From the IMG/VR virus record IMGVR_UViG_3300038441_001120, positions 1-39,759 of that record: a stretch of 39,759 nt of DNA; one strand, 5' to 3'. Under the pieces are notes generated by a model. It worked only from the letters and a program-made list of their open reading frames with translations, searched no databases and was not told where the DNA came from. Within the stretch, counting starts at the first letter, position 1, and each line of letters opens with the position of its first letter. This DNA comes from a virus. Shown here piece after piece: positions 1 to 39,759 of this stretch. Both the position numbers and the translations under genes were made by a program.

Positions 1-88
1 CATAGAAAATCCAAATTATATCCTTATTCTATGGCATTCCTTGAATTTGCGCAAGCATAAAATTTAAGGAGTTTCACATGTCCGCAAT
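1..88. repeat. Terminal direct repeat, left copy (circular overlap)
   Basis: Bases 1-88 are identical to 39672-39759 except at base 18 (A here, C at 39689). The simplest reading is that the window is a linearised circle with an 88-base assembly overlap, so the right end continues directly into the gene at 78. A short genuine terminal redundancy is the alternative. The mismatch is either a sequencing difference or a polymorphism. Confidence 0.9.
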
Positions 89-1019
89 TTTAGCCTCTTC
101 TGATAACGCCGGATCAACAATTCAAAGATGTCCGCACGATCAACAAAATCCTTATACCATGATTCATAATGGCTTAATTCGGGATGGATCTATTTCTCCG
201 GATTGTCGCTGGCTTTTAATCTATCTTCTTTCAAATTCCGGTAATTGGGTCATTAGCGTCGCACAAATTATCAATCACCTTAAACCTCACATGGCCAAGC
301 AAAAAGTTTATAATATTGTAAACGAAGCTATTGAGTCTGGGTATATGAAAAGGGAGACAATCAGGGAAGGGAATCGTGTGAAAAAAATACAATATTACGT
401 AAGCGAAACACCTAAATTCAAAAAATGTTTTCTACTTCCCACTTTTGAGGAAGAAGAGGCTCGGGTACAAGAAAATGCGGACAATAAGAAAGAACAAAAA
501 AACAAGAAAGAACAAGGATTAATAATATCATCATCATCCAAACCTTCTTCTTCAACGAAAGACCCAGGGAAAGTCGAAACAATTGATGATGCCTCCGGCG
601 GTGATGATTTAAATAAACCTCTTTTTTCTTCTTCTCAAGGAGCAGCAGATTCTAGCGATATTGTAGTAACCAAGACTAACGGACAGGAGTTAAGGGTGAC
701 CCAATCTGAGGTCTTCCAGTTTTTTCTTAACCATCCTAAATACTCGACCGAAGAAATTCAAGAAGCTATAAGGCGTTTCCGTGAGCTAGACTCTCGTAAG
801 GTAAACAACGTCCTTGGGTACTTAATTAAGATCTGCGAAACTATTAAGAAAGAAGGACTTAAACCTAACCGAAAAAAGAACAAGACAGAAACCCCTCGAC
901 CAGATTATAGTAAGATTCCCCCTTGTGGTCCTCCTGTTAAGCTAGTAGAAATAGGAATGGAAGCTTACGAAAAATACATGGAAAACGAAAGAAAAAAACG
1001 TGAGAAGGGCTATTTATGA
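78..1019 (+). CDS. Replication initiator-like winged-helix protein
   Basis: A 313-residue protein. Residues about 40-110 look like a winged helix: a helical stretch around WLLIYLLSNSGNWVIS, then a recognition-type helix and a basic wing (KRETIREGNRVKK). An acidic, then Lys/Gln/Ser-rich linker (about 120-165) and a second helical domain (about 205-265) follow. This order, and the ATGA overlap with a DnaC-like ATPase, matches phage O-type or replisome-organiser proteins that bind the origin and recruit the loader. AAGGAG lies 6 bases before ATG 78 and fixes the start. Specific DNA binding is inferred; I see no catalytic motif. Confidence 0.6.
   Translation: MSAILASSDNAGSTIQRCPHDQQNPYTMIHNGLIRDGSISPDCRWLLIYLLSNSGNWVISVAQIINHLKPHMAKQKVYNIVNEAIESGYMKRETIREGNRVKKIQYYVSETPKFKKCFLLPTFEEEEARVQENADNKKEQKNKKEQGLIISSSSKPSSSTKDPGKVETIDDASGGDDLNKPLFSSSQGAADSSDIVVTKTNGQELRVTQSEVFQFFLNHPKYSTEEIQEAIRRFRELDSRKVNNVLGYLIKICETIKKEGLKPNRKKNKTETPRPDYSKIPPCGPPVKLVEIGMEAYEKYMENERKKREKGYL
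486..521. repeat. Two 18-base direct repeats inside the initiator gene (possible origin iterons)
   Basis: AAGAAAGAACAA occurs at 486-497 and 504-515, in 18-base register, followed by AT-rich sequence and a short TCA repeat. It encodes a duplicated NKKEQ stretch in the linker. Lambdoid O genes carry their origin iterons in the same place. This could also be simple low-complexity coding sequence. Confidence 0.3.
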
Positions 1020-1561
1020 ATACGATTGGTGGATTTTGTTTTGGCGAACATTACAAAGATGCACATATGGCTAAGATCAAACAAGAAAACAGTATCGCAG
1101 AAAAAATGTTAAACTGGATGATTAACCCTTTCAACATCATGTATTTTTGCGGAAACGTTGGAAATGGGAAGACCTACTTTGCTGCATCGTGGTACAACTT
1201 GCTAAGGGAAACTAAAAAAAATGTTAGGGTATTTACAGATCAAACATTTTTTTCCCATCTTATGACCTGTATGAGCAACGGAACTGACCCTTTGTGGGAG
1301 CTTTCTAGGATTTGCGAATGTGATTATTTTATTTTAGACGATCTAGGGTCTTGTAAATTATCAGACTGGAAAGCCGAAATCCTTTTAGAGTTTATTAATC
1401 TAAGAGGATCGAATAATAAACCAACATTAATTACTTCAAATCTTACTAAAGAGGATATGAGAAAGGAACATCACCCTAGATTGGTATCAAGACTTTTCTC
1501 AACTAAAAACGCCTATTTAGAAGTGAACGGACCTGACAGGAGATTATGTGACTATGAATAA
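1016..1561 (+). CDS. DnaC-like helicase loader ATPase
   Basis: A 181-residue AAA+ ATPase of the DnaC/IstB type. Walker A is GNVGNGKT (46-53), Walker B is YFILDDLG (104-111), a sensor-1 TSN is at 140-142 and an arginine-finger-like SRL at 158-160. DnaC-family loaders place the replicative helicase on DNA with the initiator; the likely client here is the DnaB-like protein at 17299-18192. It starts inside the stop of the initiator gene (ATGA overlap), which implies translational coupling. At 181 residues it is shorter than E. coli DnaC and lacks a recognisable N-terminal helicase-binding domain. Confidence 0.75.
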   Translation: MNTIGGFCFGEHYKDAHMAKIKQENSIAEKMLNWMINPFNIMYFCGNVGNGKTYFAASWYNLLRETKKNVRVFTDQTFFSHLMTCMSNGTDPLWELSRICECDYFILDDLGSCKLSDWKAEILLEFINLRGSNNKPTLITSNLTKEDMRKEHHPRLVSRLFSTKNAYLEVNGPDRRLCDYE

Positions 1562-2123
1562 CCAAGACCTTAAAGAAGAAGTTGATTATCTTTTTAGCCT
1601 AGTAGACACCTTACAATCCAGGCTATCTAGACTCGCATCCCCCAACGAGCCCGCATCTGCTCATACTGAACGTCATCAATCCCTGCATCAGGCCGGAAGT
1701 CAGACTCAGTTATGGCCAGCATCCGAAAGGCATCCGCACCGTGAGACGACCAATCATGAAAGGGCTTGTCCCCATACACACGATACTTCTCGTTGTAGGT
1801 CTTCCGATAATTCTCAAGACATTTTATCCCGAGTTCGCATCGACTTTCATCAAACCAGCACCTTGAGAGGATCATACGTACAGCTTCTATGCCAGATTCT
1901 AAGCTCAGTTTTGGCGCAACACGGAAGTTCAGGCCTAAGCGCCGAGCTGTTTCAAGTCTTGTCTTCCCTGTCGTCAACTCCCTTGCTTGAATGTCATGTG
2001 GAGCAACGTGGAGATCGTATAAGCATCCAGTTTCTCTCCGAAAATCATCCAGCACCCGTGCATAGTGAGCTAGCCCTTCACCGGAATTTTCGTAGTAATG
2101 GATCAAATGGATCTCCTTATTGA
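1548..2123 (+). CDS. Doubtful ORF antisense to the terminase, possibly a truncated third gene
   Basis: The reading frame opens at GTG 1548 (ATG 1554 is an alternative) behind AGGAG and overlaps the loader stop, as a genuine third gene would. Its first 25 or so residues (LKEEVDYLFSLVDTLQSRLS) look like a real coiled coil. From 1627 on the frame is simply the antisense of the terminase gene and reads as low-complexity His/Ser/Arg sequence. I think a real gene was cut by a recombination joint at about 1627 and now runs on into antisense sequence. Expression of the full 191 residues is unlikely. Confidence 0.22.
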   Translation: MTMNNQDLKEEVDYLFSLVDTLQSRLSRLASPNEPASAHTERHQSLHQAGSQTQLWPASERHPHRETTNHERACPHTHDTSRCRSSDNSQDILSRVRIDFHQTSTLRGSYVQLLCQILSSVLAQHGSSGLSAELFQVLSSLSSTPLLECHVEQRGDRISIQFLSENHPAPVHSELALHRNFRSNGSNGSPY

Positions 2124-2958
2124 TGAACTGTGCAAAGAATATAGCCGTACTATCCCCAATTCCTAAGTCCCAGTAAGTCCTAACAGGGACTGCTGGGTCA
2201 AACGGAACTGAACCTATTTGGCCTTTCTTACGGAGCTTTTCGATTTCTTTGCCATAGTAAGATCCTTCTTGACCTCGGTTGAAATTGCAATAGAACTCCT
2301 GCTGGATCATGTCTTCCGGCATTCCTTTCCTTCTTTCGGTCTCTACTTGTTCCGAAGTAAGGACATTGGTTTCCTTGACCGTCAGAACTTCAAAAAACCA
2401 GTCTTCCGGATAACGTCTTGCAATCTCCGCCAACTCCCAGCCATGGTTCTTACCGCGAGGAGTGTAGATAAACGCACACCAACCGCCATTAGCCGCAAGA
2501 ATAGGCTTTACAAACTCATAGGCCATTGGATCCATCAAAGACCATTCGCTAAAGACAACACCCCTTGGATTCGTTCCCATAATAGCATCGTAACTATCGG
2601 CGCCAATCAACTGGATCAAAGAAAGACCTTTAGCCCCCTTAATCCAGACCTTCATCTCCGTGTTGTTCGGATTGCCGTCAATAATCTCCTTAGGAATGTA
2701 GTCCAGCATTCTTTTACCGTCATTAGTCATACCATCCCAGATAACCCTTTTGGCCTGAGAGAATGTCGGCAAGAAGTAGTAGTAAGTACCAGGCTCCATA
2801 TAGGCACGCTTGATCATGTAGTTCCACATAGTCGTATCTTTTCCGCCACGTCGATGAACAAGCCAACAAGCGTTTCTACAACCTTCGTCTAATGCTTTAA
2901 GGACTTTCAGTTGATAAGGTCTAGGCGTGTATCCGTAAGGAATTGTTAAGGTAGTCAT
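1627..2958 (-). CDS. terL: Terminase large subunit (packaging ATPase and nuclease)
   Basis: A 443-residue large terminase that drives DNA into the prohead through the portal and cuts concatemers. The N-terminal ATPase has a Walker-A-like HRRGGKDT (35-42), Walker B VVFSEW with Glu138, and a coupling segment YTPRGKNH. The C-terminal RNase H-fold nuclease has acidic residues Asp264 (TYWDLGIGDS), Asp322 (APHD) and Asp409 (HGADA). AGAGG precedes the ATG at 2958. It stands apart from the rest of the morphogenesis operon and from the likely small subunit at 10846-11265. It converges on the replication genes with only 65 bases between. Confidence 0.92.
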   Translation of the reverse strand: MTTLTIPYGYTPRPYQLKVLKALDEGCRNACWLVHRRGGKDTTMWNYMIKRAYMEPGTYYYFLPTFSQAKRVIWDGMTNDGKRMLDYIPKEIIDGNPNNTEMKVWIKGAKGLSLIQLIGADSYDAIMGTNPRGVVFSEWSLMDPMAYEFVKPILAANGGWCAFIYTPRGKNHGWELAEIARRYPEDWFFEVLTVKETNVLTSEQVETERRKGMPEDMIQQEFYCNFNRGQEGSYYGKEIEKLRKKGQIGSVPFDPAVPVRTYWDLGIGDSTAIFFAQFINKEIHLIHYYENSGEGLAHYARVLDDFRRETGCLYDLHVAPHDIQARELTTGKTRLETARRLGLNFRVAPKLSLESGIEAVRMILSRCWFDESRCELGIKCLENYRKTYNEKYRVYGDKPFHDWSSHGADAFRMLAITESDFRPDAGIDDVQYEQMRARWGMRV

Positions 2959-3012
2959 AAGCCTCTTGAGTAAAGTGTTTTAGCTCAAGGACTGTACAGT
3001 AAGGATTGGCTA

Positions 3013-3312
3013 CTAGACGTACATGAAAGGAGGTAAATTGAGCGGAGCAAGGTCTATAATTTTTTTGTCTTTGACTGGGAAAGGGTTGTTTGTGTTCCAT
3101 TTATTGACCAGTTTCTCGACCTTAAAACAGATATGATTAAGGTCTGTTTTTTGGGTCTTTCGGATATTGACATATGGACTTTCAGGCTGCATTAAACAAA
3201 GACCATTCAAGCATTTGATCTTCCATTGCCAAGTCTCGTTAGAGTAAGGAAGACTTACTTTAGGAGTTTCCCTGCACCAAGGACATGGTTTTATATATAG
3301 TTCTAGTTTCAT
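3013..3312 (-). CDS. Lar-like zinc-ribbon small protein
   Basis: About 99 residues. IKPCPWCRETPKV is followed by CLNGLC about 25 residues on and ends near VNKWNTNNP. This CPxC...C...WNT order resembles the Lar (restriction alleviation) zinc-ribbon family of phages. Lar of Rac prophage modulates type I restriction, but most family members are untested. The second ATG (3312) is preferred because GGAGGG lies just before it. It overlaps the upstream gene by 4 bases. Residues beyond about 80 are unusual for the family. Confidence 0.45.
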   Translation of the reverse strand: MKLELYIKPCPWCRETPKVSLPYSNETWQWKIKCLNGLCLMQPESPYVNIRKTQKTDLNHICFKVEKLVNKWNTNNPFPVKDKKIIDLAPLNLPPFMYV

Positions 3313-3659
3313 ATCACCCTCCATAGATTAGAAGGCTTTATCTCGTCCGTATAAGCTCCATTACTGTTAAGCCATCTAAGACCGAAATATGATCTTTTCC
3401 GGAATCTAGGATAGCTGTCGTTTTCACAGTCCTTTACCATAACCAAAGTCCTTTTAGGAGGTAATTTATCCTTACAGCTAATCCATTCTTCTTCCTGGAT
3501 TAAAAATTTTCTTATCAAATATTGTAATGTGTCTAACCTGGTTTTAGCGACCAATTTACCAATGTCGTTATATTGACAACAGCCTAAATCGACGTAGTTC
3601 TTTATAAATAAAGCCTCTTCTTCATTGTAAATTTTTTCTAACTCTTTTATGATATTCAT
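3309..3659 (-). CDS. DUF551-like small protein
   Basis: About 116 residues, starting at the ATG at 3659 behind GGAGGG. The middle contains EEWISCKDKLPPKRTLVMVK, which has the W-I-S-x-x-x-x-L-P signature of DUF551 proteins, small phage or prophage proteins of unknown role. The first 55 residues are helical with no match I recognise. It overlaps the next gene by 4 bases and so belongs to the same minus-strand operon. Confidence 0.5.
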   Translation of the reverse strand: MNIIKELEKIYNEEEALFIKNYVDLGCCQYNDIGKLVAKTRLDTLQYLIRKFLIQEEEWISCKDKLPPKRTLVMVKDCENDSYPRFRKRSYFGLRWLNSNGAYTDEIKPSNLWRVI

Positions 3660-3660
3660 G

Positions 3661-3843
3661 TTATTTTCCCTCCGGAACTGCAATTATTTTAGGTTTAAGG
3701 TATAGATATTCCAACTTGGTCATTCCAGGGAAATGTTTCTTAGCTAATTCGTACTCATAACTATCTCTAACGTAACACAAAATTATGACAACAGAGATTA
3801 TAAACACGATCCATATAATACATAAAAAATCATCTCGGTCCAT
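3661..3843 (-). CDS. Single-pass membrane protein, about 60 residues
   Basis: From the ATG at 3843 (AAGGA upstream) the product has a charged start (MDRDD), one strongly hydrophobic helix (about 6-26, IIWIVFIISVVIILCYV) and a soluble tail. Likely an inner-membrane protein with a cytoplasmic or periplasmic tail; no family recognised. An upstream in-frame start at 3894 would fall inside the RtcB-like remnant and lacks a good binding site. Confidence 0.5.
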   Translation of the reverse strand: MDRDDFLCIIWIVFIISVVIILCYVRDSYEYELAKKHFPGMTKLEYLYLKPKIIAVPEGK

Positions 3844-3844
3844 G

Positions 3845-4104
3845 CTAATCCTTATATGGGTCAAATTCGTTTTTAGATGCCATGCAGGCTCCAATCGGTG
3901 TTAACCTGTGTAAGACCTTAATAGTTTTGTTGTGAGCTTCTAAGACTGATTCTATGCGTTTATAGGCCATTGGGGATTCATCAAGGTCTCCACCCCTAAG
4001 CTCTACATTGGCCTTTTTCATCCAGGATTCATGGTCTACTGGGTTTACAAGGCCAGGACGGATGCAATTTCCTCGTTTATCGAACTTTCCTTATATACTA
4101 CCAT
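3845..4104 (-). pseudogene. RtcB-like RNA ligase C-terminal remnant, frameshifted
   Basis: Reading leftward from 4090 to the TAG at 3845-3847 gives about 80 residues that include CIRPGLVNPV, SWMKKANVELRGGDLDESP, MAYKRIESVLEAHNKT and a final EFDPYKD. I recognise this as the extreme C-terminal part of RtcB-family 3'-phosphate/5'-OH RNA ligases. The only ATG with a good site (4104, AAAAGGA before it) is in another frame. One added base near 4090 would join MVVYK to GKFDKRGN. The catalytic core of RtcB (guanylated His, metal-binding Cys and His) is absent and no other piece of it is seen in the window. Read it as a decayed gene, a sequencing indel or a frameshift-dependent small protein. Confidence 0.6.
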
Positions 4105-4106
4105 GA

Positions 4107-4295
4107 TTAATCCTTTTCCGTACATGACTCTGGGTTATATAAATGGTCTAACAGTTCTTTAATATCATACATCTGAAGACCTAATGGATCGCCTTTCTTT
4201 TCCAACCTTTTTAACTCATCGACAATCCCCTGACAATGAGCCTTAATTAATTTTTTAGACTCTTCAGAAGGTTCAAACCAACACATACAGGGCAT
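4107..4295 (-). CDS. Small conserved-looking protein upstream of the RtcB remnant
   Basis: 62 residues, mostly helical, with an MCWFEPSEESKKLIK start and a KELLDHLYNPESC end. AAAGGA stands 7 bases before ATG 4295. The MCW-x-P opening, the GDPLGL segment and the LLDHLY end look like a conserved family that I believe sits beside RtcB-type ligases elsewhere; that is recalled, not checked. The ATG of the remnant follows its stop by 2 bases, so the two were probably one transcription unit. Confidence 0.5.
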   Translation of the reverse strand: MPCMCWFEPSEESKKLIKAHCQGIVDELKRLEKKGDPLGLQMYDIKELLDHLYNPESCTEKD

Positions 4296-4310
4296 ATATA
4301 ATCCTTTGTT

Positions 4311-4381
4311 CGAGCTATGTAGGAATCGAACCTACGCCTGGTCTTAGACAGAGACCTATGCTTCCATTACACCAATAACCC
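4311..4381 (-). tRNA. tRNA-Asp (GTC)
   Basis: Folds as a cloverleaf. The 7-bp acceptor (GGGTTAT with ATAGCTC) has two G-T wobbles. The D arm is GTGT/GCAT and the perfect anticodon stem GGTCT/AGACC closes the loop CTGTCTA. The T arm GTAGG-TTCGATT-CCTAC is perfect. The anticodon is GTC and base 73 is G, as expected for Asp. Base 37 is T rather than a purine, which is unusual. CCA is not encoded. Confidence 0.8.
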
Positions 4382-4387
4382 ATAAAA

Positions 4388-4456
4388 ACCCCGGTAAGGG
4401 ACTCGAACCCTCATCTTTTAATCGAATAAACGTTATCACCATTCTACTAGCCGGGA
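4388..4456 (-). tRNA. tRNA-like gene with irregular anticodon arm
   Basis: Acceptor TCCCGGC/ACCGGGG pairs at six of seven positions (C7-A66 fails), and the T arm GAGGG-TTCGAGT-CCCTT is intact. The D arm pairs poorly. The best anticodon-arm register gives loop TCGATTA with C at position 33 and GAT at 34-36, closed by a stem with an A-A mismatch. Isotype cannot be assigned (Ile-GAT in that register). Either a decaying tRNA or a tRNA-like RNA. Confidence 0.5.
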
Positions 4457-4470
4457 TAGGGTGTAAGCCT

Positions 4471-4551
4471 AAGAGGATGATGGATTTGCACCAACGAAGC
4501 CGAAGCGAGAGGTTTGCAATCTCCCGGGTTTGTCTACTTCCCTAATCCTCT
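4471..4551 (-). tRNA. tRNA-Cys (GCA) with enlarged variable loop
   Basis: Perfect acceptor AGAGGAT/ATCCTCT with T at 73, the Cys discriminator. Anticodon loop TTGCAAA matches the E. coli tRNA-Cys loop. The variable region is 12 bases with a GC-TTCG-GC mini-hairpin, where Cys tRNAs normally have 4 or 5. The T loop is TGCAAAT, with G where the usual second T stands, and one T-T mismatch in its stem. The D loop lacks the usual GG. Confidence 0.65.
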
Positions 4552-4621
4552 ATGTCTAGGAGCTTTTTTACGCCTGTGCTCCACGAGTTCAACAGGCCCA
4601 TTTCTGGTTATAGTTCCATAG

Positions 4622-4716
4622 AAAGCCTTTCGGCTGATTAATTTCCCAATCCCAGCCTAAGACGTTATCTATAAGTAAAGCCTTTCGGCCGAATCAGTTA
4701 GTCCCAACGCAGGACT
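4622..4716 (-). repeat. Two spacer units with AAAGCCTTTCGGC hairpins between tRNA genes
   Basis: AAAGCCTTTCGGC occurs at 4622-4634 and 4677-4689, 55 bases apart, each followed by a related 35-40 bases. In RNA from the minus strand each forms a short GCC-GAAA-GGC stem with a GNRA-type loop and then a few T. The 3' end of the neighbouring tRNA-Asn carries a similar AAGGCTTT, 57 bases further on. They may be worn tRNA copies, processing signals or weak terminators. A 6-bp stem GCCTGT/ACAGGC at about 4572-4597 is also in this 180-base gap, and no protein gene is seen. Confidence 0.4.
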
Positions 4717-4735
4717 TGGTATTACCGTAATAGAA

Positions 4736-4808
4736 AGCCTTGTGAAGGACTCGAACCTTCCACAACCTGGTTAACAGCCAGGAGCTCTACCCTATGAGCT
4801 AACAAGGC
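4736..4808 (-). tRNA. tRNA-Asn (GTT)
   Basis: Canonical cloverleaf: acceptor GCCTTGT/ACAAGGC, D stem GCTC/GAGC with a GG-containing loop, anticodon stem CCTGG/CCAGG with loop CTGTTAA (anticodon GTT), and T arm GAAGG-TTCGAGT-CCTTC. All stems are perfect. CCA is not encoded, and base 73 is T where G is usual for Asn. The best-formed tRNA of the array. Confidence 0.92.
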
Positions 4809-4813
4809 AAAAT

Positions 4814-4837
4814 AGGGCCTTCAGACTAAAAGGCCCT
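4814..4837. other. 8-bp palindromic stem beside tRNA-Asn
   Basis: AGGGCCTT (4814-4821) and AAGGCCCT (4830-4837) form a perfect stem with an 8-base loop just upstream (minus sense) of tRNA-Asn. No T tract follows, so an RNA-processing hairpin between tRNAs is likelier than a terminator. Confidence 0.4.
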
Positions 4838-4886
4838 AAACGTTAAAAAGATCTTCTAGCTAAGGAGGTATCTTTATTAAACGTAA

Positions 4887-4957
4887 TGCCTGGTGAAGGA
4901 ATCGAACCTTCTCTCTCTGCTTATTTCACAGATGGTCTGCCACTAACCTAACCAGAC
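4887..4957 (-). tRNA. tRNA-like gene with non-canonical anticodon loop
   Basis: Acceptor GTCTGGT/ACCAGGC (one wobble), a 3-bp D stem GGT/ACC with a GG loop, and a perfect T arm GAAGG-TTCGATT-CCTTC. The anticodon stem TCTGT/GCAGA pairs fully (one wobble) but closes loop GAAATAA, which has A instead of the near-universal T at position 33. It cannot be read as a normal decoding tRNA. Identity unknown. Confidence 0.5.
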
Positions 4958-5028
4958 TAAAAGGGCCTAACAATGATAAGCCCCGAATCAGTAACCTCGA
5001 AAGGCACGGTAATTGATCTTTCAAATCG

Positions 5029-5137
5029 TGAACAGAGAGGGACTTGAACCCCCGCGCTGCATGAAAAACGCACCAGATCACCAAGCATCCCCAATGATCG
5101 CGTCTCATCCCGGCTCTACCAACTGAGCTACCTGTCC
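5029..5137 (-). tRNA. 109-base tRNA-like gene with about 36 extra bases in the middle
   Basis: The 5' half (GGACAGG, then TA, then GCTC-loop-GAGC) and the 3' half (T arm GGGGG-TTCAAGT-CCCTC and acceptor TCTGTTC) pair as one tRNA. Between D and T arms there are 59 bases where about 23 are expected. The extra part folds on itself: GATCATT with GGTGATC, and GACGC with GCGTT around it. No single anticodon arm is compelling; TTT or CAT can be read depending on register. It may be a tRNA with a small insertion, a chimera of two tRNAs, or a structured RNA using tRNA ends. Confidence 0.45.
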
Positions 5138-5142
5138 TTAAA

Positions 5143-5364
5143 TCAATCTATTGGCTTTATAACTAACCTTCCTGGATAATGTATTGGATTCTTACTATTA
5201 TCTAGGTACAGTTTCCCATCTCTAACCTCTGTTACTTCCAACACCTCGAGATGGCCTTCCCAACCGCGCATACTCCTAATAACCTTGTGCCCAACCTTAA
5301 TTTCCCGGCCAAGTAAGTCCTTTAATTCCGAACTTTCCTGTCTTTTCCAATCTTCATCTGACAT
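5143..5364 (-). CDS. Hypothetical protein, 73 residues
   Basis: Starting at the ATG at 5364 behind GGAGAA. The second half, from VGHKVIRSMRGWEGHLEV on, looks like a small beta-barrel (SH3-like or KOW-like), an impression from strand pattern only. It follows the gene at 5366-5569 by a single base, so the two are co-translated. No function recognised. The longer frame to 5472 is antisense to nothing useful and lacks a binding site. Confidence 0.5.
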   Translation of the reverse strand: MSDEDWKRQESSELKDLLGREIKVGHKVIRSMRGWEGHLEVLEVTEVRDGKLYLDNSKNPIHYPGRLVIKPID

Positions 5365-5365
5365 T

Positions 5366-5569
5366 TTATTTTCTCCGAGCCGATTTATCTCTAACCAACT
5401 CTTTATAACCATCATTAGGACTATCCCAAATATCTCCGCCCATCTTCCGATAAGCCCTTCCATTTGGTACATCTTCCATAGATCTTAAAGCCCGATTACA
5501 AGACCGTTTCCAGTCCTTTTGCTTAATATCCTGGGAATATCCGTAAGGTTCTCTATAAGATCTGCTCAT
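5366..5569 (-). CDS. Hypothetical basic/polar protein, 67 residues
   Basis: A short protein rich in Arg, Lys, Tyr and Ser (MSRSYREPYGYSQDIKQKDW). It overlaps the stop of the upstream gene by 4 bases (ATGA). I do not recognise it. Its place between a GroES-like operon and the tRNA array says only that it is an early-region gene. Confidence 0.45.
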   Translation of the reverse strand: MSRSYREPYGYSQDIKQKDWKRSCNRALRSMEDVPNGRAYRKMGGDIWDSPNDGYKELVRDKSARRK

Positions 5570-5856
5570 AACCCTATAGCTCCTATTCTCCGATGTAAGT
5601 CCTTATACTCGATCTTGGCCCTAGCAAAGGTCCCAGAGTAACTATCGATTATCTTAGACATTACCATAACCACTTTGATCAACCTGACATTGACCACATT
5701 TTCTTTTCCGACTTCCTCTTCAACCCAATCATATCCTTCCTCAACATTAAACATCTCAAGTAAAGGTATTAGGTCTTGTATGAATTTAACCTGGTGATCC
5801 ATTGTCCAAATCTCCAGAAATCCTTCAATCTGTTCTTCTAAGGTCTTTTTAGCCAT
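5566..5856 (-). CDS. Hypothetical helical protein, 96 residues
   Basis: Predicted all-helical, with Glu-rich and Lys-rich surfaces and a hydrophobic core (VVNVRLIKVVMVMSKIID). It starts at 5856 behind GGAAT and overlaps the GroES-like gene by 8 bases and the next gene by 4. No family recognised. Confidence 0.5.
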   Translation of the reverse strand: MAKKTLEEQIEGFLEIWTMDHQVKFIQDLIPLLEMFNVEEGYDWVEEEVGKENVVNVRLIKVVMVMSKIIDSYSGTFARAKIEYKDLHRRIGAIGL

Positions 5857-6115
5857 TGACGATTCCTAAAATATCTTGGTCCAGGATTAATAAATGATCT
5901 TCATCGTTCTTATCGAACATCTTACCAGAATAAGGAGCTAACAACAGTAGATCTCCGACCTCAGCTTCAGTTTCCGACTTATTCCCCTTCCCAAGCAACG
6001 TTACTTCAAAAGGCTCGTCGTTGTTCTCGATACTAAGGATAATTTTGTTCTGTGGTTTAGGTTTCTTTTGAACTAATAGGTATTTCCCAACAGGTTTAAT
6101 CATGTTATGTCTCAT
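5849..6115 (-). CDS. GroES-like co-chaperonin
   Basis: 84-88 residues with the GroES layout. A VGKYLLVQKK strand stands where GroES has DRVIVKR. A mobile-loop-like segment ends in IIL (25-27, matching the GroEL-contact IVL). Then come an EVGDLLLLAPYSG strand pair and a final LLILDQDILGIVNG, where GroES ends VLIMSESDILAIVEA. Phage co-chaperonins such as T4 gp31 replace GroES so that host GroEL can fold the coat protein. ATG 6115 overlaps the RNA ligase stop; a second ATG at 6103 is equally possible. Its partner would be host GroEL, as no GroEL gene is here. Confidence 0.72.
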   Translation of the reverse strand: MRHNMIKPVGKYLLVQKKPKPQNKIILSIENNDEPFEVTLLGKGNKSETEAEVGDLLLLAPYSGKMFDKNDEDHLLILDQDILGIVNG

Positions 6116-7067
6116 AGTTAAGGTTAATTACTTTGAACGATATAGGGCTATGGCCTTGAATCAGGTTGTTTTGCGACCTAATAACAACTCCTTCTCTTTC
6201 CTGGCCGCTAGCCTGATATTTACCCTCTCCTAGGGTTTCGACCTTATCCTTGTTAAACTCTAGGCCAACATCAAGGACCTTAACCATAGGAAAGGAAATC
6301 TCTTTGGAAAGGTCAAGTATCTCACTCATTTCCAGGTATCTATGTTCTTCGATATTATAGGCCGAAAACATCAGGCCATCTAGACCAGTAAAGCCCATTC
6401 TGTTTTTTTGGATATTAGGTCCACAGGTTTCCCACTGGATCGCATAACCTTCTGGCAGCCTTTCTTCGACCTTATGCTTCCTGGCTACTTCCCAATATCC
6501 GTTATTATGTGCATAAGCCAACTGCCAGTTCCGACTACAGACCCCAAATTCACCCTTGTATCTAAAGGCTGTAGTTGAGGCTCCGTCGGCCTTTTCAGTA
6601 ATGTAGTAAGGTTTGCCGTGTAAGGACTCCACCAGGTCGAAATGTCGTTGATAGTTCAGTTCATCGGTCTTTGGAATAAAGGACGGGAAAGGCCCTAGCG
6701 CCCTCCCTTGCATATTGCTCGGGAGCGGTTTAAAGTACTTTGTCACACGTAGAGACTCAGTAAGGTCTGTCCCTATATCAAGTCTTGTGTCGGATAAAGG
6801 CGTGATTAAGACCTCGCTAGGAGCTCCTCTAAACCTACGCATCCTTACCCGACCGCCTTTAAGGAATAAACTATCTGGATTATCTGGGTGAACAATAGCA
6901 TCCGGAAGATAGACTGTACAAAGATCACCTAAGTTAAAGTCTTCCTTCTTTACAACTCCCTTCCATTTACCCCCTTTACCACATATAACCGTAGCGCTGG
7001 AGATAAAGTCCGAATCAGGGATGTCTTGGATGTCTATTATTTTCCCCACATATGCCAGCTCAATCAT
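6105..7067 (-). CDS. RNA ligase (nucleotidyltransferase with N-terminal OB-like domain)
   Basis: 320 residues. The catalytic lysine lies in ITEKADGAS (Lys159). The other nucleotidyltransferase motifs follow in order: CSRNW (177-181), GLMFSAYNI (231-239), REGVVIRS (291-298) and SFKVIN (310-315). A separate N-terminal domain (1-110) before the ligase core resembles Deinococcus DRB0094 (Rnl5-type) ligases, which seal 3'-OH/5'-phosphate RNA nicks using ATP. Beside a tRNA array the natural substrate is cleaved tRNA. I see no dedicated end-healing kinase-phosphatase. Its start overlaps the RHH gene by 8 bases. Confidence 0.8.
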   Translation of the reverse strand: MIELAYVGKIIDIQDIPDSDFISSATVICGKGGKWKGVVKKEDFNLGDLCTVYLPDAIVHPDNPDSLFLKGGRVRMRRFRGAPSEVLITPLSDTRLDIGTDLTESLRVTKYFKPLPSNMQGRALGPFPSFIPKTDELNYQRHFDLVESLHGKPYYITEKADGASTTAFRYKGEFGVCSRNWQLAYAHNNGYWEVARKHKVEERLPEGYAIQWETCGPNIQKNRMGFTGLDGLMFSAYNIEEHRYLEMSEILDLSKEISFPMVKVLDVGLEFNKDKVETLGEGKYQASGQEREGVVIRSQNNLIQGHSPISFKVINLNYET

Positions 7068-7269
7068 TTAACCTCTTAAGTTTCTCTTGTATCGCCTCTA
7101 ATATCCATGCAGTCTTAGTTAAGCCAGCTCTATTTCCTAAATCTTCTTCAATTCCAGCAACCATATCGTCTCTAATTCGCAAATTGAAGATAGACCAACC
7201 CTTATTGTCGGCTTTAACTTTTGCTCCTGCATTTATCACTTTATCAATGTCTTTCCTGTGAATAACCAT
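7060..7269 (-). CDS. Ribbon-helix-helix protein, probable partition partner of ParA
   Basis: 69 residues from ATG 7269 (AGGGGAT before it). The pattern WSIFNLRIRDDMVAGIEEDL and then LTKTAWILEAIQEKLKRL fits a beta strand followed by two helices, as in MetJ/Arc-type DNA-binding dimers. Small RHH proteins (ParG, omega) serve with ParF-type ParA ATPases as centromere-binding adaptors and autorepressors. It lies directly downstream of parA, with copies of the same 12-base repeat before it. An Arc-like repressor unrelated to partition is the alternative. Confidence 0.6.
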   Translation of the reverse strand: MVIHRKDIDKVINAGAKVKADNKGWSIFNLRIRDDMVAGIEEDLGNRAGLTKTAWILEAIQEKLKRLND

Positions 7270-7306
7270 ACATCCCCTGTGTGTTTTATATATATTTAAT
7301 AAACAT

Positions 7307-7351
7307 CCGAGCCACATTAGACCTACATCCAATGTTTATCCGACACACATT
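7307..7351. promoter_or_regulatory. Partition/operator repeats, right-of-RHH cluster (2 copies)
   Basis: CCGAGCCACATT (7307-7318) and CCGACACACATT (7340-7351) are two of four copies of a 12-base motif, roughly YCGASMCACATY. The second overlaps the 3' end of parA. Another CCACAT-like word lies nearby. Repeats on both sides of parA are what a parS centromere with an operator looks like. Confidence 0.55.
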
Positions 7352-7983
7352 TTATCCACAGAATATATATGGTCATGAAGTTTTTTAATTTCCTCAACAG
7401 CCTTCTTATCTATTGGCTTTAATTCGTCTACGCTCAACCCATAAGATATCGCATTGCAAAAGGATTTACGATGGCCAATGCTCCCAACAAAGAAGTCAAC
7501 CCCACTCCATTCCTTCAAAAGATCCATTGCATCCGTATTGTCCTTACCCACAGAATCAGCCATATTAATTAAAGGTATTATTCTAAGGTTTGGGTTAACA
7601 GTCTTTATTTCACCAACCATCTCTTTAATCTTCCCTAATGGCCATAAATCTAATGTTCTAGGCTTAAAAGGAATTACAAGAACATCCGCAACACATAAGG
7701 CTGATCTCTGACTGTTTGTATCTCTTCCACCTGCATCAATAATAACATCATCATAATTCGGAGCTAATTTCAAAACCTGAGAACCAACTTTATCCCCGGC
7801 TAATTGAACAGTAGTAAGATTATCGAAATTACCGCTCCTTACATCAGCCCAATCTACTGAAGACCTTTGTTCGTCTGCATCCACCAATAACGTTAATCCT
7901 AAACTAGACCTTAATGCTGCCAAGTTCGTTGCTATAGTGGTCTTTCCTGTTCCACCCTTAATTCCACCTACTACTACTATCAT
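7336..7983 (-). CDS. parA: ParA-family partition ATPase (small, type Ib-like)
   Basis: 215 residues. The deviant Walker A is KGGTGKTT (9-16) with the signature first lysine, Walker A' is VDADEQRSS (34-42) and Walker B is VIIDAGGRD (about 79-87). It lacks the N-terminal HTH of P1-type ParA and so resembles ParF or delta proteins, which work with RHH adaptors. ParA segregates low-copy plasmids and phage-plasmids by ATP-dependent movement on the nucleoid. RHH gene downstream; repeats before and after. AGGGA precedes ATG 7983. Repression through the 8034-8078 repeats is inferred. Confidence 0.85.
   Translation of the reverse strand: MIVVVGGIKGGTGKTTIATNLAALRSSLGLTLLVDADEQRSSVDWADVRSGNFDNLTTVQLAGDKVGSQVLKLAPNYDDVIIDAGGRDTNSQRSALCVADVLVIPFKPRTLDLWPLGKIKEMVGEIKTVNPNLRIIPLINMADSVGKDNTDAMDLLKEWSGVDFFVGSIGHRKSFCNAISYGLSVDELKPIDKKAVEEIKKLHDHIYSVDKMCVG
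7352..7360 (+). promoter_or_regulatory. Perfect DnaA-box sequence
   Basis: TTATCCACA, the E. coli DnaA consensus, directly abuts the repeat at 7340-7351 and is followed by AT-rich GAATATATATGG. It lies in the last codons of parA. A one-mismatch copy TTACCCACA is near 7544-7552. Together with the repeats this could belong to a plasmid-type origin; a single box by chance cannot be ruled out. Confidence 0.35.
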
Positions 7984-8033
7984 GTGTATTCCCTGTGTAT
8001 AAAATGTACCTTAAATGTATGGTCTATATATAT

Positions 8034-8078
8034 CCGACCCACATCCAACATACACAACATACACATTCGACCCACATT
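8034..8078. promoter_or_regulatory. Partition/operator repeats upstream of parA (2 copies)
   Basis: CCGACCCACATC (8034-8045) and TCGACCCACATT (8067-8078) are in direct orientation 33 bases apart, the same distance and orientation as the pair at 7307-7351. Two ACATACAC words lie between. They cover the likely parA promoter region, so they can serve both as operator and as centromere. Confidence 0.6.
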
Positions 8079-8091
8079 CAATCAACATCTT

Positions 8092-8421
8092 TTATTCCAG
8101 GCTTTCAATATGTCTTTCTAGGTACCACAAAGCCTTTTTAAGGTCAGAAAGTTCAGAGTTGTCCTTCTTTCTTCCAGCCCTGATTAAGTACTTAATGACA
8201 TTTCCAACGCAAAATCCTAATTCAAATTCCTCAATAATGTCTATCGCAGAAGTTCCACCTTTACCTTGATAGTAGTCACCATCCTCGTCATCTTCTTCAG
8301 ACTTCTTTTTTGCACTCTCACAAGCCAATCGAACTGCTTTTCTCTCTCTTTCAGCTAAGCATTGTTCTAAAGACTTTCTATATTCATCTAACAAACTATT
8401 TCCAGGATAAAAATTAACCAT
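8092..8421 (-). CDS. DUF3310-like phage protein
   Basis: 109 residues. The C-terminal half carries the DUF3310 pattern: YYQGKGGTSAIDIIEEFEL, then GNVIKYLIRAGRKKD and LSDLKKALWYLERHIE. The family is common in phages and sometimes annotated as a nucleotide-kinase-like protein; no activity is established. The N-terminal part (about 1-50) is a charged coiled-coil-like extension. Starts at ATG 8421 behind GAGGT, 6 bases after the stop of the 32-residue membrane peptide. Confidence 0.7.
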   Translation of the reverse strand: MVNFYPGNSLLDEYRKSLEQCLAERERKAVRLACESAKKKSEEDDEDGDYYQGKGGTSAIDIIEEFELGFCVGNVIKYLIRAGRKKDNSELSDLKKALWYLERHIESLE

Positions 8422-8427
8422 AAGACC

Positions 8428-8526
8428 TCACACGTTGATAATAACTTTAATAATCGCAAAAGAAACTGTCAGAAGTAAAAACGAAATAGATAGACCCACC
8501 ACCGTAAAACATAAATCTATGCTCAT
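8428..8526 (-). CDS. 32-residue single-pass membrane peptide
   Basis: Its start codon shares the ATGA overlap with the metallophosphoesterase stop, and AAGGA lies 7 bases upstream. After MSIDLCF nearly all residues are hydrophobic (VVGLSISFLLLTVSFAIIKV), giving one transmembrane helix. The coupling and binding site argue that it is translated. Function unknown. Confidence 0.5.
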   Translation of the reverse strand: MSIDLCFTVVGLSISFLLLTVSFAIIKVIINV

Positions 8527-9233
8527 AAAACAATCCTTATAGGTTTATTCACAGGTTTATAATCTTCATCGCAATGGGACGCATTAACACAAATCGTATT
8601 AAGTCCTTCATGTTTTAATAGTATCTGTCCATAACCACCATGTATATGCCCGAAAACATGTATTTTGGGTTTAATCCTTTCAACAGCCTCACGAAGCAAG
8701 GAACATCCAAGACAATCGAACTTAGAGGGATATTGACAAGTGGAATCTAAAAGACCATAAGAAGGCCCATGCGTAATTAAGATATCGGTGTCGTCAGGAA
8801 TTAAAGACCATTTCTCCTCAAGTTCGTCGGACTCTCTAGGGAGCATAAAGTGCCAATCGCAGAACGTCGGAGTCCAAGGAGAGCCATAGATCTTTAGATG
8901 CTTGAATATGGTATACGAATCTTGAAGATAGGTTATTTTGTTAAAGTCTTTAACTGAAGGACAGTGTACCCGACAAGAACCCATGTAATCTTCGTAGAGC
9001 TTCTGGTTATTTTGGATATGTCCGTCGTGATTCCCTGCAATAAAGATGACCTTTTCATAGTCTTGTCGTTTTGCCCAGCTAAGGAACTCCGCATGTTGAT
9101 AAGGCTCGTCTCTAGCAGTTAAGTCCCCAGCTACGATCAAAAGGTCGCCACCGTCTAATTTAGGATAATAGCCATGTAGATCTGAAATGCAGTCAATAAT
9201 CACCGTTTTTACCTTTTTTTTTAGCTTTTCCAA
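8523..9233 (-). CDS. Calcineurin-like metallophosphoesterase
   Basis: 236 residues with all metal-binding motifs in order: SDLHG (Asp18, His20), GDLT (36-39), GNHD (67-70), THGP and GHIHGGYG. The closest familiar layout is the MPPED/UPF0046 group of class III phosphodiesterases; substrates in phages are unknown. Near an RNA ligase it might act on 2',3'-cyclic phosphates, but that is guesswork. It has a basic extra N-terminus (MEKLKKKVKT). Confidence 0.8.
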   Translation of the reverse strand: MEKLKKKVKTVIIDCISDLHGYYPKLDGGDLLIVAGDLTARDEPYQHAEFLSWAKRQDYEKVIFIAGNHDGHIQNNQKLYEDYMGSCRVHCPSVKDFNKITYLQDSYTIFKHLKIYGSPWTPTFCDWHFMLPRESDELEEKWSLIPDDTDILITHGPSYGLLDSTCQYPSKFDCLGCSLLREAVERIKPKIHVFGHIHGGYGQILLKHEGLNTICVNASHCDEDYKPVNKPIRIVL

Positions 9234-9244
9234 GTCCTTAAGCG

Positions 9245-9469
9245 TTAATCAAAGCCTTTTTTAGACCAATTCCAATACCCGTAAACATGAAATCCAAAAG
9301 ACACAAAGCACCCAAGAGTTTGAACAACCAGACCCATAGATCCGTTTCTTAAAGCCCAATAAAGGACGCAAATCATACCTAGCACAAAACAAAACTTCTT
9401 TCCCCGGACGTTAAACCAACGACCTAGCTTGGCCAGTAAGGTAAAAAAAAGGTCTGTCATTTCTCCCAT
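9245..9469 (-). CDS. Small membrane protein, about 74 residues
   Basis: Starts at ATG 9469, which overlaps by one base (TAATG) the stop of the preceding 52-residue gene, with AAGGTG upstream. Two hydrophobic helices (CFVLGMICVLYWAL and VVQTLGCFVSFGFHVYG) follow a basic stretch, and the end is WNWSKKGFD. Holin-like in size and topology, but there is no lysis gene beside it. Function not recognised. Confidence 0.5.
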   Translation of the reverse strand: MGEMTDLFFTLLAKLGRWFNVRGKKFCFVLGMICVLYWALRNGSMGLVVQTLGCFVSFGFHVYGYWNWSKKGFD

Positions 9470-9627
9470 TAAAAACACCTTGTAAGATCTTTTATTGATA
9501 CATGATAAGCAAAGACCACGATGAATGGGAATATTATAGGAGCGAAGACCACCAACCAAGAAATAGTCCCCACTCCAAGTATTTTTAATATGAAAAGAAT
9601 CAAAGAGGTATTCATGAAAAATTGCAT
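9469..9627 (-). CDS. 52-residue, two-helix membrane protein
   Basis: ATG 9627 overlaps the stop of the gene before it (TGATATG arrangement) and its own TAA overlaps the next ATG. Nearly the whole protein is hydrophobic (SLILFILKILGVG, then ISWLVVFAPIIFPFIVVFAY), so two transmembrane helices. The tight coupling on both sides supports translation. Unknown role; holin-like or toxin-like small membrane proteins share this look. Confidence 0.45.
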   Translation of the reverse strand: MQFFMNTSLILFILKILGVGTISWLVVFAPIIFPFIVVFAYHVSIKDLTRCF

Positions 9628-9628
9628 A

Positions 9629-9787
9629 TCAAGCCTCATCCGTGAGTTCGTCGTTCCGGTTTAAGACATCACGTATTTTTTGTAGATTGGAATAGACCTG
9701 ATATAGCAAAGCCTTATAATAGTCTTCATCTACTTCGACAAGCTCATACTCAGTGTCTTGGATTTGATGTACTTCATGAAGAGACAT
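9629..9787 (-). CDS. Acidic 52-residue protein
   Basis: A short acidic helical protein (YELVEVDEDYYKALLYQVYS) that opens the operon continuing into two membrane proteins and the metallophosphoesterase. It is the first frame after the extended -10 at 9864-9869. The binding site is weak (AGG). Function unknown. Confidence 0.45.
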   Translation of the reverse strand: MSLHEVHQIQDTEYELVEVDEDYYKALLYQVYSNLQKIRDVLNRNDELTDEA

Positions 9788-9863
9788 AGAAGGCCTATTA
9801 GTATTGTAAGTAACCTCCGTACTGGCTGGAAAATCTAGGAAAAGACACCAGCATGAAGGTTAA

Positions 9864-9869
9864 ATTATA
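9864..9869 (-). promoter_or_regulatory. Extended -10 promoter element (TGTATAAT)
   Basis: In minus sense TATAAT is preceded by TG, an extended -10. No good -35 is visible at 17 bases. It lies about 77 bases upstream of the gene starting at 9787 and could drive the minus-strand early operon down to the tRNAs. Confidence 0.45.
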
Positions 9870-9885
9870 CAATGCTTAATAACAC

Positions 9886-10323
9886 CTATTTTGACAAGTT
9901 TTTTTTACCGAAATAATGTTTTTTTGATTCGTCTAGAGGAGGCGGATCAAATCTAGGATTGCAATGCCTTTCTTTAAACTCCATAAGGTCCCTAACCGTC
10001 AGTCGCCAAGTTCCATTGCACTTCTGGCCTTTTAAAGACCCAATTCTCAGGTAGTAGTAGATCAAATTTTTACTTAATCCTGTAAGTTCTGAGGCCTTTG
10101 GGACTGAAATAAGGCCTTTTACGTCACTAAAGATCTCCTCTCCCTCAAACATCTTCTTAAACTTGTGTTGGTTCTTTTCGAAGTTTAGGATATCTGACAT
10201 AGAGATCTTCTTGTATTTCCCGTACTGGTAGACCCTTACTCGGCCTTCTTTGATAGCTAGGTAAATAGCCTGGCGAGTGACGTTCCTGATCTTGGCGGCT
10301 TCTGCAATGGACATTAGATTCAT
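9886..10323 (-). CDS. Regulator with two excisionase-type HTH domains
   Basis: 145 residues with two MerR/excisionase-like wHTH units. The first (about 3-50) has SIAEAAKIRNVTRQAIYLAI and KYKKISMSDILNF. The second (about 70-120) has ISVPKASELTGLSKNLIYYY and GTWRLTVRDLMEF. It has the look of an Xis- or Cox-like DNA-bending regulator. It faces the non-coding region with the dif-like site, so a role in recombination directionality or in the lysogeny switch is plausible. GAGGT precedes ATG 10323. Confidence 0.7.
   Translation of the reverse strand: MNLMSIAEAAKIRNVTRQAIYLAIKEGRVRVYQYGKYKKISMSDILNFEKNQHKFKKMFEGEEIFSDVKGLISVPKASELTGLSKNLIYYYLRIGSLKGQKCNGTWRLTVRDLMEFKERHCNPRFDPPPLDESKKHYFGKKNLSK
9891..9919 (+). 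promoter_or_regulatory. Sigma70-like -35 with T-tract spacer, copy 1
   Basis: TTGACA (9891-9896), a 17-base spacer starting AGTTTTTTTT, then TAATGT (9914-9919). The same design occurs at 39566-39594. A transcript from here would run antisense to the double-HTH gene and into the non-coding region. The -10 is weak (3 of 6). Confidence 0.4.
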
Positions 10324-10845
10324 GTTAGACCTCTTGTGGTGGAAAAAGCTTTAAACTTGTTAAGCCTTTGATACTTAAGGACTTACGGAGTTGCACATCA
10401 AGCTAAGGTTAAAGGTTAATAGTAAGGCTAAAAAGGCTCTTGTTAAAATAAGCTACCTGAAAAGACAATAAAAAGCTCTAAGGAAGTATGTAAGTACTTA
10501 AGGATAAAGGACTTAGGAGGAAGTTTTATAAAGGCTAAGGTTTCAACTAAAAACAAAAAAAGTTCCTAGTTGAGATAAATTTTTAGTGATGTCCTAATCC
10601 TTGAGTAAAACATGCATTAGTAGGCTATCTAAGTTATTAAGGCTTAACGACTTAGATAAAAACCTACTTAAGGCAACGGTTTACCTGGGATGAAAAAAAA
10701 GATCCCAACTTTGGAAATATTTTTAGTGAGGTCCTATAACCTATAACCACTCCCTCCTATGGGTTAGTACCCCCTTGTTCCCTAGAGTTTTTCGGCTTTT
10801 AACAATCATCTTTTTAGGCGTGCATAATACACATTACGTAACACA
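10324..10845. other. 522-base non-coding region with repeats (candidate control/attachment region)
   Basis: No convincing gene on either strand. It contains ACTTAAGG three times (10373, 10496, 10666). An imperfect repeat holds TTTTAGTGATGTCCTAA (10581-10597) and TTTTAGTGAGGTCCTAT (10721-10737), each preceded by an A tract and a short inverted repeat (CAACTA/TAGTTG; GGGAT/ATCCC). A dif-like 28-mer lies at its right end. Regulators flank it. Origin, operator array and attachment region are all possible. Confidence 0.5.
10817..10844 (+). promoter_or_regulatory. dif-like recombination site (candidate attP)
   Basis: Left arm GGCGTGCATAA matches the XerC arm of E. coli dif (GGTGCGCATAA) at 9 of 11. 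A 6-base centre TACACA follows, then right arm TTACGTAACAC, which matches the XerD arm (TTATGTTAAAT) at 7 of 11. Length and 11-6-11 spacing are right. Found by eye in AT-rich DNA, so chance is not excluded; the nearby Xer-type recombinase at 12801-13700 makes it worth testing. Confidence 0.4.
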
Positions 10846-11265
10846 TCATTTCTCGTCAACATCTGAACCACTTTGACTTGCGTAACTTACAATGTTCACT
10901 GAAACTTGACCTTTATGTTCGGCTTCAATGTCGATCTTTTCACGCCAGCCATACCTATTTGCCATGTTATAATACCAGCTTCTAGAGTTACCAAGACATT
11001 CCCCATTAGCCTGCCTATAACCGATACTTTCCCACGCAATCTTTCCTTTACGTTTTGCTTCTTCCAATTCCTCCTGACACCACTCCTCCTTATAAACAGA
11101 AAGATACTTTTTAATTGTTTCCAACGCAGCATATTCAAAACAATCCAAACTATACCCTCTCTCAACATGTTTTAAGAGTAATACGAAAATCTCTCTTCTA
11201 TATCCCGCATCCTGTTCAAACTTTTCCCTTCTCTCTTTCAACGTCATTTCACCTTTTTTGGCCAT
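10846..11265 (-). CDS. Probable terminase small subunit
   Basis: About 139 residues from ATG 11265 (AGGA 8 bases upstream). The end of the protein, SRSWYYNMANRYGWREKIDIE then VSVNIVSYA, resembles the C-terminal part of many phage small terminases (NR-x-x-W-x-DK/EK, then a short acidic linker). Residues 20-100 would be the HTH/oligomer region. Small subunits recognise pac or cos and deliver DNA to the large subunit. If correct it lies about 8 kb from terL, an unusual separation. Start alternatives are the ATGs at 11274 and 11250. Confidence 0.5.
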   Translation of the reverse strand: MAKKGEMTLKERREKFEQDAGYRREIFVLLLKHVERGYSLDCFEYAALETIKKYLSVYKEEWCQEELEEAKRKGKIAWESIGYRQANGECLGNSRSWYYNMANRYGWREKIDIEAEHKGQVSVNIVSYASQSGSDVDEK

Positions 11266-11549
11266 TTTTTCCATCCTTTTTTTGTTGTTTTTTCTCAGAT
11301 CTCGACCTCCAATTCAAGGCCATAACTCCTTCTTCATCATACCTTTATGACCTTTTTTACAATCCTAATAAACATTCATGTAGCAACAAACAAACAAACA
11401 TGTTATAGTCTTGATCATAGCCGAACAACACAACAATAGCGAAGTGTCGTTTAGGCCTTAAATCAACAAGTCTCCGTGACATCTTAGTAGCCAATCTAAG
11501 CACGTCGTAGCAGTTGAGAAGTAACAACACAAAAAAAAGGAATATTATA
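11266..11549. other. Divergent intergenic region
   Basis: 284 bases between the leftward terminase-like gene and the rightward operon. A CAAA repeat (AACAAACAAACAAAC, about 11385-11399) is followed by TGTTATAGT, which could give a -10 (TATAGT) for the rightward operon without a clear -35. No gene is supported here. Confidence 0.35.
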
Positions 11550-11804
11550 ATGAACAACTTACAAAAAATAGCGTGTGGAATCTCAGGATATGAACCTAGC
11601 GAGGAATTTACAAGCGCACAGGACGACGGATATTATAACCAATCAACAGCTTACGACAGGTTGGTATACATTATGGAATATAGCTGTAACGTGGATGAAG
11701 TTAAGCTTTTAGATATAGATGAGGCTAAGAAGGTTTTTTGGTTTCTAGAGAGTAGTTTTGAAGGAACATTTGGCCGATTTCTTTCATTTCAAGACCTTAA
11801 ATAG
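11550..11804 (+). CDS. Hypothetical acidic protein, 84 residues
   Basis: From ATG 11550 behind AAAGG. Acidic and aromatic-rich (AYDRLVYIMEYSCNVDEV, FWFLESSFEGTFGRF). No family recognised. It heads the rightward operon that ends with the recombinase and ParB-fold genes. Confidence 0.55.
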   Translation: MNNLQKIACGISGYEPSEEFTSAQDDGYYNQSTAYDRLVYIMEYSCNVDEVKLLDIDEAKKVFWFLESSFEGTFGRFLSFQDLK

Positions 11805-11869
11805 TTCAGTGCTTCCTTAGTCCTTTTCACGAAGAGGCCTAAGATAAGAACTTAACCAAGGAAAAAAAC

Positions 11870-12190
11870 ATGAGACAAGACCCAACAACAACCAATTTAG
11901 CCGACTTTAGATCAAGAGAACGTCGGTTGTTAATAGAACTTCTAACAGCCTGGGAAGAACAAGGCCTTCCAGATGATTTTTACGAAGAAGAAGTTGTTCC
12001 GATGTTTAATAGAAATAGCGGTAACGTGTTCTTAACTAACTCCGAATTTCAAGTAGCCATGATGAACGGAGATAAATTAGAGTCCTTTTATAGTTGTCCG
12101 AACTGCGGTCATGAAGGCTTTAAAGAGGACTGCGAACTGAACGATGACGGATGTAATGAGTGCTGTCCACAAGAAAAAGAGGTAAAATAA
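11870..12190 (+). CDS. Small protein with C-terminal zinc ribbon
   Basis: 106 residues. A helical N-terminal part (RRLLIELLTAWEEQGLPDDF) is followed by CPNCG and then CNECC about 20 residues later, a probable zinc site. Possibly nucleic-acid binding; no family recognised. AAGGAA precedes ATG 11870. Confidence 0.55.
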   Translation: MRQDPTTTNLADFRSRERRLLIELLTAWEEQGLPDDFYEEEVVPMFNRNSGNVFLTNSEFQVAMMNGDKLESFYSCPNCGHEGFKEDCELNDDGCNECCPQEKEVK

Positions 12191-12192
12191 AT

Positions 12193-12423
12193 ATGGAAAC
12201 AGAAAACGAGTCAGATCTATTTACAAAACTAGATCAAGACGTTCAAGACCTTCTAAAAGAGTACCAAGACAAAGGCCTAAACGTTGTAGACCAGTCCTTG
12301 GCTCTTATCCTGAACGCCGTTTGTAGGATGCTTTATTGTGCTCCTACAGAGCTAGAAGGAATTAAGGATATTAACGACATGATCAACCAAGGAATTATGT
12401 TTTACGAAGATACTCACTCATAA
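12193..12423 (+). CDS. Hypothetical helical protein, 76 residues
   Basis: Starts at ATG 12193, directly after the upstream stop, with GAGG before it. Amphipathic helices throughout (LFTKLDQDVQDLLKEYQ, ALILNAVCRMLY). No recognised family. Confidence 0.55.
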   Translation: METENESDLFTKLDQDVQDLLKEYQDKGLNVVDQSLALILNAVCRMLYCAPTELEGIKDINDMINQGIMFYEDTHS

Positions 12424-12498
12424 ACAGAACAGGAAAACAAACCAAAAACCCACTTAATGTCTTGCTGCAACAGGACTTTAAGTCTTAAAAAGGATACT

Positions 12499-12804
12499 AT
12501 GCAAAACTTACAAGCGCTACTTGAGAACGAAAAAGACATCTTGGCTAAAAGAAAGGCCGAGGGTCGAAATGATCTAACGGCCAGACTATTAATTGGCCGA
12601 ATAGAACTAGAAATAACTAGATTAGAAAGGAGAATTCAACATGCCGAAAGGAAAAATGAGCTTAAACATGTACGTTCCAGCAGATTTACACGAAATGCTA
12701 AAGAATTTGTCTCTAGAAACTGGCTTATCTGCTACAAGTATTGTAATTCAATATTTGGAATTCTTACAGGCACAACATCCAAGCAAGAGGAAGGTGTTAA
12801 GTGA
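12499..12804 (+). CDS. Coiled-coil protein overlapping two downstream genes
   Basis: 101 residues from ATG 12499 behind AAGGA. The first half is a clear coiled coil (LENEKDILAKRKAEG, IELEITRLERRIQH). The second half (after about 55) is basic and Cys/Asn-rich and shares its DNA with the RHH gene in the +1 frame. Its stop overlaps the recombinase start (GTGA), which argues that the whole frame is translated. Confidence 0.45.
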   Translation: MQNLQALLENEKDILAKRKAEGRNDLTARLLIGRIELEITRLERRIQHAERKNELKHVRSSRFTRNAKEFVSRNWLICYKYCNSIFGILTGTTSKQEEGVK

Positions 12805-12850
12805 GAAATCAACAACTACATTTAAGCTGGACACAACAAAGCCTAAATAG
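12641..12850 (+). CDS. Ribbon-helix-helix regulator in an overlapping frame
   Basis: 69 residues. MSLNMYVPADLHEMLKNLSL followed by GLSATSIVIQYLEF fits a beta strand, helix, turn, helix RHH fold. AAAGGAG stands before ATG 12641, a stronger site than those of its neighbours. It lies inside the 3' part of the coiled-coil gene and runs 50 bases into the recombinase gene. Likely a repressor of this operon. Confidence 0.6.
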   Translation: MPKGKMSLNMYVPADLHEMLKNLSLETGLSATSIVIQYLEFLQAQHPSKRKVLSEKSTTTFKLDTTKPK

Positions 12851-13700
12851 CTACTTAGCCGTAATTAAGCTGGAGAAGTCACCACAAACTGTATTAGCTT
12901 ATAAATATGACGTAGGTAAATTCCTGGAATATTTGACTGAAAGAAAGGTCAAAAAGGCTTCAGGAATTAAGCCTACACACATAACGGATTATTTAGGACA
13001 TTGCAAGGATCAAGGAAAGTCAGACGCAACGCTAAGTAGGTACTACATGTCCATTAGCTCCTATTGTTCTTTTTTAAGGCGAACAAAGGAAGTTACTTTC
13101 AATTTAATGGAAGACTTAAAGGCTCCAAGGTCAACCCAAAAGCCTCCAAAAGTCCTAACAAAAGAGGAGGTTGAAAGGATGCTTGACCTTCCTGACCTAA
13201 GAACTGAAATGGGTGTAAAAAATAAGGCCATACTGGAGCTGTTCTATAGTTCTGGATTACGTGTTTCTGAAATATGTAATTTAGACCTTGAAGATTTTTT
13301 AGGTGACTCTATTAGAACTACGGGAAAGCGAGGAAAGACACGCACCATTCCCATGACTGATCCTGCTATTAAGGCCATGAAGGCCTATTTAGATGAATAC
13401 CGAAACAAGGAAGACGGGCCTTTATTCCTAACTCATCACGGTCTAAGGCTTAATCGTCAACGAGTTTCGGAGATGGTCGGACAATACGCAAGGCAGATAG
13501 GAATAAAAGGAGTAACGGCCCATACTTTAAGGCATTCCTGTGCTACGCATTTACTGGATGAAGGAGCAGATATAAGGTTTATTCAGGAGGTCTTAGGGCA
13601 TAGTTCGATAGGGAGCACACAAAGGTATACGCACTTGAGTAGTAACAAGATGCAGGATATGTTTAGGCAATTTCATCCTAGAAAAGGACGAGATGAATAA
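12801..13700 (+). CDS. Xer-type tyrosine recombinase
   Basis: 299 residues with the size and layout of XerC/XerD: a SAM-like core-binding domain (5-105) and a catalytic domain. Catalytic residues are Arg154 (SGLRVSEI), Lys176 (TTGKRGKT), His241 and Arg244 (HTLRHSCATH), His267 (LGHSS) and Tyr276 (QRYTHLS). It starts at GTG 12801 in a GTGA overlap with the gene before. Xer enzymes act on 28-bp dif-type sites, either to resolve dimers or, in mobile elements, to integrate at dif. A dif-like site lies 2 kb away. It lacks the arm-binding domain of lambda-type integrases. Confidence 0.9.
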   Translation: MRNQQLHLSWTQQSLNSYLAVIKLEKSPQTVLAYKYDVGKFLEYLTERKVKKASGIKPTHITDYLGHCKDQGKSDATLSRYYMSISSYCSFLRRTKEVTFNLMEDLKAPRSTQKPPKVLTKEEVERMLDLPDLRTEMGVKNKAILELFYSSGLRVSEICNLDLEDFLGDSIRTTGKRGKTRTIPMTDPAIKAMKAYLDEYRNKEDGPLFLTHHGLRLNRQRVSEMVGQYARQIGIKGVTAHTLRHSCATHLLDEGADIRFIQEVLGHSSIGSTQRYTHLSSNKMQDMFRQFHPRKGRDE

Positions 13701-14019
13701 ATTAACGCTTGAAGAACGCAAAACTATAAAAAAACTTGTTGACAAAGGCTATACTTTATCAGAGTGTGCAAAGTTAATTGGGCGAAGAAAGAAAACAATC
13801 GTAAAAGAATTTGGTAGATTCCAAGGAAGGATTTACGACCCTGTGCAGGCTCAAAAAGAAGCTGATAAGAGGTTGGTAGACAAAAATAAAGCTGTTTCAA
13901 AGACGTTAAAAGAAAAGGACCTTTCAAACCCCTACAAGTCTCTTTTGGTGCGAATTGAATCCTTGGAGATGCAGATAGAAATTTTAAAAGATGTAATTAA
14001 GGAAATGAAGAAATGTTAA
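13693..14019 (+). CDS. IS30-type HTH protein with coiled-coil tail
   Basis: 108 residues. MNKLTLEERKTIKKLVDKGY, then LIGRRKKTIVKEFGRF and YDPVQAQKEADKR match the N-terminal HTH of IS30-family transposases (L-T-x-E-E-R, G-R-x-x-x-T-I-x-x-E), but no DDE domain follows. Instead there is a coiled coil (ESLEMQIEILKDVIKEMKK). Probably a DNA-binding accessory of the coupled ParB-fold protein, since the two overlap by 7 bases. It also overlaps the recombinase by 8. Confidence 0.6.
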   Translation: MNKLTLEERKTIKKLVDKGYTLSECAKLIGRRKKTIVKEFGRFQGRIYDPVQAQKEADKRLVDKNKAVSKTLKEKDLSNPYKSLLVRIESLEMQIEILKDVIKEMKKC

Positions 14020-14747
14020 GTACGAAAAAATACGATCAATTTAAATTCCGTGATGATAATAGAGATCAAGGAATCGACAAGAAACATCTACAACGTCTAA
14101 TTGAATCCATTAAGTCCCAAAACTTACTGGAGTTCAGGCCGATTGTTGTTAATGAATCTATGGAGGTTATTGACGGTCAACATAGGCTTACAGCAGCCAA
14201 GGAATTAGGGGTCCCTATCTACTATCAGGTAAAAAAAGATTTCCAACCTCAAGATATAATACAAATGAACATTTCTAAATCTTGGGGGATGATGGATTAC
14301 CTTAATTTTTATTGCAAACAAGGGAGCGAGTCTTATTTATCCTTGAAAAGTTTTATAGACACTCATGGCATAAACCTACGAATTGCATTAAGCCTTTGTG
14401 CATCTAGAACAGAAAAGGTTTTTAATATATTTCGGGAAGGTAAATTTGTTTTTAACCATGAATCAGCATCCCAAGATATAGGAATTTGTTGGGAGACCAT
14501 AGAGTTTGTAAAAAAAGCCAATGGAGCAAGCCTTTACACGGAGTCTAGCAGGTTTTGGAAAGCTTTAATCCTCCTTTTTCAACATCCAGAATTTTGCGTT
14601 GATACCTGGTTTAGCAAGGTCTCGAAGTTAGCGTGTAGGTTCGGAGCTCGCGCGTCAGGTAAGGAGTACGTTAAGATGGTTCAAGATATTTATAACTATC
14701 AAAATCCACGAAAGATAAAGCTTACTGGACTCCTCTGGGAAGAATAG
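14013..14747 (+). CDS. ParB/sulfiredoxin-fold protein
   Basis: 244 residues. The first 75 show the ParB-N pattern: FRDDNRDQGIDKKHLQRLIE, FRPIVVNES and then VIDGQHRLTAAKELG (the box with the nucleotide-binding Arg). The rest is helical (about 85-235) and has no clear ParB HTH. Such proteins range from CTP-dependent partition factors to DNases and regulators. It is not next to parA. It closes the rightward operon, followed by a terminator. Confidence 0.65.
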   Translation: MLSTKKYDQFKFRDDNRDQGIDKKHLQRLIESIKSQNLLEFRPIVVNESMEVIDGQHRLTAAKELGVPIYYQVKKDFQPQDIIQMNISKSWGMMDYLNFYCKQGSESYLSLKSFIDTHGINLRIALSLCASRTEKVFNIFREGKFVFNHESASQDIGICWETIEFVKKANGASLYTESSRFWKALILLFQHPEFCVDTWFSKVSKLACRFGARASGKEYVKMVQDIYNYQNPRKIKLTGLLWEE

Positions 14748-14790
14748 CCTAATGAGGGGTGGAACAAAAGCGGAACAAAATCGACGGTAC

Positions 14791-14816
14791 CTAATCACAA
14801 AAAGATTAGTTTTTTT
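14791..14816 (+). terminator. Rho-independent terminator of the recombinase operon
   Basis: CTAATC (14791-14796) pairs with GATTAG (14804-14809), and seven T follow. It lies 44 bases after the ParB-fold stop. Just before it a tandem GGAACAAAA occurs twice (14761 and 14772). Confidence 0.8.
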
Positions 14817-15020
14817 GTGAATATTCCTATAGATATTAGAAAAAAGCCAAAAAGTGTCTGGTCAAATACAAAATCATAAAAAGGATTATCATGTCCCTTA
14901 GAAAAATCCAGTTAGCAATGTTCTTTTTGTTGTAAATATTGATGCAAGTTACGATCAGGACAAGGAACATGGATTTTATGAAGATCATGATAGGCCTTAA
15001 AAGATTTTACTAAATTTTTA

Positions 15021-15056
15021 AACGTCCGGAAATCTCGCCAAAGATTTTCGGATGTT
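15021..15056 (+). other. 15-bp RNA stem-loop at the convergence of two operons
   Basis: AACGTCCGGAAATCT (15021-15035) pairs completely with AGATTTTCGGATGTT (15042-15056) if two G-U pairs are allowed, so the stem is continuous only in the plus-strand RNA. The 257 bases from 14817 to 15073 hold no clear gene. Two tiny frames with good binding sites (14 residues at 14891, 13 at about 14972) are noted but not called. A second barrier to read-through is the simplest role. Confidence 0.45.
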
Positions 15057-15073
15057 GCATTTTAGGCCAAGGT

Positions 15074-15274
15074 CTAATCTTGGCTTATTTCCTTTATTCC
15101 ATCCATAATCGTACAAACAAGGTCCTGAAGGCCGTCAATGCTGGCCGACAAATGGGATATACGGTCTTTAATGCAGGGACTGTTAAACACCACAGACTCC
15201 TTACAGTCGTCAATCACGTCTATTAAGTCCCTAGCTACGGCCAAATAAGCCATGAGTTTTCCGTCAATATGCAT
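15074..15274 (-). CDS. Hypothetical helical protein, 66 residues
   Basis: Helical throughout (LMAYLAVARDLIDVIDDCKE, LSASIDGLQDLVCTIMDG). It ends the leftward replication operon. AAGG precedes ATG 15274. No family recognised. Confidence 0.5.
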   Translation of the reverse strand: MHIDGKLMAYLAVARDLIDVIDDCKESVVFNSPCIKDRISHLSASIDGLQDLVCTIMDGIKEISQD

Positions 15275-15275
15275 G

Positions 15276-15518
15276 CTAAACCTTGTAGAATATTTTAAAT
15301 TTATCGACTAATTCCTTTTCAGTCTTACAAAAGGTCTTATCGCAAGTCTTGTCTTGGCACGAAATGGTTATGTCAAATCCCGAATCTTCTTTGAACGTTA
15401 TTATAGGCTCTTTTTGAATCCAGCAAGGACAAGATTCTTTATTCTCCTCCGCTATCTCCTTCATCTTCCAACGCCAATACATAGAAACGCCATAACCAGA
15501 TCCATCAAATGGCTGCAT
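15276..15518 (-). CDS. Cys-rich small protein, possible zinc ribbon
   Basis: About 80 residues from ATG 15518 behind a strong AAGGAGG. CPCW and then CQDKTCDKTFC give four or more Cys in a zinc-ribbon-like spacing, ending with LVDKFKIFYKV. Layout recalls the Lar-like protein at 3013-3312 but similarity is weak. It overlaps the RusA gene by 14 bases. Confidence 0.5.
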   Translation of the reverse strand: MQPFDGSGYGVSMYWRWKMKEIAEENKESCPCWIQKEPIITFKEDSGFDITISCQDKTCDKTFCKTEKELVDKFKIFYKV

Positions 15519-15999
15519 CAATATCCTCCTTAATAAAGTCTATTTGTTCTTGTAAGGTCTCAAGGATTTCTTTAAAGTTCGGTTGGCCTAAAGGGAGCTC
15601 CTTAACGTACAGTAAAGTCCTTCCTTCCTTGTCGGCCGTGTAATGTTTACTCCGGAGCATCCACACTATTCTCCTGTCGTCGTCCCAAATAAGACCTGTT
15701 AATGCATCGTTAAGGAATTTCTCAAGATTATCGGCATCTGGAAGTTCGGCATGCGGTAAAAAGTTTCTAAGTTCCCTTTTTGGCCTAGAAAGTGTCTTAG
15801 GAGCTGGTAATAGATGATGCGCGACTACCAGTAAAGGGCCTGTAAGCAAAGGGACTGGAGCGTCTCCTAGGCCTTTCTTGACCCATTCACGAACTTCCTT
15901 CATTCCTTTTGCGGATGGGTTGTAAAAACTCGACCTTCCCATCCGTACTGACCCTTTCGGCCTCGGAGTGAACGGGATTGTTACTTTGTAGCTTGACAT
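15505..15999 (-). CDS. rusA: RusA-type Holliday junction resolvase
   Basis: 164 residues. The RusA signature is present: PDADNLEKFLNDALTGLIWD followed by DDRRIV, containing the catalytic Asp residues, then SKHYTADKEGRTLLYV. The N-terminus FTPRPKGSVRMGRSSFYNP is typical of the family. RusA cuts four-way junctions symmetrically and would resolve recombination intermediates made by the ERF protein before packaging. The C-terminal helix (120-164) is longer than usual. GGGAAG lies before ATG 15999. The first 113 bases overlap the upstream gene. Confidence 0.85.
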   Translation of the reverse strand: MSSYKVTIPFTPRPKGSVRMGRSSFYNPSAKGMKEVREWVKKGLGDAPVPLLTGPLLVVAHHLLPAPKTLSRPKRELRNFLPHAELPDADNLEKFLNDALTGLIWDDDRRIVWMLRSKHYTADKEGRTLLYVKELPLGQPNFKEILETLQEQIDFIKEDIDAAI

Positions 16000-16444
16000 A
16001 TTCTTCCCATCGCATGAATTTAAATACTGTTCTTGGATTGTCGCTATAGAACTTTACAGCGTCTATTTTGACCACCTGACGATAGGAATTAATAAGGACG
16101 TGATGGAGCATTTCTAAAAAAGACAAAAGGTAGTCGCAAAGCTCATATGACTTAGTCGCCGGAGTCTTTCCCTTAAGAGCGTTAGCAGACGACACCGAAG
16201 ATTCCGGAGGACTTACATAGAACTTTACGACCACAACAACAGGTGTATTAGTATTGTAGAAAGACCTGAAATGGCACTTTAACAACGACTTCCACTTTGC
16301 GTTTCGGTAGAACTGGACTGACCTTGTGTTGGAGGCTATTGAGTACTTTATTGAGTAGATCATAGGCTCACCAGGAAGGACCATTTCACCGTTAACGATG
16401 GTCTTAAGGAGTTTGCTTTGGTTTATTATCCTTTTAAGACTCAC
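15887..16444 (-). CDS. RusA-like protein without the catalytic Asp box
   Basis: 185 residues starting at GTG 16444. From about 70 the order follows RusA: VVVVVKFYVSPPES, a long helix (YELCDYLLSFLEMLHHVLIN) where RusA has K-P-D-x-D-N-L-x-K, then VVKIDAVKFYSDNPRTVFKF. The Asp residues of the signature are replaced. It may be an inactive structural partner of the RusA just downstream, or an unrelated protein of similar fold. The last 37 codons overlap rusA in another frame. Confidence 0.4.
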   Translation of the reverse strand: MSLKRIINQSKLLKTIVNGEMVLPGEPMIYSIKYSIASNTRSVQFYRNAKWKSLLKCHFRSFYNTNTPVVVVVKFYVSPPESSVSSANALKGKTPATKSYELCDYLLSFLEMLHHVLINSYRQVVKIDAVKFYSDNPRTVFKFMRWEEYVKLQSNNPVHSEAERVSTDGKVEFLQPIRKRNEGSS

Positions 16445-16520
16445 GAAACCTCACAAACTTCATAAGAAAAAAGACGGATAAAATATTAAAGATTATCCAT
16501 GTACTAACTAGGGACTTCAT
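16434..16520 (-). CDS. 28-residue membrane peptide
   Basis: ATG 16520 overlaps the stop of the preceding gene (ATGA) and GGAG stands 6 bases upstream. One hydrophobic helix (WIIFNILSVFFLMKFV) and a basic end. Its stop overlaps the GTG start of the next gene. The double coupling is the reason for calling it; function unknown. Confidence 0.42.
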   Translation of the reverse strand: MKSLVSTWIIFNILSVFFLMKFVRFRES

Positions 16521-16744
16521 TTAATCTCCACGGCACAGGTAATGATCTCATCGGCTATTAAGGTTATTTCTTCAGAATAGGTGTCCTTGAACTTCTTATA
16601 GACCTCATCCGCAGCAACGTCAAAGGCCAGTTCGCATACGGTCATCCAGGAATCAATAACCTTATCACCAACCAAAGGGTGCTTCAGCCTGTACTTGATT
16701 TTGGGCTGTGTTAAATGGACTGCTGAAATTGTTTGGCTGCTCAT
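16517..16744 (-). CDS. Hypothetical protein, 75 residues
   Basis: AGGGAAT precedes ATG 16744. Beta-rich start (KIKYRLKHPLVGDKVIDSW) and a helical end (FDVAADEVYKKFKDTYSEE). It shares 80 bases with the gene upstream in another frame. No family recognised. Confidence 0.5.
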   Translation of the reverse strand: MSSQTISAVHLTQPKIKYRLKHPLVGDKVIDSWMTVCELAFDVAADEVYKKFKDTYSEEITLIADEIITCAVEIK

Positions 16745-17033
16745 TGGATTCCCTGGATTTGTTTTGTAAAGCTTGTAAGACTGTTATTTGAAGGTTATCG
16801 GCATAGGCTCTATTCATATATTTCGTGTAGGCAAAGTACTTGGGCTTAACTCCTTCGCCTTGTGGGACCATTTTCTGTGCAAAAGTCCACCACTGACGAT
16901 CTCCAGAGACAAAATACTGACAATCTGTGTACTGGCGGTCAGCTCCTTCTTTGTCGTAAATACATAGGGTAAAAAAGGCCTTTAGAGGACCAGGTTTTTT
17001 CATTTCTCGATATTGTCCAATTTCTATTTTCAT
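16665..17033 (-). CDS. Hypothetical replication-region protein, 122 residues
   Basis: A beta-rich core (PLKAFFTLCIYD, YTDCQYFVSGDRQWWTFAQK, PKYFAYTKYMNRAYADNLQI) and a disordered Asn/Gln tail ending in EAPFGW. A compact beta domain plus an acidic-aromatic tail recalls single-stranded-DNA-binding proteins, and the position between helicase and resolvase fits. The core also has a faint SpoVG look. Neither is certain. Confidence 0.45.
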   Translation of the reverse strand: MKIEIGQYREMKKPGPLKAFFTLCIYDKEGADRQYTDCQYFVSGDRQWWTFAQKMVPQGEGVKPKYFAYTKYMNRAYADNLQITVLQALQNKSRESNEQPNNFSSPFNTAQNQVQAEAPFGW

Positions 17034-17045
17034 ATATTCCTTTAG

Positions 17046-17309
17046 TTATCGGGTTGATCCTTTTATTCTTACTACGATTTCACGGTCACTCATTATCCTG
17101 CGTATGATTTTGATTTTTTCCCAAGGCTTTAACCTGATCATAATCTTTGTTATTTCAGGCCTTATAAACTCATTAATTTCCTCGGTAGTCAGACATTCCT
17201 TACAGACCATTGGAAGTTCGCTATCAACAAGAAATTCAATTCGTTCTTTCTCAGCCTCACAACGCTCACAGGTCAAAATCTCCGGATATATATGTTTCCT
17301 AAATACCAT
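17046..17309 (-). CDS. Zinc-ribbon protein, 87 residues
   Basis: From ATG 17309 behind GGAG. ILTCERCEAEKERI and LPMVCKECLTTEEI provide two CxxC pairs about 20 residues apart, a likely zinc site. A basic C-terminal half (RLKPWEKIKIIRRIM) could bind nucleic acid. It overlaps the helicase gene by 11 bases. Confidence 0.55.
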   Translation of the reverse strand: MVFRKHIYPEILTCERCEAEKERIEFLVDSELPMVCKECLTTEEINEFIRPEITKIMIRLKPWEKIKIIRRIMSDREIVVRIKGSTR

Positions 17310-18192
17310 TATTAAACTCCAAATATCCATCCCAGCCAGGTTGATAAAATAAATAGGTCGTTCCTTCTATCCCGAACATCCTGTTTTTGGCCACACGGAT
17401 CTTAACCTTGTTTGGGTCTGCTTGTGGATCTGTTCGGGCACAGCGATGCAGGACTATAACGTTGTCGGCATATTGTTTAATGGACGATGAGCCTTTTAAG
17501 GAGTGAATTCCGACCTCTTCGTTCGAGGTTCCGGATTGTCTTGGATGGCAAATCAATAGGAAATGCATAGACAAGGAGAAAGCTAATTCATGCAGACGTT
17601 TTACGGTCTCATCAATAGCCTCATGTAGTTTTTCTTTCTTGGAATTAACCAGGTAATCAAGATGGTCAAGCATCACAACTTCAATACCAAGTTCCTTAGC
17701 CTTAACAAGTTGTTTGCCTAGGGTCTCGATGTCAGTACCGATCGTGTTTGGGTTTATAAAGACCTTATAACGCGATCCCCACTCGTCGAACTGTTCGTTT
17801 TCATGGTCCGAGAAGTTTTGCATCTTCATAGGCCGACGAAGGACAATTGAGGCCAGTTTCCTCATGGTCGTTTCAGGCCGCATTTCCCAGGAGTTAACCC
17901 ACACCGGAACACCTTGCATGGCGCAGTTGACCATTAGTTGGGTGCAGAAGGTCGTTTTTCCAGCTCCAGTATCGGCCGTGATGACCGTAACTTCACCAGG
18001 TCTTAAGCCTTGTAGGTACTTATCTAGGCATTTCCATCCGGTTGAATAGCCTTTTGCAATTTCATCCCGAAAATGTCTTGGAAGATCTGCAATAGGCGTT
18101 AAACAATCCGGGCCTGGTCCAAAATGAATCCATGGCATGAAGTCATTTAAGGCATCCGATTTAGTGCCAGAAGGTGTTCGTTGTTCTTCCAC
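17299..18192 (-). CDS. DnaB-like replicative helicase, RecA-core only
   Basis: 297 residues. Walker A ADTGAGKTT (73-81), Walker B VVMLDHLDYL (172-181), LLICHPRQ (212-219) and the arginine-finger-type RVAKNRMFG (266-274) are the conserved elements of DnaB/gp4/Twinkle C-terminal domains. The N-terminal collar of DnaB is missing; only about 45 residues precede the linker. It would unwind the fork as a hexamer, loaded by the DnaC-like protein. Starts at GTG 18192 with GAGGA upstream and overlaps the gene before by 46 bases. Confidence 0.82.
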   Translation of the reverse strand: MEEQRTPSGTKSDALNDFMPWIHFGPGPDCLTPIADLPRHFRDEIAKGYSTGWKCLDKYLQGLRPGEVTVITADTGAGKTTFCTQLMVNCAMQGVPVWVNSWEMRPETTMRKLASIVLRRPMKMQNFSDHENEQFDEWGSRYKVFINPNTIGTDIETLGKQLVKAKELGIEVVMLDHLDYLVNSKKEKLHEAIDETVKRLHELAFSLSMHFLLICHPRQSGTSNEEVGIHSLKGSSSIKQYADNVIVLHRCARTDPQADPNKVKIRVAKNRMFGIEGTTYLFYQPGWDGYLEFNNGI

Positions 18193-18512
18193 AGTTCCTC
18201 AAGATAATCAAGGAAGACTGGATTGAGAAAAGTTTCATTCTGAGCTGGAGTAAAATCATCTGGCATGTTAGAATGGGACAGTTGATTAACAGACGGTTTC
18301 GCATTATCAAGCCAATGGAGAATAAAAGCTATGTTGCCTACACGTTTTTTTCCCTTGGGCGATGAAAGCCAGAAGACCATCTTGTTAAGTTCTTTGTCCA
18401 CATCTACACCTTTGTATGTTTCCTTAAGTCGTTTAATATCAACGTCTTTAAGGTTGCAAAAGGTGTTGTCCTCATGATTGAAATAGACAGATGTGCGCTT
18501 ATCCTTAGCCAA
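18147..18512 (-). CDS. Helicase-associated replication protein, 121 residues
   Basis: Immediately upstream of the helicase and overlapping it. VDVDKELNKMVFWLSSPKGK followed by GNIAFILHWLDNA has the D-x-x-x-E-L-x-K-M-x-x-W...WL-x-x-A pattern seen at the C-termini of phage replisome proteins, a DNA- or partner-binding helix pair. The first codon appears to be TTG 18512 after AAAGG. Role inferred from position. Confidence 0.5.
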   Translation of the reverse strand: MAKDKRTSVYFNHEDNTFCNLKDVDIKRLKETYKGVDVDKELNKMVFWLSSPKGKKRVGNIAFILHWLDNAKPSVNQLSHSNMPDDFTPAQNETFLNPVFLDYLEELWKNNEHLLALNRMP

Positions 18513-18673
18513 GTCATAACCTTTTTTGTTGCTTGGGATAATACACTTCTGGTAGTGTGATATTGTAAGTTACCAACTAGGGATTGCAGTCCCGACCATT
18601 GCGTAGTATCCAGGGAAGGCTTTTAGCGGAGCTTTCCCTTTTTCTTTTTGCTAACGTAGCGTAATTTTACTTA
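18513..18673 (+). ncRNA. Possible plus-strand small RNA ending at an orphan terminator
   Basis: Between two leftward genes there is a strong terminator that works only rightward (18613-18649). GATAAT near 18537 could be a -10 for a transcript of about 100 bases, with an inner hairpin GGGA-TTGCAG-TCCC near 18581-18594. There is no reading frame. A regulatory or antisense RNA would explain it; read-through control of unannotated rightward transcription is the alternative. Confidence 0.3.
18613..18649 (+). terminator. Rho-independent terminator, rightward
   Basis: GGGAAGGCT (18613-18621) pairs with AGCTTTCCC (18630-18638) with one G-U, followed by TTTTTCTTTTT. On the other strand there is no T tract, so it acts on plus-strand transcripts although the flanking genes run leftward. 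Confidence 0.75.
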
Positions 18674-18916
18674 TCATTCAAGTCTTTTGTTTAATCGGGC
18701 ATTGATGTGTGCTCTGCTCCTACGAAAACTCTCTCTCATCCGTTCATTATCATTATAAACAAAGTCGCAAGCTCCACGAACTAAATCTAACATATGAACT
18801 TGCGTGCCCGTAGTAAATGTTTCTAACGCAGCAATTTCCCGCATTTTATTGTACATGTCGTCTTCGAAACGTACAGAGACCACATGACTATTCTCAAATT
18901 TCTTTTTTCTAGACAT
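18674..18916 (-). CDS. CopG/Arc-type ribbon-helix-helix regulator
   Basis: 80 residues. HVVSVRFEDDMYNKMREIAA followed by LDLVRGACDFVYNDNE gives a strand and two helices; the N-terminus is very basic (MSRKKKF). It faces the rightward nuclease-ERF operon across 138 bases and is a natural candidate for its repressor. Confidence 0.6.
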   Translation of the reverse strand: MSRKKKFENSHVVSVRFEDDMYNKMREIAALETFTTGTQVHMLDLVRGACDFVYNDNERMRESFRRSRAHINARLNKRLE

Positions 18917-19054
18917 ATTACACCTCAGGATTATTACGATAAATTTTTGGACTTATAGAATCAAGAAGGATATTGCTTATGTACACGGAATCTGTTAAGT
19001 TAAAAATTTAATTACATTGTTTTTTTGACACATATTAACAACAACGGAGTTATA

Positions 19055-19618
19055 TTGACAACACCGAGAGTAACAGAAATTCTTAAATACTTCACTAGTT
19101 ATGACCAAGTACCAAAAGATATTCTCGAAAAAGCCGCATCCAGAGGCACAACAGTCCATTCAATATGCGCTGGAATAGCCAAAGGAGCCTGGATTCCTGA
19201 AGGCATGATACAAGAGGACTTACAAGGATATATCAAGTCCTTTAATTTATGGGCCAAGGCTCAGGTCAGGGAGTTTGTTATAATTGAGGAGCGTTATAGC
19301 CATACAGACCTTAACTACAACGGCCAACTGGACTTTGTTGTGACTGGAACTGATGGAGAAACCTATCTAGTGGACTTAAAGACATCAGCAAAACCTCAAA
19401 AGACTTATTCCCTTCAAATGGCAGCCTACAACGAACTCCTTTTAAACCATGGCGTCAAGGTTAAAGGTGCTATGCTGGTCTACCTAAACAAAACCGGAGA
19501 ATTCCCGAACATCGACTATATTGAGGACTTTGAAGATCATTTTGTGACCTTTAAATGCGCCTTGGTTTGCTGGAAATACTTTAACAAAGGAAAAAAGAAT
19601 GGCCGAAAAGCAGCTTAA
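19055..19618 (+). CDS. PD-(D/E)XK nuclease (RecB/exonuclease-like)
   Basis: About 187 residues. Core motifs are NGQLDFVV (Asp), TYLVDLKTS (D-x-K) and LQMAAYNELL (the Q-x-x-x-Y helix of RecB-type nucleases). Likely the 5'-3' exonuclease that resects DNA for the ERF annealing protein, whose gene overlaps it. TTG 19055 is preferred as start because GGAG lies five bases before it; the open frame extends further up, to 19025, without a binding site. Confidence 0.75.
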   Translation: MTTPRVTEILKYFTSYDQVPKDILEKAASRGTTVHSICAGIAKGAWIPEGMIQEDLQGYIKSFNLWAKAQVREFVIIEERYSHTDLNYNGQLDFVVTGTDGETYLVDLKTSAKPQKTYSLQMAAYNELLLNHGVKVKGAMLVYLNKTGEFPNIDYIEDFEDHFVTFKCALVCWKYFNKGKKNGRKAA

Positions 19619-20210
19619 CATACACCAGAGACTACTAGGAATTATGGCAGACATTGACTACATCCAGAAAGGACCAAAGACCGTAAATGGCCAATACAGA
19701 TACGCAAGCCACGATCAGGTCACAGCGGCCTTACACCCCTTATTCGTCAAACACGGAGTCTTACCAATCCCTACAACAGAAGACATGAAACAGGAAGGAA
19801 ATAGGACTTCAATACTCCTTGGTGTGGCTTTTACGAACGTCGACCAACCTCAAGATCATGTTTATGTACGATTTCCAGGATTCGGCGTAGATCCGGGCGA
19901 TAAAGGCCCAGGAAAGGCTATCTCCTACGCCTTCAAAATGGCCTGCCTGAAGACCTTTTGCCTTGAGACAGGGGAAGACCCAGATCAGGACGCAAAAGCC
20001 GTTTATAAGGCCTCAAAATGCCCTGAATTTGATTTGGCTTTACCAGACCATATTTCCTGTAATGATCCCAAGTTAAAGGCGTTCTTAAAGTCCAGTGCGG
20101 AGATTATGGGGAAAGATATCGAAGACGTGAAAAGGGAGGCTTTAGGGAAAATGCCGAAGTTTCTTGAGGCCTTACAGAACTGGAAACCTAAAAAAGGAGA
20201 GAAGGAATGA
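19599..20210 (+). CDS. erf: ERF-family single-strand annealing protein
   Basis: 203 residues with the ERF signature DKGPGKAISYAFKMACLKTF and LETGEDPDQD (102-130), plus the N-terminal YIQKGPKTVNGQYRYAS element. ERF (P22) forms rings that anneal complementary strands and circularise or recombine incoming phage DNA. It overlaps the nuclease gene by 20 bases; with RusA they make a full recombination pathway. The C-terminal domain (about 145-203) is variable, as in the family. Confidence 0.9.
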   Translation: MAEKQLNIHQRLLGIMADIDYIQKGPKTVNGQYRYASHDQVTAALHPLFVKHGVLPIPTTEDMKQEGNRTSILLGVAFTNVDQPQDHVYVRFPGFGVDPGDKGPGKAISYAFKMACLKTFCLETGEDPDQDAKAVYKASKCPEFDLALPDHISCNDPKLKAFLKSSAEIMGKDIEDVKREALGKMPKFLEALQNWKPKKGEKE

Positions 20211-20410
20211 GACTTGTTAAATTTATAGAGGCAACAGTTGCTTTAGTTCTTTTATTCTCAACATTATCATTATTGTTTTTTTTAGCCGGATGCACTATAT
20301 CTTTTCAGAATATATCGACTCATGGAACTGCAACCGACCTAGTAGATGAAACCCAAACAGCAAGCCCGAACGTAAGTCCTTCAATGCCAGGAATGATCCC
20401 GGTGTTCTAG
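20207..20410 (+). CDS. Small lipoprotein
   Basis: 67 residues: a basic start, a hydrophobic helix and the lipobox LAGC, giving a mature lipid-anchored peptide of about 39 residues (CTISFQNISTHG..., ending PGMIPVF). It overlaps the erf stop (ATGA). Small lipoproteins after recombination genes can be outer-membrane spanins or superinfection-exclusion factors. No inner-membrane spanin partner is obvious, unless it is one of the coiled-coil membrane proteins just downstream. Confidence 0.7.
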   Translation: MRLVKFIEATVALVLLFSTLSLLFFLAGCTISFQNISTHGTATDLVDETQTASPNVSPSMPGMIPVF

Positions 20411-20468
20411 ATAAGGCTTTACAAAAACCTTGAGAGTATGCTAAGGTAAGGTTTTAAAGGGGTTTTAT

Positions 20469-20528
20469 ATGGCGCTTAAAGTTATTTGTATTATTTTATT
20501 AGCATTTTTCTGTTACCAGCCGGAGTAA
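20469..20528 (+). CDS. 19-residue hydrophobic peptide
   Basis: ATG 20469 behind AGGGG; one hydrophobic stretch (LKVICIILLAFFC) then YQPE and stop. The next gene starts two bases later and takes its binding site (CGGAG) from the last codons of this frame. Could be a mini-membrane peptide or a translational leader. Confidence 0.3.
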   Translation: MALKVICIILLAFFCYQPE

Positions 20529-20529
20529 A

Positions 20530-20811
20530 ATGGATTTATCATTGTTTTTTACGATTATTGGAACTGGATTAACTGTAGCAGCCTTAGTTATAGGAGCTTT
20601 TCTAACCATAAGTTCTTTGTTTTTTGCCAATATGAAGACTTTTGAAGAAAATATAAGATCTGATATGAAATCGTTCGAAGCTCAATCCAAGTCTGATTTA
20701 AAGTCTTTTGAAATAGAAATTCGTGGTTGGAAGGAAGAAATCTATAAGGAAATGAAGGACTTTCATGGTAGACTTTGCTCTATAGAAGGTCGTGGAAAGG
20801 AGGATCGATGA
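20530..20811 (+). CDS. Membrane-anchored coiled-coil protein, 93 residues
   Basis: One N-terminal transmembrane helix (IIGTGLTVAALVIGAFLTIS) and then a long charged coiled coil with an internal repeat (MKTFEENIRSD, MKSFEAQSKSD, LKSFEIEIRG). A transmembrane helix followed by an extended coil fits an inner-membrane spanin or holin-associated protein. Confidence 0.55.
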   Translation: MDLSLFFTIIGTGLTVAALVIGAFLTISSLFFANMKTFEENIRSDMKSFEAQSKSDLKSFEIEIRGWKEEIYKEMKDFHGRLCSIEGRGKEDR

Positions 20812-20972
20812 TAGAGGTAATTTTAGGAATAGCTTATATATGGCTTTTCAGTTTAACTCTTGTTCATACTATTATTATCCACTGGCTTCATTCTGACGTA
20901 TTATCCTTAAAAAGTGAGATACGGAAATTAGAAGATAAGTTTGAAAAAGAAACGAAAGTACTTAAGGAATAA
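20808..20972 (+). CDS. Membrane-anchored coiled-coil protein, 54 residues
   Basis: Starts in the stop of the preceding gene (ATGA), with AAAGGAGG before it. A transmembrane helix (VILGIAYIWLFSLTLVHTII) leads to a coiled coil (DVLSLKSEIRKLEDKFEKET). The same architecture as the gene before, in shorter form. Confidence 0.55.
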   Translation: MIEVILGIAYIWLFSLTLVHTIIIHWLHSDVLSLKSEIRKLEDKFEKETKVLKE

Positions 20973-20973
20973 G

Positions 20974-21036
20974 ATGTTACATTTATTTGTTGGCCTATTA
21001 GGTCTGTTAGCTTTCTGGTATTTTCAAGATAATTAA
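20974..21036 (+). CDS. 20-residue membrane peptide
   Basis: AAGGA stands before ATG 20974 and the start lies one base after the upstream stop. A single hydrophobic run (LFVGLLGLLAFWYF). Called on coupling and binding site only. Confidence 0.33.
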   Translation: MLHLFVGLLGLLAFWYFQDN

Positions 21037-21044
21037 GGAGAAGA

Positions 21045-21275
21045 ATGCGTAAGATATTTGTTTTATTAGGTCTTTTGGCCTCTTCAACGTGTTTTTCGGA
21101 CTATGATGACATAAAAAAAGAACTTGTAGAAAAGCTCCAGATGTACGAAAACCTCCGGGACAATGAACGGTCTCTCTACGGGCAATGGTACTTAGGCGGA
21201 GTAATTACTGGCCTGGAAAATGCCTTGTTCATTATTCATACTGATCAAGATGCAATGGACTACGTAAAAGACTAG
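21045..21275 (+). CDS. Small secreted protein, 76 residues
   Basis: A Sec signal peptide (MRKIFVLLGLLASSTCFS) and then about 58 residues of mostly helical mature protein (DDIKKELVEKLQMYENL, GQWYLGGVITGLENALFII). Similar in plan to the next gene. AAGGAG lies before the ATG. Unknown role, presumably periplasmic. Confidence 0.6.
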   Translation: MRKIFVLLGLLASSTCFSDYDDIKKELVEKLQMYENLRDNERSLYGQWYLGGVITGLENALFIIHTDQDAMDYVKD

Positions 21276-21359
21276 TCATGCCTTAAATAAGGTCTCTTTT
21301 GGGGTTGTTGCTGAAAGGAATATCTCTTATAACTCAGTAAACACCCTAATGGAGGTCTT

Positions 21360-21767
21360 ATGAAACTATATCAACTTGCTTTATCCTGTTGTTTGTTTCT
21401 TTCTGCACCTATTTTAGGTTACTACGAAGAGGCTAAACAGGAGATTAGAGACCTTAAAACGGAAGCAACCTGGAGGTCTATGCTAATTGGTTACGATGCC
21501 TATTACTGCACCGGACAAGTAGAGGCTTACAGAAAGGCCTTATTAGTGATAAACATCTGGGAACGCCGATATAAGCCTAAAAAACCACCAAAATCAGCAA
21601 TGAAAGAATACCTCCTGGTGTTGATGTCTATTTCAAACCAAGAGGCGGATGAGGGATTTACAGCGGTAGAGGAATCTTGGACCAGTCAAGGCTTTAGATC
21701 TGCCCTACAACACTCGATTTCGATCATAGATGGCAAGCCTTTTGTCCAAGACGGCCTTTTTCATTAG
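21360..21767 (+). CDS. Secreted protein, 135 residues, paralogue of the preceding gene
   Basis: A signal peptide (MKLYQLALSCCLFLSAPILG) and then YYEEAKQEIRDLKTEATWRS...YCTGQVEAYRKALLVI, which follows the same pattern as YDDIKKELVEKL...GVITGLENALFII in the neighbour. It has an additional C-terminal half (about 75-135). No lysozyme or protease motif. GGAGG precedes ATG 21360. Position at the end of the rightward late operon suggests an envelope or lysis role. Confidence 0.6.
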   Translation: MKLYQLALSCCLFLSAPILGYYEEAKQEIRDLKTEATWRSMLIGYDAYYCTGQVEAYRKALLVINIWERRYKPKKPPKSAMKEYLLVLMSISNQEADEGFTAVEESWTSQGFRSALQHSISIIDGKPFVQDGLFH

Positions 21768-21916
21768 GCCTTCTTAGCCTTTTTGGCCTCACTATACCCT
21801 ATTGCTACTGCCTGTTTAGGGTTCGTAACGATAGGGCCTTTTTTTGACCCTGAATGGAGTTCGCCTTTACTAAATTCCTTCATTACTTTCGATATCTTTT
21901 TCTCTTTTCCTTTCAT
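21764..21916 (-). CDS. DUF6496-like small basic protein, 50 residues
   Basis: Begins MKGKEKKISKVMKEFSKGEL, then KKGPIVTNPKQAVAIGYSEA and a Lys/Ala tail. The K-V-M-x-E-F-x-x-G-x-L-x-S-G...QA-x-AI-x-x-SEA order matches the small basic family annotated DUF6496 in many phages and bacteria; function unknown. AAGGGA precedes ATG 21916. Its stop codon overlaps that of the rightward gene, so the two operons meet tail to tail. Confidence 0.6.
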   Translation of the reverse strand: MKGKEKKISKVMKEFSKGELHSGSKKGPIVTNPKQAVAIGYSEAKKAKKA

Positions 21917-21929
21917 TGAATCCCTTATT

Positions 21930-22424
21930 TTAGTTACACATCTTCATTATTTCTATATATCCAAACAATCCGAAAAATTCACCGCTCAATCCGACTGTCT
22001 TAGCTCCGTTTCCTACAGCTCCAGATACATATATTGTCAATCCAGCAGTTGCGTCAATGATAGTAAAGTCATTAACATGGTAATGGTTATCTGAAGTTCT
22101 CGCAACACCAGGATTAAAAAGCTGTTTTGTGGCCGCTCCTGCACTTGTTTCTATGTTGAACTGTGCAAATGTATGAGCTGCTGAAAGACCGTCAAATGTT
22201 AAGGCATATGCGACGAGATATTTTCCGTCTGAAGGAACTGTAAAAATCCCCGTAGAGTTATCCATGTTGTTTCCGCCGACCTGCCATGTGGTATTATCCC
22301 AAACCACAGTAAATGCAGTACCATCTCCAGTTAGATTAGGTTGGTTGGCTGCAATGAAACTTTGTACTCCGATTGATCCGGTTGTAGCTCCAGCCGGCAT
22401 TCCAGCTATTCCTGCTTGACTCAT
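21930..22424 (-). CDS. C1q/TNF-like receptor-binding tip protein
   Basis: 164 residues from ATG 22424 (AGGAG before it). After a Gly/Ala-rich neck (AGIAGMPAGATTGSIG) the domain has W-x-x-G-G-N-N-M-D, GIFTVPSDGKYLVAYALTF, AHTFAQFNIET and a final GEFFGLFGYIEI. This is the ten-strand jelly-roll pattern of phage C1q-like head domains, which form trimers at fibre tips. Likely contacts the host surface. Confidence 0.6.
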   Translation of the reverse strand: MSQAGIAGMPAGATTGSIGVQSFIAANQPNLTGDGTAFTVVWDNTTWQVGGNNMDNSTGIFTVPSDGKYLVAYALTFDGLSAAHTFAQFNIETSAGAATKQLFNPGVARTSDNHYHVNDFTIIDATAGLTIYVSGAVGNGAKTVGLSGEFFGLFGYIEIMKMCN

Positions 22425-22432
22425 GATTGCTC

Positions 22433-22768
22433 CTATGTTGCTGACGATATACATTCGAGATAAATTGCTCCGGAAGTAGGAGCTGTTGATTGTTTGACTG
22501 AGAATTGAGTCCCTATAGCCAACACCAAATTATCCGTCACTGCAATGGGTGGGGAGTTGGTCGAAAGGTCATATAAAGTAAACGATCCAGCAGGAAGAAA
22601 AATGTGGTCGTTGGTTCCATCTAAGCTTGCGATAAGGTCGCCATCTGTGTTGTTAGTGAGCTTAAATATTCTGGTGTTTGTGGTTAAGGCCGAACCAAGG
22701 GGTGCATAAGACCCTGAAATCCCCCCGAATGCTAGAGACCTTAATGTGTCGAAATGTGCTACTGCCAT
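22433..22768 (-). CDS. Fibre-region structural protein, 111 residues
   Basis: All-beta sequence with Gly/Asn/Thr content (IFKLTNNTDGDLIASLDGTN, SFTLYDLSTNSPP). The N-terminal MAVAHFDTLRSLAFGGISGS resembles decoration or fibre connector proteins that start with a short helix. It lies between two fibre genes. No family recognised. Confidence 0.5.
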   Translation of the reverse strand: MAVAHFDTLRSLAFGGISGSYAPLGSALTTNTRIFKLTNNTDGDLIASLDGTNDHIFLPAGSFTLYDLSTNSPPIAVTDNLVLAIGTQFSVKQSTAPTSGAIYLECISSAT

Positions 22769-22775
22769 GTTAATC

Positions 22776-23627
22776 CTATTGTAAAAGTCCGTAATTTCTT
22801 AAGGCTGCTATAGTCCCTTGTAAGGCTAAAGCAAGTTGATAAATGTCGTTTCTAATGGTTGCTGCGTCTGCGACATATGAGGCTCCAGCGAAGTCCGCAA
22901 TAACACCAGCAGACCCCCCGGAAGTTACGTTGTTGGTTAGCGCCCCTTGTGATTGAACGCTTGCAGGAGTCGTGTTAAAAAATCCTATTTGAGCGGACTG
23001 TCCTCCAATACGTAGTTGATGCGCAGCCCCTGCTCCAGTCCCTAAACGGATTGTTCCTGGATTAGTTGACCCGGAGTTTGAGAAGACATGAAAATTTTGT
23101 GTTCCACCTGATATATTCCCGAAAGAGAAAAAATTTACAGTCTGAGTTCCACCCACAATAGACCCAGGAAAGTAGTTATGGGTATGTGTGCCTGAAACAA
23201 TATCCCCACCATTAACAACAAAGGCTGTATCATTGGTCGGAGCAGTCCCTGTTAAAACCCCGACTGAAGTTAAAGCTCCAAGATGATTTCCTCTTGCGAT
23301 ATTTATATTTCTAGTGATATTCGACGCAGAAGCCCCTATGTTAATAGTAGTAACATCTACGCCAGAACCAATATCGACGTTCCCTGTTGAGTTTAAAGTA
23401 GTTGCATTAACCTCATTAGGTGCGACATCCCCTATAGGAGGAGGTGAAGATAGGTTAGTTACAAAGGAATTACTAAAAGTTTGAGGAGAGACATAACAAA
23501 AGTCCTTAGAGCCTTCATCCACCTCCTCTTCAGTTGCAGCCCTTACGGTATTGTTGGTCGTGAAAGGCTTACCTGTTACTTGAGGCTGATAACCTGTATA
23601 AGCTAAAGGATTAGAATAAAGGCCCAT
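22776..23627 (-). CDS. Tail fibre protein
   Basis: 283 residues. An N-terminal adaptor (NPLAYTGYQPQVTGKPFTTN then NTVRAAT) is shared with the next gene. A central shaft of short Gly/Thr/Asn repeats (about 70-230) follows, and the C-terminal helix IRNDIYQLALALQGTIAALR is of the kind that trimerises fibre ends. The adaptor probably docks to the tail hub. Confidence 0.65.
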   Translation of the reverse strand: MGLYSNPLAYTGYQPQVTGKPFTTNNTVRAATEEEVDEGSKDFCYVSPQTFSNSFVTNLSSPPPIGDVAPNEVNATTLNSTGNVDIGSGVDVTTINIGASASNITRNINIARGNHLGALTSVGVLTGTAPTNDTAFVVNGGDIVSGTHTHNYFPGSIVGGTQTVNFFSFGNISGGTQNFHVFSNSGSTNPGTIRLGTGAGAAHQLRIGGQSAQIGFFNTTPASVQSQGALTNNVTSGGSAGVIADFAGASYVADAATIRNDIYQLALALQGTIAALRNYGLLQ

Positions 23628-23634
23628 ATTCCCC

Positions 23635-24084
23635 CTAGTTATAGATCTCGTAGTTAATGATCACGTTGGCTGCTGTATTGGCCGATCCTGCGTTGTAGAG
23701 CCTAAAAGTAACTGTTCCTGATCCTGGAGTAATAGCTGAAACGACCAGGGCTGTGTTGGTAGTAGCACAGGAAGCAACGGCCTGGATAACCGAACTAGAT
23801 GTGATAAGGCTATTGGTCATAACGTAGTTCCCGTAAGCAGTTGTATTAACTACGTTCGTGAAACTTACCTGACCTCTACGGCTGTTGTTGACCAAAGGAG
23901 TCGCTCCGGCAACAGATGGTGCTAAGGACGCTCCGGCTGCTTCTGCTGGCGTGATATAAACGTTGGTCTTTACTCCAGCTAAGGCTTCGGCTGCTGTTGC
24001 TGCTCTTACTGTTGAGTTGGTGTTGTTTGCCTTGCCGTTTGCTCCTGGTGGATATCCGGCGTAGCTAATTGGGTTATTGAACAT
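23635..24084 (-). CDS. Short fibre or spike protein with the shared adaptor
   Basis: 149 residues. NPISYAGYPPGANGKANNTN and then STVRAATAAEALAG repeats the adaptor of the gene downstream, followed by a compact beta domain (PSVAGATPLVNNSRRGQVSF, ending NVIINYEIYN). Two fibres sharing one attachment module suggest alternative or joint mounting on the virion. Confidence 0.6.
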   Translation of the reverse strand: MFNNPISYAGYPPGANGKANNTNSTVRAATAAEALAGVKTNVYITPAEAAGASLAPSVAGATPLVNNSRRGQVSFTNVVNTTAYGNYVMTNSLITSSSVIQAVASCATTNTALVVSAITPGSGTVTFRLYNAGSANTAANVIINYEIYN

Positions 24085-24102
24085 GTCTTTCTCCTTGTTG
24101 GG

Positions 24103-26715
24103 TTATTCGTCTATTGATTGGCCAAATTGTGAAAGTAAAATAGCAAAGGAAACCGGATCGTGACCTTTACTGGCTGCTTTAATGAATTTTCTTCGAACGT
24201 TAGGACTGGTTAAAAGTTTTGTCATGATCTTATATCCGACCATTGCCGATATAGTTGTAGGAAGTCCGACTGTAAATGCTCCAACAACGGGAGAAGATAA
24301 CTTGGCTATTCCAAAAACGTTCATTGCAGCTTGAGCGTTAAGACCCATGCTTTCCTTTAACCATGAAGTGAAGTCATTAATTTTGTTTTGTATCGGATAA
24401 TCCTTACGACTCATCCTTTCTAAGATTTTTCTACCACGAATTGTTTTTCCCTCCTGCGACTCTTTAAAATCATTCCACGCCTTAGAGTTCTTAGTAGGAG
24501 GAAACTTCTCAAGTAATTTGGCGTTTTCTTGAAATTGTTTGACTCTTCCGTCCATCTTCTCAAGGAAATTAACAGCCTCCTCACCGCCTATATTCAGGAT
24601 GTTCTCTCTCATCGCAGGATCTTTAACAAACCTCTCTACCGCCTTAAAATCAATAACTCCGTCCTTCATCACAGACTGAACCATGTCGTTAAAGGACTGG
24701 TTTTCAAGGTACTTAATAACGTCAGGCCCATTAGGGCTGTTTTTAAAGGCCTCTCTTACTATTTTTTGGCCTTTCCTTGTCTTCCATAGGCTTAAGGTTT
24801 TTTGAGGCCTAGAGCCATCTGTTAAAGCGTTGCTAACGTCGTTGAATATAGCTTCTTTTACAGCCTTCTTTCTAGCCATAGGATTATTCGGGTTTTTAGC
24901 CTCAACAATTTCCTTAGCTAGCTTTTGGTTTTCCTTAGATAAATACTTATTAACCTCTCGAAGTTGTTTCCCGGCGCTTAAATAGTCCTTTTCTTGTAGA
25001 CCTTCTAAGACCTCTCTTTCGACTTGTGCATAGCCTTTTGGACTCATAGTTTGTTGGAGGTTCTCAAGGACAGTAGGATCGTTAATGGTCTTCGCTATAG
25101 ACTCCCCTGCTTCAGTCTTCCTGATTTTCTGTATGGTCTTTGTTCCATACTTATTCGCAACACGGGCATGCTCTGATTCGGCTGTGTTATAAGCCTTTAA
25201 TAGGTCTTCATTACCAGCTAAGCCTTCTCGGACATCCCTTTTTGAGGCTGCAACCACATCTCTTAACTTGTCTTGAACTTGATACTCTAACTCGTCGTAC
25301 TTAATAACCTTATGAATCCTTTTAGCTAGTTCCATTGTGTGTTTTACGGATACAGGTTGTTTCGACTTAGTAAGTATTTGTTGACCTTTGGAAGTCCTTT
25401 TAATCTCATATCCTGCGTCCTTAATAATTCCTTTTAAGGTCTTAATAACCTTAGAATAACCTTCAGGATTAGTCGTATGTGTTTCTAGGTTTTGTAAGGT
25501 CTTAAAGGCAGTAGAAGCGGTCGAATCAGCGTGATGTGTGATATATTGAGCACCTTCTTCGGCCTCTTTATATAAAGGACTATAAGCTTCTTTTTCGGTC
25601 TTTCTTCTTGCGTTAATATCTTCTCTTATGGACGTTCCAAGCTCTTCCTTAGTTGCTGCCCTAGTTGATTGTGCGTCTAGCTGAGCCTGAACCCCTTCCT
25701 TCTCAAGGGCTGACATTTCCTTTCTAAGATCGACTTGCCCGGGTTCGAACTTCTCAGCTAACAAGTCTGCGGTTTGGTCAAGCCTTTGTAAGGATTTATT
25801 AGTAATTTTTCTTTCGCTAAGGTCTTTAGGCGTCACAACAGTTTCTTTCTTTATGGCCTCATTCGCTGCTTTTTGGGCTATAGTAAGTTCTTTTTTAGCT
25901 CCTTGTAACCTTTGCGCAGCAAGTTCGGCGTTATCTGGAGTCTGTGATAGGATTTCAAAGGCTTTTTCGGATATTTCTTGAGGAGATCCTTTGAAATCCA
26001 CGGACTCTATAACCTTATTCATTAGTTCTGTTTTAGGGACTCCGGATTTTTCAGCTTTAGTTAAGAAAGACTTAGCAAATTTCCCTAGAACTCCGGCTGC
26101 TGATAAGACCACATCAAGAATAGCCCAATCCTTACCATGCTCCCAAACTTGATCAATAGAAGGAAGGTCCCCTTTAACTAAAGTTTTTGTGGCCCCATCA
26201 AGGGATCCAACTCCGAACATAGTCAACAAGGAACCTATTTGTTTTTGTAGGACAGGACTTTTTCCGGCTAATTTAGCAACTGGTTTAGATACGATGTTTG
26301 TCATGCCTGATAAAGGGATTGTTGAACCTACTAACTCACCAAAGGCTGCTGCTGGATTACTTTCCGTCTCATATTGAGCTGTTTTCAAGGCATCGAAGTT
26401 CTCTGTAAAACCAAAAGTAGCCCCAGACAAGACCCCTTTAGCCATTTCATTAGAGTTTACATAGTCAATATTCCTGTTAAGCTCATCTCTATAAGAAACT
26501 AGTTCATCCAAGCTAAGGTTGTTTAACTCCTCTCTAGACAACTCCCTAGCTAGATAAGGTCCAGAAATATTCCTGAACTTTTCCATGTCCCTTTCTTGCG
26601 GAGTGCTTTCATCGACCTTCCAACCAGGAGGAAGGCTATTACTTGGTTTTTCCTTATGAGCTTCTTCGGAGTCCTCTATGCTCCAACCTTCCGGTAACGT
26701 CATTTTCTCACCCAT
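24103..26715 (-). CDS. Large internal virion (DNA ejection) protein
   Basis: 870 residues, the largest gene here. A short N-terminal double motif (LPEGWSIED, LPPGWKVDE) is followed by an amphipathic, Gly/Ala-containing region (about 105-225) and a long Lys/Glu helical body. It ends in a hydrophobic segment (about 790-835, PVVGAFTVGLPTTISAMVGY). Size, position after two smaller internal proteins and membrane-seeking segments match podoviral ejection proteins (P22 gp16/gp20-like in role). No peptidoglycan-cutting motif seen. It overlaps the upstream gene by 16 bases; ATG 26715 and 26703 are both possible. Confidence 0.65.
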   Translation of the reverse strand: MGEKMTLPEGWSIEDSEEAHKEKPSNSLPPGWKVDESTPQERDMEKFRNISGPYLARELSREELNNLSLDELVSYRDELNRNIDYVNSNEMAKGVLSGATFGFTENFDALKTAQYETESNPAAAFGELVGSTIPLSGMTNIVSKPVAKLAGKSPVLQKQIGSLLTMFGVGSLDGATKTLVKGDLPSIDQVWEHGKDWAILDVVLSAAGVLGKFAKSFLTKAEKSGVPKTELMNKVIESVDFKGSPQEISEKAFEILSQTPDNAELAAQRLQGAKKELTIAQKAANEAIKKETVVTPKDLSERKITNKSLQRLDQTADLLAEKFEPGQVDLRKEMSALEKEGVQAQLDAQSTRAATKEELGTSIREDINARRKTEKEAYSPLYKEAEEGAQYITHHADSTASTAFKTLQNLETHTTNPEGYSKVIKTLKGIIKDAGYEIKRTSKGQQILTKSKQPVSVKHTMELAKRIHKVIKYDELEYQVQDKLRDVVAASKRDVREGLAGNEDLLKAYNTAESEHARVANKYGTKTIQKIRKTEAGESIAKTINDPTVLENLQQTMSPKGYAQVEREVLEGLQEKDYLSAGKQLREVNKYLSKENQKLAKEIVEAKNPNNPMARKKAVKEAIFNDVSNALTDGSRPQKTLSLWKTRKGQKIVREAFKNSPNGPDVIKYLENQSFNDMVQSVMKDGVIDFKAVERFVKDPAMRENILNIGGEEAVNFLEKMDGRVKQFQENAKLLEKFPPTKNSKAWNDFKESQEGKTIRGRKILERMSRKDYPIQNKINDFTSWLKESMGLNAQAAMNVFGIAKLSSPVVGAFTVGLPTTISAMVGYKIMTKLLTSPNVRRKFIKAASKGHDPVSFAILLSQFGQSIDE

Positions 26716-27830
26716 GTTGATCCATCACTGTAGTAACGACCTCCCGGTCCTGTAATGGTTTTTCCTTTGTATTCTGAAGGATCGATTCCAATATCTACAG
26801 GTTCGGAGGTTAGGTCATAGTCAAGCGCAGCGTCTCCTAAAGTATCTGTTTCCTTATTGAACTTTTCCATAACGTCAGGGGGTGGTTTACCCTTATATTT
26901 CTTAATAAGTTCTAACTGGTCTTTAGACCTTTCTAGGCCTTGTTCGGCAAATCTTTTCAAGGCTGTTACTTTAGCCTTTTTAAGCCAAGGGGAATCCGAA
27001 GCCTTAACAGCGAACTTATTTTGAGCCTCTTTAACCTTATAAGCAGCCAATATTCCACCACCGGGGTTCAAAAGCTTAAATATAGGCTCAATAGTCGTAA
27101 AACCAACACTCTCGGCCTCTGCTGCATCCTTAGAAAGTCCTAATGAACCTGAAATCCATCCGGAAACGCCCAGGCTGTCGATCTTTTTGTCCAGCCAATC
27201 TAAAGCTTCTATCGTTGATTCGGACTTTTTAACGTCTGCTGTAAGATCTAGATATTTCTGTGCGTTTAACTTAGCTACATCCTTATCAAACTGACCTTCT
27301 CCTTCGAACTTCTTAGCTAGCAGTTTAATTGCGTCAGATTTACTTATATCTTGTAAGGCATTTTGTTCTTCTTCTGATAGACCTAACTGTCCAACAATAT
27401 CCTTTACCGCTGCCTTATCTGCTTCTTTCTCGATCTTTTTATCCTTAATAGCTTCTTCTTTTAATTCGAGCTCCCTAGCTGCTCGGTTCTCTCTAGCCTG
27501 AACGATCTTAGTTTGAGCATCCTGAACCCTTTCCTGACGTTCCATCCGCTTTTCTTCATTAGCAGCCTTCTTCTGAGCTAAATTAAAATTCTCAACGCCT
27601 ACATAGTTCTTAATCGCTGAGTCCTTAGCTTCCCTTCCATACGTATTAGTCCCCATTATAGCCTTTAATACATCCCTAGGGTCAGCGTCATTTCCAAGGC
27701 TTTCTATCGACCTTTTTAAGGCCATTTCATCCGATCGTTCCGTGTAGCCCTTAATCAGGTTGTCTACTCCTTTCTCGGCTATAGAGGCCCATGGGTTTTG
27801 TTGGTCTCTTTCTTGTATGACTGTTACCAT
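26700..27830 (-). CDS. Internal virion protein with long coiled coil
   Basis: 376 residues. Charged coiled coil at about 80-145 (AQKKAANEEKRMERQERVQD, ARELELKEEAIKDKKIEKEA), then a globular part (about 200-320) and a short C-terminal beta motif (KTITGPGGRYYSDGSTWVRK). The G-G-R-Y-Y-S-D-G-S-x-W ending is common on phage virion proteins. Likely an ejection protein acting with its two neighbours. Confidence 0.6.
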   Translation of the reverse strand: MVTVIQERDQQNPWASIAEKGVDNLIKGYTERSDEMALKRSIESLGNDADPRDVLKAIMGTNTYGREAKDSAIKNYVGVENFNLAQKKAANEEKRMERQERVQDAQTKIVQARENRAARELELKEEAIKDKKIEKEADKAAVKDIVGQLGLSEEEQNALQDISKSDAIKLLAKKFEGEGQFDKDVAKLNAQKYLDLTADVKKSESTIEALDWLDKKIDSLGVSGWISGSLGLSKDAAEAESVGFTTIEPIFKLLNPGGGILAAYKVKEAQNKFAVKASDSPWLKKAKVTALKRFAEQGLERSKDQLELIKKYKGKPPPDVMEKFNKETDTLGDAALDYDLTSEPVDIGIDPSEYKGKTITGPGGRYYSDGSTWVRK

Positions 27831-27832
27831 AT

Positions 27833-28510
27833 TTATCCTATTGCTACTTGTGATGCGCCGTTAACTGGTTCTGTGTAAGGGCTATATCCTGGAGTTCCTG
27901 GATTAATCATTTGGGGACTTGTGTTGTAGTTGCTATAGGCATCCATTCCGGCTTTAACAAATTTATCGGAGTTATTAGCTATTCCCGACCAAATCCCTGC
28001 TGCCGTACTAGGCGCTTTTTGTCCTGGTTGAGTATAAAGGTTCTCTGTCGCACCTTTACCTTGATGGATCCCTAACATTTGTAGGACTGCGTTTGCCCGG
28101 TCCCTGTCAGCCTGGTTCTTAGCGTTATACATAAGTTCATCAAGCTTGGATTGAAGGTCTGTCTGGCCTCTTATCTCGGCTCTAAGTTGTCCGGAGCCTA
28201 AAGCCTGGTTGCCTGCGTTGTACTTTTCCAGTATCTGCGGTAGGATGTCTTCCGAGTATTTCCTTAATGCCGGATTAGCTACGCCTTGCTGGAATTCGTC
28301 CTTATTGAACTTTGGAAAATAGTCCTTTAATGGTCCTTCTCCGGTCTTAATGTAGTCCCTGATAAGGCTGTCTATCTCCTTTTGCTCCGGAGTTTGCGTA
28401 GCCAGTTGTTGATTCTTTCCTAATTTTGGTTTGTTACTTTTGTTTATTAAGGAGCTAAGAACTGATCCAGCTGCTGCGATTCCTGCTCCTATGATTACTG
28501 GTGCGACCAT
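27833..28510 (-). CDS. DNA transfer/ejection protein, 225 residues
   Basis: N-terminal hydrophobic Gly/Ala helix (PVIIGAGIAAAGSVLSSLIN), then a Gln/Lys-rich helical body (LRAEIRGQTDLQSKLDELMY) and a Pro/Asn/Gly-rich tail. This is the layout of P22 gp7-type transfer proteins and their many homologues. It directly follows the tail-stem gene and precedes the coiled-coil ejection protein. Confidence 0.65.
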   Translation of the reverse strand: MVAPVIIGAGIAAAGSVLSSLINKSNKPKLGKNQQLATQTPEQKEIDSLIRDYIKTGEGPLKDYFPKFNKDEFQQGVANPALRKYSEDILPQILEKYNAGNQALGSGQLRAEIRGQTDLQSKLDELMYNAKNQADRDRANAVLQMLGIHQGKGATENLYTQPGQKAPSTAAGIWSGIANNSDKFVKAGMDAYSNYNTSPQMINPGTPGYSPYTEPVNGASQVAIG

Positions 28511-28512
28511 GT

Positions 28513-28983
28513 TTACCCCTTAACGTAATTGAGTGTTATATATCCGCTATAGGCCGAGTAGTCCGTGCCTCCAGTGGTTATGACTATGTCTGTACCATTC
28601 CTAACTATCCCGATATTGTTCGCTGCTACGGTCACATCCAAGTAAGGCAAAGGTAAGGTGTTGCTAGCCGCTAAAGCTCCATCACTAACACAGGACTCAA
28701 TAGAAATGACCGTGAAGGCCCCAGAAATGCCCGTAGCGACCGTAATAGACCCTACTGCTGGTAATGATCCAGTAGCAATGGAAATGGTGTAGATAGGCCT
28801 TAAATCGATCCAGGTAAAGCCTGTCTGCCGTTCTCTAGTCCAGTAGCTAAGGTCGTCTATGGTCGTGTTTATCGCGTTAGAGACCAAAGTATGCTGGCGT
28901 TGGAGCTGGAACTGAAATTGGTTCTTCTGGTTCTGATCCTCGCCTTCGTAGTTCTGCCAAGAGAAGTTAGGTTGGAGCTTCAT
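28513..28983 (-). CDS. Virion-associated protein, 156 residues
   Basis: From ATG 28983 behind GGAGGG. A helical N-terminal 60 residues (QNQKNQFQFQLQRQHTLVSN, TTIDDLSYWTRERQTGFTWI), then a beta domain with Gly/Thr repeats. Helical neck and beta tip resemble a tail-needle or plug, but there is no direct match to P22 gp26. It overlaps the large tail protein by 4 bases. Confidence 0.5.
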   Translation of the reverse strand: MKLQPNFSWQNYEGEDQNQKNQFQFQLQRQHTLVSNAINTTIDDLSYWTRERQTGFTWIDLRPIYTISIATGSLPAVGSITVATGISGAFTVISIESCVSDGALAASNTLPLPYLDVTVAANNIGIVRNGTDIVITTGGTDYSAYSGYITLNYVKG

Positions 28984-31319
28984 GTAAAGACCCTCCCTGC
29001 TGGTTTGAAGTAAGGACACATAGCATGGATACGTACTGGCTGGTTAGAAATGTCATCAACAAAGTCCTCTGCGTTCTGGTAAATCCTTATCGTGTGGACC
29101 TTACCGATTGAGCCTACATAAATCCTTTTCCAAACCTTCGAGTCGGCTATTCCTATTAACTGAATCTTTGTTTCCTGGTAGTAGGTGTCGTAGTCAGGGT
29201 CTATCTGGTTGTTAACGTAAAACTGTATCCGGACTGCTGTGTCGTTGTTGGAGCTCATTAAAAGGTCTATATACCCGAACCTGGCCTGTTCCCCCTGTTC
29301 TAAGTAAGGATTAAAGTCCTTTGTTACGACGTTCATAAGACAAGGAATCTCAGACCCATCTACTGGACTTGTGATGGAATTTCCTTCCCCAATCTCGTAG
29401 ACCTTACCAAACTGATCCCCGCCAAGTTCTGCTAAGGAGTTCTTTGTTTGGTTGTAGGAAGACCAGGTAAAGTTCGCGTTATTCCACTTAGTAAAGGTAT
29501 TTTCCCAGACGTTGTTATTGACCGATTTTCCAGTCCCTAGAACGCTAAAAGGAAACTCATAAACCGCATAAGTACTGTCTAAATAGTTGAATGCTAGGAC
29601 TGTATCGCTAGCCTTAACCCCGTCTATGCCGTCTTCTGTTGAGTACTGTTTGTAGCAAAGCCAACCTTCTTTGTAGCTATCAAACCTTTCTCCATAGCAC
29701 TGACCTACAGAAGCCTGGTCTATCGCTGGAAAAGGCTGTTGTTCGTCTATCCTGGCGTTGTTCGTTATATCCGGAATGATTTCATCGACCCGAGTTACGT
29801 TAACGCCGTCTGACCCAACAATGGCCGCTAGACCTACAGAAGACCCCCACTTGTCGTAGTTAATTGCTCCGTAGTTAGAGTCGCAGCGCCACATCAAGTT
29901 AGTAGGGTCCCATCTGAAAGGACTGAAGGCGTCTGCGGTGTAAGTAAGGTTTCGTTCGGAGGCTGAAAAGCGGACTACTAGATTGGTCGAAATAAGGAAA
30001 AAGGTGCAGATCGGATCGGAGGTTGGAGCAGATAAGAACTCCGCTTCGGTCCAGTTGAGAGGTTCGAATATCTTGGACCAACGAGCCATTGATAACTGAG
30101 GGATATTATCTACGTACATTGAGAGCATTATTAATCGGTTATTATAGACTACAAAATGAAGGACCTTACTTAAATAAAACGGAGCAACTTGTGTAGTACT
30201 AATATCAACCCTTGTATCTAGGTATTTAATAGAACTTCCATCATAGTATCTAGGATCATCTAAGGCGTTGGTCATAAAGGCGTAAGACTGGTAATTTGCT
30301 ACACTAAAGAAGTTTGATTTATCTCCAGTCCAATAATTCCCGTATACAGCTCCATAGAAGTTCATGGTATAAATAGCAGGAACGACAGCTAGAAAGGTCA
30401 TTCTCCATGCACCAGTATAGTAGTTTATGTAGTTTGTAGAGGCTGTGTTAAGTTGTAAAATGTCTGACGGAGATTGGTTAACAAGGACTCCAGCTCCGTT
30501 ATCGATTATTGTAGCTTGAAGGACTCCTAGGTTATCAAAGATCTTAAACATAACCAAATTGCGTTCGTAAGGAGCTCCAGGTAGTGTTTTAATAAAAGGC
30601 CCCATAGTTCCGTCGAATCCGGTCTGAGCCACGTCAAGGTTAAGCTGGACTTCGTGAGGGATTTCTTGTATGCCGTAGTTCATTTCTTGGAGTGTAGAAA
30701 TAGCCGAACCAAGGTCAACGATCTTTCCAGTCCTTCTTGTGTCGAAGATAAGGATTTCCTGGGTGTTGTTGGCCCCTTGATAAGGCTTTATTCCCATTAT
30801 AGGCTGAACTGACCCTACAAAGGAGTCGTATTCCAGGATCACAGCGTTGTATTGGATCGCTGCTGGAGTCATGTTTACTGGAGGAAGGCTGAATGTGACC
30901 GTGATATAGCCTGCTGGTTGGCCGAGTACAGGAACATCCGCTTCGTAGTTAATGGTTCCTACTACTAGACCTGATATGCTGCTTACGTACTCCCCATTTC
31001 CGTTATTAGTAAGCGTCTCGACCTGACCTGTTACGGCGTTGACTGTGGCTTTGATGGTCTCTGTGTCTGTTGAAGGAATTGTGCCTAGTGTAGTCGTAAA
31101 GACCTGGTTTGCACCGTCCACTACTCCGGTCATTTGTACTACAGACCTATAGCTCATCCTGGAATAAAGGGAATAACCTCCGATCTTTTCAACAACTCCC
31201 CGGTAAAGGTGTGCGTTGTTTAAGACCTGAAAGGCGTCCCTAGGGATTAACCAAGGCTCTACGGCCTCGTTAAATCCAGTGCGGAAGTTAGCGATGAGAT
31301 ATGGTTTGTAATCATTCAT
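28980..31319 (-). CDS. Large tail hub/stem protein (P22 gp10-like role)
   Basis: 779 residues from ATG 31319 (ATGA overlap with the gene before). It opens NDYKPYLIANFRTGFNEAVE followed by WLIPRDAFQVLNNAHLYRGV. Many phage stabilisation or tubular-B-type tail proteins open with this arrangement of one arm and a propeller. The rest is long beta sequence with W/Y/N repeats and no catalytic motif. Following the adaptor, it should close the tail and carry the fibres. Confidence 0.65.
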   Translation of the reverse strand: MNDYKPYLIANFRTGFNEAVEPWLIPRDAFQVLNNAHLYRGVVEKIGGYSLYSRMSYRSVVQMTGVVDGANQVFTTTLGTIPSTDTETIKATVNAVTGQVETLTNNGNGEYVSSISGLVVGTINYEADVPVLGQPAGYITVTFSLPPVNMTPAAIQYNAVILEYDSFVGSVQPIMGIKPYQGANNTQEILIFDTRRTGKIVDLGSAISTLQEMNYGIQEIPHEVQLNLDVAQTGFDGTMGPFIKTLPGAPYERNLVMFKIFDNLGVLQATIIDNGAGVLVNQSPSDILQLNTASTNYINYYTGAWRMTFLAVVPAIYTMNFYGAVYGNYWTGDKSNFFSVANYQSYAFMTNALDDPRYYDGSSIKYLDTRVDISTTQVAPFYLSKVLHFVVYNNRLIMLSMYVDNIPQLSMARWSKIFEPLNWTEAEFLSAPTSDPICTFFLISTNLVVRFSASERNLTYTADAFSPFRWDPTNLMWRCDSNYGAINYDKWGSSVGLAAIVGSDGVNVTRVDEIIPDITNNARIDEQQPFPAIDQASVGQCYGERFDSYKEGWLCYKQYSTEDGIDGVKASDTVLAFNYLDSTYAVYEFPFSVLGTGKSVNNNVWENTFTKWNNANFTWSSYNQTKNSLAELGGDQFGKVYEIGEGNSITSPVDGSEIPCLMNVVTKDFNPYLEQGEQARFGYIDLLMSSNNDTAVRIQFYVNNQIDPDYDTYYQETKIQLIGIADSKVWKRIYVGSIGKVHTIRIYQNAEDFVDDISNQPVRIHAMCPYFKPAGRVFT

Positions 31320-31918
31320 ATAGCAGTACCAATTGCAGTCCAATAGAAGCCTTGATAATTTGCCCCAGAATTCACATAGGAAAATACAAACCCGGAAGAA
31401 GTAATATTTGTAACGGCAAAACTAAAGGCTGCTGTTACGAAGTTTCCATCGGCTTTTCTTGGCGTAACATTGACTGTCCTGCAATCTGTAGGAAACGGAG
31501 TAGAAAAAGTAACCGTGACCGTGTTTGTTCCTGAAAGGTTGTTCGTTGCTAATCCTGTTTTCAAAAGAACCTTACCTGGTAAGCAAGTTTCGATCTCTCC
31601 CGGGGCTGCTGGGACTGAAGGATTACGTCCAGTTATGTCGAATGATCCAGAAGCGTTTTGAAGGGCTATTCCTGCCGTTCCAGTGCCGTTGCTTGGGTAT
31701 AGTACAGACACAGCCGTTCCTATCCCTGGAGCAGCTATATTAGCCGGAAAAGTAATCTTGTTGTGAGCTCCGGTTAAGACGTCCGTAGTTGAGGCCGAGA
31801 AACGATGGTCGAACAATCCCCAAGTGCTTATGTAGTTAAAGTTGTTCTTAATGATCGGCTGGGTCTTTGCAACCGTGTCATTGGCATTAGGTGTATTCTG
31901 AGTGTAAGTATAAGTCAT
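31316..31918 (-). CDS. Structural protein with fibre-tip-like C-terminal domain
   Basis: 200 residues. The N-terminal segment MTYTYTQNTPNANDTVAKTQ and IIKNNFNYISTWGLFDHRFS resembles proteins that sit at fibre bases. The C-terminal end (GFVFSYVNSGANYQGFYWTA then IGTAI) has the W-x-A-I-G finish of a common phage tip domain. Between adaptor and hub genes. Likely virion-borne, exact place unknown. Confidence 0.5.
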   Translation of the reverse strand: MTYTYTQNTPNANDTVAKTQPIIKNNFNYISTWGLFDHRFSASTTDVLTGAHNKITFPANIAAPGIGTAVSVLYPSNGTGTAGIALQNASGSFDITGRNPSVPAAPGEIETCLPGKVLLKTGLATNNLSGTNTVTVTFSTPFPTDCRTVNVTPRKADGNFVTAAFSFAVTNITSSGFVFSYVNSGANYQGFYWTAIGTAI

Positions 31919-31924
31919 TAAACC

Positions 31925-32890
31925 TCAAAAGGTTGGAATTGATCTTTGGTATAAATAAAGCTCTTCTGTGTCCGAAATAGCTACGTGCTTATATCGTTCG
32001 TATTCCGGTAAAGTCTGGTTATATTGGTCTGTTTGGTTGGCGTTCCTAAAAATTGTTAAGGAAGTCGCTAAGGCTATTAAAGGACCTAAGTCGACCCTAA
32101 AAGGAACATCGGTGTATACAATGGAGTTTCCGCCTGAAGACCAACCAAGAGCTGCTGGAACCTGGAGAGCCTGGACCTTGATCATGTAGACCTGGTCAGG
32201 AACTGGTCGGACTATAAAGAAGTTCGTAGCATCAATAGCTGGTTGTGTCGCAGTCCTTTGTCTTGATGTAGGATAAAAAAGGATTGCTTGAGGTCTATTG
32301 GCCTGATAGTTCTGGTAAGTCGCTACAATGGACATGTTAGCAGCAGGCGGTGTAAGGAACTGGAGATTTGTGACCGTTGCAGTTGTGAAATCGACCGTTC
32401 CGACCAACAAAGTCCCTGTTACGGAATCAAAGAACCTTCCGCCTGGTGTAGACCTTGCGACCTGAGTTCCATCTGTTACGTATAAACTAGCTTGGGTTAT
32501 CGGAAAATCACCGCAGCTAAAGGAGAAGGAATTAATCACGCCATCCCCAGAAGCTACAGCAGCCTTAGTAGTTTCTTGGTTAGGGAAGTCTTGATAGAAC
32601 GTATCTGGATCAATGTACCAGTCAATAGGCCAACCGTCAGCCGTAATAGTAGGATTAACAGTAGCATAGTTGTTGTCGGCCTTATAATGGTCTATTCCGG
32701 CTTGGGTATAGAAAGTATCATACGTGTATCCCCAGAAGATTTTAAGCTCCTTAGGCAACACATATTGGTAGTACTGGTTGATTGTGTTGACTATGGACTC
32801 ATCCGAAAGCATGTTAGTGTCAGGCCTTCCCGTGATCATCCTAATTTCATCGATTATCTGTCTTAAATTCCAACCAGTAGTTAAAGCCAT
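31925..32890 (-). CDS. Head-to-tail adaptor protein
   Basis: 321 residues from ATG 32890, one base overlapping the preceding stop, with GAGAGGG upstream. Helical N-terminal domain (WNLRQIIDEIRMITGRPDTN, IVNTINQYYQYVLPKELKIF) like T7 gp11/P22 gp4-type adaptors, then a beta domain (60-230) and a helical C-terminus (LGPLIALATSLTIFRNANQT, LPEYERYKHVAIS). It would bind under the portal ring. Confidence 0.65.
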   Translation of the reverse strand: MALTTGWNLRQIIDEIRMITGRPDTNMLSDESIVNTINQYYQYVLPKELKIFWGYTYDTFYTQAGIDHYKADNNYATVNPTITADGWPIDWYIDPDTFYQDFPNQETTKAAVASGDGVINSFSFSCGDFPITQASLYVTDGTQVARSTPGGRFFDSVTGTLLVGTVDFTTATVTNLQFLTPPAANMSIVATYQNYQANRPQAILFYPTSRQRTATQPAIDATNFFIVRPVPDQVYMIKVQALQVPAALGWSSGGNSIVYTDVPFRVDLGPLIALATSLTIFRNANQTDQYNQTLPEYERYKHVAISDTEELYLYQRSIPTF

Positions 32891-33285
32891 TAAGCAGCCC
32901 TCTCGCAAACAAAGTGAGTTTTATAACCTGCAACGTAAGCCTCTGGAAGACCACTAGCACCTTTACGGTATTTTTCGATGTTCTCTCGGCATCCCTCAAG
33001 GTTTCGTATGACCTCAATAGGCAACATATATTCCTGTCCGTCTATGAGCTTGTAAGACTTAAATGGATGTGTTTTGCTTGCATAGTGGAACTCTAGAGGA
33101 TGTCCTGGATCACGTTGATTCCGGAAGATGACCTTTTCAAGTCTTGGAGTTTCTTTGGCGATGACGATCTGGTCTTCTTTAAGTTCTTTAGCGATTTCTT
33201 GTATGGACTCATTTGCTGGTCCTGTAAGATGATTCTCTTGTAAGGTCCCTACATCGATTTTTTTAGGTTTTTTAGTAAAAGCCAT
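32890..33285 (-). CDS. Conserved-looking structural-operon protein, 131 residues
   Basis: Central VIFRNQRDPGHPLEFHYASK and YKLIDGQEYMLPIEVIRNLE: a beta domain with a strong P-x-E-V helix. This pattern recurs in small proteins of N4-gp56-type coat operons as far as I recall. Lys-rich N-terminus. Function unknown; a head completion or decoration protein is possible. Confidence 0.5.
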   Translation of the reverse strand: MAFTKKPKKIDVGTLQENHLTGPANESIQEIAKELKEDQIVIAKETPRLEKVIFRNQRDPGHPLEFHYASKTHPFKSYKLIDGQEYMLPIEVIRNLEGCRENIEKYRKGASGLPEAYVAGYKTHFVCERAA

Positions 33286-33299
33286 TTTTATCCTTTGTT

Positions 33300-33329
33300 A
33301 GAAAAAGGGAAGAGTCAGACCCTTCCCTT
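33300..33329 (-). terminator. Terminator inside the structural operon, leftward
   Basis: AAGGGAAG (33305-33312) pairs with CTTCCCTT (33322-33329); in minus sense the stem is followed by TTTTTCT. It lies 8 bases after the stop of the gene next to the coat protein, so it may raise coat output relative to the tail genes. Confidence 0.65.
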
Positions 33330-33337
33330 AATTAGGT

Positions 33338-33988
33338 TTAGTATCCTGTTGGAGTTTCTAAGAACGCTTCCCAGTACCAGACTTCAGCAGCAGCATTAAA
33401 CAACGCGCTACCAAGTGTAATTCCAGCAACGCCTTCGTCATCAACTAATCCAGGAGGAGTCTCTGTATTGGAGATAACGTTGATTTGACCACCTGATGTG
33501 TAAGTACCAAAGTTAGTCGTATCAACCGCATTCCCGAACGTGTCATAAAGTTGAAACGTAATAGGACCAGTAGTAACTAAGTTCGTAACAATATAACGGT
33601 TAGTGTTCAGTTGAGTCATTCCACCAACATTAGAGATCGTTACAGTTGCGCCTTCCACTAGACTATTAACCGCCGAAACAGTTACAACTCCTGGGAGAGC
33701 CTTTGTAATAGCCGTAATTGTTGAAGTAGTTGTATCGTAAAGAGCCCCAGTACTGTAAGGAGTGAACCCGTCAGCAGTAATGATTGAAGGAATCGCCCCA
33801 GTAGCTGCACGCGTTTGAATTAGAGCACTAGCATCAGCCATCCCAACAAAGTACTTAGCCTCCATTTTGGCGTTAGTTCCGTATCCAGTGTAGTTTGTTA
33901 ACTGGAACTTGCTAGGCTTAAAACCTAAGTTAATATTCCTTGCTGTTGCAGTTGAAGTAGTGGTAAATGTACCTTTTCTATATTGCAT
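33338..33988 (-). CDS. Virion protein with FCCH-like beta domain
   Basis: 216 residues from ATG 33988 behind AAGGAG. Residues about 80-165 show the repeat often annotated as a ubiquitin-activating-enzyme E1 FCCH domain in phages: ALPGVVTVSAVNSLVEGATV, ISNVGGMTQLNTNRYIV, TFQLYDTFGNAVDTTNFGTY, TSGGQI. The N-terminal part (MQYRKGTFTTTSTATARNIN) suggests a capsid-surface protein. Next to the coat gene, so probably a decoration or stabilising protein. Confidence 0.6.
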   Translation of the reverse strand: MQYRKGTFTTTSTATARNINLGFKPSKFQLTNYTGYGTNAKMEAKYFVGMADASALIQTRAATGAIPSIITADGFTPYSTGALYDTTTSTITAITKALPGVVTVSAVNSLVEGATVTISNVGGMTQLNTNRYIVTNLVTTGPITFQLYDTFGNAVDTTNFGTYTSGGQINVISNTETPPGLVDDEGVAGITLGSALFNAAAEVWYWEAFLETPTGY

Positions 33989-33989
33989 G

Positions 33990-34934
33990 TTACGCTCCTT
34001 GTGTTGATAGAAGTCTAGTGATCCAGTTGTCATTCAACAGACGTGTAGCGAACGGATACTTGTAACCGACCGAACCGCGTTGATTCAATGGATCGCTTGT
34101 TCCTGAACTTCCCAAAGGCTTAACAATGAACTCAGCCTCTTTCGAACCAAGCTTAACCACACCGTAGGCCTCTTGACCAAGGATGATACTGTTCCATACT
34201 GGAGTTGCTGCACTTGTTGAATATCCGTTAGTTGACAAAAGCCATCTTACGTTGTTCGTTGAACCCCATTCAGCTTCTAAGGCATCCATAGGATTAGGAT
34301 AGTTGGCCACTGAAAGAAAGTCCGCACAGGCCTCAAGGTCTGTTTGGAGTTCAACAGCCATAAAGCCCCAGTAAGAACTACGTACAGGACTAGTTGCGAA
34401 GCGGTTTTCTCCTGGAATTGGCTTAGTCATCAAGCGTGCATTGCCAAGACGAAGAGCTCTAACCGCAGTCTTAATGTCCGCTGTAGTTACCTCTGTAGGG
34501 GTTCCGCCATTGTCACCGTGGCTGCAGGATATGCTAGAGGCCGTTGCGACCATCATATTACGGATTAGTGTGTCAATAGTCAATCCTAGCTGCAATGAGA
34601 GCACTCTTGTTGACTCATTAAGTACTCTATCCTGTACTGTGAACTGAACTTGGTCTGTAAGAACGACAAAGTTACCGTACCATTTGATCTGGGTAGAGAA
34701 GTCAGTAACGCTCAAAGCATCTCCTGGGGGAGTCGTACCATCTTGAATAGGCACAGTAGCAGCCGAAAGCGTTGAGTAGCGACGAAAGATCATCTGGTCA
34801 CCCGAGTTCAAAGGAATAGTCCTCTTCTGGGCGAACATGTCATAGATGTAGTAAGGACGCGCTAAAGTAAGTAGAAGTCTGTCAAAGTAAGTCCGTACTT
34901 CTGGAGGGACTTGTGCTGTAGTTGTTAAAGCCAT
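33990..34934 (-). CDS. Major capsid protein (N4-gp56 family-like)
   Basis: 314 residues. It begins with ALTTTAQVPPEVRTYFDRLL followed by LARPYYIYDMFAQKRTIPLN, a signature I know from N4-gp56-family coat proteins. A long helix (QLGLTIDTLIRNMMVATASS), a GENRFATSPVRSSYWGFMAV segment and the end TRLLNDNWITRLLSTQGA fit an HK97-fold coat. Placed directly after the scaffold gene. Its folding by GroEL may need the phage GroES-like protein. Confidence 0.85.
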   Translation of the reverse strand: MALTTTAQVPPEVRTYFDRLLLTLARPYYIYDMFAQKRTIPLNSGDQMIFRRYSTLSAATVPIQDGTTPPGDALSVTDFSTQIKWYGNFVVLTDQVQFTVQDRVLNESTRVLSLQLGLTIDTLIRNMMVATASSISCSHGDNGGTPTEVTTADIKTAVRALRLGNARLMTKPIPGENRFATSPVRSSYWGFMAVELQTDLEACADFLSVANYPNPMDALEAEWGSTNNVRWLLSTNGYSTSAATPVWNSIILGQEAYGVVKLGSKEAEFIVKPLGSSGTSDPLNQRGSVGYKYPFATRLLNDNWITRLLSTQGA

Positions 34935-34948
34935 GTAAACCTTTTAGG

Positions 34949-35701
34949 TTAGACATTGGCCAAATTTCTCCCGGCTAGTTTCATAAAGTCTTCATCAGAC
35001 ATAGACGCGTAGTAATCGGATTGGCTCAATTGGCCTTTTCCTCCGACCGACGCTAGGGATTGCGGTTTGCTTGCGTTTTGGAGTACTCTCTGTGCGTTCC
35101 CGTTGTTGTATGCTGGGGGAGGTTGTTGCGCGACAGATTGACTTGCCCGTGCGTTTAATTCCGCTAAAAGGTATGCTGCTTCGTATGGATTAGAAACATT
35201 CTGGATCATTTCGGCAAATATCGGGTTTTGATTAGTAAGAGTCGGTACGTGTTGAGTAACCATTTGATTCCAATCCTGACGGTTAGCCTTTGTCTGGACG
35301 GCAGCGAGGGCGTCTTTGAACTCTTCCCGGAGCTTGACGTTTTCCTGCCGAACCGTTTCAAAAGCCTTTCGGACATCGTTGGAATCGTCCCAATCTAAGG
35401 CTGAGTAAGCATCTTGTTTAGACTCTTGAGGAGCTGCTGGAGCTTTGGAATAGGCTTCTGCTTGGCCTTTCCAATATTCCCTTTCCTCTTTCATCTTACT
35501 GACCTCATCACGTAAGGCCTTGAAATTGAGTTCTTTGTCTGAAATTTTTCCTAGATCGGCTTCATCTGGAGTAGGTTTAAAGCCCGTATTTAGTGGATCT
35601 TCGACGACTTGATCCTGCATTACGTCTAAGTATGAGTTATATTGTGCATTGCTAGTCTCAGGGAATAACTCACCCCCTGGTCTCATGTCATAATCTTCCA
35701 T
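34949..35701 (-). CDS. Scaffolding protein
   Basis: 250 residues, acidic and strongly helical: FKALRDEVSKMKEEREYWKG, AFETVRQENVKLREEFKDAL. There are Pro/Gln/Asn-rich linkers and a C-terminal helix (SQSDYYASMSDEDFMKLAGR) of the sort that binds coat subunits. It lies just before the coat gene, as in most phages. It would be removed from the shell before packaging. Confidence 0.75.
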   Translation of the reverse strand: MEDYDMRPGGELFPETSNAQYNSYLDVMQDQVVEDPLNTGFKPTPDEADLGKISDKELNFKALRDEVSKMKEEREYWKGQAEAYSKAPAAPQESKQDAYSALDWDDSNDVRKAFETVRQENVKLREEFKDALAAVQTKANRQDWNQMVTQHVPTLTNQNPIFAEMIQNVSNPYEAAYLLAELNARASQSVAQQPPPAYNNGNAQRVLQNASKPQSLASVGGKGQLSQSDYYASMSDEDFMKLAGRNLANV

Positions 35702-35744
35702 TCAATTCCTTTTGGTCCCGGCGATAGACCTTTTACGCCCTTTT

Positions 35745-36155
35745 TTAAGCCAGTATGATCGACTTGGATCTCTTGGCCGCATCAGCTAAACTCGGTGTGA
35801 AATCAACAACCTTCTTCGATAACTCCGCTTCGCTCAATGGAACGTCAGGAGGTAAAGAAAGCTCTGTATCAACCGTTAATTGTTTGTTCTCGTGACTCCA
35901 GTGAAAGACCAATATCCCAACCATCGCAGTTGGAGGCTTCTGGGTAATAACGTTCCAACCTGCAACAATCGCATGCTTATGGACTACATGAGGCTTAGCT
36001 GCATACAAAATCCAAAAGTCCCTCTTCAGTTCTTTAGAATATTTGTTAGCCAAGTCATTAGCGGCAGTCCAGCAATCCAACGCCATAGGTTCCCTTGTCT
36101 CTCCCATCTCCTGCATTCCGGAGTGCCTTTTTTGGCCTACTAAAGTCGTTTCCAT
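35745..36155 (-). CDS. Small head-operon protein, 136 residues
   Basis: A mixed alpha/beta protein (ALDCWTAANDLANKYSKELK, FWILYAAKPHVVHKHAIVAG, ILVFHWSHENKQLTVDTELS). It precedes the scaffold. I do not recognise it; proteins of this type between portal and scaffold are often conserved within a phage genus and of unknown role. Confidence 0.5.
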   Translation of the reverse strand: METTLVGQKRHSGMQEMGETREPMALDCWTAANDLANKYSKELKRDFWILYAAKPHVVHKHAIVAGWNVITQKPPTAMVGILVFHWSHENKQLTVDTELSLPPDVPLSEAELSKKVVDFTPSLADAAKRSKSIILA

Positions 36156-36157
36156 AC

Positions 36158-36385
36158 TTAAGCCCAGTTGTAGTTTCTGAACTGAGAATGAGCCTTAGTT
36201 GAGTCACCAGAGACCCCGTTCTTGCTGGCCATTCCATACGCCTCATCCATAGCGTCAGACTTCATTTCGAAGACTCCGTTCCATGTGTCGGCTACAGTCT
36301 TTGGTGTCATTTCTGATTGATGACTAACCATCGGCTGACGTTCATTGTCCTGTTCTAAGGACTCGAATCCACCCATTTTGTTCAT
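36158..36385 (-). CDS. Hypothetical polar protein, 75 residues
   Basis: Met/Glu/Ser/Asn-rich with no hydrophobic core (ESLEQDNERQPMVSHQSEMT, FEMKSDAMDEAYGMASKNGV). Probably a disordered virion-assembly protein. Two bases separate it from the downstream gene. Confidence 0.45.
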   Translation of the reverse strand: MNKMGGFESLEQDNERQPMVSHQSEMTPKTVADTWNGVFEMKSDAMDEAYGMASKNGVSGDSTKAHSQFRNYNWA

Positions 36386-36386
36386 G

Positions 36387-36503
36387 CTATTTCCCCTTTG
36401 GTTTTAGCTTTTGTTTAATACTTGCTGGCGTTTGTGCTCCGTCGGCCTTTTTAAGAGCACTCCGGGCTTTCTCCAATGCTGAGGTCTTTTTCTTTTTATC
36501 CAT
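36387..36503 (-). CDS. Short basic protein, 38 residues
   Basis: ATG 36503 overlaps the stop of the gene before it, with AAGGA upstream. Lys/Ala-rich helix (KKTSALEKARSALKKADGAQ) ending in KQKLKPKGK. May bind DNA or be an internal head peptide. Confidence 0.42.
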   Translation of the reverse strand: MDKKKKTSALEKARSALKKADGAQTPASIKQKLKPKGK

Positions 36504-36822
36504 AACCAGGTCCTTCTGTTCCGTATTTAGCTCTAGGTTGCATAGTTTCGTTAAATGCCCTAGGATTCTCATAAACAGGCTTTCCTGGCGTTACACCCTG
36601 CCACTGCTCCCAGTACTCATGTTGTGACCTTTCCGCAGCCAAGACCCTCTGCAATTCGTTCTTTGGCCTTTCTTCGCCATTCGTTGTATAGGAGCGCTGT
36701 TTGTAGTCCCCATTCAGTTGTTCTTTGGCCCATTGTCCCGGCAAAGGATGAAAGGTTTGGTTGTAAGGATTCGTCTGACCCGGTTGGTCTTTCAAGGTGC
36801 TCATCGGTGCATTCTTGGTCAT
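36496..36822 (-). CDS. Hypothetical Pro/Gln/Asn-rich protein, 108 residues
   Basis: Disordered start (DQPGQTNPYNQTFHPLPGQW), a helical middle (PKNELQRVLAAERSQHEYWE) and an end with PGYG. It overlaps both neighbours by a few bases. In the run of small genes between portal and scaffold. Unknown function. Confidence 0.45.
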   Translation of the reverse strand: MTKNAPMSTLKDQPGQTNPYNQTFHPLPGQWAKEQLNGDYKQRSYTTNGEERPKNELQRVLAAERSQHEYWEQWQGVTPGKPVYENPRAFNETMQPRAKYGTEGPGYG

Positions 36823-36998
36823 TGTTCGTTCCCATGTTGATACCCATAAGCCTCCTGGTGTTGCTTTCGCTCATTGGCCAACGCAAATTGTAAATCGCTC
36901 AATACCGGACCAACCGACCCTTGTTTTAAGGAGTGAACAGGACCACCGATTATCTTCTGGTGCTGACCGCTTAAGCCTTGAAATAGATCTGTATCCAT
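36819..36998 (-). CDS. Hypothetical protein, 59 residues
   Basis: From ATG 36998 behind AAGGA. Gly-rich loop (LFQGLSGQHQKIIGGPVHSL) then a helix (SDLQFALANERKQHQEAYGY). Overlaps the next gene by 4 bases. Unknown function. Confidence 0.45.
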   Translation of the reverse strand: MDTDLFQGLSGQHQKIIGGPVHSLKQGSVGPVLSDLQFALANERKQHQEAYGYQHGNEQ

Positions 36999-37006
36999 TT
37001 TAATCC

Positions 37007-37282
37007 TTAGTAATAATTGTCCGACCAAGCTTTATCCCCTAGTCGGTCTCGATCCACGTTTAAGGCTTCACTAAACTTGTTCAAAACTCTTTCTTTCTGC
37101 CATTTCAACCAAGCATTTTCGACCTGTTCTAAGGCTGATCGGAGGTTATTCAACTGGTTAGGAAGGTTGTTTTGGGCAAAGGCACTAAGTTGAGAGATTT
37201 TTTCCTCTACAACCGCCCTCATTTCTATAGCCACTTGTCTGTCTTTAAGGTCTGCCTCTAAAAGGTCTATTTCAATCTTCAT
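37007..37282 (-). CDS. Coiled-coil protein, 91 residues
   Basis: Almost entirely one heptad-rich helix pair (KIEIDLLEADLKDRQVAIEM, LPNQLNNLRSALEQVENAWL). Possibly an accessory scaffold or portal-bound protein. One base overlap with the gene before. Confidence 0.5.
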   Translation of the reverse strand: MKIEIDLLEADLKDRQVAIEMRAVVEEKISQLSAFAQNNLPNQLNNLRSALEQVENAWLKWQKERVLNKFSEALNVDRDRLGDKAWSDNYY

Positions 37283-37482
37283 TAAGGTCTCCCTGAAAAT
37301 TGGATTCCTCTTGTATAGTCGATCATCTGCCCTGCAATCATCTCGAACTTTCTTTCAGACCGCATGCAATTGACCTCGTATTCTAAGTATTCCCGTGAGT
37401 GAGGCTGCATTCCTACCACGTCCAATTGCTGGCACATACTAGGCTGTAATTCGTCCATTTCGTATTGGTTAAGTCCGTACAT
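37282..37482 (-). CDS. Hypothetical protein, 66 residues
   Basis: From ATG 37482 behind AAGGA. Met/Gln/Tyr-rich with helices (MCQQLDVVGMQPHSREYLEY, ERKFEMIAGQMIDYTRGIQF). Directly follows the portal gene. Unknown function. Confidence 0.48.
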   Translation of the reverse strand: MYGLNQYEMDELQPSMCQQLDVVGMQPHSREYLEYEVNCMRSERKFEMIAGQMIDYTRGIQFSGRP

Positions 37483-37495
37483 AGTTAATCCTTTT

Positions 37496-39475
37496 TTATT
37501 CCTTAACTGCTGGCTGTGGCACGACCGTATCAGCCGTTTTAAGCCTTTGTTCCTCTTCAACACCTCGAATGATGTCTAAGATCTTCTGGCCATGATCGAT
37601 ATCCATTCCCCGTTGTTTAAGCTCCATCTCCTGGAATTCCTTGCCTGCTCGGACAATATCCAGTACACTTCTAGCCCTTTCTTCTTGCGCTGCGGCCAAC
37701 CTTTCTTCGGACAACGCGGCATCATACTTAATCCTGCTAAGCCGCTCCTGACCAAGAGCAATATCCCCAAAGGCCTTCGCTTCCAGTAGTTCGTTGACCT
37801 GCTTCTTGTCCTCCATCTCCTGGCGTTTCTCCTCCATGGCCTGCTTCTGTTGCTGCTCCATGCGTTCCAGGAATTTCTTGTCGATCGGGTAAGGACTTAA
37901 AGACCAGAGCATGTCGTCCGGAACTGCGACCCCTCCGGCCTTCATACTCCAGGCCTGCATAAAGGCTTGTTGTTTCTGATTGTCGGTCATTACGGCTTCA
38001 ATAATGTCAATATCGTACTCCAGGAAAGTCCCGTTATAGAACTCCGGCGTAGGGCGTTGTTTGATCAGTCTTTCGACCTTCTCTGGAGTGAATTTCTGGA
38101 TCATTTTAAGGACTTTCTTACTTAGTAGGTACTGGGCCTCTCTAAAGTTATCCATGATCGGACCAAGCTGCATCACGGCCATGCTCTGCTTCATCTTAAA
38201 CAACATAGCGGACATTCTATCGGTCTGATCGGAACCTAAGGAGCCTAGGTCTACAAAGTCCTTAATATCGGCATCGAAGGATTCCTGGAGTGCAAACAAG
38301 CTCTCCGGAATATTTGGTGGGTTGATCTTTTCTATGTCCCCCATGTCGGCATTCGGGTTAAGGAAAATTACCTTACCTTGGCCTGTCTGGAATAAGGACT
38401 TAGGATTTGAGACTGCGCCTGACTTGGCCTTCCATCCTGTTGAAAGCTGGGAGTCCATTATATCTAGGAGCTTGGATTTACGTTGGTTATATTCTTCTTG
38501 GCTTGAGTTTAGAAGTCTTTGAAGACCTTGCCACTTCCATTGAGCTAAGTCGTATGAAGGATCGTAAACGGAAAAGAAAGGAACCATTGGATATTCCCCG
38601 ATTCCCCAAGGATCTTCACCGGAATAAAGCAACTGATTTTCGACAATCACATTAAAGTCCACGATCTTGTTGTAGCCTTCAATCACAGCCAAGTTCGGGA
38701 ACATTCTCTGGAGTAATGACAATCTTCGGGCATCTCCCTTCCAAGGCCTTTGTTCTCCTGTGACCTTGTCAACAAGTACTTGGCCTTTCTTATATCGCTG
38801 TTTCCAGTACTCGTTATAGGCTAACAGCTCTTGTAGACCCCATTGGCGTGCATAAGGCTCGTAACTGAATTTTTCGTCTCTGTTTCCGTATCCCATAGCG
38901 TCGATTTGTCTTTCGCATCCAGGAACCATGGACTTAATTGCGTCCTTGCTCATGTACTTTCGTCTGGCCATAAAGGTGCAGTCTTCCATGTCTAAACGCG
39001 TTGCAAATGGATCCCAGATTACGTCATTCCAGTTGTCAAGGTGAAATTCTATTCGGCCATTAACGTAATCCTGGCGATAGTCAATCCAAGGAGATACCCA
39101 AGAGACTCCCGATACCAGGCTGTTGTGCCGAGCTTTTTGCATGACACGGTACCCTTTTGGGGCCATTTGTGTCCGGAGTAGCTCTGTGAGTTGTTCGGCG
39201 GTCTGAGGATTGGAATTTTCTCTTGGTATCACGACGCTTTGCATCTCGTTAGCACTCATGTACCCCGAGACCATGTTGATCGTTTTTCTGGACTTGTTGA
39301 ATGTTAAGGCGTTTCTTCGTTCATCATTAAGGAATTTCAGCTGTTCCGGACTCCATTGATTGCCAAGATAGTAACTGACATCCGTGTATTGTTGAGCAAA
39401 AAGAGGGTTAAGGATCATCCATGCGCGGTTGTAGTCCTGAGTAAAGTCTGAAACAATGTCGTAGTCTGTAGCCAT
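37496..39475 (-). CDS. Portal protein (P22-type)
   Basis: 659 residues. The N-terminal region with TQDYNRAWMILNPLFAQQYT, NQWSPEQLKFLNDERRNALT and NKSRKTINMVSGYMSANEMQ is the recognisable start of P22-type portals, followed by the wing and stem regions (AQWKWQGLQRLLNSSQEEYN; SLGSDQTDRMSAMLFKMKQS). A long C-terminal coiled coil (about 540-650, MEQQQKQAMEEKRQEMEDKK) would form the internal barrel. A dodecamer at one vertex passes DNA and binds terminase and adaptor. It opens the morphogenesis operon. Confidence 0.88.
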   Translation of the reverse strand: MATDYDIVSDFTQDYNRAWMILNPLFAQQYTDVSYYLGNQWSPEQLKFLNDERRNALTFNKSRKTINMVSGYMSANEMQSVVIPRENSNPQTAEQLTELLRTQMAPKGYRVMQKARHNSLVSGVSWVSPWIDYRQDYVNGRIEFHLDNWNDVIWDPFATRLDMEDCTFMARRKYMSKDAIKSMVPGCERQIDAMGYGNRDEKFSYEPYARQWGLQELLAYNEYWKQRYKKGQVLVDKVTGEQRPWKGDARRLSLLQRMFPNLAVIEGYNKIVDFNVIVENQLLYSGEDPWGIGEYPMVPFFSVYDPSYDLAQWKWQGLQRLLNSSQEEYNQRKSKLLDIMDSQLSTGWKAKSGAVSNPKSLFQTGQGKVIFLNPNADMGDIEKINPPNIPESLFALQESFDADIKDFVDLGSLGSDQTDRMSAMLFKMKQSMAVMQLGPIMDNFREAQYLLSKKVLKMIQKFTPEKVERLIKQRPTPEFYNGTFLEYDIDIIEAVMTDNQKQQAFMQAWSMKAGGVAVPDDMLWSLSPYPIDKKFLERMEQQQKQAMEEKRQEMEDKKQVNELLEAKAFGDIALGQERLSRIKYDAALSEERLAAAQEERARSVLDIVRAGKEFQEMELKQRGMDIDHGQKILDIIRGVEEEQRLKTADTVVPQPAVKE

Positions 39476-39565
39476 TTACCCCCAAAAAACGTCTTTAAAT
39501 CTATACCTAGAAGTAAAGTGTTTTTTTTATTTAGGAGATAGATGGAAAAGAAGTAAAAGGATAGC

Positions 39566-39594
39566 TTGACAAGTTTTTTTAGGAAGAGTAATGT
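39566..39594 (+). promoter_or_regulatory. Sigma70-like -35 with T-tract spacer, copy 2
   Basis: TTGACA (39566-39571), 17-base spacer starting AGTTTTTTT, then TAATGT (39589-39594). It points toward the replication genes that begin at 78 across the circle junction, about 155 bases away. Same design as at 9891-9919. Confidence 0.42.
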
Positions 39595-39638
39595 GTGAGA
39601 AAAAAACAAAGGCCCAAGTCCGGCAAAGACTGGGCCTT
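39595..39638 (-). terminator. Leftward rho-independent terminator upstream of the portal operon
   Basis: GACTGGGCCTT (39628-39638) pairs with AAGGCCCAAGTC (39609-39620) with one bulged A; in minus sense TTTGTTTTTTTC follows. On the circular map it would stop leftward transcripts from terL that pass antisense through the replication genes. Confidence 0.75.
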
Positions 39639-39670
39639 AAAAGTAACATCACTGCGTCTAAACAGGGATA

Positions 39671-39705
39671 CCATAGAAAATCCAAATTCTATCCTTATTC
39701 TATGG
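39671..39705. repeat. Inverted repeat upstream of the initiator gene
   Basis: CCATAGAA (39671-39678) and TTCTATGG (39698-39705) are a perfect 8-bp inverted repeat. An inner TTCTAT (39687-39692) offers a second partner. It lies about 45 bases before the initiator ATG on the circle. The single mismatch between the terminal copies (base 18/39689) falls in the inner TTCTAT. Operator or attenuator are both possible. Confidence 0.45.
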
Positions 39706-39759
39706 CATTCCTTGAATTTGCGCAAGCATAAAATTTAAGGAGTTTCACATGTCCGCAAT
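39672..39759. repeat. Terminal direct repeat, right copy
   Basis: Right copy of the 88-base overlap with bases 1-88. It includes the inverted repeat, the binding site and the first codons of the initiator gene, so the sequence continues without a break into the left end. Confidence 0.9.

Follow-up and report, generated by a model that had tools for sequence, protein, structure and literature searches.

The window, by which we mean the whole stretch of viral DNA analysed here (39,759 nucleotides), carries on its minus strand (3845..4090) what is very probably a truncated rtcB pseudogene. It consists of 81 codons and a TAG stop, and is equivalent to residues ~312-392 of the RtcB at locus L002. 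The 81-aa translation (4090-3848, minus strand) reads GKFDKRGNCIRPGLVNPVDHESWMKKANVELRGGDLDESPMAYKRIESVLEAHNKTIKVLHRLTPIGACMASKNEFDPYKD, and the TAG occupies positions 3847-3845. Events of this kind have been seen before, and the present case looks like ordinary gene decay rather than the acquisition of a new function.

The RtcB identity of the tail is carried by profile and pairwise searches. An RtcB-like C-terminal end of about 80 codons had been proposed for this frame in the initial annotation, together with a protein search, and that search returned RtcB. The PHROG family 'tRNA splicing ligase' matches the tail with E=4.4e-9, and the full RtcB of a related phage, compared with the window by tblastn, reaches it at E=6e-28 with 65% identity. 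The Pfam profile PF01139 gives a match below threshold, with only its positions 380-423 (of 426) aligned to tail residues 27-68 at E=0.001 (18.8 bits, under the Pfam cut-off of 27). A short-RtcB PHROG, phrog_32430, with a profile of 139 positions, matches at E=2.8e-6. Such a resemblance goes far beyond chance and, judged by its sequence, the remnant is a recognisable homologue of a functional RtcB gene. It is also the sole RtcB match in the window's record. A phmmer search of the tail alone against the PDB returned 16 sequences, mostly designed TPR proteins and none of them RtcB, which we took as chance similarity summed over repeats. Full-length phage RtcBs (L010, L014, L022, L043, L074, L080 and that of the Tunturiibacter phage Tunturi_5) have in common a C-terminus ending DPYKD and are 53-70% identical to the tail. 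Counted from their likely start they measure ~386-394 aa, whereas the window gene is without the ~311 N-terminal codons.

RtcB homology in the window begins at ~4091, which corresponds to codon ~312 of 392, and an in-frame TAA stands immediately 5' of the tail. Likeness to relatives at the DNA level runs from AAGGAAA onward with none before that point, and therefore ~311 of the 392 codons are missing; the corresponding part of the gene in relatives mostly reads HGAGR..GR.QAKGK. A well-placed ATG at 4104, preceded by an AAGG-type motif recognised by eye, opens a frame of 19 codons (4045..4104, minus strand) that does not continue into the tail frame; the two meet at a junction at ~4091. That this ATG is rtcB's own start is only a guess, an idea based on six codons. 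With the TAA directly 5' and the ATG in a different frame, the tail has no complete open frame with a start codon. It had been described earlier as out of frame with the ATG by one base: the ATG does stand in another frame, but the lesion is, as the alignments read, a large 5' deletion with a stop before the tail and no point frameshift. The absence of the catalytic core, also proposed earlier, is borne out when the full-length RtcB of L074, a relative, is aligned with that of P. horikoshii (4dwr/1uc2): all catalytic Cys/His positions fall upstream of the tail. Among them is His329, which we take to be a further catalytic residue of the set besides Cys98, His203, His234 and His404; the tail thus lacks the metal-binding Cys/His and the guanylylated His of RtcB, and the remnant cannot be a ligase. 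Cys98, His203, His234 and His404 are named in a published account (PMC10630183).

Relatives of the phage still possess the complete gene. The window's TerL retrieved 55 loci in viral contigs and its RNA ligase 20, and 45 records were scanned in full, 31 of them from the 55 TerL loci and 12 from the 20 ligase loci, together with L002 and L003. Short contigs and distant TerLs were left out of the TerL set, and most of the omitted ligase loci lie on contigs already included. Full-length RtcB was present in 15 of the 45 records (open frames of 387-437 aa, no stops), while the window's record has the tail only, its 5' part being gone, in line with the initial view that an RtcB gene was lost. A weak match at L072 fell on small unrelated ORFs and was rejected. 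Thirteen RtcB contigs were mapped; in 12 of them the gene precedes a homologue of the window's ligase, in 11 by no more than ~0.65 kb, and tRNAs and TerL come next in several. The window remnant sits downstream of the RNA ligase and tRNAs, before the terminase, and its place is thus not the usual one. L067 alone among the 13 has rtcB downstream of the ligase block, there before a terminase of a different kind. Related phages were inspected for a full RtcB at this very place, as suggested at the outset: no intact rtcB was found in relatives between the window's two flanking ORFs, which in the listed loci match only the two records of this phage.

Of these flanking frames, the upstream one (62 aa; 4107..4295, minus strand) has no Pfam or PHROG match that passes the cut-offs applied, and the downstream one (60 aa from ATG 3843; 3661..3843, minus strand) received no assigned function from the ORF list and PHROG search. 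The end of rtcB and the next start read TAT AAG GAT TAG C ATG in the window, so that an AAGGA within the last rtcB codons (3849..3853, minus strand) stands 5 bases 5' of ATG 3843 and is likely to be the ribosome-binding site of the next ORF. The rtcB of L080 ends TATAAGGATTAG-CATG, as in the window, and is followed there by the RNA ligase, in the window by the 60-aa ORF.

The RNA ligase and tRNAs reported near the remnant are indeed there. The ligase is intact (320 aa; 6105..7067, minus strand), with PF09414 and a PHA02142 OB domain, and is assigned to RNA ligase by PHROG. Directly after it comes a GroES-like protein (5849-6115; PHROG co-chaperonin GroES), homologues of which follow the ligase in several relatives. 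The tRNA array (4310..5137, minus strand) holds four tRNAs according to ARAGORN and six according to the Rfam tRNA model. Asp (4310-4382), Asn (4736-4808) and Ile (4887-4957) tRNAs are accompanied by two genes missed or unnamed by ARAGORN, an unnamed tRNA at 4387-4457 and a tRNA-like gene at 4471-4551 whose anticodon is seemingly GCA, by eye, all on the minus strand; Rfam scores are 30.2 and 37.6 bits, respectively. An odd tRNA-like element (5029-5137, minus strand) has acceptor, D and T arms, and 54 bases replace 18 model positions around its anticodon arm; it could be two tRNAs fused together, or a single tRNA that is damaged or carries an insertion.

An 88-base sequence at the start of the window (1-88) recurs at its end (39672-39759), with a single mismatch at position 18, and a second record of the phage spans the joint between the two ends. 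Together these observations suggest a near-complete circle, and the window record probably represents a genome of ~39.67 kb that is circular or end-redundant. The regions 7336-7983, 12801-13700 and 13693-14747 encode a ParA-like protein, a tyrosine recombinase, an HTH protein that weakly matches ParB-HTH and a protein whose GmrSD_N match is under the cut-off. With this set of genes, the phage may live as a plasmid.

The second record (L084; IMG/VR 3300028587_000168), possibly from the same sample, has an identical junction and shows 2 differences from the window over 18,971 aligned positions. One falls in the end overlap, close to the window's first base; the second, a one-base deletion at 3975 (minus strand), breaks the tail frame in L084 and may stem from misassembly of either record. 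The exact junction was seen only in L084's contig, in a scan of viral contigs that possibly did not include the window's own record. The window tail has the consensus residue at all but 1 of 25 conserved columns, and its median pN/pS is 0.36 versus 0.38 among intact relatives. An open frame with an unraised pN/pS fits a recent truncation and would fit continued constraint as well; taken with the frame break in L084, the near-consensus tail suggests that the truncation is recent.

Broken copies of rtcB are found elsewhere. Stand-alone tails were sought among matches to the tail in viral contigs (262, of which the best 80 were taken) and in genomes (at least 555, again the best 80). In 142 of these 160 (73 viral, 69 genome) at least 250 open codons precede the tail, 11 are stopped by a contig end and 7 are short. 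Comparison of the seven with full-length RtcB identified the phage's own second record (L143) and frameshifted, gapped, tail-only or partial copies. In the viral contig L109 the linker is lost with a change of frame, the N-terminal part lying in another frame; L177 likewise has its N-terminal part in a different frame from the tail; the rtcB of L185 (Acidobacteriaceae TAA 166) is broken several times; and L232 and L233 are partial RtcB matches. L170 (Granulicella paludicola) has a tail only; on the opposite strand, an AIPR-family ORF (abortive-infection phage resistance) occupies the position expected for the 5' part of rtcB. The chromosomal remnants of L170 and L185 are at loci with an EF-Ts gene. 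Of 200 genomes drawn from the same family as that of L170, 30 matched the tail, and the frame was shorter than 150 aa at 4 of the 33 tail places among the matches listed: G046 (L170's genome), the second copy of G235, G193 and G053. In G235 (locus L247, minus strand; an EF-Ts gene nearby, by eye) an intact rtcB is followed ~0.85 kb on by a repeat of its final ~230 bases, with 95% identity between the two. The 5' edge of this copy has 12 bases in common with an upstream part of the gene, and two small ORFs, one of them aspartyl-protease-like (under the Pfam cut-off), lie between gene and copy. Finally, rtcB of Listeria phage LMTA-148 is annotated as two genes. In LMTA-148, L109, L170, L185 and G235 the RtcB tail is thus out of frame or alone, as in the window. 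Their lesions are independent of the window's, and L170, L185 and G235 are bacterial genomes.

Other explanations of the tail were weighed against truncation. The initial annotation offered, as one of two possibilities, that the lost RtcB had been replaced by a different ligase, and the window does combine an intact RNA ligase with the lack of an intact RtcB. However, a PF09414 ligase occurs in 30 of the 45 related records and in 15 of the 15 that bear RtcB (in G045 the ligase match has an internal TGA). As the second set of records was picked by its RNA ligase, only the 31 TerL-selected records inform on co-occurrence: the ligase was found in 9 of 9 with RtcB versus 7 of 22 without full-length RtcB, the latter seven being what replacement would predict (hypergeometric P=0.0006, which ignores relatedness and fragments and is only a guide since the records include many fragments and some near-duplicates). 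The order of the two genes in 12 of the 13 mapped contigs, RtcB upstream of the homologous ligase, tells the same story, and other phages have both kinds of ligase, which are thought to mend different cuts (PMC7824862). The joint presence of both enzymes in all RtcB-bearing records leaves replacement unsupported, and a functional takeover by the adjoining ligase appears very unlikely. An artefact of sequencing or assembly in an intact rtcB seems less probable still. Both records are metagenomic, they may come from one sample and their tails differ by one base, but ~311 codons would need to have vanished at the same base in each.

Production of a short RtcB-tail protein with a new role, by frameshifting from ATG 4104 or from the internal ATG 4021, would be in keeping with the open, well-conserved frame of the window, with the AAGG-type motif and ATG just upstream and with the very existence of phrog_32430. 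Yet the profile length of this PHROG fits the C-terminal half of the split rtcB in LMTA-148 (compared by length alone), and the 19-codon ATG frame has no slippery heptamer of the type X XXY YYZ (both triplets uniform). The 58-aa ORF starting at ATG 4021 (3845..4021, minus strand) has no ribosome-binding site seen by eye. The tail frame is moreover broken by one base in the near-identical second record, and the best tail matches, viral and genomic, overwhelmingly end long frames, the seven short ones being this phage or defective or partial copies. The frameshifted tail with a new job put forward earlier therefore finds no backing, and we regard a still-produced tail protein as very improbable. 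It is very doubtful, too, that the tail persists because it yields a short peptide derived from RtcB, or a translated leader with coupling to the next gene, which would bind RNA ends or an RtcB partner without catalysis. Phages are known to integrate into icd, restoring the 3' end of the gene, and the tail could in the same way be an attachment segment for integration into a host rtcB, whose 3' end the phage would then make good. The tail is open and without a start, the genome encodes a tyrosine recombinase (12801-13700) and G235 bears a second, displaced rtcB tail. Against this, the recombinase is ~8.7 kb from the tail, the two small ORFs separating the G235 gene from its second tail are not a phage and the shared edge is 12 bases, relatives carry a full-length rtcB, and the tail is up to 70% identical to phage RtcBs versus 61% to the best host RtcB found (among the best 80 of at least 555 genome matches). 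Integration of this kind is extremely improbable.

Under the preferred reading of a truncated pseudogene, a deletion would have taken the 5' four fifths of rtcB (~390 codons in relatives) and left the 81-codon 3' end. We infer that it was recent and that AAGGAAA, the point at which likeness to relatives starts, marks its junction. No ligase would be made from the remnant. The survival of the 3' end may be explained by its youth and by the ribosome-binding site of the next gene, which its last codons would contain. The nearby intact RNA ligase and tRNA array would then be the rest of the tRNA-repair cassette of relatives and no replacement for RtcB.

The remnant by itself matters little, being an ordinary gene relic. 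What it documents is that a phage tRNA-repair cassette made of RtcB, RNA ligase and tRNAs can lose its RtcB half and keep the ligase and tRNAs. This points to two ligases that deal with distinct RNA cuts, and to a need for RtcB that varies with the host. A search of the literature on phage RtcB, tRNA repair, anticodon nucleases and pseudogenes found no title on this phage group. Published work describes the ligase of phage T4 as repairing tRNA that PrrC has cleaved, and proposes that tRNAs of phages evade anticodon nucleases (PMC10264068). By analogy, the cassette may counter such tRNA cuts in this phage. An arrangement of related kind is described for the phage Privateer, in which RtcB lies ~1 kb from a tRNA cluster (PMC7881722). 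Jumbo phages are likewise described as carrying RtcB together with an ATP-grasp RNA ligase and tRNAs (PMC7824862), whereas the phage of the window has a genome of ~40 kb and has lost its RtcB.
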